From: Cynocephalus volans
Lineage: Eukaryota > Chordata > Mammalia > Dermoptera > Cynocephalidae
Assembly (NCBI RefSeq): GCF_027409185.1
Contig: NC_084463.1
Location: 48,230,907-48,294,906 of the forward strand
Reading direction: 5' to 3'
Length of the DNA stretch: 64,000 nt
Under the pieces are notes generated by a model. That model did no database searches and had not been told where the DNA came from. It worked only from the letters and a program-made list of their open reading frames with translations. The position numbers were made by a program, and so were the translations under genes. Every line of letters starts with the position of its first letter. The first letter of the stretch is position 1. Shown here piece by piece: positions 1-64,000 of this stretch.

Positions 1-298
1 TGGTGTTATCTCTCCTCAAATTGATCAATCCAAAGTAATCCCAATCAAATCCCATTAGGTGAATTTTTGTTTTGGTTTTTTGTGGTAATTGATGTTAATC
101 TTCAGCTGTTTCTAAAGTTTATTAAAAATAGTCAAAAAACTTTGAAGAAAAATTTAAAAGCTGGAGGGCTTACCCTATTTGATATCAAGACTTACTCTAA
201 AGTAGTAGTTGTTAAGGCAGTATGGTATTGGCCTATATAGTCATTTTGATCAAAAGGATGGAATAAAGCCCAGAAACAGACCCATATATAGAGTCAAC
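1..298 (+). mobile_element. LINE-1 ORF2 fragment
   Basis: Diverged piece of the 3' half of L1 ORF2. It reads like the conserved stretch around 'ggagggcttac...gatatcaagacttactctaaag' followed by the 'cagtatggtattgg' segment. Frames are broken. It is 5'- and 3'-truncated and runs off the window start. Confidence 0.75.
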
Positions 299-327
299 GT
301 GCAATGTCTTGCATGTGCATGTATGTT

Positions 328-475
328 TTGGTTTTGCTCATGGGGTATTTCTTTATTTCTTGTGAGTCTAGAAATAAGACACACAATCAGCATCTAGTTA
401 ATGTACAGCACAAGCATCTTAGAATTTCTAGTGGGAAGGCACATGAGACCTGCAGTGGTCCACAGCTCCTGGGTG
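328..475 (+). repeat. Left arm of an inverted repeat
   Basis: About 148 bp that recur in inverted orientation at 1779-1925. The best-matched core is the stretch with 'gctcatggggtatttcttta' and 'gagtctagaaataa', extending inward through 'gagacctgcagtggtc'. No family is recognised. It could be two opposed copies of one repeat or the ends of a fossil element. Confidence 0.75.
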
Positions 476-1778
476 TTCATGGTGCCTTGGGCACTCAGCC
501 AAGCACTCTGCATACATTGTCTGTCAAGTCCTCCCAACATCCCTGAGGATGACTCTGCCACCAATCCCCTCACAAGAGTCCAGGATGTGAACAGCTCATT
601 CCTGGGTGCACACCAAATCTGTGTTGGCAGAGATGTGTTGGCTTCTAATCCCACACTAGCCCAAATATGGCCTAATTTTAATGGTTGACAAGGCTAATGA
701 ATCCCAGACAGAAGACCAGCTGCTAAAATCTGGACAACTGATGCCATCACCCAGGACATCATTTAAATGTTAATGGCATTGCAGTAATGCAGCCTTGGAA
801 AAGCAGTGCACAATCAGCACATCAAGGCCATGATAAAGAAAAAAACACAATAAGACATGTTTAAGACAGGCATATTCTTTTCTACACCAAAGTTCTCTGC
901 TTGCTCAAAGTATTTCACAGATCTCTATGGCATTGAGGAGGACTGCTCTCCTTAGATGGTTCAGCAAGAGACTCGTAAAGGCATGTTAGACATCAAAAAA
1001 AAAAAAAAAAAAAACTTTCCTCTTAGTGCCAGTGCTTATTTGAGTTGAAAACAAAACAGAAGGAGAAGACTTCTTCTCTCTTCTTTCCTTTTTTAAACCT
1101 TTCTTATCCAGAATGTAGGACATGGTGAATTTAGGAGGGGTCCAAACATATAGACCCCTCCTAAATGTACCTGGCGGGGAGCAGGAGAGGGGAGGAAGTA
1201 CATGCATGAGGGGGCGAGGCTTATTTATTTTTATTAATTCATCGAGGGGCATTTTACCCTGGTGCCTCTGCAATACCAGAATTCAGGGAATTTTTTTCTT
1301 GTTAATGAGTCCTTCTTTCTACAGGAAAAATACCTGCATGAAGATGGGGGAAAAAAATGCAAGGAAGTGCTCAGAGCACAAAAATGCCAAGACAGAGAAG
1401 GAATGAAATCAGGATTATGTCTTCTGTATGAGCAGAGGTTCACAATTTGCTTCATGAACCTCAAAAACATACATATTTTTAAGAAGGTAAGTTTCTCACC
1501 TTTTCTGCCTTTTTTCCCAAAACTCAGTCTTTTTATTCATTTTTAAATAAATCTATCATGTGAACAAGTATTTCTTTCAAAAGATGAAAATGCTGCATTT
1601 GAGGATTTATTACAATTTTTCAACATATTCATCCTCATATGGCAATGGAAACGTGCACCACTTTGTTAAAGGGCAAATGTGCTAAAACGTTTTCCTATAT
1701 TTTGGAATAAGTGGATTCACTATAATAAAGTGAAAATACTATGGATGGGCAAATGTGTGTGCATGTGTGTGTATGTAT
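476..1778. other. Spacer between inverted repeat arms, no gene seen
   Basis: No coding exon or known repeat is recognised. It contains a run of about 20 A at 995-1014 and otherwise unremarkable AT-rich sequence. Short open frames here lack coding features. Confidence 0.5.
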
Positions 1779-1922
1779 GTGTTCCTGTGACCACTGCAGG
1801 TCTCACACACCTTTATCCTAGATATTCTAAGAAGCTTCCTGCTGCAGATTAACTAGATGCTGATTGTGTGTTTTATTTCTAGACTCACAGGAAATAAAGA
1901 AATACCCCATGAGCAAAACCAA

Positions 1923-1925
<3 letters not shown>
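1779..1925 (-). repeat. Right arm of an inverted repeat
   Basis: Reverse complement of 328-475 with scattered differences and small indels. It ends directly at a CA microsatellite. See the left arm. Confidence 0.75.

Positions 1926-1962
<37 letters not shown>
1925..1962. repeat. (CA)n microsatellite
   Basis: Uninterrupted CA dinucleotide run of about 19 repeats. Confidence 0.98.
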
Positions 1963-1963
<1 letters not shown>

Positions 1964-2269
1964 GAGGCACTGGCATTCAGTGAATATGTTTTAGGACAAA
2001 ACGTCTTGCAATTGTTAATAACAACATGTTTCATCAACCTTCAAGATCTATTACTAAGGTGAGAGAATTGAGTGACAGTCTCTCCACAGAATTTAAATCC
2101 CTAATATATGCACAATCCCTGGCCATAGTAAACAGAAAATCTAGCAGAGGATGTGGAGCACAGTTAAATTATTTTGTTACACAAGTTAAACATCTATTAC
2201 GAGCAAAGCATTGCTATGTTAAGTTTGTGGGAAATGCAAGATCCATCGACACCCCATCCCATTTCAACA

Positions 2270-2440
2270 CAGATGCACACACCATCACCACAGAAACATA
2301 CATACACACACACACACACGTGCACCGCCACACATGTGCACACTCACAGAAAGATGCACACAGATTCATGCACACATGAAGCCTCATTTACACACACAGT
2401 CACAGATGCACACATACCTTCACACACAAAGACTCACAAG
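2270..2440. repeat. CA-rich low-complexity tract
   Basis: Imperfect mixture of CACACA, CACAGA and TGCACA motifs. The open frames across it (107-117 codons) are His/Thr-rich by-products of the repeat and are not annotated as genes. Confidence 0.85.
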
Positions 2441-2789
2441 TGCAGGAAGCTCATCAGGTCAGGTTCTCCTGCTCACATCCGAGACGGGGCCAGGTAACAG
2501 ACATCCTGCATTTTGTGTAAGTCGTTCTCCCTACACTCAAGTCTTCTTTCTCACTGACAACAGCAGCCATGATTTTTGGTGCTGATCATGTGCTATCTCC
2601 AGGTAGACAGGATCAGAATAGATTTAAATTGGAGGACATCCAGCTGGTATCTGCTACAGAACTAATTGCTTGTTCAGTCTGTGGGGGAAAATCTTCACAC
2701 ATCTTGTAACAAAAGCCTGCTGTAAGAGTATAGTGGGAGAAACAGTGTGCTTTTTCACTAAAACTAACTGATACATAGAAAGTTCAATG

Positions 2790-3050
2790 TGGAACACTCA
2801 CCAAGACAGCATACATTCATTGAGCCATAAAACAAATGTCAAGACTTGAAATCTTTGTAATGTATGTTCTGTGACCACAATGCAATTAAATTAGAAACTA
2901 ACAAAAAATATATATATATCCACAAAAACCTCAAATGTTTGAAAACTGAATAATATACTCTGAAATAACCTGTGACTTAAAGAAGTGCTCACTGGAAAAA
3001 TTTAAATGAATTTGGAACAAACACATTGTAACAATGATATTTCTGGCAGA
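2790..3050 (+). mobile_element. LINE-1 ORF2 fragment (old)
   Basis: Diverged L1 ORF2 sequence with the recognisable order 'gagccataaaacaaatgtc', 'gtatgttctgtgaccacaat' and 'aaattagaaactaac'. No open frame remains. Confidence 0.65.
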
Positions 3051-3324
3051 TTAAAGGTGGCCGTGATTTCTTTCCTACTCCTCCTTTTGTGGTGGAAACT
3101 AATTCCCCTTGAGCCTTGCTTGGCCTGGCCTTAGTGAATCCTTTGGCAAACAGAATGTAACAAAAGTGTCATTTTTGGACTTCAGAGGCAGGGCTATAAA
3201 AAGATGTGCAACTTCACTAGTGTAACTTGGAACACTATCTTGGGGAAAGCTAGTCACCGTGTAGGAAACCAAACCACCCTTAGACCATCCTAGTAGAGAG
3301 TCACATGGAAAGACCATGAGAAGA

Positions 3325-3742
3325 TTCATGTGTCAAATGTGTCCCCAAAAGTTCATGTACTAGAAATGTAATCCCCATTGTAACAGTGTTAAGAGTTGGC
3401 AAATTCAATTGTGGTATTTGAAAGTTGGGGCCTTTGAGAGGTGATTGGATTGTGAGGACTGTGCCCTCATGAATGGATTAATCCATTTATGAAATAATGA
3501 ATTATCGTGGGCATGGTTCTAACGGCTTTGTAAGGAGAGCAAGGGACGTTAGCCCTCTTGCTCTCGCCATTTCTCACATTGTGATATCTGTAGGAAATCA
3601 CCACCAATAAGAAGGCCATCACCGGATGTGCCCCTGAACTGTGGACTTCCCAGCCTCCAAACTGTAAGAAATAAACCTCTCTTCTTTATACATTACCCAG
3701 ATGCAGGTATTCTGTTATAACCAACACGAAACCGCCTAATAC
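3325..3742 (+). mobile_element. MaLR (MST-type) LTR
   Basis: Solo LTR of the ERVL-MaLR MST group. It opens with 'aatgtgtccccaaaagttca', has the 'ggtgattggattg' block and the 'gacttcccagcctcc' block, and ends 'cctaatacag'. At 3443-3453 it has TGATTGGATTG, one base from the reverse complement of the human DUX4 consensus. Two sister copies lie at 14984 and 30466. Confidence 0.85.
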
Positions 3743-5010
3743 AGAAGATATGCATGTTGTCAGTCCCTATAAATCTCCAGCAGCACCCACTGGAGCCACC
3801 AGTGAGCCTTCTTGGCCACCAGCCGAGCTGTACTTTCACATGGTCCACCCTAACTGCTACCTTACTGCACCTGTGTGGGAGATAAGCCAGCGAGAGAGAC
3901 TCTCTAAGCCAAAACCAGAAGTAATAAGAAGCCATTTTCAGCTGCCAAGTTTTGAGGGTGGTTTTCTAAGCAGAACAGGTAACTGGAATAGAATTTGATG
4001 CCAGGAAATGGGGTGCTGTGGAAATAAAAGGCAACAATTTGTGGCATTGACTATGAGACCAAGCAAAAGCTGGGCCTCCAGGAGACCATCTGTGCAGGCT
4101 GAAAGGGTGTCAAGACTCTTGGTGAGAAACTGAAGGACTTGAGAAAATGTCATTAGAAACAGGAGAAAAAGGAGTGTGTGTTATGTTCTGAAGGATTGTG
4201 AGCCACACCGTTGCCTGCCATAACATGGAAAACTGAAAGGGGTCTATGTCAAGGGTCTGCTGAGGAGTTAAAAGGCAAGTGAACAGTGGGAATATTTGCC
4301 AGAAAATATAACTTTGCATAGTGTTCTACACACCTGCAGGTACAGATGAGGTGAGAGGAACATGAAGAGTTATTTAAGTGCCCCTGTTTGACACAAACCT
4401 GTAGATGATCCAGGTTTAATCATGAAAAAGTACAGCCTTCCAAAAGCTGACTGAGACCACACCATTTTAGAGATTTCAAAAAACAAAACAAAACAAACAA
4501 CGTTTCAACTGCAGAAAACTAAAAGTATTTCTGTGACCAGTGAAGATGGTCTGTCCAACTCTAGTGTCATCAAGTCTTCATGATATGAGAATTTAGCTTA
4601 CTCTCCTCTCCAATTCCATTCCAATCATGGAATAAATGAAATGCCTTTTGGCCATGACACCAGAAAGATCAGACACAAGTTTGTAGTCAATTTGGATGAC
4701 TTTAAGGTTTTACAACTTGCTATATCTATATGGCAATTTTATCTTATGTATGCTCATTTCCCTCAAGCTGAGTTTTACTTATACTTTTTAATTTTAATTC
4801 ATTGACACTACAAAACTCATAAAATATAATGTAAAACAAAGTGAGGAATAAACAGCTCACTGAAGATTTATTCATTTTGTGTTGCTCTTGGAAATGCACA
4901 CAACACTGTGGCAGTACAGCTGAAAATGAAGACAAGTGAAGTGAATAAAGCAGAGAACGGGGGTGGCTTGGGAGTAGATTCTCCTGAAAAAAACTGTCTG
5001 CACATACACC
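3743..5010. other. Intergenic, no gene seen
   Basis: No exon with splice signals or recognised protein similarity. Short open frames on both strands look random. A short A/C-rich run (aaacaaaacaaaacaaac) lies near 4480. Confidence 0.5.
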
Positions 5011-5023
5011 CGGAAAAAAAAAA

Positions 5024-5170
5024 TTTTTTTTTTTTTTTTTTTGTCTTTTTCGTGACCGGCACTCAGCCAGTGAGTGAACCGGCCATTCCTATATGGGATC
5101 CGAACCTGCGGCGGGAGCGTCGCTGCGCTCCCAGCGCTGCACTCTCCCGAGTGCGCCACGGGCTCGGCCC
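5024..5170 (-). mobile_element. CYN-type tRNA-derived SINE
   Basis: Minus-strand SINE. The poly-T run at about 5024-5042 is its poly-A tail, and the head 'ggggccgagcccgtggcgca' is at the right end. It carries the internal promoter box 'ggttcggatcccatatagg' in reverse. This layout matches the dermopteran t-SINE/CYN family, thought to derive from tRNA-Ile. The family is known only from colugos, so it is the main taxonomic marker here. Confidence 0.85.
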
Positions 5171-5337
5171 CAAAAAAATTTTTTTTAAAGATGCCTTATG
5201 GGAGAGTAGTTCTTCATGTCTCAAAAAAAAAAAAAAAAAAAAAAAGGCAACAAACATCCCATTGAAGATGCATTTACAAATATACTAATTGGTAGAAATT
5301 AGATAAACAATTTTTGGGGCGGTTAATGAAAACATAT

Positions 5338-5417
5338 GAGGGTACTTCAATAAGTTCATGTAAAAATTGAATTAAAAGATAACATGAATGCTTCCATGAA
5401 CTTTTTGAAGAACCTGT
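5338..5417 (+). mobile_element. Short palindromic MITE, copy 1
   Basis: About 80 bp with inverted ends: 'gggtacttcaataagttcat' on the left and 'catgaactttttgaag' on the right. Related copies lie at 32012-32200 and 39900-39980. The structure suggests a non-autonomous DNA transposon. The family name is not recalled. Confidence 0.65.
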
Positions 5418-5420
5418 ACA

Positions 5421-6890
5421 GTACCTACTGCTTCAGCAACAACTAATTTTACCTAAAAATGCAATCATTTAAGTAAAAACAAATAAACAAATGCGTGTTC
5501 CCACTAAAACACATCTAGCTTTTATATACCTAAACATAAGGAAACTGTGCAACCCAACATTTTCTATGAATGATCATGTATATGTATTCAAAAATGTATA
5601 TAATGTATATTTCTTGTGGTACACTCTTCAGTAATGTTTCCCAGTGACAGGTCTCCATGTATCCAAGTCCTCCTACAGTATGATTCTACAGTCAACTTTG
5701 TGCTTTGCCATTTGACTTGCTTTGGCCAATGGGACATTTGAAAATGTGGTGCAAACATAGGTTTGAAAGGTACTTGCCACTGGTTCTTTCCTTCTTAAAC
5801 AGAGTCATATCATAAGGAAGCCACCAGGAGCTATCCTGTTGGAGACACAGGGTCTAGCCAAGAGTCAGCACAAACCATAGGACATGTGAATGAAGCCATC
5901 TTGAACGAACCAGTCTCAGTAAAGACACCAGGTGACTAAAGTCTCTTTTGTAATCCAGGCAACTCTAGCATAGAAAAAGCCCAGCTGGATGCACATCAAA
6001 ATGTGTATCCACAGAACTTGTAGCAAATTTTTTTTAAGCTATTGAATTTTGGTTAGTTTCTTACCTAGCAAATGCTAGCTAATGCATACAAGCCCCCAGA
6101 ACTCAATATTAACAGAAATATATGAGAGAGACTGTCAAACTAAGTGTCTCATAAATAGCAGCAGAACTCATGCATAGTAACAGCAGAGCACAACTACAAA
6201 ATCTGTATGCCTCAGACCATATGGAAGAAGTCTCTCACGGTATGCCAGCAAATGGATAACACTGGTGGAGTGGACAATGTCAAGAAACACACAATGTACT
6301 TAGACCGAGTCATGAAGAAATAGAAAATCTGAACAGACCTACAGTTGTAGATTAATGTAGAAATTAAAAACCGCTCAACAAATAAAAACCAAGGATGAAA
6401 TACTTTCACTCCTGATATCTACTAAACATTAAAAAACAAAATTAATACCAATCCTCCTCAAACATGGAAATAAAGGTGCTACCAGGGAAAATAGGAACAA
6501 AGAAAAGTAATCCAGATTTTAAAGAGCATACACACATAGCCACCCAGAAAGACATACAAAATCTCACAGACTATGTCTCTGCACATACAGGTGGGTGCAC
6601 CCACACAAACACAAAAGTTCACTAACCCTCAGAGATAACAACCTTAGGACCTCAAGAAATGCTCTGATAGACACACACACAGCTCCGGCCACTGAACTCT
6701 TCAGCAACTTTCCCTCCCTCTTTAGCAGTAATCACCATCTGATACACTGTGTATTTTATTTCTACCCCTCATCTCTTGTTTCCTATGCCAGCTTCAAGTG
6801 AACAGGGATATTTGTTCAGTTTTATTCACTACAGCACCTAGTAGAAGGCCTGTCACACAGAAGAGTAACACTTGTGATAAATCACTGGGT
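5421..6890. other. Intergenic, no gene seen
   Basis: AT-rich non-coding sequence without recognised exons or strong repeats. It includes a CA-interspersed stretch near 6520-6690. Confidence 0.5.
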
Positions 6891-6891
6891 T

Positions 6892-6930
6892 CCAACACAC
6901 ACACACAAATACACACACACACACACACAG
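6892..6930. repeat. (CA)n microsatellite
   Basis: Slightly interrupted CA run (acacacacacaaatacacac then CA repeats). Confidence 0.95.
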
Positions 6931-7169
6931 AGGTTTTACATAAACCTCATCATAAACCCATATCAACTTAATTTTCATGGAGGGAATTGTTTTCATCCCC
7001 ATCCCATGGGGATGAGAGGTGTCTCCTGGACCCCAAACTAATCCCCAAAGGTGGGTTTATGCAAATGAGTTGAAAACAGAGGTCCACACAAAAACCTGCA
7101 CAAGGATGTTGATAGCAGCATTGTTCATAATTTTCATAACTTGGAAGCAACCAAGATGAAGGTGTGTTC

Positions 7170-7670
7170 ACCAAGGTCAGAGGTGTAAAGTTAATATACA
7201 AAAACAACTGTACTTCTACACATTTGCAATAAAATATCTGAAAATAAAATTAAGGGAAAAAACAATTTGTGATAGCACCCAAAAAATAAATACATAGGAA
7301 AAATTTTAACAAAAGTACAAAATTCATACTCTGAACACTACAAACGTTGTTGGAAAAAGCTAAAGATCTAAATAAATGGAAAACCATCTCATGTTCATGG
7401 ATCAGTAGGCTAAATATTATTAAGATGGCAATACTCCCCACAACAATGTACAGATTCAATGCAATCTTTATCAGAATCCCAGTGACTATTCTATAGAAAC
7501 TGAAAAGTTGATGCTGAAATTCATATGAAATCACAAGGGACTCAGAATACAACATGAAAAAGAGCAAACTAGGTCTCACAATTCATAATTTTAAAACCTG
7601 CTTCAAACCAACACTAATCAAGATAGTATAGTAATGGCACAAGAAAACTCATTTAGATAATCAAATACCA
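7170..7670 (+). mobile_element. LINE-1 ORF2 fragment (old, L1M-like)
   Basis: Recognisable L1 ORF2 3' sequence. 'aagttaatatacaaaaacaa' is followed by 'aacgttgttggaaaaagcta', then 'tagataccaatac'-like and 'cagattcaatgcaatcttta' blocks. Frames are destroyed. Confidence 0.75.
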
Positions 7671-9780
7671 CAGAGTCCAGGGACAGTGAGGTCAGCAGAA
7701 TGGCAGAGTGAGCTGCTCCAAACACCTGTTCCCTGACAGAAACATGGAAAAACAAGAACTGCTGGAAACAAGATTTTCTAAACTCTTGAAAAAGACTGAA
7801 GGTTTATAGCAACGATGTTGATGCAAAATTTTTTTTTAAAAAGAGAAATGGTAGGAAAGCCTTCTGGAGTTTTCACTTGTCCTTGCCCCAATCCCTCCCT
7901 GATTTGGTGCCAGTCTTGAAGACAACATTCCTAGTTCCTAGTCCCTCTGGTCACTGATTCCAGAAAGAGCAGTGCAGATCTTATATGCAAATCATTGTGT
8001 TTATGTATTACAATCTGTCTGGGGGCTACCCAAAGATCTGAAAAAAGCTTCAGTTTTCTGTTTTGTCTAAGTCAGAAGGCAATTGGTGTAAAAAATTGGC
8101 AGGAATGGCTTGAAAATGCTGCTAAGTAAACAAAAAGCCTGCAGCAGTCTGGAACAATAAATTACAGTTGACACATACACTAGACTGCTAAAAGCTGGAG
8201 TGAAAGTTTCTTTCAAAAATTAGAATATTCATAGCAATCCAGATACACTGGGATACTGAGAAAGCCCTGTTGCATGCCCAGGAAAAAACACATTTTCAGA
8301 AAAGACCCTCATTTTAAGCACTGGCTAATCTCTAGATTCAGTTAAGCAGGAAGTAAAGGCTGAATGAAGCTGAGTTTTAAGCAGCCTGTCTAAAAGAAAT
8401 GCCCCAGCTCAGAGACATCCACAATAACTAAAAGAGGTGAGCCTTTTTGTTTCTTCTCCTTTCTTTTTTTTCTTTTTCTTTATCTAGCACCTGGTATTCA
8501 AGAAAATCTCTGTGAAAAACATTGGCTGAACACACGCCAAGAAAACAAAGACTGCAGTGACTGCACGCACCAAGTAATACGGTCTCTGCAGAAATACCCT
8601 GGAAAAGCCACTAAGAAAATGGACAGCTACAGCCCTCAACAAACAAGAACAGCAAACACAAGTGTCAAGTCAGGCCATCCTATCACTCGGAGCGTCCTCT
8701 CCCCCCATCTGGCTCATTAAAGTGCCTAATAACCACCCTCCCAGGAGACACTGTGCTCTGTCCACCAATCCTCACCCTGTGCCCAAAGTTCCTGTACCAC
8801 CTTGCTGGGGTGGGTTTCCCTTGTCCTTTGGAACAGTTTTTCTTCCTTCACAAACCTGAGAATCTCCAGAAGGCAGAAATAATTTGTCTTTTCCTCTCAG
8901 TACCAGCATCTGATTGGCTGATCATGAAGGAATAAAAAGTGGGGTTAGGGAAAGAAAATCTCAATGTCCAAGGGGTTAGCTTTTTAGGTGAAGGGCAGAC
9001 CAGATTTCCCACCAGCCGCAATACATCCAGTTGCTCCCTGAGAGGCTCCATCCAGGCCCATACCTCAGGCTGTCCTCTGGGAGATGAACCAGGGGCTGAT
9101 GTTCACCACACACTCCAAGAGATACGGCTGCTGTGGGCATCTTGTCTCAACCCCACACAGCTTTGACACCGAGGATAGGAGGGTGGCTGAGGACACATCA
9201 TCCTGTCAAGTTTCCAAAGGGGAACCTCAACCCAAAGGCATTCTGATAAGGCGTCTATGCCTAAGGAAGATAAGAGGAGAGGAGGAGCAAAGATTTGTTT
9301 TTATATATAGCAGAGTGTGAGGTAATTATTCTATGCTCTCCTGTCATGTGAAATATTAAAAAAGCAAAAACAAATATTTTAAAATGAGCCATCAATTGCT
9401 GTGTGAAAATATGATGAACAATTAAAATACTGTGTCTGTCTGAAATGTACGATAAAGGACAAATAGTTGACAATGTTCTGAATTGGAGAGGGGAAGTTGG
9501 AGAACTGGGAATGCGGAGAAGGAAATGGAAATTTAGGATATTACTGCAAGCTCTAGAAAAGGGTAGAATGAGGCACAGGGTGGTGGATTGGAGACCCTGC
9601 CTCCCATATATTTGGAAAAGGCAGAGGGAGACCAGTACCCCTTTGGAGTGTTAAATAGTAGGCAGTTAGAATGAAGTGGCTGTCCTGCCCTGGGTTCCTC
9701 CCTAAGGAAAAGGAAATCTAACTCAAATGCGTTTCTCATAAATTACTTAGAGAAAACGAAAGAAATTTAGGCTTAAGCAA
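7671..9780. other. Intergenic, no gene seen
   Basis: The first ~1 kb (7690-8660) may be an old L1 5' region, since it begins 'agcagaatggcagagtgagc', but this is weak. The remainder shows no splice-flanked exon. No KRAB-box exon was found on the minus strand here, which matters for the zinc-finger first exon at 10433. Confidence 0.45.
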
Positions 9781-10043
9781 CCAGAATCCTCCAACTAAGC
9801 TGTGATTACACAACCAGGAAATGTCCCCCCAGATAGTCCAAACAGGCGACGGATAACTGCAATCAGTGACTTGTAAGATTTACTTTGGTTTGCTTCACCA
9901 GAACCTTATAAAGGCCTTTCTTTCAAGCCCCTCTGGTGGACCCCAAACCACACACCACGGCCGGTGCTTTTCATTCACGAGTGGTTGTTTGCTCAAATAA
10001 ACTCTCTAATATCTTAACCGGCGCCTCAGTTCCATTTTTAACA
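9780..10043 (+). mobile_element. ERV-type LTR, 3' portion
   Basis: Sequence with the order expected at the 3' end of a class I ERV LTR: TATA-like 'cttataaagg' at 9905, a C-rich stretch, polyadenylation signal AATAAA near 9996, and an end in 'tttttaaca'. The 5' boundary could not be fixed. It abuts the CpG island. Confidence 0.55.
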
Positions 10044-10690
10044 GGAGAAAGGAGGGACTGGGGACCCCACGCCCCGCAGTTCCTCCCATGCCTGAGCCCC
10101 ACACACCGGGTGGGGATTCTCCCGACGACCCTCCCGCCGTCACAGCACGATCTGGGGAGACGCGGGGCTGCGGGCACGGAGCTGCCCAGAGCGGGATCCG
10201 AGCCGCCGAAGTCACCGTTCAGGGTCGGGACAGGACGCCCGGGGCCTCGGCTGCCGCCCAGTGCCCACCCAACGGCCTCAGGGGACCGAGAGCTGAGCGG
10301 CGCCAGCGGAAGACTCGGCCGCAGACAGACCCCAGAGCTGACCGAGGGGAGGCCCGGGTCTCCCCGCCCCGCCCGGCGTTTCCATCCGCGCCCCCTCCGC
10401 ATCTCAGGACGCCTTGCCCCGCACACTCACCATTTCCTGGCTTCCGGCGGGTCCCCCGTCCTCCCTAAGGAGCTCCCAGGACCTGCAAGTCACAGGCGAC
10501 AGAGGCCAGGAAGGAGCCACCTGGGCCACTCAGAGAAGAAGACACAGCTGTGGGGACTGGACTAAACTCAGTGGGCGCCAGACACAAAGATCCCGCGAGA
10601 TTGTGGAAGGCCGCCCCCTCCTCCCCGGCTGCGCACCTGATTGGACAGAGCTCCAGGCCCCGCCTCCCTCAGGCCCCGAGTGATAGGAGA
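10044..10690. promoter_or_regulatory. CpG island promoter
   Basis: About 650 bp of GC-rich, CpG-dense sequence standing out from the AT-rich surroundings. It contains an inverted CCAAT box (tgattggaca, 10638-10647) and GC boxes. It overlaps the putative first exon of a KRAB zinc-finger gene on the minus strand. A 209-codon open frame crosses it on the plus strand and a 151-codon one on the minus strand. These are expected in stop-poor GC-rich DNA and are not called as genes. Confidence 0.75.
10433..10600 (-). CDS. Putative KRAB zinc-finger gene, first exon (partial)
   Basis: Read on the minus strand, this resembles the non-coding first exon of KRAB zinc-finger genes. 'tctcgcgggatctttgtgtc' near the presumed start is followed by 'cacagctgtgtcttcttctc', 'cctgtgacttgcaggtcctg' and finally 'gccaggaaATG|GTGAGT'. 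In this gene family the start codon is typically the last codon of exon 1, right at the splice donor. Here ATG is at 10435-10433, followed by a perfect GTGAGT donor. Only the three start-codon bases are coding. The KRAB and finger exons should lie toward lower coordinates, but none was found in the 10.4 kb to the left, so the gene extends out of the window or is an orphan promoter. In humans FRG2C lies next to the KRAB gene ZNF717, which fits the context. The exact gene is not identified. Confidence 0.5.
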
Positions 10691-11077
10691 TGGGAGTGTG
10701 TCACGCTGCTGGATGAGGCCAGAATCACAGACTTTAGGCTGCAACCCTTTTCAGGCAAGGCTTCCTCCCTGCTCTAGGACCTTACCCTGCCAGAGGGCAT
10801 ATTTGTATTTGTATAGAAGGTTATATCCACTTATAAATAATATATACTTACATATATGTTATTCAAAAGTGGAAACGTTATAATGAGATTTTTAAATTTC
10901 CGATTTCGTAAGCTTCCCGGCCTCTGGTTTTGTGAGTGCAGATCTCTGACCAATATTTCGGCCAGGCTTTCAGCAGGGAGAAGCAGCAGCTGTGAGGCCC
11001 CAGCTTCTGCAGCCCCACGCTCCAAACTCATGTCCCTCCTCAGATTCTACATCAGCCTCCGGCCATGCCTAGATGGG

Positions 11078-11125
11078 AAGTGCGCATGCGCAAAGTAAGA
11101 GGAAACTGCAATTCCCAGAATTCCT
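11078..11125. promoter_or_regulatory. NRF1 site plus ZNF143-like promoter element
   Basis: A palindromic NRF1 motif (tgcgcatgcgca, 11081-11092) is followed 11 bp later by 'aactgcaattcccagaattc' (11104-11123), which resembles the ZNF143/SBS motif (actacaattcccagaatgc). This pair is typical of housekeeping or bidirectional promoters. No matching gene is recognised on either side. Confidence 0.55.
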
Positions 11126-11644
11126 GTTGTCACTATATACATCTTTGTTACTGTAACTGAGCAGTAAAGATCTAATTAAGTTTGGTTGCTTGTCGCACTG
11201 AGAGCCAATAAGTGAGACAAAAGTAGTGTTGGGGAGAAGAATGTTATTATGGCTGAGAAAACAAGAGAACAGTGTCAGCCCACCTCCTGGACTTACTAAA
11301 GTTTAGAGTTTTTAAAGGGAGGGAAGGAATGCAGGTGAGTGCAATGAGGTAGTGACAGGGATTGTCACGGGATTAGTAGGTGGGTTGTGTCAGCCGTAAT
11401 GACTGCGTGATGGACAGGGTCGCTGCACCATGGAATCTGTGGTTGGTAGTATTCCTTCAATGTATTCCGTTGTGGGGGGAACCTCAAAGACAATAACCAC
11501 AGCCAAGCATTACTGAAACCTTAAAATAACTGACTTGGACCCTTGGTTAATGTACGTGTACAACAAGGTTTTCTTTAAGCAAAATTATAGGTTAATAATC
11601 AGCTTGGCTTTTCTTCGGAGTGCCTTTATTCATGGAGGTTGATT
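11126..11644. other. Intergenic, no gene seen
   Basis: No exon recognised. Sequence around 11210-11480 (e.g. 'gagacaaaagtagtgttggg') may be LTR- or ERV-derived, but no family could be assigned. Confidence 0.4.
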
Positions 11645-11832
11645 AGAAAAGCAGGAGACTTGGGGCCGAGCCCCTGGCGCACTTGGGAGAGTGCGGCGCT
11701 GGGAGCGCGGCGATGCTCCCGCCTGCGGGTTCGGATCCTATATAGGAATGACCGGTGCACTCACTGGCTGAGTGCCGGTCACGAAAACGACAAAAAAAAA
11801 AAAAAAAAAAAAAAAAAGAAAAGCAGGAGACT
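11645..11832 (+). mobile_element. CYN-type SINE with target-site duplication
   Basis: Well-preserved plus-strand SINE (body and tail 11661-11816). It has a tRNA-like head 'ggggccgagcccctggcgca', the box B-like 'ggttcggatcctatatagg', a second partial unit 'actcactggctgagtgccgg' and a poly-A tail of about 25. It is flanked by a 16-bp perfect duplication, agaaaagcaggagact, at 11645-11660 and 11817-11832. This indicates a young L1-mobilised insertion. Confidence 0.92.
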
Positions 11833-12049
11833 CAACTTGATTCTTAACCCATAAATATACAGAGGCCGTGTAAATGAGCACAACGAAGAAAAGAAATGCT
11901 TTTAAGAGAAGCATTATGGGGGCCCAGTTTCAGTACTGGGCCTGTGTACTCTGTCAGCCACATCTCTATCACTGCTCCAGTGGTGAGGTTCCAGGCTTCT
12001 GTAAAGGGTCCAGGCTCCTTTAAACGACCAGCTTGCACGGGAAGTAATA

Positions 12050-12215
12050 GCGTGAGAACTCACTCATTACCCCCACGCCCCCACTGAGGGCATTAATCTA
12101 TTCATGAGGAATCTGCCCCCATGACCCAAGCACCTCCCAAACGATCCCAAGGTTGATATCGATTTTGACATGAGCTTTGGGAGGACAAAACATCCAAACT
12201 CTATCACAAGTCTTT
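12050..12215 (-). mobile_element. MaLR LTR fragment
   Basis: Minus-strand fragment with 'gagggcattaatctattcat', 'catgacccaagcacctccca' and 'tttgggaggacaaaacatcc', the reverse complement of the 5' half of MLT1/MST-type LTRs. A poly-G run of 12 lies just beyond, at 12259-12270. Confidence 0.65.
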
Positions 12216-12898
12216 TTATTTTAAATTCAAAATTGTGGTAAAATATCAGCCTTAAAAGGGGGGGGGGGGGACATTCTGACACATGCTGCAACAGGGTAAA
12301 CCTCGCAGATGTCACATTAAATGAAATAAGCCAGGCACGAAAGGACTCCGTCTAACGGCCTCCCTAATAATAACTTTTAACACATTGCCAGTTGCTGCAA
12401 ACCTATGCAAATCTACAAGCAGCACGCACGTCTTTTATAGCTGATAGCTGAAGAAAACTTGATTTCAGTTTCCCAAATTTTTCTATAAATTCGTGAGGAA
12501 AAAATATTATAGAAGCATTTCAGGGATTTAACCAAAACAATACGTTTTCTGGATTTTGCAATGTTTGTGGTGAATGTCAGATGTTAAAGTGTGTACTCAT
12601 TATTTATTTTCTCTTTCTAAGGAAATATTTCTTTTATCGCCTAATTTAGTTACTTATAATTTTGTATTTTTTAGTTAAAAAAGCACCCTCCCTTTTTTAT
12701 GTTTCAAGCCCCACAAAACTGGTATCCACCTCTCCCACACACACCTTTTCTTTTTTTACAGGTTCTACCCTTATTTGAAATTTTGATCATTTTTCTTTGT
12801 AACTTTTTTGAATTGCTTCTGATTTTTTAAAATATGGAATTATTTCTATTTATATTTATCTTAATTAGTGGCCTTTGCTGCATCCCCCTCAAGTGCCG
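12216..12898. other. Intergenic, AT-rich, no gene seen
   Basis: Strongly AT-rich non-coding sequence. It ends in a (TC)n run at 12908-12929 that abuts the next SINE tail. Confidence 0.5.
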
Positions 12899-12906
12899 CA
12901 CTCTTT

Positions 12907-12937
<31 letters not shown>

Positions 12938-13112
12938 TTTTTTAAGATGACCGTTAAGGGGATCTTAACCCTCGACGTGGTCTTGTCAGCACCATGCTCA
13001 GCCAGTGAGCTAACAGGTCATCCCTATATGGGATCCGAACCCAGGGCCTTCGTGTTATCAGCACCGCACTCTCCCGGGTGAGCCACGGGCCGGCCCTGCC
13101 CCACTCTTTTCT
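12899..13112 (-). mobile_element. CYN-type SINE (dimeric) with target-site duplication
   Basis: Minus-strand dimeric SINE. A poly-T tail (to 12943) is followed by 'gatgaccgttaaggggatct', a 'tcagccagtgagc' unit, 'atatgggatccgaaccc' and the terminal 'gagccacgggccggccc'. It is flanked by cactcttttct at 12899-12909 and 13102-13112. Confidence 0.88.
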
Positions 13113-13559
13113 TTCTCTCTCTTTTTTTTTTCTGGCTCGCTTGTCAAATGTGACTTCTGCTGGCTTCATCTGATTGCTTTGAGGTTCTAAGTATTTAATC
13201 TACGTACTCAGAAGGAACGTAAGAACTGGTGAGTTGTGATGTGTCTAGACAGCCCTAATCCCTAACCCCATCCCTAATCTATGTTACGGTTATTTCGCGG
13301 AGAAGACTGTTCTTGCATTTGTCCGTGAGTAACTCATCTGATTTGGGGGGTTTTAGTTAAAGTTCGTTTTGTGACATTGTTCTAAGTTAACTTATTATGC
13401 AAAAGGTGTAAGAGGTTTGCTTTACTTTCTTGTACTTTAAATTGTTCTTTTATCTTTCTCTTCTGGTAATTCTTCTATTGTGCCAAAAAAAAAATTATCT
13501 TTTATACTTCTTGGTGTTCAGATGTTTGGGTCTAAAATAAGTATAATTATTTTGTTGGT
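13113..13559. other. Intergenic, AT-rich
   Basis: No gene. It contains a short degenerate CCCTAA-like stretch at 13253-13277 (ccctaatccctaaccccat). Confidence 0.5.
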
Positions 13560-13609
13560 TTGGAGCTAATAATTTTGATTACAGCGTAAGATTTTCAAAT
13601 GTTGGTCAT
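13560..13609 (-). pseudogene. Nuclear mitochondrial copy: start of cytochrome b
   Basis: On the minus strand ATG at 13609 begins M-T-N-I-x-K-S, matching the start of mammalian cytochrome b. The fifth codon, normally Arg, is TGA. Similarity fades after about 16 codons, so this is the left edge of a mitochondrial DNA insertion (NUMT). Confidence 0.7.
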
Positions 13610-13612
13610 TTA

Positions 13613-13680
13613 AGTACTTATAGTTGAAATACAATAATTTCTCATTTCATTAGTTGTGTTTAGATTCTGTGTGAGAATTA
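13613..13680 (+). pseudogene. NUMT copy of mitochondrial tRNA-Glu
   Basis: Sequence 'acttatagttgaaatacaat' with the downstream 'gtgtgagaatt' matches mitochondrial tRNA-Glu. It sits between cytb (opposite strand) and ND6 (same strand), exactly as in vertebrate mtDNA. It is a nuclear fossil, not a working tRNA gene. Confidence 0.8.
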
Positions 13681-13681
13681 T

Positions 13682-14240
13682 GACGTATTCTGTATTTTCA
13701 ATAAGTACTATTTTTTGTAGGTTTTATAGGGTTTTCTTTAAAACCTTTGCCTAATTATAGTAGTTTAGAATTAATTATCAGTGGTGGTTTTAGTTATCAA
13801 ATTGTAATAAATGTAAGGGGTCTATTCAGATTTAATAATATTTTTGACATATTTAGAGAGATGGTGGTCGTGTTTGGGTGTACTACAGAAATGGCTACTT
13901 AAGAATAACCTGAGACTTGAGGCTTTAGTATTGTCATCTGGGGAGTTTTACTACTAGGTTTATTAATAGAGTTATTTATGATTATACAAATGATAGGCTA
14001 TGATGAGTGGAGATTTTTAGTGATTTTAAAAACCTAGAGAACTGGTTAATTTCTGAAGATGAAGAGATTGGGCGTCTTAGTGAAGATTCTATGAATGTAA
14101 CCATGTTCTATTCTTACGAAAGCCAATTAATAGCTGTGTCTGGTCAATCTTTGTTAGTATTTTCATTGTTATTGAAATTACTCAAAAACGTTAGGTGGTT
14201 AGAAGCATGGCTAGTAAAAGTGAAAAAAGAAAGGAGATAA
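13682..14240 (+). pseudogene. NUMT copy of ND6
   Basis: Degraded mitochondrial ND6. Residues like G-F-I-G-F-S-L-K-P-L-P-N-Y, then M-V-V-V-F-G-C-T-T-E-M-A-T, then W-L-I-S-E-D-E and L-Y-S-Y-E-S are in the right order. The last part stays open for 77 codons from 14007. In-frame stops and small changes break the rest. Orientation opposite to ND5 is as in mtDNA. Confidence 0.85.
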
Positions 14241-14415
14241 AATATAATTAAATTAGGCTCTTTTGATTAGAAATGTATGTTGAAGTTATCTTTTTGAAAT
14301 GAGAGATATTTTTTGGAGTTACTTTTTCTAGTCAGGTTAAGTCTAATAAAAATTATGTTGTGTTTTGGCTTTTTGATAGGTTTATACATGGTGACAAATG
14401 TTGGAAGAAACCTAG

Positions 14416-14927
14416 TGAAATAGAGCTCCCTACACCCTCATAATGTACGCTATCTGCTTCTGTAGAGTTGCTTGCTTAACCTAAGTAACTCCATTTTACC
14501 CCCTGTCTGACCTGCAGACTACCCCCCCCTTCTGCATGAGATACTGTTGACCTTCTCATAGAAACAAAAGCCGTTGCATAGAAACAGGAGCCATACACAG
14601 TAAAGTATTACATGGTAACAGGAACCATACGCAGTGAACTATTGCATAGGAACATACACAATGAAAAGTTGTACGCTTGATTGCTCTAATGGCTCATTCT
14701 TGGCTTCTGTGACCTAGCTCCCTGGCTTGCTTTGTGCAACTGGACAAACCCGTGTGCCAACAGGATGTAGTTTTTGCCTTTAAAAATCCCACAAGACCAA
14801 GGCCCAAGGCTGCTCTTCCTTGGTTGCTCCTTGGAAGATGGACACTGGCCAGCTGGAGTGAATAAACTGCCCTTTTCTGCACAAGTGGCGTGTAAGTGCA
14901 CTTCTTGTGGGAAGGTTCCTCACAACA
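14416..14927 (+). mobile_element. Solo ERV LTR with 4-bp target duplication
   Basis: 512 bp starting TG and ending CA, flanked by CTAG at 14412-14415 and 14928-14931. It has a TATA-like 'tttaaaaatccc' near 14779 and an AATAAA signal near 14862, and ends 'cctcacaaca'. The 4-bp duplication is typical of gammaretrovirus-like (class I) ERVs. It sits inside the ND5 nuclear copy. The internal viral region is absent. Confidence 0.85.
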
Positions 14928-14983
14928 CTAGGAGGTTGAAAAATGTATGTTTGTATGAGTAGGATTCAAATCTGAGATTAAGT

Positions 14984-15410
14984 GTGTAGTAGATTGAATT
15001 ATGTCCCCCCAAAATTCATTGAAGCTTGAATTATTTCCCCCAAGCATTATGCTTTAGAAACTTAGCCCCCACTGTGACTGTTAAGAGGGTGGGAAATCCT
15101 ATTATGGTAATTGAAAGGTGGAGCCTTGAAGCGGTGATTGGATTATAGGGCCATGCAGTAGTGAATGGATTAAACATTGTGGTCAAGGGAGTGGTTCTGA
15201 GGGCTTTAAGAGAAGAATCTGTCTGTCTCTCATTTGCTCTCTCTGCTTCCACCATCTTGCAGTGTGAGACCCCTGGGTCAGTGTAGTCATCAACAGATGG
15301 ACTTTGGACTTCCCAGCCTCAGAAACTATAAACAATAACTGTCATTTTTCTTTATAAATCACCCAGTTCCAGGTATTTTTTTATATGCAACAAAATGGAC
15401 TAATCCAATA
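14984..15410 (+). mobile_element. MaLR (MST-type) LTR inside the NUMT
   Basis: MST-like LTR: 'attatgtccccccaaaattc', 'ggtgattggattatagg', 'ggacttcccagcctcagaaa' and the end 'atggactaatccaata'. It interrupts ND5 between residues that are adjacent in mitochondrial proteins. At 15135-15145 it contains TGATTGGATTA, whose reverse complement TAATCCAATCA is a perfect human DUX4 consensus. The exact ends are uncertain by some bases. Confidence 0.85.
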
Positions 15411-16920
15411 TGTTATTAGGCTAAATTCTAATGCTATAGTAAGACCTAAGATACTTATGGCAAGAGCTGAGAGCTTTAGGTACAGTGGCATAGCCATTTG
15501 TGAAATATTTATAGGAGTAATGTTGTTAGAGATAGCAAATCTAGCAAAAATACTACCAATCATTAGATACTCAATTGAATTAATTAAAAGGGGGCTGTTT
15601 TCATTGACATGAATTAGAGTTGAAAAGTGAGGTTGTTCTAGAAGTGCAAAGAAAATAACTAGAGTACCACAGAGAGTTGTTAGGGAGGTGGCATTAAGTC
15701 TGATTACCAGGACTTGGGCATTAGTATAGGACATGTTTGTGGTTTCAGTATTTGAGTCTTTGGAGCAGAAGCGTGTAAGAAGGGGCACAGCCGCAAGTGC
15801 CAGGCTTCAGACACTGACTGAAGTGGTGACAGGTACAGCTTTGAACTGGCCTCCTGTTTTTCAAATAGCTTGTTTGTGATTAAGGTTATAAATAATTGAT
15901 CCAAAGCGTATGAGCAGCAGAGCTTGAAAGAATGCATGTGCAATGTAAGGAGTGTCTAGATGTAGTGGATTGATGATGATAGCAATTATCATGAGACCTG
16001 CTTGACTTGACAAAAAATGCAAAATAATTTTATGATGTCATTTGTGTTAGGACACAGGTTTCTTTGAATAAAGTGGCAATAGCAGCTAGGCATACCATTA
16101 ATGTTTGTTTTGTTGTTTCTGTTGATGAGTAACAGCAAATGAATAAGAAAATTCCTGCTACAACTTCTGTGCTGTAGTGGACTGGGGCTGAGGCTGATGC
16201 GGGGCCTCCTTCTGTTGAATGTAGACACGGGTGAAGGCCAGGTTGGGTAGATTCACTCATTGCTGCCAGAAAAAGGCTGATTAATTGGAGAATATCAGGG
16301 TAGGGTTGAGCACGAAAATCTGTTAAAATTCTCAAGTGTTTGAGTGTAATACAAATCATGGCATTGATAGAACAAGTCCAATATCTCCAATAGGATTATA
16401 TAAAGTTGCTGTTATATTTGTATCTAATTGGCCATATTATTCTTTGATAAGTAAAAATAATATAATTTCTACTACTTTTCACCTAATGAAGAGTCGGAAG
16501 AAGCTGTTAGCAGTAGCTAAAATTAGTACGGGGATGAAAAACATAAATAAATATTTAAAGAACTCATTTGGATGGTTTGATGTTTGGATCTGAATGCATA
16601 TATTTTATTAAAAATTATATGATCAATCATTATGACAAGAAAGTGCTATGAGCACAAATATTATTGAGGAATAATCTAACTTGAAGCCAAGTGTAAGATT
16701 TAGGGATTAAATAGTCATTCAATATCAGTTTGAGGTGATTATTTCTTGGTATGAATAAATAAATATCAGGGTTAAATTTAGGCAGATTATAAAAGCATAT
16801 GAAATTGATGTTTCTACATAGAAGTGTAGAAGATATTTTTATAAATGTTAGTAATGGTTATGGTAATTAGTAAAATTAGTATTGTGAGTAAAATTATAAT
16901 TAAAAAGAGAAGATATTTAT

Positions 16921-16990
16921 TATTTTTATTTGGAGTTGCTCCAATTTTTTGGCTCCAAAGATCAATGGGTTACTTGTACCCTTTGAAAGT
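16921..16990 (-). pseudogene. NUMT copy of mitochondrial tRNA-Leu(CUN)
   Basis: The reverse complement reads 'actttcaaagggtacaagta' through 'gagcaactccaaataaaa', matching mitochondrial tRNA-Leu(CUN). It directly precedes ND5, as in mtDNA. Confidence 0.85.
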
Positions 16991-17049
16991 TGAACAAGCC
17001 ATATTGTCATTCATGGAGGCATGATTTACCAGTTCTTGCATATTTTCTC
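16990..17049 (-). pseudogene. NUMT copy of mitochondrial tRNA-Ser(AGY)
   Basis: The reverse complement 'gagaaaatatgcaagaactg' to 'atatggcttgttcaa' matches the D-arm-less mitochondrial tRNA-Ser(AGY). It sits in order between tRNA-Leu and tRNA-His. Confidence 0.82.
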
Positions 17050-17050
17050 A

Positions 17051-17113
17051 GTAAATAAAACATTTTAAGCTTCTATTAGTAGATTTATAAACTAATATTT
17101 AAACTATATTTAC
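17051..17113 (-). pseudogene. NUMT copy of mitochondrial tRNA-His
   Basis: The reverse complement begins 'gtaaatatagtttaaatatt' and ends 'ttttatttac', matching mitochondrial tRNA-His. It is the first of the His-Ser-Leu cluster after ND4. Confidence 0.82.
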
Positions 17114-17117
17114 AGTA

Positions 17118-17727
17118 TATGGCTTTTACAATAATGTTGCGATTAAGTGAGGAGTAATAGAGGCAGAAGATATATAAATATAAGAGTTTCTTTGTGTGTG
17201 AGTGATTGTTTAATGTTGTTAATGTGATATGTAAGTTGCCTCATTGTGTTGTGAAGAATGTGTAGAAGGAATACAGAGCTCTTCTTACTATATTAAGTCC
17301 TATTAAGGTCATTGTAAAATTCTATCATAAAACTAATGCTAGAACCTCAAATATTTCTCCAATTAGGTTACTAGTTGGTGGTAAAGTTAGGTTGGTTAAG
17401 CTAGCCAGTGTTCCTCATGTTACTATTAGGGGAAGTAATGTCTAGTCTGAGAGATAATAGCATAGTTGGGATATGGATTGATTCATAGTTGGGTTTTTGA
17501 GACAGAGCAGTGTTTAAGATGTGAGGCCCCAAGCAATTATTAAGGCTCTGGCTCCTGTAACACTTCATGGTGTTTGGATGAGAATGGCGGCAGTCACTCG
17601 TGCCTCATGACTTACAGGTGAATGTGTGATAAGTGATCATAGGTCTGTCTGGTGCAAACAAATGGAGCTTGTAATCATTATTTACCAATGGATAATATGA
17701 GTCATTCTGCTATGGACTTGGTGAGCA
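17118..17727 (-). pseudogene. NUMT copy of ND4 (C-terminal part)
   Basis: The minus strand encodes degraded ND4. T-S-S-I-C-L-H-Q-T-D-L is followed by A-A-I-L-I-Q-T-P, then L-A-S-L-T-N-L-T-L-P-P-T, then a stretch like M-T-L-I-G-L-N-M. Stops and frameshifts are present. It is cut upstream at about 17712-17727, where the DUX-like sequence starts, so this is the right edge of the NUMT. The insert's mtDNA order cytb-Glu-ND6-ND5-Leu-Ser-His-ND4 is fully collinear with vertebrate mtDNA. Confidence 0.88.
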
Positions 17728-17783
17728 CTTCAAGCAGCTCTCTCCCTAGGGAATCCTGGAGGAGGAGGACGGCTTTGAGAGTT

Positions 17784-19395
17784 CTGGTCAAGATGGTGGA
17801 ATAGATGGTCCCCAGCGTCACTCTTCCACAAATCAACCAATTTACAACCATAAAAATGTAACATCAGCCAAGCTGGGGCTGCTCGAGCTCAGGGGAAGAG
17901 GAGGAGAGACCTACAGAGTACATGAAGGTAGGAGAAACCACAATGAGAGAAAGAAAAATCAGCTCTGAGTGTTTGGGCTGCTGCCACTTTAAGGCTAGAA
18001 CTGCTGAGCGCATGGAGCAGGAACCAGCAGAAGCTGCAGCTGTGCCCTTCAGATGGAGATGCTTGGAAGCAGCAGGAGAGAAGAGGGCCTTGTGGCCCCA
18101 GGACAGCAAGAACACTAATAGGGTTCCCATGGACCCACGCAGGAGTGAGGAGCCAGAACAGCTGAAAAAAAGGAAGCCACTCAGAGGCTGGTGAGTCATC
18201 GCAAGGGACCAGTGCAGGGCCCATCCCATGGGAAGCATTTGCAGCACGGATGTTGGAGGAGACGTGCCCGCCAGGAGGACACTGGGACAAAGCAAGGACA
18301 GCCGATCTGCCCCCCAATCAGCACAGGACCAGCCAGACGAGACTGGTCAGGAATATAGAATTGCATGGGGTGCAGTTTGATGAAAATCTCAGGCCCAGAC
18401 CAGAGTTTCTATACAATCCTGGTGCACTGGGTCTCTGGAGAGACGGAAGTACTTTTAAGGTCAACCGTTAAACCCTGAGCTGCACAAAAAGCCTTTCCTA
18501 GGGAAACAGCTGCAAAGCAGCAATTTAGCTCAACCACAGAGCTCAAGTACTGGTTCCCACAGGAAATTCCCCCATTTTAGAAGTAAGCAAAAGACAAAAA
18601 ATTAGTTCCAGCCCAGGCACACCACCAGTGTCTTGGGACCTACCAGGTGACATGAGGCATGGACCAGGGACTGGACCCTCCCATCCACAACCAGGCACAC
18701 CATGCCAGTGCCTCAGGGCCTGCCTGGGGACCCAAGTCATACAGAAGGGGACTGGACCCCTCTCCCACAACCAGGCACACCATGCTGCAACTCGGGGCCC
18801 ACCCGGGGACCCAAGGTATGGAGCCAGGGACCAGACACTCCCCACAACCAGGCACAGCACCAGCACCAAGGAGCATGCCCAAAACATCACCTCCATGTGG
18901 GTGGCCCACCACAGCCACCACAATAACCATGGCTGCCACAAAAGCAGCTAACACCACAACCACCACGCAGGTGGTCCACCAGCCACTGGAGTGTATTGAC
19001 ACAAGGAGAGTCACCAGCAGAGATGAAGAAAGAAGGAGGATGTCTCTCTCCACAAAGCCCATTTCAAAGTGGCAGAAGAAGCATCTGCTCTGTGATAACA
19101 TTTGGGGTCCTGATCACACCTCTCAGCATTGAACGGATCATCTAGGCAACAAATCAACAGAGTAACCATTATTCTTTCAGAAGGAGAGAAGAAATCTAAA
19201 GTAGTTAGAGGGGGAGGAAGGAAGGAGAGAGGGATGGGGAGAGATTGGACAAGGGGCAAAAAGAATAATTATGATTTTTAACACTATATATGCTAGTAAT
19301 ATTGATTTGATCAACATATCTCAATGTTGAACCCCCAAAAAAGAATAATCAATTTTGACTCAATAAAAATTAATTTTTTTAAAATAGAAAGAAAG
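17784..19395 (+). mobile_element. Composite VNTR-bearing L1-derived retroelement, copy 1
   Basis: About 1.6 kb inserted within the DUX-like reading frame. It starts 'ctggtcaagatggtggaata', like an L1 5' UTR. An internal VNTR of about 80 bp per unit (18611-18890) follows, then a module rich in 'ccaccacaaccacc' resembling the 5' region of the L1 at 54.3-54.5 kb. The 3' end has a G/A-rich stretch and 'gatcaacatatctcaatgtt', ending in an A-rich tail. A second copy with identical layout lies at 47982-50542 on the minus strand. It contains no ORF1 or ORF2. No clear target-site duplication was found for this copy. Its architecture is comparable to primate SVA or gibbon LAVA elements. Confidence 0.75.
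18611..18890 (+). repeat. VNTR, about 3.5 units of 80 bp
   Basis: GC-rich tandem repeat with units beginning 'ccaggcacaccatgccagtg' at 18611, 18691, 18771 and about 18849. It is the short version of the VNTR at 48525-49690. Long open frames on both strands (up to 157 codons) result from the repeat and are not called. Confidence 0.85.
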
Positions 19396-19661
19396 ACAAT
19401 GGATCTGACCCCAAGTCAAAGGGATGCCCTGCAGGCATTGCTTGAACAGAGCCCCTATCCTGGTATAACCACCAGACAAAAAGTGGCCAAAGAAATTGGT
19501 GTTCCTGAGTCAGAAAAGAGATTTGGTTTCAAAACCAGAGAGGACGACGCCTCAGGCAGAGTCAGTCGGGGTCTGCAGGCTCCTCGGGAGGAGAGCAACT
19601 TCCTCAGCAGGAGCCACCTCGGCCTTGGACTCAGGAAACCTTACCCAGAGAAGGCAGATGA

Positions 19662-19799
<138 letters not shown>

Positions 19800-20740
19800 T
19801 AGTTTTAGAACCAAGGAGTTTGGCACCCAGGCCAGAGCAGAAGTGGACCCATGAATTCCCTGGCAGAAGGTCCACATCAGAGACCCCGCCTGACTTTTCA
19901 GCTGCAGCAAAGCGGCTTGTACACTGCCCCAAGCAACGACCATCGTCTTCTTCCCTCCACTTCTTTCAGCAGCAAGAAGTCATTTGTGCCAGCTCTTCCT
20001 CCACCCCACATGTCCTTTGGTCTTTGGGATCCCTCTGGGGGCTGAATGAGCAGGCACCGAGGCTCATGATGCTCCAGCTCACCCAGGCTATGCCAGGAGA
20101 ACTCTCTCAACCTGTTCTGACACTTATGAGTCACACGTCATTGGCACCAGCTCTAGGAGGGGGCTGTCACATACTCAGACTCCTTTCTGGTGTGCATACC
20201 AAGGAAAGTGCCGGGATGACAAGGACAATGGGCACACTGGCCTGGCAGTTCTGCCCATAAAGGGGCAGCCTCAAACAGATAACACTGAGGAACACTCGCA
20301 GGGCCTGGCTCAGCACATCCCACCTCATGCAGTGGTGCAGTGAGGAGCCCAGGACATGATGGTCCAGCAGGAATCTGGAGAAAAGGCACCTCAGCAGCCC
20401 GCACACACCCAGTCACCCCTGAGGTGGCAGCAGCCAGTACCAGCTAAGAAGCCATCTCATCTCGTGAGCAGGCAGACCAGCATCCTGCACAAACCTCAAG
20501 CTTTGAGATGGCCCTTTGCGCCCACACAGTATCCTGTGGTGAATCTGGATCCACAGCAGGAAGCCCCTCTACCACCCGATCCACCTCTCAGTGAGGAAGA
20601 ATTGTGGGCTCTGCTCGACACGCTGCAGAGCTCACCAGGGCAGCAGCTGGAGGAAAGGATGGGGTCCTCCTCACCACTGCAATCCAGGCCTCCTTCCCAT
20701 GGGGGCAGAATCAGTGTGATGCAAAAGAGGACAATGTAGA

Positions 20741-21344
20741 AGGAACACATCCTGTTTGGGAGCCAGACTAACACAAGAGGAAGTACCAACTATGTGGAAA
20801 CCAAAAAGGAACTTTTTTCTCTGTCCTGTGGGCAGCACTTAACTTCTGTTCTCACTTAATGGCTTAAATGATTGTTTCCAAGCTCCATACAGGCTCTGGG
20901 GGCACCGGGCACCAGGCAGTGGATGCCTTTGGTGAATTCTGGTGACCTAAAGCATTTTCATCACAAGCATGACCTCCTCCCTGTGAGCATCACCCCCTGG
21001 CAATCCGGACAGTGCACAAGCTGGAACCCACTGAATCAAGAGTAGGTCTAAGGGGATCACGTCTACACTCCTGTCCTTTCTGGCAAATTTGAAGGCAGGT
21101 GGATGTGTAGTAAATAAGTAATGAAAAAAGACTGAAAAAGTTAAAATAGCAACTTGATGAAATCATTGAACATAAGCCTATGAAAGCTAATCCTCCCACA
21201 ATGATAGCATTTTTACATATATGTACGTACCTATCTACCCATAAAGCTGCCAATTTTATAAAAAATAAATTATATGTCATGTTTTTTTTTTTTAAAAGAA
21301 ATAGTTCTGTCCCTTTGAGCACTGGAAAAGGGCCCACAAGATCA
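20741..21344. other. Flank of the DUX-like pseudogene, no gene seen
   Basis: Possible old 3' untranslated or flanking sequence. No exon recognised. Contains a T12 run near 21281. Confidence 0.4.
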
Positions 21345-24300
21345 AGTCCTGGTCCTGGATGAGTTGAGCAGGGACTGTCCTAGGAAAGGGGGAAGGGCTA
21401 GGTCAAAGCCCTCTGGGTGCACTGGTGGCAGTGGGAGTGTGGGAGGGACAAGGTGAGATCCAGATAGAGGAGCAGCCAGGGCCTGAGGATTCTGGAGTAG
21501 TGGGGAAACGCCAAGGACACTGATGGCTACGCACCCCTGAGCAAGCAGATTTGGCAAGATCTAGGTGAATCTCTGAAGCCCTGGTGGGAGGGTCAGATGA
21601 GTGACTGAATTGGAGATACCTGGGGTGCCAGGTAAAAGAAGCCTCTTTTTCCTAATTGAGCTGCACCTCGGAAGGGGGCCAACCTTGACAAACACATTTG
21701 GCCATTGATACATTTGACAGAGGAAGGGAACTAGGCAAGAAGCAGAATCCTGAGGTTTGGCTTCCCCAACTGGATGGCCCCATGAACAGGACTGCCCCTG
21801 AGACCAGCAGGTGGAGTGGGGCTGGGACTGCAAAGTCTGGAGCTGGGGATGTAAACTGCACATGTGTTTGCCAGGAGGCTGCTGAGAGCTCAAGGCCACA
21901 GGCCAGGTTTCCAGCCCTGAGCCTGCAGCAGCTCAGAGATTCAGGGCCAGTTTGGTTCTTCCCTGCGAGGTTGTGGGCCTCTAGGGCTGGTCAGCCAAAA
22001 AGAGCCCCATTTATTCTCTTCCTTAAAGCTCAAGTGGATCAAGATAGGTGAAGACTTGAGTGTAGACCATCTGATAATACCAGGTCCTTGTGGCTTTGGG
22101 CACCCCCTCCACCCAGAACCAGCCAGCCCCTTCTCTCTCCTACTGCCATGAGCAGTAGCGTGGCTCCTTGCAAGCACTGTCTACTTTCTGCTTCCCCACC
22201 ACTGCACAGTGCAGCCTGTGTACCAGCACCTGCTTGGCAGCTGGTACCATGCAGCAGCAGCAGAATCCTCACCCTGAGCACTGGAGGCCCCCATACCCTG
22301 GAGTGACCAGAGCATCAGGACCCCACACTCTGACACCCTGAACCAGGAGGAAAAGTCCCCCTGCTTTCTTGGCCTCTACCAGCTACCCCAGGTCCCCAAA
22401 ATGTAGACGTGTGCCCCAGAAGTCCAAACCACTGAGTGTCACTTCCCCTGTGGCACAGTAGACCTTCTTTCCTTACACTTGCTTTACAGAAACTGACCAA
22501 GAGAAAAAAGGAGTCCACTGTGCACTAGACTGCAGAGACCAAGGCCCCTCAAGGTCTCAGGCCTTGGTGCCTGTTCATCGCCACTGCTCCAAACACAGCA
22601 TGGTCCTGTCGACCAGTCCTGGGTACTTCACTCAGAGACAGGTGCAGCAATGACTTTCTCTTTATCTATAAATATATGCATGTATATGTATTTAGGGAAA
22701 GTCCTCTGTGTGTATATATTTATATTTATATCCCCCCACACACACATATACACACACATCCATTGCAGGAACCAACCAGCCCTTCTGCCAGTGACTGTCA
22801 GGGAATGGACCAGGGAATGGATGTCAGGAGATCATCCCTACCACGTCCAGGAGCCCCTCAGCTGAATGTCAGACCAGGGCTGTGTGCTTTTGTCCAGGCC
22901 CGGCCCAAGGGTAATCATCGGGTGGTAGGAAAACTTTCCTCTTCCCCCAAAGCTCCCCCTGTATCTCACAGGTAGGCAGCAATATATCAGCCCTGAGCAC
23001 TAGAGGTCCGCACACCCTGGAATGACCAGAATGCCAGGACACCTGGCACCATGAAGAAAAGTCTCCCTATATCCTTGGCCTCTACCAGCCACTCTGTGGC
23101 CCCAATATTCACAAGTGCACCCCAAAGCTCCGTACCACTGGCTGCCACCTCACTCGTGGCAGTGTAGACCTCCTTTTCCCCAGATTTACATGAGAGGGAC
23201 TGACCAAGGAACAAACAGCCCTTACACCCAGACTACACTGTGAAATCTGTGGAGCTGTACCCCACAGCTGGCTGCCAAGAAGGCAAGGAAATGCCACATG
23301 GAGATATTCATTGGCATTTCAGGAGCCTCTGGGTCAAATTCCAGATGAAGGCAGTGCCCTCCTGTGCAGGACCAGCTTAAGTATCATCACTGGGTGGCAG
23401 GAACACTGCCCTCTTCAACCAAGCCTCCTCCTCAGACAGAGTTCTTTTCTTTCTAGCACCTAAGGGGGCACACACGGTCTGGTTCCATCCTGGGTGGGTG
23501 GAGGAGAACTTTCTGCAAAAGGAAGAAGGACCATGTGGGCGCTCTGGGATGCAATGGTGGCGGTAGGAATGTGGTCAAGATGGGCCCAGAATGGAGAAGC
23601 AGCCAGAGCCCAGGCCAGGCAAATCTGAGAATCACAGGGGGCTTCTGAGGGCCCAGGATACTGAAGGCTAAAAACTCCTGTGCAAGACGGATCTGGACAG
23701 ATCTCTCTGGATCTCAGCATCCCATCTCGGGCATGGGGAGTGAGCTCAAGGTGCCCTGAATTGCAGACACTGTGGGTGGGGCCGGCAGAGTCCCAGCAGA
23801 GGGACAGCTACTGCACACACCTGAGTGAGCAGGCTCAGTGGCTTTTGATGCCAGCATCCCAACCTCTATGGCCATGACAATCTGAAGGAGCCCCATCTCC
23901 TCTGTTCTCATAAGCTCAGGTGGGTCAAGACTGGATAGGACTCGAGGAAAAGACCCCCTGAAAATAGAGGGTCCTGAGGGGCTTTGCAGCCCCCACCACC
24001 CAGAACCAGCCAGCCACTTCTGTCCTGAGGCCAAGAACAAAAGCAGAGCTCCTGTTAAACACCTCCTACCCCTCTGGCTCCCCAACACAGCATTGGCGGC
24101 CCATGAACGTACCCTGGAATGACCATGGTGGCAGAAACCTCAACCACTAACTCCTCTAACCTGAAGGAACAGGCTCCCTATGCACTCAGGCTACAGCATC
24201 CACTGCAGGGACCCAACAGGCACAAGGGCAACCCAATAATCCAAGCCACAAGTGGCCACTCCCCCTATAGCAGTGTAGACCTCCTGTCTCCAGGCACACA

Positions 24301-24650
24301 AGCAGGAGCTGACCAAGGGAACAAGTGTACTTTACACCTAGACTGTAGTGTGAAATCTGCATGTGCCCACTTGATACAGTTATGAAAATCCCTGAGTGTG
24401 CGGGTGTATATGTGTGTACCACTTCCAGGAGATCCTAGGCTGAGGTCCATCCTCAGGGCATCCCCTCTTTTCCAGCCCCTGCCCAAGTGTTGTCACCCTG
24501 TGGTGGGGCAGGTCTCTTCCCCTGAACCTCTCCATCACAAACAATTCTCTCATTTCTAACACAAAGGGGAGGGCACACACATTCATATATGTGTGGGAAC
24601 TTCTACCCACCAACAACCAGTTCTGTGATGGACACCTGCTGGGCAACCTG
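21345..24650. repeat. Diverged tandem repeat region (unit about 1.1 kb)
   Basis: Collinear blocks recur. 'ccctggagtgaccagagc' (about 22295), 'ccctggaatgaccagaat' (about 23017) and 'ccctggaatgaccatgg' (about 24112) are one series. 'gtagaccttctttcc' (22460), 'gtagacctccttttcc' (23166) and 'gtagacctcctgtctcc' (24277) are another. 'gagaagcagccagagcc' (23596) matches 'gaggagcagccagggcc' (21467). The last two copies are offset by a constant 1.11 kb over at least 500 bp. The first is spaced differently and carries a (TG/TA)n insertion at 22700-22760. Copies: about 21345-22950, 22960-23450 (partial) and 23455-24650. It is GC-rich relative to its surroundings, with no gene. Its position just beyond a DUX copy recalls satellite-like DNA beside human D4Z4, but no sequence link to a known satellite is claimed. 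Confidence 0.65.
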
Positions 24651-24959
24651 TAATTGAATTTCAGAATTTAATTCTGATACTGTCCACCTGGGCAGAGCCT
24701 CAGACCCACAGATTGAAGGCTCAGTCTCACAAGACTGCCTCCACTTCAGACACCAGTTTCAAGTAGTAAGTTGTCATGTGTTTTTCCAACTGGACTGGAT
24801 ACAAACCTGGGGTCCAACCAACCCCTCCTCAGGATTGAATAATTGGCCAGAGCTGCTCAGGGGACTCAGGGATACACTTTAATATGTTGAGTCTTTTACT
24901 ACAAAGAATATTACAAAGTTAAAGATAAAGAGCCAGATGAAAAACATGAATTGAGCGAG
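24651..24959. other. Intergenic, no gene seen
   Basis: Transition between the repeat region and an LTR-like segment. No feature recognised. Confidence 0.4.
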
Positions 24960-25380
24960 GGATAAGGGAAGGAGCTTAGCACTTCCACGCCCTCTGCAGG
25001 TGCGGGTGCACCCCCTCCAGGAATATCCACATATCCAGCCATGCCTAAGCTAGCAAAGCCCAGTTTCATTTTGTTTTTTTAATATGGGAGCTTCATTGTA
25101 TATTCATCATTGATTAAATCGTTGGCCATTGGTGATCAACTTAACCTTCAGCCTCTCCCCTTCCAGGAGGTTGGGATGAACATTCCAACCCTCTAGTCAT
25201 GCCTTGGTCTTTCTGGTCCCCATTCTGAAGCAATCTAGGGTTCCCCAACCACAGATCATCTCATTAGCATACAAATGACACTTTATAGATCCCACAATTT
25301 CTAGGATTTTAGGAGCTGTGTGCCAGGAAACAGGGAAGAACAAATATATGTATTTTACAATGACTAAAAAGAGGAAAAAT
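24960..25380 (-). mobile_element. Probable ERVL-type LTR remnant
   Basis: Blocks such as 'cttccaggaggttgggatga', 'ctgaagcaatctagggttcc', 'catctcattagcatacaaat' and 'ttaggagctgtgtgccagga' recall reversed ERVL (MLT2/MER21-like) LTRs. The family assignment is from memory and tentative. Confidence 0.45.
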
Positions 25381-26655
25381 AACTAGAACTTTAGCCTATT
25401 GTACAATATTGCTTTCTCACAAAGAATACGAACACTGTGAGAACCAGTTGCTGGTCACTGGAGAGTCCCCATTATCTCACCTCTGGGACAGAAGTGAACC
25501 TTCTCACCTGGGAGGGGGGTCAACTCAGAATCTCTGACTTGTGTGTTGAATCACAGAGGGACACAGCTAGGACCCACTGGCATGGGAAGTCCACTGACAA
25601 GTCAGTCACCTGCAGGAGTGGGTTCAGGCACATGTGGCTGGCAGGTTCGCACCACGACCACAGGCCCAGAAGCCTGGACAGCCCAGACAATCCCCTCCAA
25701 CCAGTAAACTTCTGTAAGGACACTTGGTCTGGATCCAAGGATAGTAAAGCTGGGTGGCCTGTGAGAACACTATTGCTATGTCCATGGGGAACACTTTTAA
25801 TGCCTGAACTATTTTAATTTCAGAATTTAAAAAATCTGCTAGAGGCTGGGGTTTTGATGCTTCCTGTTTGATTAGAAACTGTCAGTGAAGTAGAAAATAC
25901 ATTCAGGAATCGTGGGTGTGCATTTGTAGACTTGACAGGCTTACTTTACAGTTGGGGATGTGGGGTTCAGATTCTTTAGAATCTCTACCCTAGTGGAAGT
26001 CAGGCACACCCTGTTCCAGTCACCCAAAGGCTAGTTTAAGTGTAGCCTCGAAGGGATTTGGCTGATGTAATCAAAGATAAAATTTTAAATTAGTCAAAGC
26101 AGGGGCTTTCTGGGTGGGCCTGATTCCATAAAAGAGTAAACTATAAATTTTTCTCCTTTGAAAAGGCTGGGCCTGACGAGACTGTGGTGGTCCTACCTCC
26201 CACCTCAGAAGCTATCACTGCCTCTGGATACTCTCAAGGTGGTGACATCTCTGGGATCCAACACCCACAACAGACAGAACTCATAGGATGTGAACTTCCT
26301 CATTCTGTGACAGGTATGCCTTGGAAAAAACCCATATATCTTAATAGTCAAATGAAAGGACAAAAAAGAAAGCAAAACCAGCCCCAGGCTATTTACAGTG
26401 TCTCACTGGTGCCCTGGGGTCCACAAGCATTTCTAGAAGACTGAAGTGTGTCAAACCTGCAGTAAATTAAAGAATGTCTGTCCTATCCGCCTCTTAGGCC
26501 TAGAGTATGGTCTGCTCACTCAGGTTCATGATGTAACTGTCTTAAGATGACATACCACAGTCAAATATCAACAAAAAGAACCACGCACATAACGCGTATG
26601 AATCTGGCCCTCACATCATGAGCAGGAGGGGTGACAATTAGGTTTGTATCTCATG
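25381..26655. other. Intergenic, no gene seen
   Basis: Several short open frames, the longest 126 codons at 25437-25817, show no recognised similarity, splice context or codon periodicity that can be judged by eye. Parts of 25980-26300 look like an old LTR or MLT-type repeat. Confidence 0.4.
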
Positions 26656-26660
26656 AATAT

Positions 26661-26711
26661 TCTAAGTAAGTAAGTAAATAAATAAATAAATTAAATAAAT
26701 AAATAAATAAT
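26661..26711. repeat. (TAAA)n microsatellite
   Basis: Tandem taag/taaa/taat tetranucleotides. It ends where the RBM22-like sequence begins. Confidence 0.9.
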
Positions 26712-26721
26712 AAAAAAGAAA

Positions 26722-27602
26722 CACACACAGAATATGAAGGAAGAGATTTCTTATTGATGGAACACAGCCAATTGATGTGCTGGGGAAAGCCACATCCACC
26801 TGTGACAGGCTGCTCAGGCTGTCCCGGACCGCATTCTACTGTAAAAAAGAATTGGCCCCACATTTGCTCCCTCTGGGTGAGAGGAAAGTGCAAGAGAGAA
26901 GAGAAGGGTCCTTGCAGACATGAGAAGCCTACAGATGCAGGTGATACCTTTGGTGATCAGAATACTAAAGGCCAATATTCTGGAATCGATGACCATTTCG
27001 CAGACAATCTTTTAAAGTGAGCTTTGACCGTGCCTTGTCTGGACCCACGAGAGGTCAAGATTATCACCACAGTAGATGTTGGTAATCCGGGCATTACAAT
27101 TACTGAGTTCAGAGAGAATTCGATCATCACTGTTGTACAGAGACAGCAGTGTGTTCTCACCCAGTTTGTAACAAGGCAGGCTGCAGAAGTGGCTGCTGAT
27201 TAATTAATGAGTTGATTATTAATGACCACAGACTCAATGCGAAATGAGAAATATTTCAAGCAGCCAGAGGAAAAGAAAAAGGAAAGAATGAAACTGTAGC
27301 CTCTTGGATGAAGCTAGAACCTGTTCTATGACTGCCAGGAGCCTTTTTTTCCACCTGCAGCAGCAGAAGTCCCTTCCAACTCCAACATACCCCCACGTGA
27401 TCCTCCAGCTCTGGTGGACATTGCCCACGCCACCCACACCCCGCCTGATATTGCTCTGCCTCCACGCCCAGGTTTTGAGTCGCACATACTACACCCAATG
27501 AAACCACCCCCTCCTTTCATGAGGACTCCAGGACCAATCTGCTGTCTTTCTCAGGACTCTCAGAGGATGGGGACTTATGCTGGAAAACACAGGAGTTTCT
27601 AA
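26722..27602 (+). pseudogene. RBM22P: RBM22 processed pseudogene (5'-truncated)
   Basis: RBM22 is a spliceosomal zinc-finger/RRM protein. Residues in order: [15 protein letters not shown], then the CCCH region ending R-H-E-K-P-T-D, then [10 protein letters not shown], the RRM piece [25 protein letters not shown], and the proline-rich tail ending [16 protein letters not shown]. The natural stop after G-K-H-R-S-F is at 27600-27602. It covers roughly residues 150 to 420 of the ~420-residue parent without introns, so it is a retrocopy truncated at its 5' end. Frameshifts and stops (for example after 27018 and in the RRM) make it non-coding. The call rests on strong residue order from memory. Confidence 0.88.
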
Positions 27603-27657
27603 CACGTTATCACCACTCTGGCACTCCATGGAAGAAAAGGCACTTAAAATATGCAGT

Positions 27658-27985
27658 ACAGTCATTCCTTGGCGTCTGCAGGAAATTGGTTTCAGGACCC
27701 TTGTAGCGACTAAAATCCAGGGATACTCAAGTACCATACATTAAATGGGTAGTGTTTGCATATAACCTAAACACATCCTCCCTTATACTTTAAATCATCT
27801 CTAGGTTACATATAACACCGAGCAGAATGTAAATTCTATGAAAATAGTTGCCAGATGTATTTTTTAAAAATTTCTACCACTTTTATTGGTGGATTATAAT
27901 TTTTACTGATTTGGGGGTATTTTTGATCTGCAGTTGGTTGAATCCTCAAATCTGGTGCCCAGTGATGTGGACGACCAATTGTAGA
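27658..27985 (+). mobile_element. Tigger-family (MER2-like) DNA transposon remnant
   Basis: It starts 'cagtcattccttggcgtctg' and ends 'ggacgaccaattg'. Internal landmarks are 'ggtttcaggacccttgtagc', 'gtttgcatataacctaaaca', 'taaatcatctctaggttaca' and 'gcagttggttgaatcc'. These are typical of mammalian non-autonomous Tigger elements. No transposase sequence. Confidence 0.75.
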
Positions 27986-30465
27986 TGTCTTGTAAAGTAA
28001 GTAACAGATGTCTTTTACACCCATAGGTGAATTTTACAGTTACCCAAAATTTAGTCATTTACACACTAATTATAGATGTTTTTCATAGCTTCTTATAAAC
28101 ATTATATTTTAATGCTGTTGCAAATTTTAACTCAGTTGTCTTATAAAATCAACTAATATAAAAATAATTTTATATGGCATTATAATGTTTTATTTAAATT
28201 CAACTTAAATTTATGTACTTTAGTTAGGAAATGTCTGCGTGTCTACCCCTCGCAGGCATTATGTGGGGTTTCACAGTCTGCACAGTCACCACATCTGGGG
28301 AAACTCTGATGTGTCAGACACAGGCTGTTCCCTGCATAGCTTTTCCCTCCTCAGGCAGCAGCCAAGTCATGAGAGAGTGAAAGCCGAGTGTTCCCTACAG
28401 TAGAGGCTCTTATTCCTGGGCACTCTCCTCAGAGTAGGAGGACACCAGAAGGCTCTTTTAGGGGATACTTACTGGGACATGGGCTTAGCCCTGTAAGATG
28501 TGAGGACTCTGACCAGTAGGTAGAGACTTCTAAGGAGGGAGGATGAGGCAGCTGTTCTGATCCTGGAGCCCCACCATGCCTTGTCCCATTTCATAAAGAC
28601 AGTTCTGAGGGATTGTTCTGGAACATGTCTGGACAGTGAAGTTTGGGGAACAGTGTAGGCTTTGATGAGACTCAGGTGAGGTCTTCTGTGGGGAGACAGG
28701 AGGTTAATGCTCAGCATCTGGGCTGGTGTTCTGTGGCCAATTAGGGTGTCTGGTTGGGTTGAAGTCTATTTTTACTAGGGAGGAGACAGGAAAGTCTGGA
28801 TGGCTCCCAGGTCCTGTTTCTAATTTGGGGTGGGGGGTGGGGGGATCTTGAAAGGGCTGAGCCTTAGTATCTTTGGGAAATTCTAGAAAGTCTGATTGGG
28901 AACCTGGGAAGACCCGTTGCTTGGTACCTGAATGCTCAGTGTGGAGTCGGCCACATTTATGCTTGGCAGGCAGAGAGCTGGGTTTGCATCCACATCAGCA
29001 TAGCCTTGTGCCAGAGACTGAAGAACAGGTGGCTCCGGACAGGTGTCTCGGTGGCAGGCTGGTGAACATCATGAGAATAAACGTGAGTTTTGTTGGCTGT
29101 CAGCCTGGCAATGAGGGTTGGGTTCTGATTAAAGTGCTTGGGTACAGCATGGGGCCAATCAACAAATCCACCCCCCATCCTTCAGCTCTCCCTGAGCTGA
29201 GAACCCAGTACACGACATGGTTGAGGCTTTGCCAGGTAAATGGATCTCATCTCAGGTTTCTTGACAGGTGGCTGGCCTGTGAGATCAGATCCAAAACAGG
29301 TGTATTCTTGGATGTATAAACTGGCATCAGCCTGCTAAGGTGATGTGGGAGAGATGATATAAAATAAAACATGTTGGAAACTCCTCTCAAAGAAGAATAA
29401 AAACAAACTCAGTGTAGAAACAAATGATCATTTTTTACTTAAAGAAGCAATTCAACTTTATGATTGAAAAAAGTAAATTACAAAATATATGTGTTTTGTG
29501 TGAACATCAGTTTGAAAAAGAAAACATTTCCTAATGCTGTTTTTGTTTGTTGGTTTTTTACAATCAGTAAAAACACACCATCTTGTACATGCTTGTAGGG
29601 AGTATAAACAGCCAGTGATCTATGGAACGACAACTAAAAAAGACATCGAGAGTTGAAAAAGGAAAGCTCTTGCATATAGGATTCTACTTTCTGGTTTTGG
29701 TGTGAGCAGGACTGAAGTCATGTTGGGACCTAAAACATCATGGGCTTTAAAAGATTTTAAAAGGACACAGTGTTTTTCTTAGAATGCATTTCTCTGAGTT
29801 CCCTCTTATCCTGTGGTTATTTAACATTTTGAAACTTGGTTATGGGACAAGATGATATTATTCACATTAATGTAAAGTTTGTTTTCCAGCCAGCCTGAAG
29901 CGGCAGACTTGCCAGAAGGCACAAACTATCCAGACTCTGAAATAACAGCAAAGATGGGAGCAGAAGCCAGATGGAGTCTTGGAGAGACTTTGCACTTGGC
30001 CCCTTGCACATTCCCCTCCCTCCTGCTTTTCATTTTCCAAATTCTATTCCCTCAGCCCCCTCATAAAAAAACTCAGTAAATGAGAGTCTTTCAGATGGCG
30101 TTGGTCTGGCTGTTCTTCAGGTTTACCGGGGAGATGGCTTCAGTCTGGTCATTCTCCTTCAGGTTGCTGGAGAGATAGTTTAGCCCAACATCTCTCCTCA
30201 GATCACTGGGATTCCTGGACAACAGCTGACTTCCAACTCCAACAACAGTTGACTTTTGAGTGGTTTGCTGTTGAAAGGGGCCAGGCAGCTGGACTGTGCC
30301 CTGTCACACTGGAAGGCATCTGATAATAACACCTGAACACATGCACCATGGTGTTGGTACACATGTAAATAATAGCAAACAAACAAACAAAGAAAAGTAC
30401 ACATATGAGAAAAATCTTTGTGGTCATCCAGACTTTTAATACCTACATATGAAGGGCATTGCTAT
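27986..30465. other. Intergenic, no gene seen
   Basis: Region upstream of FRG2. A 148-codon frame at 28873-29319 has no recognised similarity and no supporting signals, so it is not annotated as a gene. 29880-30300 has LTR-like phrasing ('ccttcaggttgctggagaga') but was not assigned. Confidence 0.45.
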
Positions 30466-30905
30466 AGGGCAAACGTGTGCCCCAAAAGTTTGTATATTGG
30501 AAACTTCATCTCCATTGTAACAGTGTTAAAAGAGTGAGAAATCCAATCATAGTATTTAAAGGTGGGGCCTTTGTGCAGTGATTGGATCATGAGGACTGTG
30601 CCCACACTAGTGGGTTGATCGACTCATGAAGTAATGAGTTATCATGGGCGTGGCTGTAATAGCTTTATAAGGAGAGCGAGAGGGTAGGTTAGCTTTCTTG
30701 CTCATGCCATGTTCATCTTCATTTTCATGTGCTCCCCTGTATCACCACAGGAACTGTAGAGAGTCCCTGCTGAGAAGAAGGTCCTGTCACATGCACCTCC
30801 TGGAAAATGGACTTCCCAGCTTCCAAAACTGTAAGAAATACATTTCATTTCTTTATAAATTATCTAGTTCCAGGTGTTCTCTTATAGGAAGCAGAGAACA
30901 GAGTA
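30466..30905 (+). mobile_element. MaLR (MST-type) LTR
   Basis: Sister of the LTRs at 3325 and 14984: 'gtgccccaaaagtttgtata', 'cagtgattggatcatgagga', 'ctcatgaagtaatgagttat', and 'tggacttcccagcttccaaa' near the end. It contains TGATTGGATCA at 30580-30590, one base from the reversed DUX4 consensus. Confidence 0.85.
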
Positions 30906-32011
30906 AAACAGGCATAGACATGAAGCAAATCAGGAGACTTGTAAAGAGCAATTAGCAGAAAACCAGGGAGGAAACACCATCAGAGAGTCGTAAGATTCCC
31001 TCATTACCCCTCGGTTTTGCTGATGCTTTAGCTGAAGTTTCCTGGGAAACTTCTACAATGGAATCTTCCTCTGCAGTGTTTCTTTCCTGCAGAACCAACC
31101 ATGTTATGTGTCTAAATGTGTCTCACCTCTTGTCCCCACCTGGGTCATGGGAAGCAAGGACACAGTCTTTGCTTGTGTTTTGGAATGAAGGAAGCACTGA
31201 AGGTCTGTGAGCTTCACTTCTGTTAATCTTGTTAAAAACCCTGAGGTCTAGAGTTGCTGAAGCTTCCTTGGTTTCAAGTTTCTCTTCTCTTTATTAGAGC
31301 CCAAGGGTTGTGGAGAAGGGCCCGACCCCAGCAGTTCACGGGCACCTACTGGTCCTTGCTAAGTGTTCTAAGGCCTGACGGTTTTTCAAATTCTCTTTGG
31401 GTTGAGGAGGAGGGAGGTCAGTGAGTCAGCATCAATCACAGGCAGCTTGAAAAGGTTAAGGGTCTTCTGTATGTAGCTACTGGTTTTTTAGGACAAGACA
31501 CAGACAAGTGGTCCATGACTTGTCTGAAATTTGATGATGCAATAGTCATATCCACAATGGACTTTAATCAGGAAAACAAGAGAAAATCACCAAAGGTACA
31601 AGAATGGCAATCATGATCCACCTGTCTTACTATCTCAGATTTTGAATGCTGATTCAACAGCGGCGCTCCCAGCATGACCAGAAAATGCTGTGGCAGAGGG
31701 AAAGTTTTCCTCTCCAGCTGGGCTTTTTGTTGCCTCTGAGATCAGAGGTTGATTAGGTTAGCATCGGTACTACCGTAGTGACATCAATGAAATCACACTT
31801 GATCTAATTATCTCCACCACTTTTAGGACAGAAAGGAGTATTTTATCTGGTATGTATTTTTTCCTGTATTTTTATTTTATTACACATGTGTGTATCTAAT
31901 ACAAAAAAAAACCCTATAATTTGGTATTTTTCATTTCCAAACATTAGAGAAAATTGAACATGTATACAATTTTAAAACTGTACATTATTTTCTTTATGTA
32001 CAAAATATGCA
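30906..32011. other. FRG2 upstream region
   Basis: No exon recognised. Holds the DUX4 consensus site at 31750-31760. Confidence 0.5.
31750..31760 (-). promoter_or_regulatory. DUX4 consensus binding motif upstream of FRG2
   Basis: The minus strand reads TAACCTAATCA, a perfect match to the human DUX4 motif TAAYYYAATCA recalled from ChIP work. It lies about 840 bp before the FRG2 start codon. By simple base counting a match on either strand is expected once in some 100-260 kb. Binding is inferred, not shown. Confidence 0.5.
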
Positions 32012-32200
32012 AGCGTACTTCAAAAAATTTATGAAAAAGTAGAAATAAAAGATAATACAAATCTTTCCATGAGTTTTTGTTTTCTTTCATTTTGTTTTGT
32101 TTTGGTTTTGTTTGGTTTTGGCAGTTGGATGGTATGGGGATCCGAACACGTCACCTTGGTTTTACAAGCTCTGTCAATGAACTTTTTGAAGACCCCTCGT
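32012..32200 (+). mobile_element. Palindromic MITE, copy 2, split by a SINE fragment
   Basis: The ends 'gcgtacttcaaaaaattt' and 'gaactttttgaagaccc' match copies at 5338 and 39900. The middle (about 32074-32170) is foreign: a T/G-rich tail and 'tatggggatccgaacacgtc' plus 'accttggttttacaagctct', a degraded minus-strand CYN-type SINE. Confidence 0.6.
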
Positions 32201-32597
32201 ATATATATATACATGTCAATATACTGTTTGTGTCACTCTGCATGTTGAAATCTGTGCAGGGTCTTAAATACTTCTGGGTGAGAATCGAGTCAGAAATCAG
32301 ATGGAAATTGTCTCCTGACTTCCTGTATCTGTGTCCCCTGGCTACTTATCCTGCTTTTGGACTCTATGACAGAACCCTTCAAAAGTGTCCTTTTACCCAT
32401 GTCTAGGTCCCCAGTACGATCACAATCCCCAACATTCCTTATTGAGGTGCCGATGCGTGGCAGGAGGAAGGAGTGTCTTCAGCCAGGAGGAGTGAGCCAC
32501 GCCCAGCTGAGGGGCTTATCAAAGGCAGGCCCAGGAGGCCGACCCCCACTGCGCATCTGTACGTGCAGGAGAGAGGACCTTGCACTTGAACTTCAGC

Positions 32598-34198
32598 ATG
32601 GAGTCGGGAACGGAAGAAGCAGAACCTCACTGCTCCCTCCAGCACTGCACTGACCAGCCTTCTTTCCAACAACTCTCCTTTAAAGAAAGTGGCTCAGAGG
32701 AGGAGGAGAAACCATCTGAAGAGAAACACAAGACTCTGTCTTTACATTCCAGTGAGAACTGCACCCAGAGGCGAGGTACGGACTCGAGCTGTTCATGTGG
32801 AGGCTGGAAGGAAGGTAGACTCAGGGACAGTGAGGACGTTTCTTTGGTAGAGTTTAACTTTGAGACTGGGCTTGGGAAAGGAGTCATCACTCTCCAGGGG
32901 CCTTGAGAAATGTGGCAATTATCCCTTGGAAGCGTATTCTTCCCATTTACACTTGACACTGACTGAACGGCCTTGGTTGAGAGAATGACCCACAAATACA
33001 GATCGGGAACAGACTAGGGGGCTCTGAGGACCTAAGAGGAGCCAGTCACCTAAGCTCCCTTTTCCTCTAGGACCAGAACTTAATCTGAATGAGGAGGAGA
33101 ATTCCAAGGAAACTGAGCTTAACGCTGGAAACAGCATTGACAGATCAGGTAAGATTTGATTCTCTCAGGAAGGGAAAGGGATGGGGATGGGTTAACACAG
33201 TTTCCCCTGGGCATGGAATTGGGAGCTCTTGGCAGGCCGGGCCTTACAGATCCTGGACTCGAGAATGAAAGAGCACTGAGTTTTGGGTGCAGCCTCAGCT
33301 GCTTGTGTGTCCAGGATGGACCAGGGTTGCTAAGGTGTTCAGCTGTAGGCACTCCCTCAAACTCTCAATTATCCACAGAATCCGAGTCCAGCTCAGATGG
33401 GAGGAAGTCCAGGAAGAGGAAAATCAGTTCCAAGGACAGTTGCCAAGATGGAACAGGTAGGTCCTTTTTTGTCCTGAGAGCAGACCAGCAGGAAACTTAT
33501 ACAGGGCTTGGGCAGAAAGGATGTTTCTCAGTGTCGGAGAGGGTCTTAGAGATCCTGGGACTCAGAGAGTGTTTTGGTACCTATGAGGAGCTCAGCCTTA
33601 TTTCATTATGGAGACTCAGGGGGTCAGGAAGGAGGAGGAGAGACAAGTGGAGTTCACCTGAGGGTGCACGGTGAGATCCCGGGAATGAGGTCTGTGGAGA
33701 CTTTTCTGGCAAGTCTCTCACTCTCTTGCTTCCTCCCCAGGGAACTGTCTAGGAGATGAGCACAGCTTGACTTCAGAAAAGAAACCAAAGGCCTCTGACC
33801 CCGTGAACTTCAGGAAAATTGAGGAGACCTATGACGTCCACAGTTGGGAATTGCAGGGGGCCCACACTGGGCACAGCAAGAAGCCAAGATTTGGGTCCCT
33901 AAGACACCACCCACCACCACTTCGGAAAAGCCTGGTGACCTTCCTGCATGCTATGTGTGAGGTCATTTATCAAGACATAGCTCAGGTACAGGCCCAGCAA
34001 ATCCATTCTCCATTGACCAGGGAGCAGTTCTCTGATCTTGCCCAGCTCTGGGGGTCTCTGTGCACTGCAGTGCAGACCTTATATGCCATGGCCACCCAGG
34101 CGGCCTATGTCTTCCCTGCTGAGGGCTGGCTCATCCCAGCCCCAGAGCATGGTCCTGGAGATCCATCCCCGGATGGAAAAGCTCAGAGTTTCTCCTAG
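32598..34198 (+). CDS. FRG2: FRG2 family gene (FSHD region gene 2), four exons
   Basis: FRG2 is a nuclear protein of unknown biochemical role, expressed in FSHD muscle and activated by DUX4 in humans. Coding exons: 32598-32775, 33071-33148, 33379-33456 and 33741-34198, giving 263 residues in one uninterrupted frame (human about 278). Donors are GTACGG, GTAAGA and GTAGGT. Acceptors are pyrimidine-rich and end CTAG, ACAG and CCAG. All introns are phase 1. The start has a good context (A at -3, G at +4). Similarity to human FRG2 is clear: C-T-D-Q-P-S-F-Q-Q-L-S-F in exon 1; the basic RKRKISSKDSCQD, a likely nuclear localisation signal, in exon 3; and L-R-K-S-L-V-T plus Q-Q-I-H-S-P-L-T and MATQAAYVFPAE in exon 4. 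Exons 2 and 3 are both 78 nt. The nearest polyadenylation signal was not identified. The intact frame argues for function or recent loss of constraint. Confidence 0.93.
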
Positions 34199-36263
34199 GA
34201 AGGAGAAGATCCCACCCCTTCTCTGCACAGGAGCTAGTGGAGTCTGTCAGTTTATCCGATTAGGCTTGAGCTGAGCACCCTGACCCTGATCAGCAGAGGA
34301 CTCAGCTCTGGGAGTGAGAACAAAGACCTGCTAATGAAGACCTCGTCGGCTTCCTCCAGGTGATGAGCAGTGAAGATGTTAGACCCAGTGTGTTAATAAT
34401 TGACAGAACCTGGGCGGTCGTAGGAAAGGAAGTTGCACAATACACTCAGAATGCTGCACTCAGGGTTTCATCGAGGACAAAGATTACAGACGAATGTCAA
34501 ATTTTATGTTAAACATTGACATCTTTAAAATATCTTATAACAATCATCATTTTTTAATAATCAGAACAAATATTAGCATAATAATTCGTGTGTTTGAATA
34601 TTTTAAAGTGTAGCAAAATGAGTATATATCTATATCCTCTGTGAATTGAGAAAAGGCTGTAGCTCTTCACTGTCCCGCCTCAGTCCGTGACGGATTGATG
34701 TCCCCACCACTGACAGCGTCCTCCAGTGTGCTGTGCACAGTTCTCAGTGTGAGGAACTCGTGGTGCAGTCACCACACCATGATCGTTTACTTTCTGTTTC
34801 CTTTATGTCCCATCTAAGCTAAAGTAGGTAAATGCTAATTGATGTGTTGTGTATTATTCAGCTGGCTTATATTATATGACTAACTTTAAACATTACCCCA
34901 TTTTATAGGTTTCAGTTTGGCATATTTTACTGTAGAATATGAAATCTAATATAGATATGGTCATTTGACTTACATACACATATTTTTATGTTTTATTTTA
35001 TATATTGTTCTATTTACATTTTACACTGAGTTTATGCACCCTTTCATCATAAATGTATATACATTTTTAACAGAAAAATAAAATCAGTTGAGTATTGTTT
35101 TGTCATTTGCCTTATAATTTCCATTTAACTTAGAGATGAGAATAATATCAATGTTTTTTGAGTATTTAATATTTTAGATAATTACCTAGTTCATTCATGT
35201 GGAGGTTGTTGTTACTGACTGTGCGGGTTAGAGCACCATTTTCTATTTACTTCTGAGTTATATTCACCCTGATTACTCTAGACCCAACAGCTATTGCTGT
35301 AGTTGGGGGACAGCAGTTTGTCATTGCAGTACATGGGTCAACTGAATAATAAAATATTACAAATCAATTTGAACCCAACACATACCTTCAAATTATACAC
35401 AACATACACGTACATATGTACAAAATAATATTTTACAAGTTACAGTTGTGTGTGGGATATAATTACAAAAGTACAAAATAAATAATATAAATAAAGTAAA
35501 AAAGTACCTAGGAATAAATGTAACAGAACTGTGAAGTGTGTTTGAGAAAAAGCATAGAAAACTCCTGACAGTATGAAAGTAGACATAAACAAAAGATCAT
35601 ATTGTGTTCTTGGGTAGAAAAACTCAATATTATAAACACATCACTTTTCATTAAGCTATTTTATGAATTTAATTTGATCTCAATAGAGCTGTCATCAGTT
35701 AGGTATTGAAACTAGGCATGTTATTGTAAAAATCTTAAAGATAAAAACAAATAAAAATAGCCAAAGAAATTCTGAAAAAGAAAAAAGTAAAGGTGGTTTC
35801 CCTTATGAACTATGGTGACTGGTGAATAGACTGGTAGATCATTGGAGCTAAAAATTCAGAAATAGACCCAAGTGTGTGGAAATTTTATACAAACAATAAA
35901 AGCTACAGTGGGGATGGCATCATTAGCACCGGGTGTTTGGGAATTTGATGTTCCTATCAGAAAGGTAGAAAAATTGATCTATTCTTTACAACCTATAGGA
36001 AGACGAAGGTGCAATCAAAGATAAATTTGCATGGCTAAGAAGGAAATACTAAATATGCAAATTTTGATAAGGTTAATTCTAACAGGATATACTGGGTTTT
36101 TTGAAATTTATGGGGATGGAGAGACAACGCTCAAGAGTTGGTGTTGCTCCCCATTACTCAATTTTAAAGTGGATAAAATATTTTCTATGTTTCTTTCTTT
36201 GAGAAATTAAAAATTACTAAGGCTTAGCTACACATGATCCTCAAATAATTATTTCATCGGTGG
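34199..36263. other. FRG2 3' flank, AT-rich, no gene seen
   Basis: May include the FRG2 3' untranslated region in its first few hundred bases. The rest is AT-rich with no recognised repeat or exon. Confidence 0.45.
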
Positions 36264-36853
36264 TGCTCTGCTGAGGAAGGGCATAGATTCTCACACCCAC
36301 AGAGGCATGAGGTTCCATCAGATAGGAGACTTCCCCCTGAGGCCAGAGCTTTGTCCTTTACAGGTCATCAGAGGCTTTCCCAGGTCTGCACTGTGCTGCA
36401 GAACAGCCCTGCCACAGAGGCTTAGCCCTGATAATCCGACCTCAGAAGTAATAGATCTGCAACATAACCAGCACCATTTTAGACAAGCTCAAGTACAAAA
36501 TGGCACCGTCCACCTCCTCCCCTCCGCTCTGCCATTCTCTTTTACAAGAAGCCTCTTGGTTTCAGAGAAAATGAAACGTTTGGCATTTCCACACGTGCAG
36601 AACTCTCCATCCCCATGACCTAACTCAATCCCCACCCCGGAATTACATCACCCAGCTCTTGGTGCACTGTATAAGCTCTACCACCCCCACACCTGGTGCT
36701 GTCCCCATTTTCAGGGCAGCCCTGGGCAGTCCTCCATTTTGAATACAGCCCGGCAGATTTCTTTCTTTAATAAAGCTTGAACAGTACCCAGCATCCCGAC
36801 TCGCTTTCTTTCAAGAAGGTGACTGAAGAACCTGTGTTGTGGCACTCCTGCAG
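36264..36853 (+). mobile_element. Probable class I ERV LTR
   Basis: LTR-like order: a C-rich U3, 'ctgtataagctctacc' near 36667, polyadenylation signal AATAAA at 36769-36774 just before 'gcttgaacagtacccagc', and a terminal 'ggcactcctgca'. The ends are estimated. No internal viral genes adjoin. Confidence 0.5.
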
Positions 36854-39800
36854 GGATCCTGATCTCTCTTCATAATCCCTTTCAGGGATTTAGGTTCTTT
36901 CATGAATTTGCCCATCTCACAGTTAGACTGGAGGTTTAAACAAAAACTTTGTTCCTCACTGGGACCCCTGCACTGTCTAACAAGCTTCTCCAGAAGTATG
37001 ATGTTCTAATCTGTCCTGAGAGGCCCCATCCCAGAGTATCTCTATGTGTGAAAAGGAAAGTGGGAAGAAGAATAGGGAAAAATCAGGCTCTGCTGGGCAC
37101 TGGCTCTAGGGTTCGCTTACCTGATTCATGACTCTGATTTACATAAACATTGACAAATATAGATTCATCACTAGAGGGTAGAAAAACAGAAGAATAAGCC
37201 CCAGCACAAAGAAGAAGAAAATGGAACAGATGCCTGATACAGTCCAGCTTAAGCTCAGCCATGGTACTAAGTCTGCTCAGAACACAGCAATAGTTCTCCA
37301 TCATCTGGAAGCAACTGTGGCCTCAGACAGTGGGGCTCTGAGAGGGCACCTCCCCACCAGAATTCCAAGCCTAATCACAGAGCAATGAAACTATCACAAA
37401 AGGTCGTTCAGTGTGAGGTGGGGCACCAAAAGGAGAACGTGAGCCCACAGCCCCTGCCCTACCATCTGACTCGGTGTCCTGGCTCAGCATGATCCCAGCT
37501 CTTCTCTGGGCCTCTCTGCTTTCCATCCCCATCCTCTAATCATAACTGCACTTGGGACTAACTCTCTAGCTCTTCCACATATGTCATTCCACATGTAACC
37601 CAAACATCACCTGTGTATAACTTCACACATTAGAATCTCAGGTCTGACCCCTCTCAATCCATGGCCGTAATAGTCTGAAATTTTCCCAGGAATTTTTGTT
37701 AGCTGCCATCAGTCTAAACTCAGGAACTTTACTGTTCTCAGTTTAGCCTTTGTTGCAAAATATGTTAACCCAGATGCAGAATTCACTTTTCTGTTTAATT
37801 ATATGATGAATAATCTAGTTATACAAAACCCTCAGTAAGTCATATGACCTTTATCAAAGACAGTATAAGGAGATATATAGAAAAAAAGATGCCAGCACAT
37901 TTCACAGCAAACCATTTTTAAAACTCTCATAGTAACTGTTTTTCTTCTAAAGTCATTTCTGGGCTTCTCTGCTGATGAGGACGCTCAGTTCTTCCCCTTA
38001 AACCCGTGCAGTGTCCCACCTGCTGATCACTCTGCCATTCGTTCCCATTTTATACAGATCAGTTTGCCTCTCCCACACCTATGCTCCACCTGCACACCTA
38101 AACCCATCCCGATTTAGAGAGTGGATTCTCCTCCTCATAGCATAATTTAATACCTTAACAAAGAAAAGTGTATATGTTTGTGTGTGTGTGTGTGTGTGTT
38201 GACAGATATGGTTACTTTTCAGAAACAGTGAACAGTCTGAGATTGTACATGAATTGCAAGCTAATCAGATATCCTGGATACAAACTAATCAGTTAGGTAA
38301 ATTTATACGATAAAGATAGAAGAAAATGGTGGGGAAAAAAGCACTAAATAATTCAAGGCACAGCAGGTAGCATGAGCATGACATGTACATTATTTTCTGT
38401 TGACAACTTGAAGAGCGAGAAAGTATATTTAAATGTACTGAAGTGAATGAAAATTAAATAATGATAAGCCTTTCCCCACTTTTCAATTAAACTCCGAGCC
38501 TCAAACATTTGCACCTTTTGCCTGAAGACATTATCTCCACATTCCTGGACAGCCAACAAATCTGTTCTCTGCCCAAAAAGAAAACACTATCCCTATTTTT
38601 AGGGCTTATTTTTTTCTTTCTGTACTGACATCTGTTGGAAGACAGTTACAAAATCTGTCACTGACCTTGCCCACATAACTTGACTAAAATTAAATACCCC
38701 ATGGATATAAATTCCTCATAATTATAGTGTTGTGAATTTGGCAAAATATTATGAGTATTCATCTCCGTTAAAAACTGACTAATCACAGAAAACAGAGGCT
38801 GAGACCAAATTCATTTGGTATGTTTCATTCATCATGTGGTTAAGATTTTTACAAACAGGACTCCGTGAATCAGAATCAGGCCATCTGCAGTCCTGAGCTC
38901 AGTAATGCACCTAAGGCTCCCAGATCCAACCGACTGAACAAATCTCATAAGGCGTCAGGATGTGCGTACAAAGTCAGGTAGTTTTTAACTTAGGTTTTTG
39001 TATTGAGATTCGTATTAAATTTGTATATGGATTTGTTTTAATCTTGTATGGTAAAGTGACAGGCACTGCGAGAAATGCCTTTAAACAAGTGTTTATTATT
39101 TACAGTTCCTAAACTAAGGGTCTAGCCATACCATGTGGAACCATATGGGAAAGCTCCAAGGTCGGGAAGGAGGCAGAAAAAGCAAGGAGAAAGCACAATG
39201 GTTGAGAGCCTGTTTCGTGTACTTCCCTAGAAGGAGTGGGGGCAGTTTAACAATTAGGGCCACTTATTTTGAATAATTTCACCCTCTGGTCTATAGGAGT
39301 GCTCTCTAGTTGTTCAGCACCCAGTCCTGAGGGTGATTTAAGGCAGAGGAACTATTTGCTTGGTGTGTGAGAGTTAGATAAAGGAAGTGCTTAGAGGAAT
39401 GGGCTCTGAATTGGTTGGTTTGCGTATGAAAGGCACGTGTATGGGTAGTCATTTTCTATCTCTGCAAATTAACTAGCCCTGAAAGGGTAAGTCTCCTGGG
39501 GATTAATAAAGCCCCCAAGATGTCAAAGCATCATAAAATGCAGAAAATAAAGCATGATGAATACAAGCTTTCACGTAGTCTGTGTCATCAACACACAAGG
39601 TGGGGTGTGTTAGTGATTGTGCATATTACCTTGGCTGGGAGGAGGAAGTCTAGGACTATTCTTTCAGGCACAACAGCCATGACTAGTGACTTGAGGCTAA
39701 CCTGAATAAATACCTTACAGGGTTGAGTTTTTCCTTTTCAACTGGCAAATGTTTAATGACCAGTCCTATGAGGTGCAAGTGACCTTATTTTCAGGAGGAA

Positions 39801-39899
39801 GGGATGTCAATGAATGTTTTCCACAATCTCAATGGAGTATATGGTGCATGAAGAAAAAAGTGTTCTTTACAATTGTTGGGGCTCCCAAGAAGGATGTAC
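36854..39899. other. Intergenic, no gene seen
   Basis: No supported exon. Includes a (TG)n run at about 38176-38200. An LTR-like stretch near 39060-39500 was not assigned. Confidence 0.4.
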
Positions 39900-39980
39900 A
39901 AGGGGTCTTCAAAAATTTCATGAAAAGATTCACATTATCTTTTCATTCTATTTTTATACCACTTTTGAACAATCCTCTTA
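39900..39980 (+). mobile_element. Short palindromic MITE, copy 3
   Basis: Begins 'aggggtcttcaaaaatttca', centre 'cacattatcttttcattcta', end 'cacttttgaacaatcctc'. Third copy of the MITE at 5338 and 32012. Confidence 0.6.
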
Positions 39981-40274
39981 CATGAATCATAGTGTACAGG
40001 CTGACAGTGACTCAAATGTGCTGCCTTGGTGGGTTACAAAGCCTGACAGTCATTTATCCTGTTCCAATAATTGAGTGTAGTCCTTGTTTTTGGAGGAAAT
40101 CTATGAGGATACCTAGCCCAGTCTGTGCTGACTGTCCATGCAAAGGGTCAGGTGGCATTTACCCACCACAAAGGAATGACTGAGATGGCGAAGAAAAGAA
40201 CTTCTGGTGGTGACTCACATGTGAGGTGCAAGAACTGGAGCCATTCTCTGCTGTTTTGAGACTTTCATCTTTTT

Positions 40275-40625
40275 CTTATTCTTGCTGCTACAACAAAGTA
40301 TCATAGAGTGGGTAATTTATAAACAACTGAAATTTATCACTCACAGTTCTGGAGGCTGAAAAGCCTACATTCAAGGTGCCAGCAGATTAGGTGTTTGGTG
40401 AGGGCTCGTTCCTCATAAATGGAACCTTACACCTGTGTACTCACAAGGCAGAAGGGGGGAAGGAGATGTCCTGGGTTTCTTTTATAAGGGCATTAATCTC
40501 GTTCAGAAGGGCTGAGCCCTCATATCATAAGCACTTCCCAAAGGACCCACCTTTTTATACCATCACTGTAGGGGTTTGGTTCCAACGTATAAATTTGGGG
40601 TGGACACAAATATTCAGATCATAGA
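40275..40625 (-). mobile_element. MaLR LTR (MLT1/MST-like)
   Basis: Reversed MaLR LTR: 'tgctacaacaaagtatcata', 'tcactcacagttctggaggc', 'aggtgccagcagattagg', 'tttataagggcattaatctc' and 'ggggtggacacaaatattca' are in the usual order. Confidence 0.8.
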
Positions 40626-41649
40626 AACTTCTCTCTAAGGTTAATAGGAATGGCAATCAAATCGTGGTCATGGCTGTGTAGCAATGGATAGCAGATCAAG
40701 CGGTCAGTTAAACTGAAGACAGTTTTAACAGTTCACACTTCTTGTGCCAAGGCTTTTTGCTTGTTTTTTTTCCCCCCCAAAAGAAGGCCCCACAGTTAAC
40801 CATAGACACAAAAGGTTAATAATGGCCCTGCATTCCCCACTGCTCCTGGGGTCTATGTTGTTTCCTCCTCAGGTTTAGGGTTGTTATACTTCCTATGCAT
40901 CTACAAAATCAGTGTCTCCCATTCACATACCTGTAACTTAACCTTTATTCTTGTCTTTCTCTACTTTCTCTTAGACATTTCATCCAAAAGATTCAGGAAA
41001 AATAGAAACAAAGTACCCAGATTAAGCCTGATTCCACAGAGATGGCTGGGTGATCTCTCAAAAGGCATATGAAGCAGGCTGGCCTGGGGCTACTCTTAGG
41101 AGAAACAAAGGCACATTCCGCTCAGAAGTGGTCAGTGTGGAATTCCAAACTCTATGGAAATATCTCCTAAAGTTGAAGACATATAAGGATACTGCACAAA
41201 ATTTCACTACTACAAATATACTGACAGAAATTTGTTTCTATGTCAGCAAAACACTTTCCAAAATTTGCAAACCAGCAACATTCCTAATAGCCTCAACTGA
41301 AAAACACCCACATATGCATCAACAGTGGAAATATTAAGGTAATTGTCTGATATACACATGATAGAATTCAGTGCTAATGAGTGATTCTCAACTACAAGCA
41401 AAAATACAGTGAATTTAAAACACTATATGAAATACAAAAGCCTAAATACTGAAGACCTAGTACTATGTGATTTTATTTATATTAAGTATAAAAGAGGTAA
41501 AATTAAACTATATGGTTAGATTTCAAAATATTTGTTACTCTTAAGAGTAGTGACTGTGAAGGCGCTCAAGTGCACATCCAGGTGGATGACGATATTTTGG
41601 TTTTTAATTTAGGAGCTGCATACAGACATGTGTTCAGGTTTCAAATTTT
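40626..41649. other. Intergenic with an old L1 3'-end-like stretch
   Basis: About 41270-41640 has the order of an old L1 or HAL1 tail: 'acacccacatatgcatcaac', 'atatacacatgatagaattc' and 'gtactatgtgattttattta'. The remainder is not assigned. Confidence 0.45.
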
Positions 41650-42187
41650 TTCTTTTATTTTAATTTATCAGTAGAAAATGTAGGTGATTTTTTTGTCCCT
41701 TTACCAATTCCTACTTTCTCCCCTCCTTCTCTCCTCTCCCCATCAACATATCTGTTCACTTGTCTTAACAAGTTCAAAGAATTGTTGTGATTGTTGTGTC
41801 TTATTCCCCCCCGTTTATTTGTTTGTGTATTTATTAATTATTTTATTTTTAGCTCCCACAAATAAGTGAGAATGTGCAGTATTTCTCTTTCTGTGCATGG
41901 TTTATTTCACTCAATATAACTTTCTCTAAGTCCATCCATGTTACTGTGAATGGTAGTATTTCATTTTTTTTATAGCAGAGCAGTATTCCATTGCATAGAT
42001 ATACCACAGTTTCCTTATCCACTCATCTGAAGATGGGCATTTAGGCTGGTTCCAACTCTTGACTATTGTAAATACTGCTGCAATAAACATGTAAGTACAG
42101 GTATCCCTTCAACATTAGGTTGTATGGTAGCTCTACCTGTAATTGTTTAAGGAACCTCCATACCATTATACATAGAGGCTGCAACAT
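41650..42187 (-). mobile_element. 5'-truncated LINE-1, minus strand
   Basis: Reversed L1 3' end: 'gtccctttaccaattcctac' at the left, then 'cacaaataagtgagaatgtg' and 'gagcagtattccattgcata', up to 'ggaacctccataccattata'. It repeats sequence also present in the adjacent plus-strand L1, so it is a separate insertion rather than a 5' inversion of that element. Confidence 0.85.
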
Positions 42188-44636
42188 ATACAAAGATACA
42201 ACAAAAAAAGAAAACTACAGGCCCATATCTTTGAAGAATATAGATGCAAAAATCCCCCATAAAGTATTAGCTAACAGAAAACAGCAACACATACACAAAA
42301 TTATACACCATGTTCAAGTGGGATTCATCCCAGGGTTGCAAGGTTGGTTTAACATACATAATTCAATAAATGTGATACACCACATCAATAAAATCAAGAC
42401 AAAGACCATATGATCATCTCTATAGATGCTGAAAAAGTATTTGAGAAAATTCAACATTTGTTCATGATAAAGACTCTCGACAAGTTAGGTATAGACAGAA
42501 AGAATCTCAACATAATTAAAGCCATGTATAATAAGACCACTGCCAATATCAACAGGAACTAGACAAGGATGCTCACTCTCACCACTCCTATTCAACATAC
42601 TGTTGGAAGTACTAGCCAGAGCAATCAGAGAAGAAAAGGAAGTAAATAGCATCCAATTGGAAAAGATGAAGTCAAACTGTCCCTGTTTGTGGATGATATG
42701 ATCCTATATGTCCAACAGCATAAAGTTTCTACAAAAATCCTCTTAGTATTGATAAATGATTTCAACAAAGTTGCAGCACACAAAGTCAACACACAAAAAT
42801 CAGTAGCATTTCTATACTCCAACAGTGAACATACAGAAAAAGAAATCGAGAAAGATTGCCCATTTATAATAGCCACCAAAAAAATAAAATATTTAGGAAT
42901 TAAGTTAACCAAGGATGTGAAAAATCTCTGTGAGGAGAACTACAAATCATTGGTGAGAAAAATTAAAGAGGACACAAGAAGATGGAAAGATATCCCATAC
43001 ACTTGGACTGGAAGAATTAACATTGTGAAAATGTCCATACTTCCCAAAGTGATCTACAGATTCAATACAATACGCATCAAGATTCCAATGACATTTTTTT
43101 CTCTGAAATGTAAAAAAACTCTCCTAAATTTACATGGAATAACAAAAGACCATGAATAGCCTAAGCAATTCTGAGTGAAAAAACTAAAGCTGGAGGCATA
43201 TCACTAACTGACTTTAAACTATACTTAAAAGCTATAATAACCAAAAAAGCATGGTACTGGCACAAAAGCAGACACAGGTATCAATGGAATAGAATAAATA
43301 ATCCAGAAATCAACCCATACACCTTCAGCCATCTGATCTTTGACAAGGCACCAAGTCTACACACTGGGGAAGAGACTGCCTCTTCAGCAAACGGTGCTGG
43401 GATAACTGGATATCCATATGCAGGAGAATGAAACTAGACCTGTACTTCTCACCATATACCAAAATCAACTCAAAATGGATTAAAAATTAAATATACACCC
43501 AGAAACAATAAAAGTCCTTTAAGAAAACATAGGGGAAACACCTCAGGAAGTAGGATTGGGTACAGACTTTGTGAATATGACCCCCAAAGCATGGGCAACC
43601 AAAGGAAAAATAAACAAATGGGATTATATCAAGCTAAAAATCTTCTGCACAGTAAAAGAAACAATTAAGAGAGTGAAAAGACAACCAACAGAGTGGAGTA
43701 TATATCTGCAAAGTTATATCTGACAATGGATTAATATCCAGAATATACAAGGAAGTTAAACAGCTTTATAGCAGAAAAACAAGTAACCCAATTATAAAAT
43801 GGGCAAAGGAGCTGAATTGGCATTTCTCAAAGGAAGATATATGAATGGCCAACAGACATATGAAAAAATGCTCAATATTACTCAGCATTTGGGAAATGCA
43901 AATCAAAACCACACTGAGACACCATCTCTCTCCATTTACGGTGGTTAATACCGAAAAGACTGAGAATGGTAAATGCTGTCAAGGTGGAAGAGAAAAAGGA
44001 ACCCTCATACACTGTTGATGGGACTGCAAAATGGTGCAGCCTTTATGGAAAGTAGTTTGGAGGTTCCTCAAACAATTACAGATAGATCTACCATATGACC
44101 CAGCTATTCCACTGCTGGGAATATACCCAGAGTTATGGAAATCATCATGTCAAAGGTATACCAGTACTCTCATGTTTATTGCAGTGCTATTTACAATAGC
44201 CAAGAGTTGGAACCAGCCCAAATATCCATCATCACATAAGTGGATAAGGAAACTGTGGTATATCTACACAATGGAATACCATTCTGCTATAAAAAAGAAT
44301 GAAGTACTACCATTCACAGCAACATGGATGGACTTAGAAAAAATTATATTAAGTGAAATAAGTTAGGTACAGGAAGAGAAATACCACATGCTCTCACTTA
44401 TTTGTGGAAGCTAAAAATAAATAAATAAATAAATATACAAACGAACAGGGGGACAGGGAAGAAGACACAACAATCACAAAAATCCCTTGAATTTATACAA
44501 GTAAACAGATATGATGTTGATGGGTGGGAATGGAAAGATGGAGGGGCAAAAGAGGAATTGGTAAAGGGACACAAAAATCAACTACATTGTATAATGATAA
44601 ATCAAAATTAAAAAATAAATTAATTTAAAAAAATGT
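42188..44636 (+). mobile_element. 5'-truncated LINE-1 with ORF2 remains
   Basis: Carries the second half of ORF2. Reverse transcriptase pieces include [10 protein letters not shown], the [10 protein letters not shown] motif and the catalytic F-V-D-D near 42685. A 156-codon open stretch (42689-43159) and the C-terminal domain up to W-M-D-L-E-K-I (44031-44366) follow. Several stops and frameshifts make it non-autonomous. The 3' UTR and A-rich end are near 44636. Confidence 0.92.
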
Positions 44637-46279
44637 TTTTTAGCTTGGAAGCAAGTGACCCTAGATACTATTCAAATTCACACACAAAAAGCACAGGACA
44701 CCAATAAAGGTAAATATGAAAATATAAAAAGCAGTATAAATGCACATTTTTCTACTTTCTTTTCTTAACTGATTAAGAAGTCAATTGTATAAAATTGTAT
44801 AAACACAATGTATTGTTCTTCCTGCAATATATAGGAATGCAATATATTTGCCAATAAGAGTACAAAGGAGGCCAATGGGAGCAAAGCAGTATTGGGTTGC
44901 CAAAATGACTCCAGGTGATAATTCAAATCTATAAGTCAAAGAGAGATAATCATAAATTATAAATTGAAAAGTTAATAAAACAAAATTTTGACATATATAC
45001 TTATCTTTTCTTCTCCCAGCTTCTTCAAAAGAAATAAAATTGTATAATATAAAAATGTTACCAAACCAAACCTGGGATTACTCACCCAAGTGCAGCTAAA
45101 TCAAGACACCAACACTTGGTTTCAGTGACAGAAATTAGGCTTTAATTACAAGGCCAAGTAATAAAAGTCAGACAGCTAATGGTGAAAAAAATTCTGATCT
45201 CCCCAATGTCTTGCAAGCAAAGAATTTCAAAGGAAAATATTGGGTGTTAAGATGGGGGCTGTGCAGGTAGCCAGTGAACATTTCTGATTTGCTGAGTCTT
45301 TGAGGGCAATGAAACAAAATCTCCAAGAAAAAAGAAGCAAACTTTGGTCTATGCTTGTCACTCACCCCGCCCCTACCAATCTGGGTTCTTGACACTCCGT
45401 CTCCAACTAGTGCATTCCTAGGGCTGCAAAAATTCTAGGTTCTGTTCCTTAAAGACATTTTAACGATATTTGTCAAGATGATGTCTTTTAACCAAGGAAA
45501 TTACTGACTCTGTTTTAGGGACTTCCTGTCTCATAGGTAACATTCCGTCCTGCCCAGCTGCCTTCTTTGTACTTCTTTCTTCAATTCTAGTTGTGAGTTT
45601 TAACTCCTTAATCAGAAACTCCAGTTCCCAGATTTTAATCATTTTAACTTGGGGGACAAAAGTCACAGCACAACTTTATACAAATTTTTGAAAGGCTTTA
45701 TTGAGGAGAGAGTACCTGCCTGGTTTCGATAATTATTATAATTATTGTTGTATTTGTATGTTTATGGACTTAACATGTATGAGAATAATACGTAAAAGGT
45801 ATATAGAGAAGGGTATTGAGCTATGTAGGGATATAAAGCTATCTGTAGAAGGATGAAGAGCTATGTAGGAATAATGCTGCAATATATTACTGGAATTAAG
45901 TTAGTATAAATCTGTAGCTGATTCCAATAAGTTTAGATGTACACGGTAAGCGCAAATCAACTCACCGAGGCAATTTGTTTTTTAAAAAGTGTAAAAAATA
46001 AAGAAATTTAAATCTTTCCACAGAGAAAAGGTTAAACTAAATATCTTAACTGGTAGATTGTACCACATGTAGTAAGGAATGCCAATTCTTCACAAACCAC
46101 TTTATCCCCTTAGTTTTGGAACATTTTATTTGGAGGTCAAGCTGACAAGAAACAAAAAAAGGCATAAACTGAATTTCACTATTTTCTTTTACACTGTGTT
46201 TCATAAGAGTATTCCCTGGAAGGTCAACGTAGGCTTCTTTATTATTATGTTTTGAATGTTTATAGATTGTACATATCAT
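44637..46279. other. Intergenic, with a probable reversed ERV LTR
   Basis: 45080-45670 resembles a reversed LTR. 'ggctttaattacaaggcc' and 'aagtaataaaagtcagacag' would be a polyadenylation-region reverse complement. Not assigned to a family. No gene. Confidence 0.4.
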
Positions 46280-47967
46280 GGGGCACACAGCTGACCGTCA
46301 GCACCTGTGCAAGATGTGGTGATCAGATCAATGCCATCAGCATGCTCACCTCCTCCAATTGCAATTATTCCCCGTGTCACCCAACCAAACTCTGATCAAC
46401 ACCTTCTCCCTTCCCCGCAACCCTAGCAATGCTAGATCTGTTGTCTACCTGTACAAGTCCGACACACCACTGTGGTCTTATTCCCGTCCTTCTTTCTATC
46501 TTAGCTCCCACTTATGAGTGAAGACATGTGGTATTTTTCTCTCTGTGCTTGGCTTGTTTCCATTAACATAATTTTCTCCAAGCTCCTACATGTTGCTGTG
46601 AATGGAAGAATTTCATTCTTTTTATGGCTGAGTAGTATTCCATTGTATACATATACCATATTTTCCTTACCCAGTCATCCACCAATGGATGTTCATTACA
46701 TATCTTGGCTATTGTACATAGAGCTGTGATGAACATGTGAGTGCGGGTATCCCTTCAACATGATGATTTCCATTACTTTGGGTATAAGCCCAGAAGTGGG
46801 ATTGCTGGAATGTGTGGTAGATCTATGTCCAGTTGTTTGAGAAACCTCCATATTGTTTTCCATAGTGGCTACGCTAATATACAATCCCACCAACAGTGTA
46901 GAAGAGTTCCCCTTTATCTGCATCCTAGCCAGCATTTGTCACTCAGTCTTTTTCATTATAGTCATTCCAACTGGCATGAGATGATACCTCAAAGTGCTTT
47001 TGACTTCCATTTCCCCGATGATTAATAATGTTGTGCATTTTTTCAAGTACCCGTTGACCATTTGTATGTCTTCCTTTGAAAAATGAGTATTCATCTTTTT
47101 TGCCCATTTTTTAATTGGAATGTATATATATATTACTATGTAGTTGTTTGAGCTTCTTGTATATTCTGGATGTTAATCCCTTTTTGGATATATAGTTTGA
47201 AAATATTTTCTCCCATTCTGTAGGTTGTCTTTTCACTCTGTTGATTGTTTCCTTTCTGTACAGAAGCTTTTTAGTTTGATATAATCCCACTTATTTATTT
47301 TTTTCTTTTGTTGCTTGTGCTTTGGAGGTCTTCTTCATAAAGTCTTTGCTTAGTCTTACTTTCTGAAGTGTTTCCCCTGTGTTTTTTTCTAAGAGGTTTA
47401 TAGTTTCAGGTCTTATGTCTTTAATCCATTTTGAGTTGATTTTGGTAGGTGGTGAGAGGTGAAAGTCTCGTTTCATTCTTCTGCATATGAATGTCCAATT
47501 TTTCCAGCACCATTTACTGGAGATGCAGTTTTTCCCCCAATGTATGTTCTTGTTACTTCTGCCAGAGATCACATGGCTGTAAGTAGGTTGGTTGATTTCT
47601 GGAGTCTCTATTCTGTTTCATTGGTCGGAGTTCTTATTTTTGTGCCAGTACCATGCTGTTTTGGTTACTGTAGCTTTGTAGTATAATTTGAAGTCAAGTA
47701 ATGTTATGCCTCCAGCTATATTTATTTATTTGTTTATGTTTTGCTCAGGATTGCTTTGGCTATTCAGAGTGTTTATTGTTCCATATAAGTGTTAGGATTG
47801 CCTCTTCTATTTCTGTGAAGAATGCCTTTGGTATTCTGATGGTGATTATATTCAATCTGTAAATTATTTTGGGGAGCATGGACATTTTCGCAATGTTGGT
47901 TCTTCCAATTCAAGAGCATGGAATGTCTTTCCACCTTTCTGTGTCTTCTTTAATTTCATTCAGGAGT

Positions 47968-50556
47968 GATTTGTAGTTCTTTTTTTAAAAATTTATTTTA
48001 TTTATTGAATCAAAATCGATTATATTTTGGGGGTTGAACATTGAGATATGTTGATCAAATCAATATTACTAGCATACGTATTGTTACAAATCCTAATTAA
48101 TCTTTATGCCCCTTGTCCAATCTCTCCCCATCCCCCATTCCCTCCCCCTCCCCCCTCTAATTACCCTAGATTTCTTCTCTCCTTCTGAAAGAATCATGGT
48201 TATTCTGTTAATTTGTTGCCTAGATGATATGTCCAATGCTGAGAGATGTGATTGGGTCCCCCAATATTATCATAGAGCAGATGCTGCTTCTGTCACTCTG
48301 AAATGGGCTTTGTGGAGAGAGACATCCTCTTCTTTTCTTTGACTCTGCTGGTGACTCTCCTTGTGCGAATGCACTCCAGTGGTTGGTGGACCATTTGTGT
48401 GGTGCTTGTGATGTCTAGTCACTTTTGCAGCAGCCATGGTTATTGTGGAGGCTGCAGTGGGCCACCTACAGGGAGGTGCCGTTTCTGGTATGCTCATTGG
48501 CACTGGCGGTATGACTGGTTGTGGAGTGTGTCTGGTTCCCTTCTCCATGTCTCTGGTCTGTGGACAGGCCCCAAGTCACTGGTGCCTTGTGCCAGGTTGT
48601 GGGAGGTGTGTCCAGTCCCCTTCTCCATGCCTTGGGTCCCTGGGCAGGCCCTGAGGTGCTGGCATGGTGTGTCTGGTTGTGGGAGAGAGGTCCGGTCCCC
48701 TTCTCCATGCCTTGGGTCCCTGGGAAAGCCCCAAGGTGCTGGCACAGTGTGCCTGGTTGTGGGAGAGAGATCCAGTCCCCTTCAGGACTCCGGGTGGGCC
48801 CCTGGGTGCTGGCACAGTGTGCCTGGTTGTGGGGGAGAGGTCTGGTCCCCTTCTGCTTGCCTCAGGTCACTGGGCAGGCCCTGAGGCACTATACTGGTGT
48901 GCCTGGTTGTGGGAGAGTGGTCTGCTCCCCTTCTCCATGCCTCAGGACCCTGGGCGGGCCCCAAGGTGCTGGCACAGTGTGCCTGGTTGTGGGAAAGAGG
49001 TCCGGTCCCCTTCTCCATGCCTTGGGTCTCTGGGTGGGCCCCGAGGCACTGGCATGGTGTGCCTGGCTGTGGGAGAGAGGTCCGGTCCCCTTCTCCATGC
49101 TTCAGAACCCTGGGTAGGCCTCGAGACACTGGCTTGGTGTGCCTGGTTGTGTGAGAGAAGTCCGGTCCCCTTCTCCATTCCCTGGGTCCCTAGGTGGGCT
49201 CCAAGGTGCTGGCATGGTGTGCCTGGTTGTAGGAGGGTGTTCCGGTCCCCTTCTCCATGCCCCAGGCCCCTGGCAGGCCTCGAGACACTGGCTTGGTGTG
49301 CATGGTTGTGGGACAGAGGTCCAGTCCCCTTCTCCAAGCACTGGGTCCCTCGGCAGGCCCCAAGGTGCTGGCATGTTGGGCCTGGTTGTGGGAGGAGGGT
49401 CTGGTCCCTGGCTCCATACCTTGCATCACTGGGAAGTACCCAAGGTGCTGGCTAGGTGTGCCTGGTTATGGGAGAGAGGTCCGGTCCGCTTCTCCATACC
49501 TTGGGTCCCCTGGTGGGCTCGGAGGTGCTGGCATGGTGTGCTTGGTTGTGGGAGGAGGGTCCAGTCCCCTTCTCCATGGCTTGGGTCCCCATGCTGGCCC
49601 CGAGGCACTGACACAGTTTGCCTGGAAGTGGGAGTGGGGTCCAGTCGGCAGATCCAAGCCTCTGGTTCCCAGGCAGGCCCCAAGGTGCTGGTGGTGTGCC
49701 CAGGCCAGAACTAATTTTTTATCCTTTGCTTCTAACACGGGGGAACTTCCTGTGGGAACCAGTATTTGAGTGTGTGGTTGTTTAAATTGCTGCTTTGCTG
49801 CTGTTTCCCTAGGGAAGGCTTTTTGTGCAGCTCAGGGTTTAATGGTTGACCTTATAGGTACTTCCAGCTCTCCAGAGACCCAGTGGATCTGTGTTCTATA
49901 GAATCTATGATTTGGGCCTGAGTTTTTCATCAAACTGCATCTCATGCAATTCTGCATTCCTGACCAGTCTCCTCTGAGTGGTCCTGTGCTGATTGGGGGG
50001 CAGATCGGCTGTCCTTGCTGTGTCTCAGTGTTCTCCTGGTGGGCATGTCTCTCCCAACGACTGTGCTACAAACACATCCCATGGGACTGGCCTGGTGCTG
50101 TTCATTGCAATGACTCACCAGCCTCTGAGGGGCTCCCTTTTTCTGGTTGTTCTGGTTCCTCGCTCCTGCGTGGGTCCATGGGAAATCTATTAGTGGTCTT
50201 GTTTTCCTGGGGGTTGCCGAGGCCCTCTTCTCTCCTGCCGCCTCCAAGTAACACAATCTGAAGTGCACAGCTGTGGCTTCTGCAGGCTTCTGCTCTGTGT
50301 GCTCAGCAGCCCCAGCCTTAAAGCAGCTGCAGCCAGAAACTCTCAGAGCAGCTTTTTCTTTCTCTCATTGTCTTTCCCTCCTTCATGAACTCCATAGGTC
50401 TCTCTCCTCCTCTTTCCCTGTGCTCCAGCAGCCCCAGCTTGGCTGATGTTACATTTTTACAGTTGTAAATTGGTTGATTTGTGGGAGAGAGTGACGCTGG
50501 GAACCGTTTATTCTGCCATCTTGACTAGAAACCCTGGTATTCGATTTGTAGTTCTT
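47968..50556 (-). mobile_element. Composite VNTR-bearing L1-derived retroelement, copy 2, with TSD
   Basis: Element 47982-50542 on the minus strand, flanked by the 14-bp duplication gatttgtagttctt at 47968-47981 and 50543-50556. It splits the host L1 ORF2. The layout is identical to copy 1 at 17784. The L1 5' UTR-like head ('tagtcaagatggcagaataa' in reverse at the right end) is followed by about 0.8 kb of unique head, a long VNTR, the 'ccaccacaaccacc'-like module, and a tail 'gatatgttgatcaaatcaat' ending A-rich on its own strand. The clean duplication shows that the whole 2.56 kb moved as one unit by target-primed reverse transcription. Confidence 0.85.
48525..49690 (-). repeat. VNTR, about 14 units of 80 bp
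   Basis: GC-rich tandem repeat. 'ggtccggtccccttctccat' recurs at 48691, 48771, 48841, 48921, 49001, 49081, 49161, 49241 and onward, mostly at exact 80-bp steps with one 70-bp unit. Because 80 is not divisible by 3 and the unit lacks stops in most frames, long overlapping open frames (up to 263 codons) run through both strands. They are artefacts of the repeat. Confidence 0.93.
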
Positions 50557-51752
50557 GTTGGAGAGATCTTTCACCTCCTTGTTTAAATTGATTCCTAGGT
50601 ATTTTATTTTTTCTGGTGACTATTATAAATGGGATTCCTTTCTAGATATCTATTTTTTGCTAATTCATTATTGGAGAATACAAATGCTACTGATTTGCGG
50701 GCATTGATTTTGTATCCTGCAACATTACTGAAATTGTTAATCTGCTCTAAGACTTTTTGGTTAGGGTCTTCAGACTTTTCTCTATATAGGATCATGTCAT
50801 CTGCAAACAGGAGCAGTTTGAATTTGTCCTTTCTAATCTGGATGCCCTTCATTTCTTTCTTTTGCCTGATTTTTCTGACTAGTACTTCCAATACTGTCTT
50901 AAGTAGGAGTGGTGATAGTGGGCATCCTTATCTTGTTCCTGTTTCAAAAAAAGCTGAAAGCTTTTACCAGGATGATATGGCAGTGAGTTTGTCATCTATG
51001 GCTTTTACTGTGTTGAGGTACTTTCCTTTATGCCTGATTTGCTGAGAGCCTTTGTCATTAAGGGATGTTGAATTTTGTTGAATGTTTTTTCTGTATCTGT
51101 TAAGTATTGAGATAATCAGTATTTTTTTTTTTTTTGTCCTTGAAGTAGTTGATGTGGTGTATCATATTTATTAACTTGCATATGTTGAACCATCCTTGAC
51201 TCCCTGGGATGAATTCCTCTTGATCACAGTGTATAATTTATTTGATGTGTTGCTGTATTCTGATGGCTAGTAATTTATTTAGGATTTGTGCCTCTATGTT
51301 CATCAGAGATATTGATGTTTAGTTTTCTTTTTTTTATTGTACCTTTGTTTGGTTTGGTATAAGGTGATGCTGGCCTCATAGTGTGTGTTTGGTTGCGTGG
51401 CCTCTGTTTCAATTTTTTGGAATAGTTGAAAGACAATTGGTATTAATTCATCTTTAAATGTTTGGAAGAATTCAGCAGTAAAGCCATCCAGATCTGGGCT
51501 TTTCTTTGTTGGGAAACTGCTGATTACTGCTTCAATCTTGTTGCTTGTTACTAGTTTGTTCAGGTTTTCTATTTCTTCTTGGTTTTGTCTTGGCAGATTG
51601 TCTGTGTCCAGAAATTTATCCATTTCTTTTAGGCTGTCAAATTTGTTGGTGTATAGTTGTATGTAATAGTGTCTAATGATTATTTGCATTTCTGTGGTAC
51701 CAGTTGTAATATCTCCTTTTTAATTTCTGTTTTTGTTATTTGGGTCTTCTCT

Positions 51753-51818
51753 CTTCTTTCTTTCCTTCTTTCCTTCTTTCCTTCTTTCTTTCCTTCTTTC
51801 TTTCCTTCTTTCTTTCCT

Positions 51819-51906
<88 letters not shown>
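51753..51906. repeat. (TTTC)n microsatellite
   Basis: Long run of ttcc/ttct tetranucleotides that becomes pure cttt repeats to the right. The Leu/Ser/Phe open frames here are artefacts. Confidence 0.98.
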
Positions 51907-53904
51907 TTTATTAACCTATCTAATACTTTTTCTATTTTGTTTCATTAATCTGTTGCATAATTTTGGGGGTCTGTATATCATTTACTTCTGCTCTGATCTT
52001 AATTATTTCTTCCCATCTGTTAACTTTGGAATTGGATGATTCTTGTTTTTCTAGTTCTTTGAGGAGTAGCATTAAATTGTTTATTTGAAATCTTCCTATT
52101 TTATCAATGTAAATATTATTGTGATGAACTTGCCTCTTAGTACTGTTCTTGCAGAAACCTACAGATGTTGATATGATTTTCTTTATTTTCCTTATTTTCT
52201 AGAAATTTTTGATTTCCTGTTTAATTTCTTCTTGGGCTCATAGGTCATTCAGAAGCCTGTTATTTAATTTAAATGTATCTGTATGTGTTATGAGGTTCTT
52301 TTGTTATTAATTTCTAGTTTTAATCCATTGTGGTCTGAAAAGATAGTTGAGGTGATTTTGAGTTTTTAAAGTTGTTGAGACTTGATGTGTGACCTAATAC
52401 ATGGTGTATCCTGGAGAATGTTGCATGTGCTGATAAGAATGTGTGTTCTGTGGTTGTTGGATGATATGGTCTTTAGATCTCTGCCAAGTCCAATTGTTCT
52501 AAAGCATAATTTAAATCCTATTCTTATCTGTTGATCTGTTGCCTGGATGGTCTGTCCAATGCTGAGCAAGTGTTGTTTGGTGCCCCACTATTATTATGCT
52601 TGGGTCTATCTCTTTCTTTAGGTCTGATAGTGTTTGCTTTATATATCTGGGTTCTCCAGTGTTGGGTGCATATATATTTGTGATTGTCATGTCTTCTTAC
52701 TGAATAGATCCCTTTATCATTATATAGTGGCATTCTTTGTCTCTTTTTATGGTTTTTGTTTAAAACCTATTTCATGTGATATGAGAATAGCTACTCCTGC
52801 TCATTTTTTTGTTTCCATTTGCATGCTATATCTCTTTTCATCCTTTCACTAATAGTCTGTGTGCATCTTTACAGGAGAGGTGAGTATCTTGAAGACAGCA
52901 TATAGTTGGATCTAGTTTTTATCCAATCCATCAGTCTGTGTCTGTTGACTGGAGAGTTTAACTAACTCATTTACACTTAGGGTTATTATTGAGAGGTATT
53001 GTCTTACTCCCAGCATTTGATCACATTTCATTTAGATGTTTTAAATATATGTTGTTTCCTTCATCCCCTTTTATTGTTAGTCATCAATGTTTGTTGGTTT
53101 TCTGAGGTGGAAAGACTTAGTTTCCTTTTTCTTTCTCATTTGCATTTGTGTTTTGCCAGTGGGTTTTGTTCATTCTTGTGTATTCATAATAGGGATCATT
53201 ATTTTTCAGATTCCAGATGCAGGACTCCATTGAGAATTTCTTGCAGGGCTAGTCATGTGGTGATAAACTCTTGCAGTTTTTGTTTTGTTTTGTTTTGTTT
53301 TTGTCTGGAAAAACCACTATTTATCTGTCATTTCTGAAGGATAGCCTTGCTGGTTATAGTTTTCTTGGCTGGCAGGTTTTTTTGTTTTTGTATTTTGAAT
53401 GTGTCATCCCATTTTCTTCTCATCTGTAGAGTTTCAGTTGTGAAGTCTGCTGTTATTATGATGGGGCTTCCCTTATAAGTGACTTGATATTTTTCTCTTG
53501 CTGCTTTTAGGATTCTCTCTGTCTTTCAGTTTTGCCAGTTTGACTATAATGTGTCTTGTAGAGGATATTTTTGGACTGAATCTGTTTGGGCATCTTTGAG
53601 CTTCCTGAATCTGAAGGCAATGGTCTCTCGGTATACCTGGAAAGTTCCCCCTATTATTTCATTGAATAGATTATCAATGTCTTTACTTTTCTCCTCCCTT
53701 TTTGGAGCACCCATGATTCAGATGTTTGTGCACTTACTGCTGTCTGCTAGCTCTCTTAGACCTCCTTCATTTTTAAAAAATTCCTTTCTCCCTCCGTCCC
53801 AATTTTTTTTGTCTTCCTGGGTTATTTAATAAAGATCATTTTGGGGATCAAAAGTTCTTTCTTCTGCTTCTTCTAATCTGCTGCTTAAGCTATTGCTTGT
53901 GGGT

Positions 53905-53939
<35 letters not shown>

Positions 53940-53958
53940 TTCATTCATTCATTCATTT
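53905..53958. repeat. (TTTA)n/(TTCA)n microsatellite
   Basis: About nine TTTA repeats followed by four TTCA repeats, inside the L1 ORF1 region. Confidence 0.97.
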
Positions 53959-54589
53959 TATTGAATATGTCTTTCACTTGCAGGAGCTCTGCTGCATTGT
54001 TTTTTATAGTATTAATTTATTTTTAAATTTCCTCCTTCATATTCTGGATACTTTTTCTCATTTCATTGCATTGTCTAACTGAGTCTTATCTCTTTCAGTT
54101 TCCTTAAGATAGTTACTAGAAATTCCTTTTTAGTCATTTCAAGGGTTTCCTGTTCTATAGGGTTTAGTACTTGAGAATTACTTTGTTTCTTTGCTAGTGT
54201 CACATTTACTTTTTTCCCATATATTTAGTATCTTTACATTGATTTCTGGTCATCTGGAAGATCAGTTTCTTTTTGTATCACTCTGGAGTGGACTTTGAGG
54301 GGGAATTCTTCCTTCTCCTTTTCCAGGCTCCTCTAGTGACTCTACTTGTCTCAGTGCAGCTGAATATGCTGCAGGCCACCTGCACAGAGGTAGTGGCTGT
54401 TACTATGGTGGCAAGCATGCTTGCTGTGGTAGAAAGTGTGGTGCTGGCTGTTGTTGATGACTTCCACAGAAGTGTTGTGGGGCCTCCTGGGTCATGGTGG
54501 TGTTAGCTCCTGCTTTCTGTAAAGGCAGGCTGGAGGGCTACCTGGGGGTTTTACCTGCCTAAGCATGCCTAAACACAGAGGTACTGACT

Positions 54590-55437
54590 CAAGCCTTTTG
54601 TCCACGAACCCTTTTTAATCACAAACACACACAAAAAGATTAGAGAACACTTCTTGATTCATTTTATGAGAGTAGAATTACCTTGATATCAGAAGTAGAC
54701 AAAAAATCACATGAAAATATAATATAAATGAAAAAAAATTTTTTTATCGGTAAGGGGATCGCAACCCTTGGCACCGTGTGGTCTACACCACGCTCAGCCA
54801 GTGAGCGCACTGGACATCCCTATGTAGGATCCGAATCCATGGCCTTCGTGCTACTAGCACCGCACTCTCCCAAGTCAGCCACAGGGCCAGCCCTATAAAT
54901 GGAAATTCCTGATAAATGCAGATATAGAAATCTGCAATCAATACTAGCAAACTGAGTTCATCAACATGGAAAAATGATTATACACCATTACCAAATGGGA
55001 TTATTTTACAGATGCAATTTCAACTTAACATCCAAATCAATTAATTCAATACAGAATATTAACAGGTTAAACAAAAATTGCAAGGATTCTCTCAACAGAC
55101 ACAGAAAAACATTTTCCAAATCCAACACCCATTTATTATAAAACTGCTGGCAAACTAGGAATAGAAGGGATCTTTCTATACCTGCTAAAGTGGACCTAGA
55201 AAAAATTTACAGCTAATGCTATACTTAATGGTGAAACCCTTGTGCTCTAATTTATCTCAAACTTGGAGAACAAAAGATGAATGTCCACTATTACCATTCT
55301 ATTTAACATTGAATTAAAAATTTTGCCAGCAAAACTTACATAAGAATTATAAGCAAAATTCTGAAAATTGAAAAAGAAGTAGGACTGTCATTGATTGCAA
55401 ATGACATAAACTTGGTTATAAAATATTTAAGACATTT
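54590..55437 (+). mobile_element. LINE-1 ORF2 fragment, interrupted by a SINE
   Basis: Degraded L1 ORF2: 'gattcattttatgagagtag', then after a SINE at 54731-54893 'aatgggattattttacagat', 'ctgctggcaaactaggaata' and 'cactattaccattctattta'. No open frame. Confidence 0.75.
54723..54901 (-). mobile_element. CYN-type SINE (dimeric) with target-site duplication
   Basis: Minus-strand dimer: 'tatcggtaaggggatcgcaa', 'cgctcagccagtgagcgcac', 'tatgtaggatccgaatccat', and the end 'gccacagggccagccc'. Flanked by tataaatg at 54723-54730 and 54894-54901. Confidence 0.88.
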
Positions 55438-55610
55438 GGGGCCAGCCCGTAGCTCACTTGGGAGAGTGTGGTGCTGATAACACCAAGGCCACAGCTTGGG
55501 ATCCCTATATAGGGATGGCCGGTTAGCTCACTTGGGAGAGCGTAGTGCTGAGGACAAACACCAAGTCAAGGGTTAAGATCCCCTTACCAGTCATCTTTAA
55601 AAAAAAAATA
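55438..55610 (+). mobile_element. CYN-type SINE (dimeric)
   Basis: Plus-strand dimer: 'ggggccagcccgtagctcac' opens the first unit. 'tatatagggatggccggtta' leads into the second, which repeats 'gctcacttgggagagcgtag' and ends 'ccttaccagtcatcttt' with a poly-A tail. The two tRNA-like units are easy to see. Confidence 0.92.
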
Positions 55611-55753
55611 CAACAGTATGTTGCTGTTAATTGTAATGTCAAATTTATTTGTTAAATAGTTCCAAAAAGCAAAATCATTTTTGTTGCATGTTATGGGTTA
55701 ATGTTCCTCTAATTGCAGTGCCATAAAAGCTTATTGAAGTTCTTTTGGTTAAA

Positions 55754-55803
55754 CCAGGCACACCATGCCAGCACCTCAGGCCTGCCCAGGGACCCAGTGC
55801 ATG
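55754..55803 (+). repeat. Fragment of one composite-element VNTR unit
   Basis: 'ccaggcacaccatgccagca' through 'cagggacccagtgcatg' matches one VNTR unit (compare 18691-18740). It stops 14 bp before the first CCAAT box of the histone gene. No other part of the composite element is present here. Confidence 0.65.
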
Positions 55804-55816
55804 AGCGCCTTAAGAG

Positions 55817-55887
55817 CCAATCAGAGCATAGCCTGCCATCGCGCCACCCGGCGGCTAACCAATGGGAGCGCTGCGGTGTTTATAAAA
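55817..55887 (+). promoter_or_regulatory. Histone H3 variant promoter
   Basis: CCAAT boxes at 55817-55821 (agccaatcag) and 55859-55863 (aaccaatggg) and a TATA box at 55881-55887 (tataaaa). This is the standard short promoter of replication-dependent histone genes. Transcription would start near 55911, leaving about 40 nt of leader. No DUX4 consensus motif was found within the adjacent few hundred bases. Confidence 0.85.
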
Positions 55888-55950
55888 GCGAGAGCACTGA
55901 GCCCCTCAGTGCCAGTCCTGAGCGGAGACAGCGGGAGTCCCTTCGTGGTC

Positions 55951-56361
55951 ATGGCTCGCACCAAGCAGAGGGCGCGGAAGTCGACCGGCGGCAAGGCGCC
56001 GCGGAAGCAGCTGGCCGCGAAGGTAGCCCGCAAGAGCGCCCCGGCCACCGGCGGCGTGATGAAGCCGTACCGCTTTCGGCCCGGCTCGGTGGCGCTGCGC
56101 GAGATTCGCCGCTACCAGAAATCCAGCGCCCTGCTGGTCCGCAAACTGCCGTTCCAGCGGCTGGTGCGAGAGGTCGCGCAGGATTTCAAGCCAGACCTGC
56201 GCTTTCAGATGTCGGCCATGATGGCGCTCCAGGAGGCCTGCGAGTCCTACTTGGTGGGGCTGTTTGAGGACGCCAACCTGTGCGCCATCCACGGCAAGCG
56301 TGTCACCATCATGCTCAGAGACATGCAGCTGGCGCGCCGCCTCCGCGGGCCGCGGGTCTAG
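55951..56361 (+). CDS. Histone H3 variant, H3.Y-like, with Met36
   Basis: Intact intronless 136-codon H3 (135 residues after Met removal), starting M-A-R-T-K-Q. The histone fold is complete, and K4, K9, S10, K14, K18, K23, K27 and K56 are kept. Against human H3.1 I count 23 changes: R6, A22, V24, M36, Y39, F41, S45, S58, A59, V62, V74, P80, M86, M89, S98, A107, G114, L121, R122, M124, L130, P133 and V135. Codon 36 is ATG at 56059-56061, so a lysine that normally carries methylation is methionine. P80, R122, M124 and L130 also occur in primate H3.Y as I recall it, so an H3.Y-related lineage is likely. The ending G-P-R-V is unusual. The flanks carry promoter and stem-loop signals, so it is a real replication-type histone gene rather than a retrocopy of an H3.3 mRNA. 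No lesion is visible. Expression and incorporation are unknown. Confidence 0.93.
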
Positions 56362-56400
56362 GCTCCACGGGCGGTCGCCCTGAGGTCTTGTCACTCCAAA

Positions 56401-56440
56401 GGCTCTTTTCAGAGCCACCCGTTTGGTACAGAAAGTGGCT
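56401..56440 (+). terminator. Histone 3' stem-loop and downstream element
   Basis: The stem-loop ggctcttttcagagcc (56401-56416) is a perfect match to the histone mRNA consensus, 39 nt after the stop codon, followed by ACCC at the expected cleavage site. A purine stretch 'cagaaagtgg' at 56429-56438 is at the right distance for the U7-binding histone downstream element. Confidence 0.95.
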
Positions 56441-56559
56441 GTAACATGGCGGGTTTCCGGGCGTCCAGGGGGCTTCTTCCGGCGGTCGGTGCCGGTTCTG
56501 TCCCCTCTGTTCGCTTATCAATTAGGTAGGTAATAAACCTAATGAGGTGTTTGCGGTAA

Positions 56560-56800
56560 CTCAGCCCGCTGCCAGTTAGGTTACGAGCCCCGCTAGTTGT
56601 CTGCACGAACTGGAGCATCTGTTCAGACGGCAGCCTAGTTAGGCGCGCGCTAACTCGGCTTAGTGCCAATTAGGTTGGAAGCCCAGTGAGTGGGTGCATT
56701 GTTAACTTGGCCCATCTGCTGTTGGGCTGGCTAGAGGCGTGTGTGTTCTCAGGCCATCTCCAGTTAGGCTAGAAGTCCAGAGTCACGTGTTAACAGCGTA
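56560..56800. repeat. Degenerate tandem repeat (about 95 bp) after the H3 gene
   Basis: Three related blocks: 'gccagttaggttacgagccc' (about 56570), 'gccaattaggttggaagccc' (about 56665) and 'tccagttaggctagaagtcc' (about 56759). Spacing is near 95 bp, and extra partial hits ('cagcctagttaggcgc', 'caattaggtaggtaataaac') lie nearby. Function unknown. Confidence 0.55.
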
Positions 56801-58704
56801 AGTGGAAGGAGCTGCTCTACCCCGGTAGTTAACTTCCTGAGCAGTGTCTGGCATGGATGGCCCACATGCCGGCACGTTGAAACAGGCTTCCCAGACCTAC
56901 AAAGTAGACTGATAATCTGGGGACGAGGGGCGAGGAATCAATTTGAGGAGAAATCCTGTCACCAGGGTGGTTAGCCCGGAACCCAATAGTGGAGTTTAGG
57001 TCGGGATAACTTGAGAATGGCTGTAAGGATACGGATGTAAGAATTTTCTTTCTTTGGTACAAATTACAGTTATTCACTAAAGGCTTTATTAAATTACTGG
57101 AAGCCAGGCACTGTCTGGTGCTGAGAACACAGTAAAATACATTCCCTACTGTCACTGGCCACTCTGTTTTCCAGGGGCTTACAGTTGAGTGAAGGAGGCT
57201 TGTATTGCATGTAGAGGCAATGATAGTAAAAAGTGCTCTTATGAATAGCAAGGGGTGTGAGTAAGAGGCTCTCAGAATGCAATAGTGGGATTTGGAAGCC
57301 TCTGAGCCCGGCTTGTATCCTGCCGACTCAATTCAAACGCTATAGCAACTAAATGAGTACGCACACAATTGAAATCTCCACTTTTCGAATGTACGTAAGT
57401 TAGCTGATGACAAATCCTTGAAGGACTGTCCAGAAAACGGTACGCAGAGACTGTTATAAACAGAAGCAGACTAATAATATAGTACTCAAGGAAGCCTTTC
57501 CAACACACACATTTGTGTTACATCCCAGGACTGTCTGTGCGGAAGGGGCACAGCTCTGCACTAGGCAGTGTTAATTCTGAGCAGAAAGACATGGACCTGT
57601 CCAGGAAGCGCAGCAGGACTGATAAAGCCCAGCAAGGGTTTTGCGTCCAGGGGTTTGCAGGCAACATGCATGTCAGGTCCCATGTGAATCCTTGACTCAA
57701 AACCATGTGGACCCAAAGCTGGAGAGATGTGCTGAGAACTGGGCAGGGTGGCCAAGGACAGGGATGTACCAACTGGGCCCCATGGGGATGCCTTCTCACT
57801 CTCCAGATACCATGCCACCAACTTGGTGGTGCAGAGAGAAGATGACTTGAGAAAAGCTGGAAGAGGAGAGAGCACTGAGACAGGAGAGGCTCAGGTTCTC
57901 CCCCTTGTGATATAACTGGGGTCGCTCAGGAAACAGCTTCTAAATACAGAACAAGTAACGCTGCCCTCTGTGGTAGGAAACAATTGCTTGAATATTTTTA
58001 AGTTAATTGCTTTCAAGTGTTTGTCATGAGAACCAATTTAGTCCCACCTGGAAAATTTGAATCATTTGTATAAAACTATGAAACTATTACAATTAGGACT
58101 GGGGCCTTTGTTGCTGTCCTGCCGGTCCTACTCATGTGGGAATAGTAAGCTGAAGTGTAGACATTTGTTCCCCTTTTACTGAATTCTGTGAGCCCCTGAA
58201 TGCTACAGAGACAGCCTCAGAGTGGAGCGTTTACAAGCAGAATGCAGCGGAAACCCTGAAAATAAACCATGGAAGGAAAAGAGGGCTGGGCATCAGAGGA
58301 AAGAATACGCCGCCCCAAATATGCCAGGTGGGCATGTGGATTACCTTGAGCTAAAGGCACTTAAAAAGGCACTTCTGTTTTCTTCCTGAAAGCAGGGGAT
58401 GTGACTCCCATGGGAAACATGCCCTCCTATACCAGGAGACAAGAAAGATTCTTATCACCAGAGATGGGGACTTGAGGCTGAGAAAAATACACACCTTGTT
58501 AAAATAACTTGTATCTTCGTTTAGCCTCATATAATGTAGTTACTTTTTTACACGTCACTATCTGCTCAACCTGGTATGTAAACACATAGGCCGAACCACT
58601 TTGGGGGTCTTCATTTTCCTGTGAAGGTGCCCTGGTACATATAAAAATGCAATATGTATGCTTTTCTCCTGTTAATCTGTCTTATGTTGTCTTACTCTGT
58701 TTAG
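56801..58704. other. Intergenic, no gene seen
   Basis: No supported exon. Overlapping open frames of 60-140 codons at 56829-57875 have no recognised similarity. Confidence 0.45.
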
Positions 58705-59045
58705 GTTGCTATAACAAAATACCATAGCCTGGGTGGCTTTTAACAATAGAAATTTATTTCTCACAGTTCTGAAGGCTGGAAGTCATAGATGGGGTGCCAG
58801 CAGATTTAGTTTCTCAAGGTCATTTCCTGGTTCACAGATGGCAGCTTCTTCATGTGTCCTCACATGGTGGAAGGGGTGAGGACCCTTTCTAGGGTCCCTT
58901 TCATTAGGGCACTAATCCCACTCATGAGGGATCCACCCTCATGATCTAATCACCCCCCAAAGCCCCAGCTCCTAACCCCATCACCTTGGGTTTAGGATTT
59001 CAACATAGGGAATTCAGGGGAACACAGACATTCAGTCCGTCACAA
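58705..59045 (-). mobile_element. MaLR LTR (MLT1/MST-like)
   Basis: Reversed MaLR LTR: 'aggttgctataacaaaatac', 'tttctcacagttctgaaggc', 'tcctcacatggtggaagggg', 'ctcatgatctaatcaccccc' and 'cacagacattcagtccgtca'. It contains TGATCTAATCA at 58941-58951, one base from the DUX4 consensus. Confidence 0.85.
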
Positions 59046-59899
59046 CCTGGATTTGTCTTTACACGACACAATGGACTTTCCTGACTAGGAGTCAGGGTTG
59101 AACACAGATGCCGTGACCCTGCTGTCCTGTTTCCAGGGGCCCGTCTTCCTTTCCGTTCAATGGAGCACACCATTTTTCAGGAGCGCCTGGTTCTTTCTCT
59201 CGTCTTCTCTGCAATGTTAATAAGTTCATGGGGGCTGGAGGGAGCAGCATCACACTGAAAGAGTGCCACTGACCGTCACAGTGAAGGGACAGCCAGCTTG
59301 TAACTGTTTAGACTTGGTTTCCGAATTGACATGGCTGACATTTTCACTTCAAAATTTTATTTATTTTTAAAAAGACAATCTATAGAAATGGTATAAGATT
59401 TAAGAATTTCAAGAGTTTATATAGTGAAAATTGAATCTTTTTCAATTGGAGGGGGTTTCTCAGCCCTTAATTTTCCCTTCAGATGGAGTTTCTTGTATAT
59501 TTTTCAAGAGGTGCATATACAATCATCTAATTATGACATTTTACCAAAATGTGATATATGTTGTCTGACCTGTCTTTTAGTAAATCTAACAGCTTACCAG
59601 GATACATAAGAGCTTTCTGATTCTCCTTAATGATTTTATAGTGTTTCCTTTTCAGGATATTAAGGCTGTTTCCAATTGTTTTACCATAAAGGAAAAATAG
59701 CATCTCAGCCCAATAACCAGGGGTCCCTAACAGAACATTAATACTGAAATCCTAGGCTGATGCAGTATTTTAGCAAGTATTTGTTGAATATCCACATTTG
59801 CTGGGGGTAGGGGGTGGGGAGGGAGGGCAAGGAACAGGTGGAGACCCTGTGAGGGCAAATATAACCCTTTCTTTCAGAACTTCATCCTCTGTCCTTCTC
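59046..59899. other. Intergenic, no gene seen
   Basis: No exon recognised. Includes a G-rich run near 59803-59830. Confidence 0.45.
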
Positions 59900-59985
59900 T
59901 TTTTTTCTTTTGCCACTGGGATCAAAACCCTTGACCTTGGCACTGTAACACTGTGCTCTAACCAACTGAGCTAGCCAGTAGCCCC
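59900..59985 (-). mobile_element. CYN-type SINE (monomeric)
   Basis: Single tRNA-like unit on the minus strand: poly-T, 'ccactgggatcaaaaccctt', 'gtgctctaaccaactgagct', 'agccagtagcccc'. It is the monomer form of the family and retains the clearest tRNA resemblance in the window. Confidence 0.75.
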
Positions 59986-60139
59986 ATTCTCTGTCTTTTT
60001 CAAATTCAAATGTATGTAAATCTTGTTAATGGCTAAACAAACCTCTTGCCAGTGTGACACCTCAGGAATATATCCTGAAGGACGTTGGAGCTATTTCTGA
60101 AATGTAATTGTAGAGAAGGGAAAAAAACCTCTACCTTCT
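59986..60139. other. Intergenic, no gene seen
   Basis: No feature recognised. Confidence 0.4.
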
Positions 60140-60540
60140 TAAGTTTGTAACTGGGGCCTACAAAGTAAACTGACAAAAGGCAGATTAACAGGAGAAAAAG
60201 CATGCACTTTTCATCTTAAGGTTTTAATTTTACATGCACGGAGGCTTCAGAGAAAAAGGAAAAACCAACGACGCTGTTAGGCTCAGGCACTCAGATACCA
60301 TTTTTAACAGGTGATGAATTATGGGAAGGTGACTAGGGCATGCATAGGAGACAAGGGATGTTTAGTAAGGATTATTTGTGCAGACTCTTCTTGGTGCAGA
60401 ATTCCCATCTTCTGCGTGGCCATAAAAACTCCCCTAGAGAGGAGATTTCCGGAAGTCCTCATTTCTCAAAGTTTCTGCTTTTAGTTAAAGGAAGCTCCAA
60501 GAAGGTTTCTTCAATTGTCTTCAGCTCAAAATAATCCCCG
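60140..60540 (-). mobile_element. Probable reversed ERV LTR
   Basis: Starts 'cctacaaagtaaactgacaa' and 'ggcagattaacaggagaaaa', a phrase seen at the 3' end of several class I LTRs when reversed. A second segment with the same phrase ('gacagactaacaagagaaaa') lies at 63380. Tentative. Confidence 0.4.
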
Positions 60541-62204
60541 TGCCTGTGTACTCATAGCATATGTTGGGATGGCACACTCTGATCTCCTTCATAACCATCG
60601 AGGAAGACAGCACCTTGTGGAGGACACTGACGTTAATAAACACATGTATTTCACAGGGCCATAGCCTATAGCGTAGTAGGACCAAAGTCCTTAGTTTAGC
60701 AGGACTAAAGTCCTGTAGTTTAAGTCATAGCCCAACTCTTTAGAAAAACACATGGAAATGCTAAGATTGGGAAAAACCAGAAAAACTTTCACAGGACTGA
60801 AGTCTTTAATGTAGATAAGAGAATTGAAACACAGCAAAAGTGATTGCTCTGGGGGCAGTTGCCCTTGGTGCAGCTAAACCTAAATAATGGGAAAGTATGT
60901 GAACTAAAACCTTCAAGGCTATTCTGCTAGTTAGTGGTTGGGGGATGTTCCACATCTTACCCTCAGCTGTTTCTTTGAGTTACTTAGGGAGCTAAGCACT
61001 GCTATAGTGATTATTTCATTGTTTTTGTATGTCACATAGCTTAGTTCTATTACTCATTTGGATGGTAAATTGCTTGGACTATTTTAAGTTACACCTGCTT
61101 TAATGAAGATTGTCCTGTAGCCAGTTTGTTTGTTTTCACTATGACTGATTAACCCCCTGTGTTTCTTCTGTAACTTTCTTGCCTGTACAATAAAAGCTGA
61201 GAGAAAACCTGACCCAGTGCTGTGCCTGGGCCCCTTCTCTCTTGAAGGAGTTCTCCCTGCAGACAGACACTTCAGGCCTCTCAGTGCTCTGCATATGTGA
61301 GTTCTGAGTAATCCTTTGCATCTCAGTCACTCTACGAGAGGTGATGACAACACTCCATCTTCCAGCTGCCTGGAAGGAGATGGGCCTCACATCAGATGTC
61401 ACCTGGCTCTGAATTGCAAAACCTCCCTGAAGTACTGAATGGGTGGTACCCACTCAACTTGATGAAAGGGTGAGGTTGCTGTTCATCTTTTCAGTCTCTT
61501 AGTGAGTTGCCTGTGATGCGCATGATGTTCTGGTTTAATGCTTACTCAAAAATAAAATGGTTTTCTTTCTCTTCTTCCTCTGTGGAGGAGTTTTCTGTGT
61601 TGGGGAGAGATTTTGTTTTCTGTTATATTTGCCCAATAGGCACAGATGTACCTGAGGTCAGAGTGGACCCCTAGCACAGCTGCTGCCCTTCCTCTGATGG
61701 GACAACCCTGGGCACTGGCCACTGGGACTCACCATGTGTGCTAGAATTAGAATGCATTCATTTAAAGTCCTTTATCTTCTGCAGTTGTTATTAGAATAAA
61801 CTGATTCAGCCACTGTCTATTACATTAAAGGCTGTGTTCTGTTTCTTAGAACTCTTGGTTACAAGCAACAGAAATGACAATTCAATCTGGTTTCAAGCAT
61901 ATGGCATGTTTATTACTAGGACATCTCACAAAGCAGGGGCCGCAGGATAAAATAAGATTGTGGGCCCAGTGCCAGACTAATCCGTCTTTTTGTCTCCCAC
62001 CTCTGTTCTTTTCAGCCCCCACTGTATTCATCTGGCTTTCTCCACACACAATAAACACCACAAACAACAGTTCTGTAGCCTTCTCACCCTTCCCAGCTTC
62101 ATCCACCAGAGCAACAGTCAAGAAATGCTCTTTGTTCCTGAAATCCAAAACCTGGGAGGAAAAGAAATACTACATTCTAATTTTAATTGTAATGACCGTA
62201 CATT
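60541..62204. other. Intergenic with LTR-like 3' end
   Basis: 61130-61240 has an AATAAA signal ('gtacaataaaagctgagaga') in an LTR-like context on the plus strand. Otherwise no feature recognised. Confidence 0.4.
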
Positions 62205-62583
62205 CATTTTCTCATGTTGCTATAAGAAAATACTGCAGACTGGATGGCTTAAACAACAGAAACTCATTGTCTCTCAGTCCTGGAAGCTGGAAGTCTGAGA
62301 TCCAAGTGTAGGCAGGGTTGGTGTTTCCTAAGACCTCTCTCCATGGCTTGTAGACAGTGTCTTCTCCCTGTGTCCTCACATGGTGATTCCTCTGTGCTTG
62401 TCTATGTCCTAATCTCCTTATAGGACGTCAGTCCTATGGGATTAAGACCCACCCATATGACCTCCTTTTATCTTAATCACCTCTTTAAAGGCCTTTTCTC
62501 CAAATACAGCCACATTCTGAGGTCCTGGGTGTTAGGAATCCAACATATGAATTTGGAGGGGACAAAATTCAGCCCACCACAGA
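62205..62583 (-). mobile_element. MLT1-type MaLR LTR
   Basis: Reversed MaLR LTR: 'tctcatgttgctataagaaa', 'ctcagtcctggaagctggaa', 'tgtgtcctcacatggtgatt', 'tctttaaaggccttttctcc' and 'ggaggggacaaaattcagcc'. Confidence 0.8.
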
Positions 62584-63329
62584 TAGTGAACACAGGGACC
62601 CACCATGTGCCAGACACCGTACAAGTGTGTTCATTAGATTATGATGTTCTGTGACCACCCTCTGATCTGGGCACTGACATTATCTATCAGGCCCAAGGGC
62701 TTGTGGCCCAGCTCAGGGCAGGTGTCCACCTGCATCTCATGCAAAGACCACAGGATGGCCATGGGGAGTGGAGTGGCTCATGCCCAGTGGGAAGCCTGTG
62801 GCTGGGGGCTGGAATGGTGGGGGCTGGCTGGTCACCATGAGCTGTCACTTAAGAAGGGTCAGAGGATGAGGCCAACAGGAGGGTTCCAGGATTCTTTCTA
62901 GAAGCTTCCTGCTGTGCTCCAGTCAATGGACAGTTCTAGCTATGAAAGTTCCATACCCTCACCACACACCAGCCTCACCCTCAGCCCCAACAGGACCCTC
63001 CAAGAAGGCCCTGCTGTGGCCTCCCCTTCCCTGATGCACTGTCTGTGGGGCTCCCAAACCAGAAAAAAATATTTACAGACTTTATTTTTTAAGAGCACTT
63101 TTAGGTTCATAGCAAGATTGAGCAGATGCCATTAAATATCACCACAGAGGCCTATTGCTCAGGTTCCCAAGGCACCAGTACATGGAGGGTCGAATAAATA
63201 AATAGGGAAAAAAGGAAAAAAACACAAGAAATAAAAAAGTAAAAAATAAGGATGATTTTAAAATTTAAAAAAGAAAACAAAAGGAAATTTAAAAAAAGAA
63301 AAAAATATGCATATATCAAGGGGAGGAAA
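62584..63329. other. Intergenic, no gene seen
   Basis: The first part is GC-richer without a recognised exon. 63185-63310 is an A-rich low-complexity tract. Confidence 0.45.
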
Positions 63330-63850
63330 AATAATTTTCTCCAGACCCTTCATAGTTCTCAGCTGGGCCTACCTGTGGCACAAGACAGACTAACAAGAGA
63401 AAAACAGATGTTTAATAACAGACATACCTCTTTGTACACATGGGAGATACTCAGGAAAATCTCCAAGAGTAAATCTCCAAGAAGTGGCTCTGACTTCAGA
63501 CTTACATAACCATCTTTCTCTGAACCAAGAAAGGGGAGACTAGTTCTGGATAGGTGGCCAGGAAAAGCACCTTAAACACAGGTAAGAAACATTATGCAGA
63601 GCTCAGTCAGTGCTGTTTTCACTAAGAGTCTCTAGTGAGTTAGTCACCTTCTTCCTGGTGCTAAGAGAGAGCCATCCTTACAGATGAAGACTTTCATTAT
63701 AGATATAAGTTTCCCTTACAAAAGAGTAACTTCTACTCTCTTTGTAGGGTTTCTTCTGTGTTGGCTGTTTCCTCAAATAATCAACTTAAAATAATCCTAT
63801 GCCAAAGATGCGTATTTGGGGTAATGTGTCCCAAACCCTATCACTGAAGC
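63330..63850 (-). mobile_element. Probable reversed ERV LTR
   Basis: Starts 'ggaggaaaaataattttctc' and 'ctcagctgggcctacctgtg', then 'gacagactaacaagagaaaa'. Resembles the segment at 60140 and is probably a related solo LTR in the same orientation. Tentative. Confidence 0.45.
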
Positions 63851-64000
63851 ATTCTACATGGTGGAAGCCGTGAACTGGCCTCCTGAGTGATGATATGTCA
63901 CATGAAACCCCCAGGAGGCTGAATGGATCAGGACATGCCACCCTAAAATATGCCACTTTCATATATTGATTATTTTGAGTGAGGGCCACTGAGAAACAGC

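Follow-up and report, generated by a model that had tools for sequence, protein, structure and literature searches.

A 24-copy family of H3.4-derived histone H3 genes encoding methionine 36 in the colugo Cynocephalus volans

In some human bone tumours the driver is reported to be a replacement of lysine 36 of histone H3 by methionine, which jams a chromatin enzyme. Can the same residue belong to a normal H3 gene in a mammalian genome, and if so, what would such a gene do? The question is raised by a locus in the 64,000-nucleotide stretch of Cynocephalus volans DNA analysed here, hereafter the window. An earlier note had read it as an intact germline H3 gene with ATG at codon 36, retained K4, K9 and K27, and promoter and 3' processing signals. 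Translation of positions 55951-56361 confirms the unbroken frame, the ATG and all three of the other lysines, and the signals are present as well. The features of the gene, one of a group of full-length copies that we call class A, are as follows (residues are numbered with Met as 0):

55817..55821, + strand: distal CCAAT box, by direct reading; also found in the seven copies with listed upstream sequence
55859..55863, + strand: proximal CCAAT box, by direct reading
55881..55887, + strand: TATA box, TATAAAA; found in 25 of 25 family members
55951..56361, + strand: H3.4-derived histone H3 gene, class A, Met36; 136 codons plus TAG, unbroken
56059..56061, + strand: codon 36, ATG (Met for Lys); shared by all 24 derived copies, whereas the parent H3-4 has AAG
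56068..56070, + strand: codon 39, TAC (His to Tyr); Tyr39 in 24 of 24 derived copies
56396..56442, + strand: histone 3' UTR stem-loop with downstream element, replication-dependent type; Rfam RF00032

The gene is intronless and combines a CCAAT/TATA promoter with a 3' stem-loop, the attributes of a replication-dependent histone gene. The stem-loop is matched by RF00032 with 36.4 bits (E=5.9e-7) and the reading frame by Pfam Histone with E=2.3e-42. The encoded protein is about 84% identical to the canonical H3.1 copies of the same genome and 96% identical to a C. volans database entry named 'histone H3.1-like' (12 member sequences). Elsewhere in the window, long overlapping frames on both strands at 48303-49769 encode a repeated Gly/Cys/Trp-rich unit, apparently a minisatellite, with a similar stretch near 18543-19132. 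A tRNA-like match on the minus strand at 12948-13019, just over threshold with 31.3 bits, is probably a tRNA-derived SINE; the sequence at about 55514-55594, upstream of the H3 gene, resembles it by eye.

Whole-genome searches with the protein and with a 1,281-base DNA query covering the gene and flank converge on the same 25 places, all on contig C4 between 39.9 and 50.9 Mb (about 11 Mb, median spacing 216 kb). The DNA search scored 40 of its 41 candidates; 24 copies span the query from end to end, and C30, a class C copy, covers its positions 1-1206. Among the scored candidates the only partial relic of the family on C4 lies at 72.28 Mb and matches at 66%. The stem of the 3' stem-loop, like the TATA box, is found in all 25 copies, with variants in the loop. 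Class A comprises 13 full-length copies, the window copy included. The six class B copies (L023-L028) carry the tail MDHTKETAWNSTGGG, with R8W, K9N, R26C and K27Q; in these open frames K9, K27 and K36 are thus all replaced (N9, Q27, M36), while K4 is kept. The five class C copies lack residues 107-113. This deletion in class C, and in class B the loss of K9 and K27 along with changes in the core, may impair nucleosome assembly. Codon 36 is ATG in all 24 copies of the three classes, and these form one clade (support 99) with the 25th copy, K21 (C4:50,874,339), as sister; the codon 36 of K21 is AAG, lysine. The Met36 observation is therefore real and larger than first noted. A natural Met36 H3 gene does exist in the colugo, as the earlier note had it; it is not a lone copy of canonical H3, but one of 24 members of a lineage-specific amplified family of H3-4 (H3t) paralogues.

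Judged by sequence and position, K21 is the HIST3 gene H3-4 itself, the parent of the Met36 family, because it has Lys36, the V24/C96/S98 combination reported to mark H3.4 (PMC13396413), and TRIM17 exons 17 kb away. A HIST3 location next to TRIM17 and TRIM11 is a hallmark of H3.4, found for K21; the window copy lies outside the cluster. TRIM17 exon 1 is at C4:50,891,632, 17.3 kb from K21, with 84% identity to human residues 1-144, and the last exon is at C4:50,899,621 (81% identity). Exons of a second TRIM gene, presumably TRIM11, follow downstream of K21 at C4:50,901,622 and 50,910,281; H2A or H2B neighbours are absent from the 19 kb around K21. Ser98 is found in all 25 copies, and Cys96 in the window copy and K21, with Tyr at 96 in three class C copies. 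Val24 is shared by the window copy and K21 and occurs in 10 of the 13 class A copies (the others have L, L and G) and four of the five in class C, and in none of the six in class B, which have G. The published account describes H3.4 as a single gene with no V24 paralogue outside HIST3 in the 109 mammalian genomes searched (PMC13396413), a paper whose main text does not contain the names Cynocephalus, Galeopterus or Dermoptera. Neither the single gene nor the strong constraint expected of H3.4 is found here: with 25 copies and a class A omega of 0.23-0.53, we file the family as H3.4-derived paralogues rather than as H3.4 itself.

Two other origins were considered and rejected on the tree, synteny and best matches: the canonical H3 clusters, and the DUX4-induced variant H3.Y, for which the synteny in question is that of HIST3. 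The best 60 of 222 solved relatives of the window protein are H3t/H3.1t, H3.1, H3.2, H3.3, H3.3C, H3.6 or plain H3, and none is H3.Y. A few C-terminal residues of the colugo family (R122, M124, L130) presumably recall H3.Y. An X-linked meiotic-drive array was likewise rejected: HPRT1 exons map to contig C30, so C4 is not the X chromosome.

How the copies spread can be read from their surroundings. Downstream of at least 14 of the 24 derived copies lies a copy of TRIM17 exon 1, at a distance of 17.0-18.3 kb in 13 cases and of 9.5 kb in one; for the window copy the distance is 17.4 kb, close to that in the parent. The HIST3 H3-4 locus was therefore duplicated. Two further passengers of the block are found upstream of the window gene, which is one of seven class A copies that share them:

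33767..34198, + strand: FRG2-domain reading frame, beside seven class A copies
19324..19854, + strand: DUX-like homeodomain fragment; weakly matched by Pfam (19.2 bits, cut-off 22.9)

The DUX-like fragment lies about 36.6 kb upstream of the H3 gene, with similar pieces near the same class A copies, at least seven in number. Both the TRIM17 and the DUX-like counts are lower bounds, as 89 of 491 and 150 of 354 candidates, respectively, were scored. Truncated TRIM17 copies, comprising the RING/B-box exon, occur in at least 16 places on C4 between 39.9 and 50.4 Mb (L055-L070); 15 of the 16 found share the same new C-terminal reading after this exon (CLGTRW or YLGTRW), and four have a stop at codon 11. 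On other contigs, C15 carries a large TRIM-like gene cluster at 146.49-147.95 Mb, with dozens of matches at about 30-35% identity to TRIM17 and many open frames of 470-540 aa, and DUX-like homeodomain frames, mostly open for about 460 aa, are arrayed in steps of about 4.3 kb on C12 (89,966,455-90,329,825; about 80 of the 120 listed matches) and on C96, as in a D4Z4-like macrosatellite. K21 and the window copy differ by about 5% in the downstream flank, and pS between K21 and class A is 0.07. With a mammalian substitution rate near 2e-9 per site per year, these figures suggest, as a rough estimate, that the Met36 family is some 10-20 million years old.

Which residues has the family held on to? 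Only two departures from K21, K36M and H39Y, are shared without variation by the 24 derived copies; residue 133 is likewise never that of K21, but it varies among the copies, as do 61 of the 136 residues in all. Codons 35-40 form the only six-codon window of 130 without a segregating base. By shuffling, the probability is 0.0027 for this window alone and 0.19 for any such window; because of the latter figure, and because the window was picked after the data had been seen and its silent sites are invariant too, the invariance is suggestive only. G33, G34, V35, K37, P38, R49 and R52 are kept in all 13 class A copies, and Phe replaces Tyr41 in ten of them, removing its hydroxyl. The stretch G33, G34, V35 and P38, where SETD2 specificity is reported to be strongest (PMC7495481), is combined with Met36 in the window copy, in all of class A and in 22 of 24 copies overall, the exceptions being G34C in class B copy B27 and G33S in class C copy C33. 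At position 39, the published preference of SETD2 is for Y, among other residues, rather than H; it applies to Lys36 peptides, and the crystal structure showed no specific contact of residue 39 (PMC7495481). On the nucleosome, Y41, R49 and R52 of H3 are described as contacting SETD2, R49 and R52 through its AWS domain (PMC8110526), and published SETD2 and nucleosome complexes with M36 exist. With G33, G34, V35, K37, P38, R49 and R52 retained, class A tails should be capable of binding SETD2 in a manner similar to the tumour mutant. The block of H3K36 methyltransferases expected by the earlier note would fit the local sequence and the published structures. K36M also acts on NSD enzymes.

The leading, if unproven, reading of the Met36 family is thus inhibition of H3K36 methylation. 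In full, the proposal is that these are amplified H3-4 paralogues of which class A is coding and supplies male germ cells with an H3 that inhibits H3K36 methylation, and we put its chances a little short of even. K36M and H39Y would have arisen once, before the copies spread, and at least class A would still be coding. Like H3-4, class A would be produced in male germ cells during S phase and would enter nucleosomes alongside ordinary H3; H39Y may help binding, and the 13 copies would supply dose. Descent from H3-4 is what would justify the germline label of the earlier note, and it is likewise from this descent that we infer spermatogonial expression. It is plausible that K36 plays a role in the male germ line: one paper in point concerns KDM2A (PMC12287389), and H3.4 has been suggested to modulate PRDM9 marks (PMC13396413).

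How firmly is class A coding? The strongest evidence is that the frames have stayed open. The earlier note had named findings that would undo its case: reads with lysine at codon 36, or many disabled alleles together with an absence of transcription. In this one assembly, lysine at codon 36 is absent from all 24 derived loci and a disabled frame from all 25 copies found, so these are not pseudogenes by the standard of a broken frame. At two of the 16 TRIM17 copies (C4:49321162 and C4:48974484), 6 kb of sequence each, taken where the gene should lie, gave no H3 gene match, only short flank matches; some duplicated blocks therefore lack the gene, and the count of 25 open frames in 25 takes no account of deletions. 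In CpG-aware neutral simulation along the tree (300 replicates per setting, gene conversion left out), 9-13 of 24 copies are expected to be broken, against none observed, and the chance of no nonsense or start-loss change in 24 copies is 0.003-0.023. No frameshift is found in the 408 bp of coding sequence. In the downstream flank, by contrast, gap intervals of a length other than a multiple of three number 17 for class A (778 bp) and 26 across the three classes (781 bp), the latter a figure that may be inflated by the poorly aligning flank (80% identity) of class C copy C30; the GC-rich promoter is also gap-poor, with one interval in 120 bp. This retention argues for coding genes.

Substitution rates speak less clearly. 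The dN/dS calculation that the earlier note had proposed gives class A an omega below 1 in each of three codon models (0.23, 0.32 and 0.53; 2 delta lnL 33.6, 20.6 and 6.8), and in the same models the control, the 16 duplicated TRIM17 exon-1 fragments, four of them with a stop at codon 11, gives 0.21, 0.31 and 0.60. As the control returns the same values, omega does not decide coding status, and we rejected omega below 1 as decisive proof of function. Class A pN/pS is 0.53, marginal against the CpG-aware neutral null (P 0.04-0.08), and classes B and C are indistinguishable from neutral; simple pN/pS is 0.97 within class C, and between groups 1.08 (A-B), 0.69 (A-C), 0.90 (B-C), 0.65 (A-K21), 1.08 (B-K21) and 0.53 (C-K21). 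H3-4 genes elsewhere are reported to have a dN/dS of 0.024 (PMC13396413), and the 0.46 published for H3-4 pseudogenes is close to the uncorrected values of the colugo family. In branch tests under the GY model (Met36 stem, class A crown and class A stem), the stem of the Met36 clade has an omega of 0.26, indistinguishable from 1 (2 delta lnL 1.06), and hence no positive selection is seen where K36M arose. On the whole, selection has probably kept the Met36 frames open, with the protein changing rapidly or under much relaxed constraint.

The same data can be read differently. H3 copies might simply have been carried along by rapid segmental duplication, with K36M and H39Y drifting in one unconstrained progenitor, frames open through youth or gene conversion, and little or no expression. 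The joint amplification of flanks, TRIM17 exon 1, FRG2 and DUX-like fragments with H3 fits such passengers, as do the class A coding divergence of 3.7% beside 3.9% in the flank, the equal omega of the TRIM17 fragments, the lack of visible positive selection on the Met36 stem and the damaging-looking changes in classes B and C. Against it stand the complete set of unbroken frames, the absence of coding frameshifts beside a gap-rich flank, and the four TRIM17 fragments that do carry a stop; we regard passengers as quite possible, though on balance doubtful. Nor would coding genes have to act on the enzymes. As working H3.4 paralogues with Met36 felt in cis only, their own nucleosomes would be unmethylable at position 36 and the enzymes would stay free, the gain being chromatin free of H3K36 methylation or extra spermatogonial H3 dosage. 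The evidence for coding status serves this version equally, and H3-4 is reported to be dosage-sensitive in mouse spermatogenesis (PMC13396413). However, published K36M inhibits in trans, an activity said to be largely lost against SETD2 with G34R or P38V (PMC5335568), and of these two required residues, G34 is present in 23 of the 24 copies and P38 in all of them; moreover, the inhibitory residue is found together with the SETD2-favoured Tyr39. We consider a purely cis effect unlikely. The chance of an assembly or sequencing artefact at codon 36 is negligible: there is a single assembly and recently duplicated blocks are prone to misassembly, but a local slip is very improbable with ATG at this codon in 24 separate loci, which diverge from the window copy by as much as roughly 10% in coding sequence, and three C. 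volans database proteins, though not independent of this assembly, also have Met36.

Within the preferred reading, inhibition of H3K36 methylation, a more specific version is rather unlikely as it stands: a dedicated multi-copy germline histone serving as a dose-amplified, developmentally confined inhibitor of H3K36 methylation (by SETD2/NSD, perhaps including PRDM9-dependent K36me3 at hotspots), possibly in a male-germline conflict. Conflict is conceivable because copy number, the class C shortening and the class B tails diversify, with Met36 and Tyr39 fixed. If expressed, the family would give a healthy mammal its own natural K36M oncohistone, and one could test directly how germ cells tolerate, or exploit, a human tumour-driving change. 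Expressed or not, it contradicts the published picture in which eutherians have one H3-4 gene and no V24 paralogue outside HIST3; it is also a case of a testis H3 gene that has multiplied as part of a young segmental duplication.

Among known systems, the nearest is H3.4 (H3t, H3.1t; gene H3-4, mouse H3f4), the HIST3 testis histone, and an H3t chain is the best solved-structure match of the window protein. The likeness lies in V24, C96 and S98, in the neighbourhood of K21, with its TRIM17 exons and another TRIM gene, and in the replication-type promoter and stem-loop; the colugo family differs in Met36, Tyr39, at least 25 copies and a much faster protein change. With the H3.3 and H3.1 K36M oncohistones of chondroblastoma it shares Met36 within G33-G34-V35-M36-K37-P38, a likeness of sequence, and an M36 chain (7e8d_A) is among its solved-structure matches; that change is somatic and tumour-borne, whereas the colugo genes are germline genes and carry H39Y and often Y41F. 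Titles and abstract openings in the literature searched yielded no natural mammalian H3 with Met36 and no paper on colugo histones. Met36 is not unique in eukaryotes, since GGVMKPHR occurs in eight non-colugo H3 proteins among 214 (P0124, P0127-P0130, P0132, P0134 and P0140; JGI/ENA sources, one nematode), but these have His39 and lack the other residues of the colugo family. Four of them, from ENA sources (P0128, P0129, P0130 and P0132), also have Met at the position aligning with K27, and the P0129 cluster stands for 7027 sequences. Among the best 120 proteins listed per search, Met36 with Tyr39 is confined to the query and three Cynocephalus entries (P0038, P0123 and P0135); none is named Galeopterus, which says nothing on that genus, as its proteome may not be in the database. 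The closest parallel in kind is EZHIP (CXorf67), described as a natural K27M-like inhibitor of PRC2 (PMC6513997). EZHIP is a non-histone protein directed at PRC2, whereas the colugo genes encode H3, with H3K36 enzymes as the expected target; if expressed, the family would be the histone counterpart of EZHIP, in that a normal genome would encode an oncohistone-like inhibitor.
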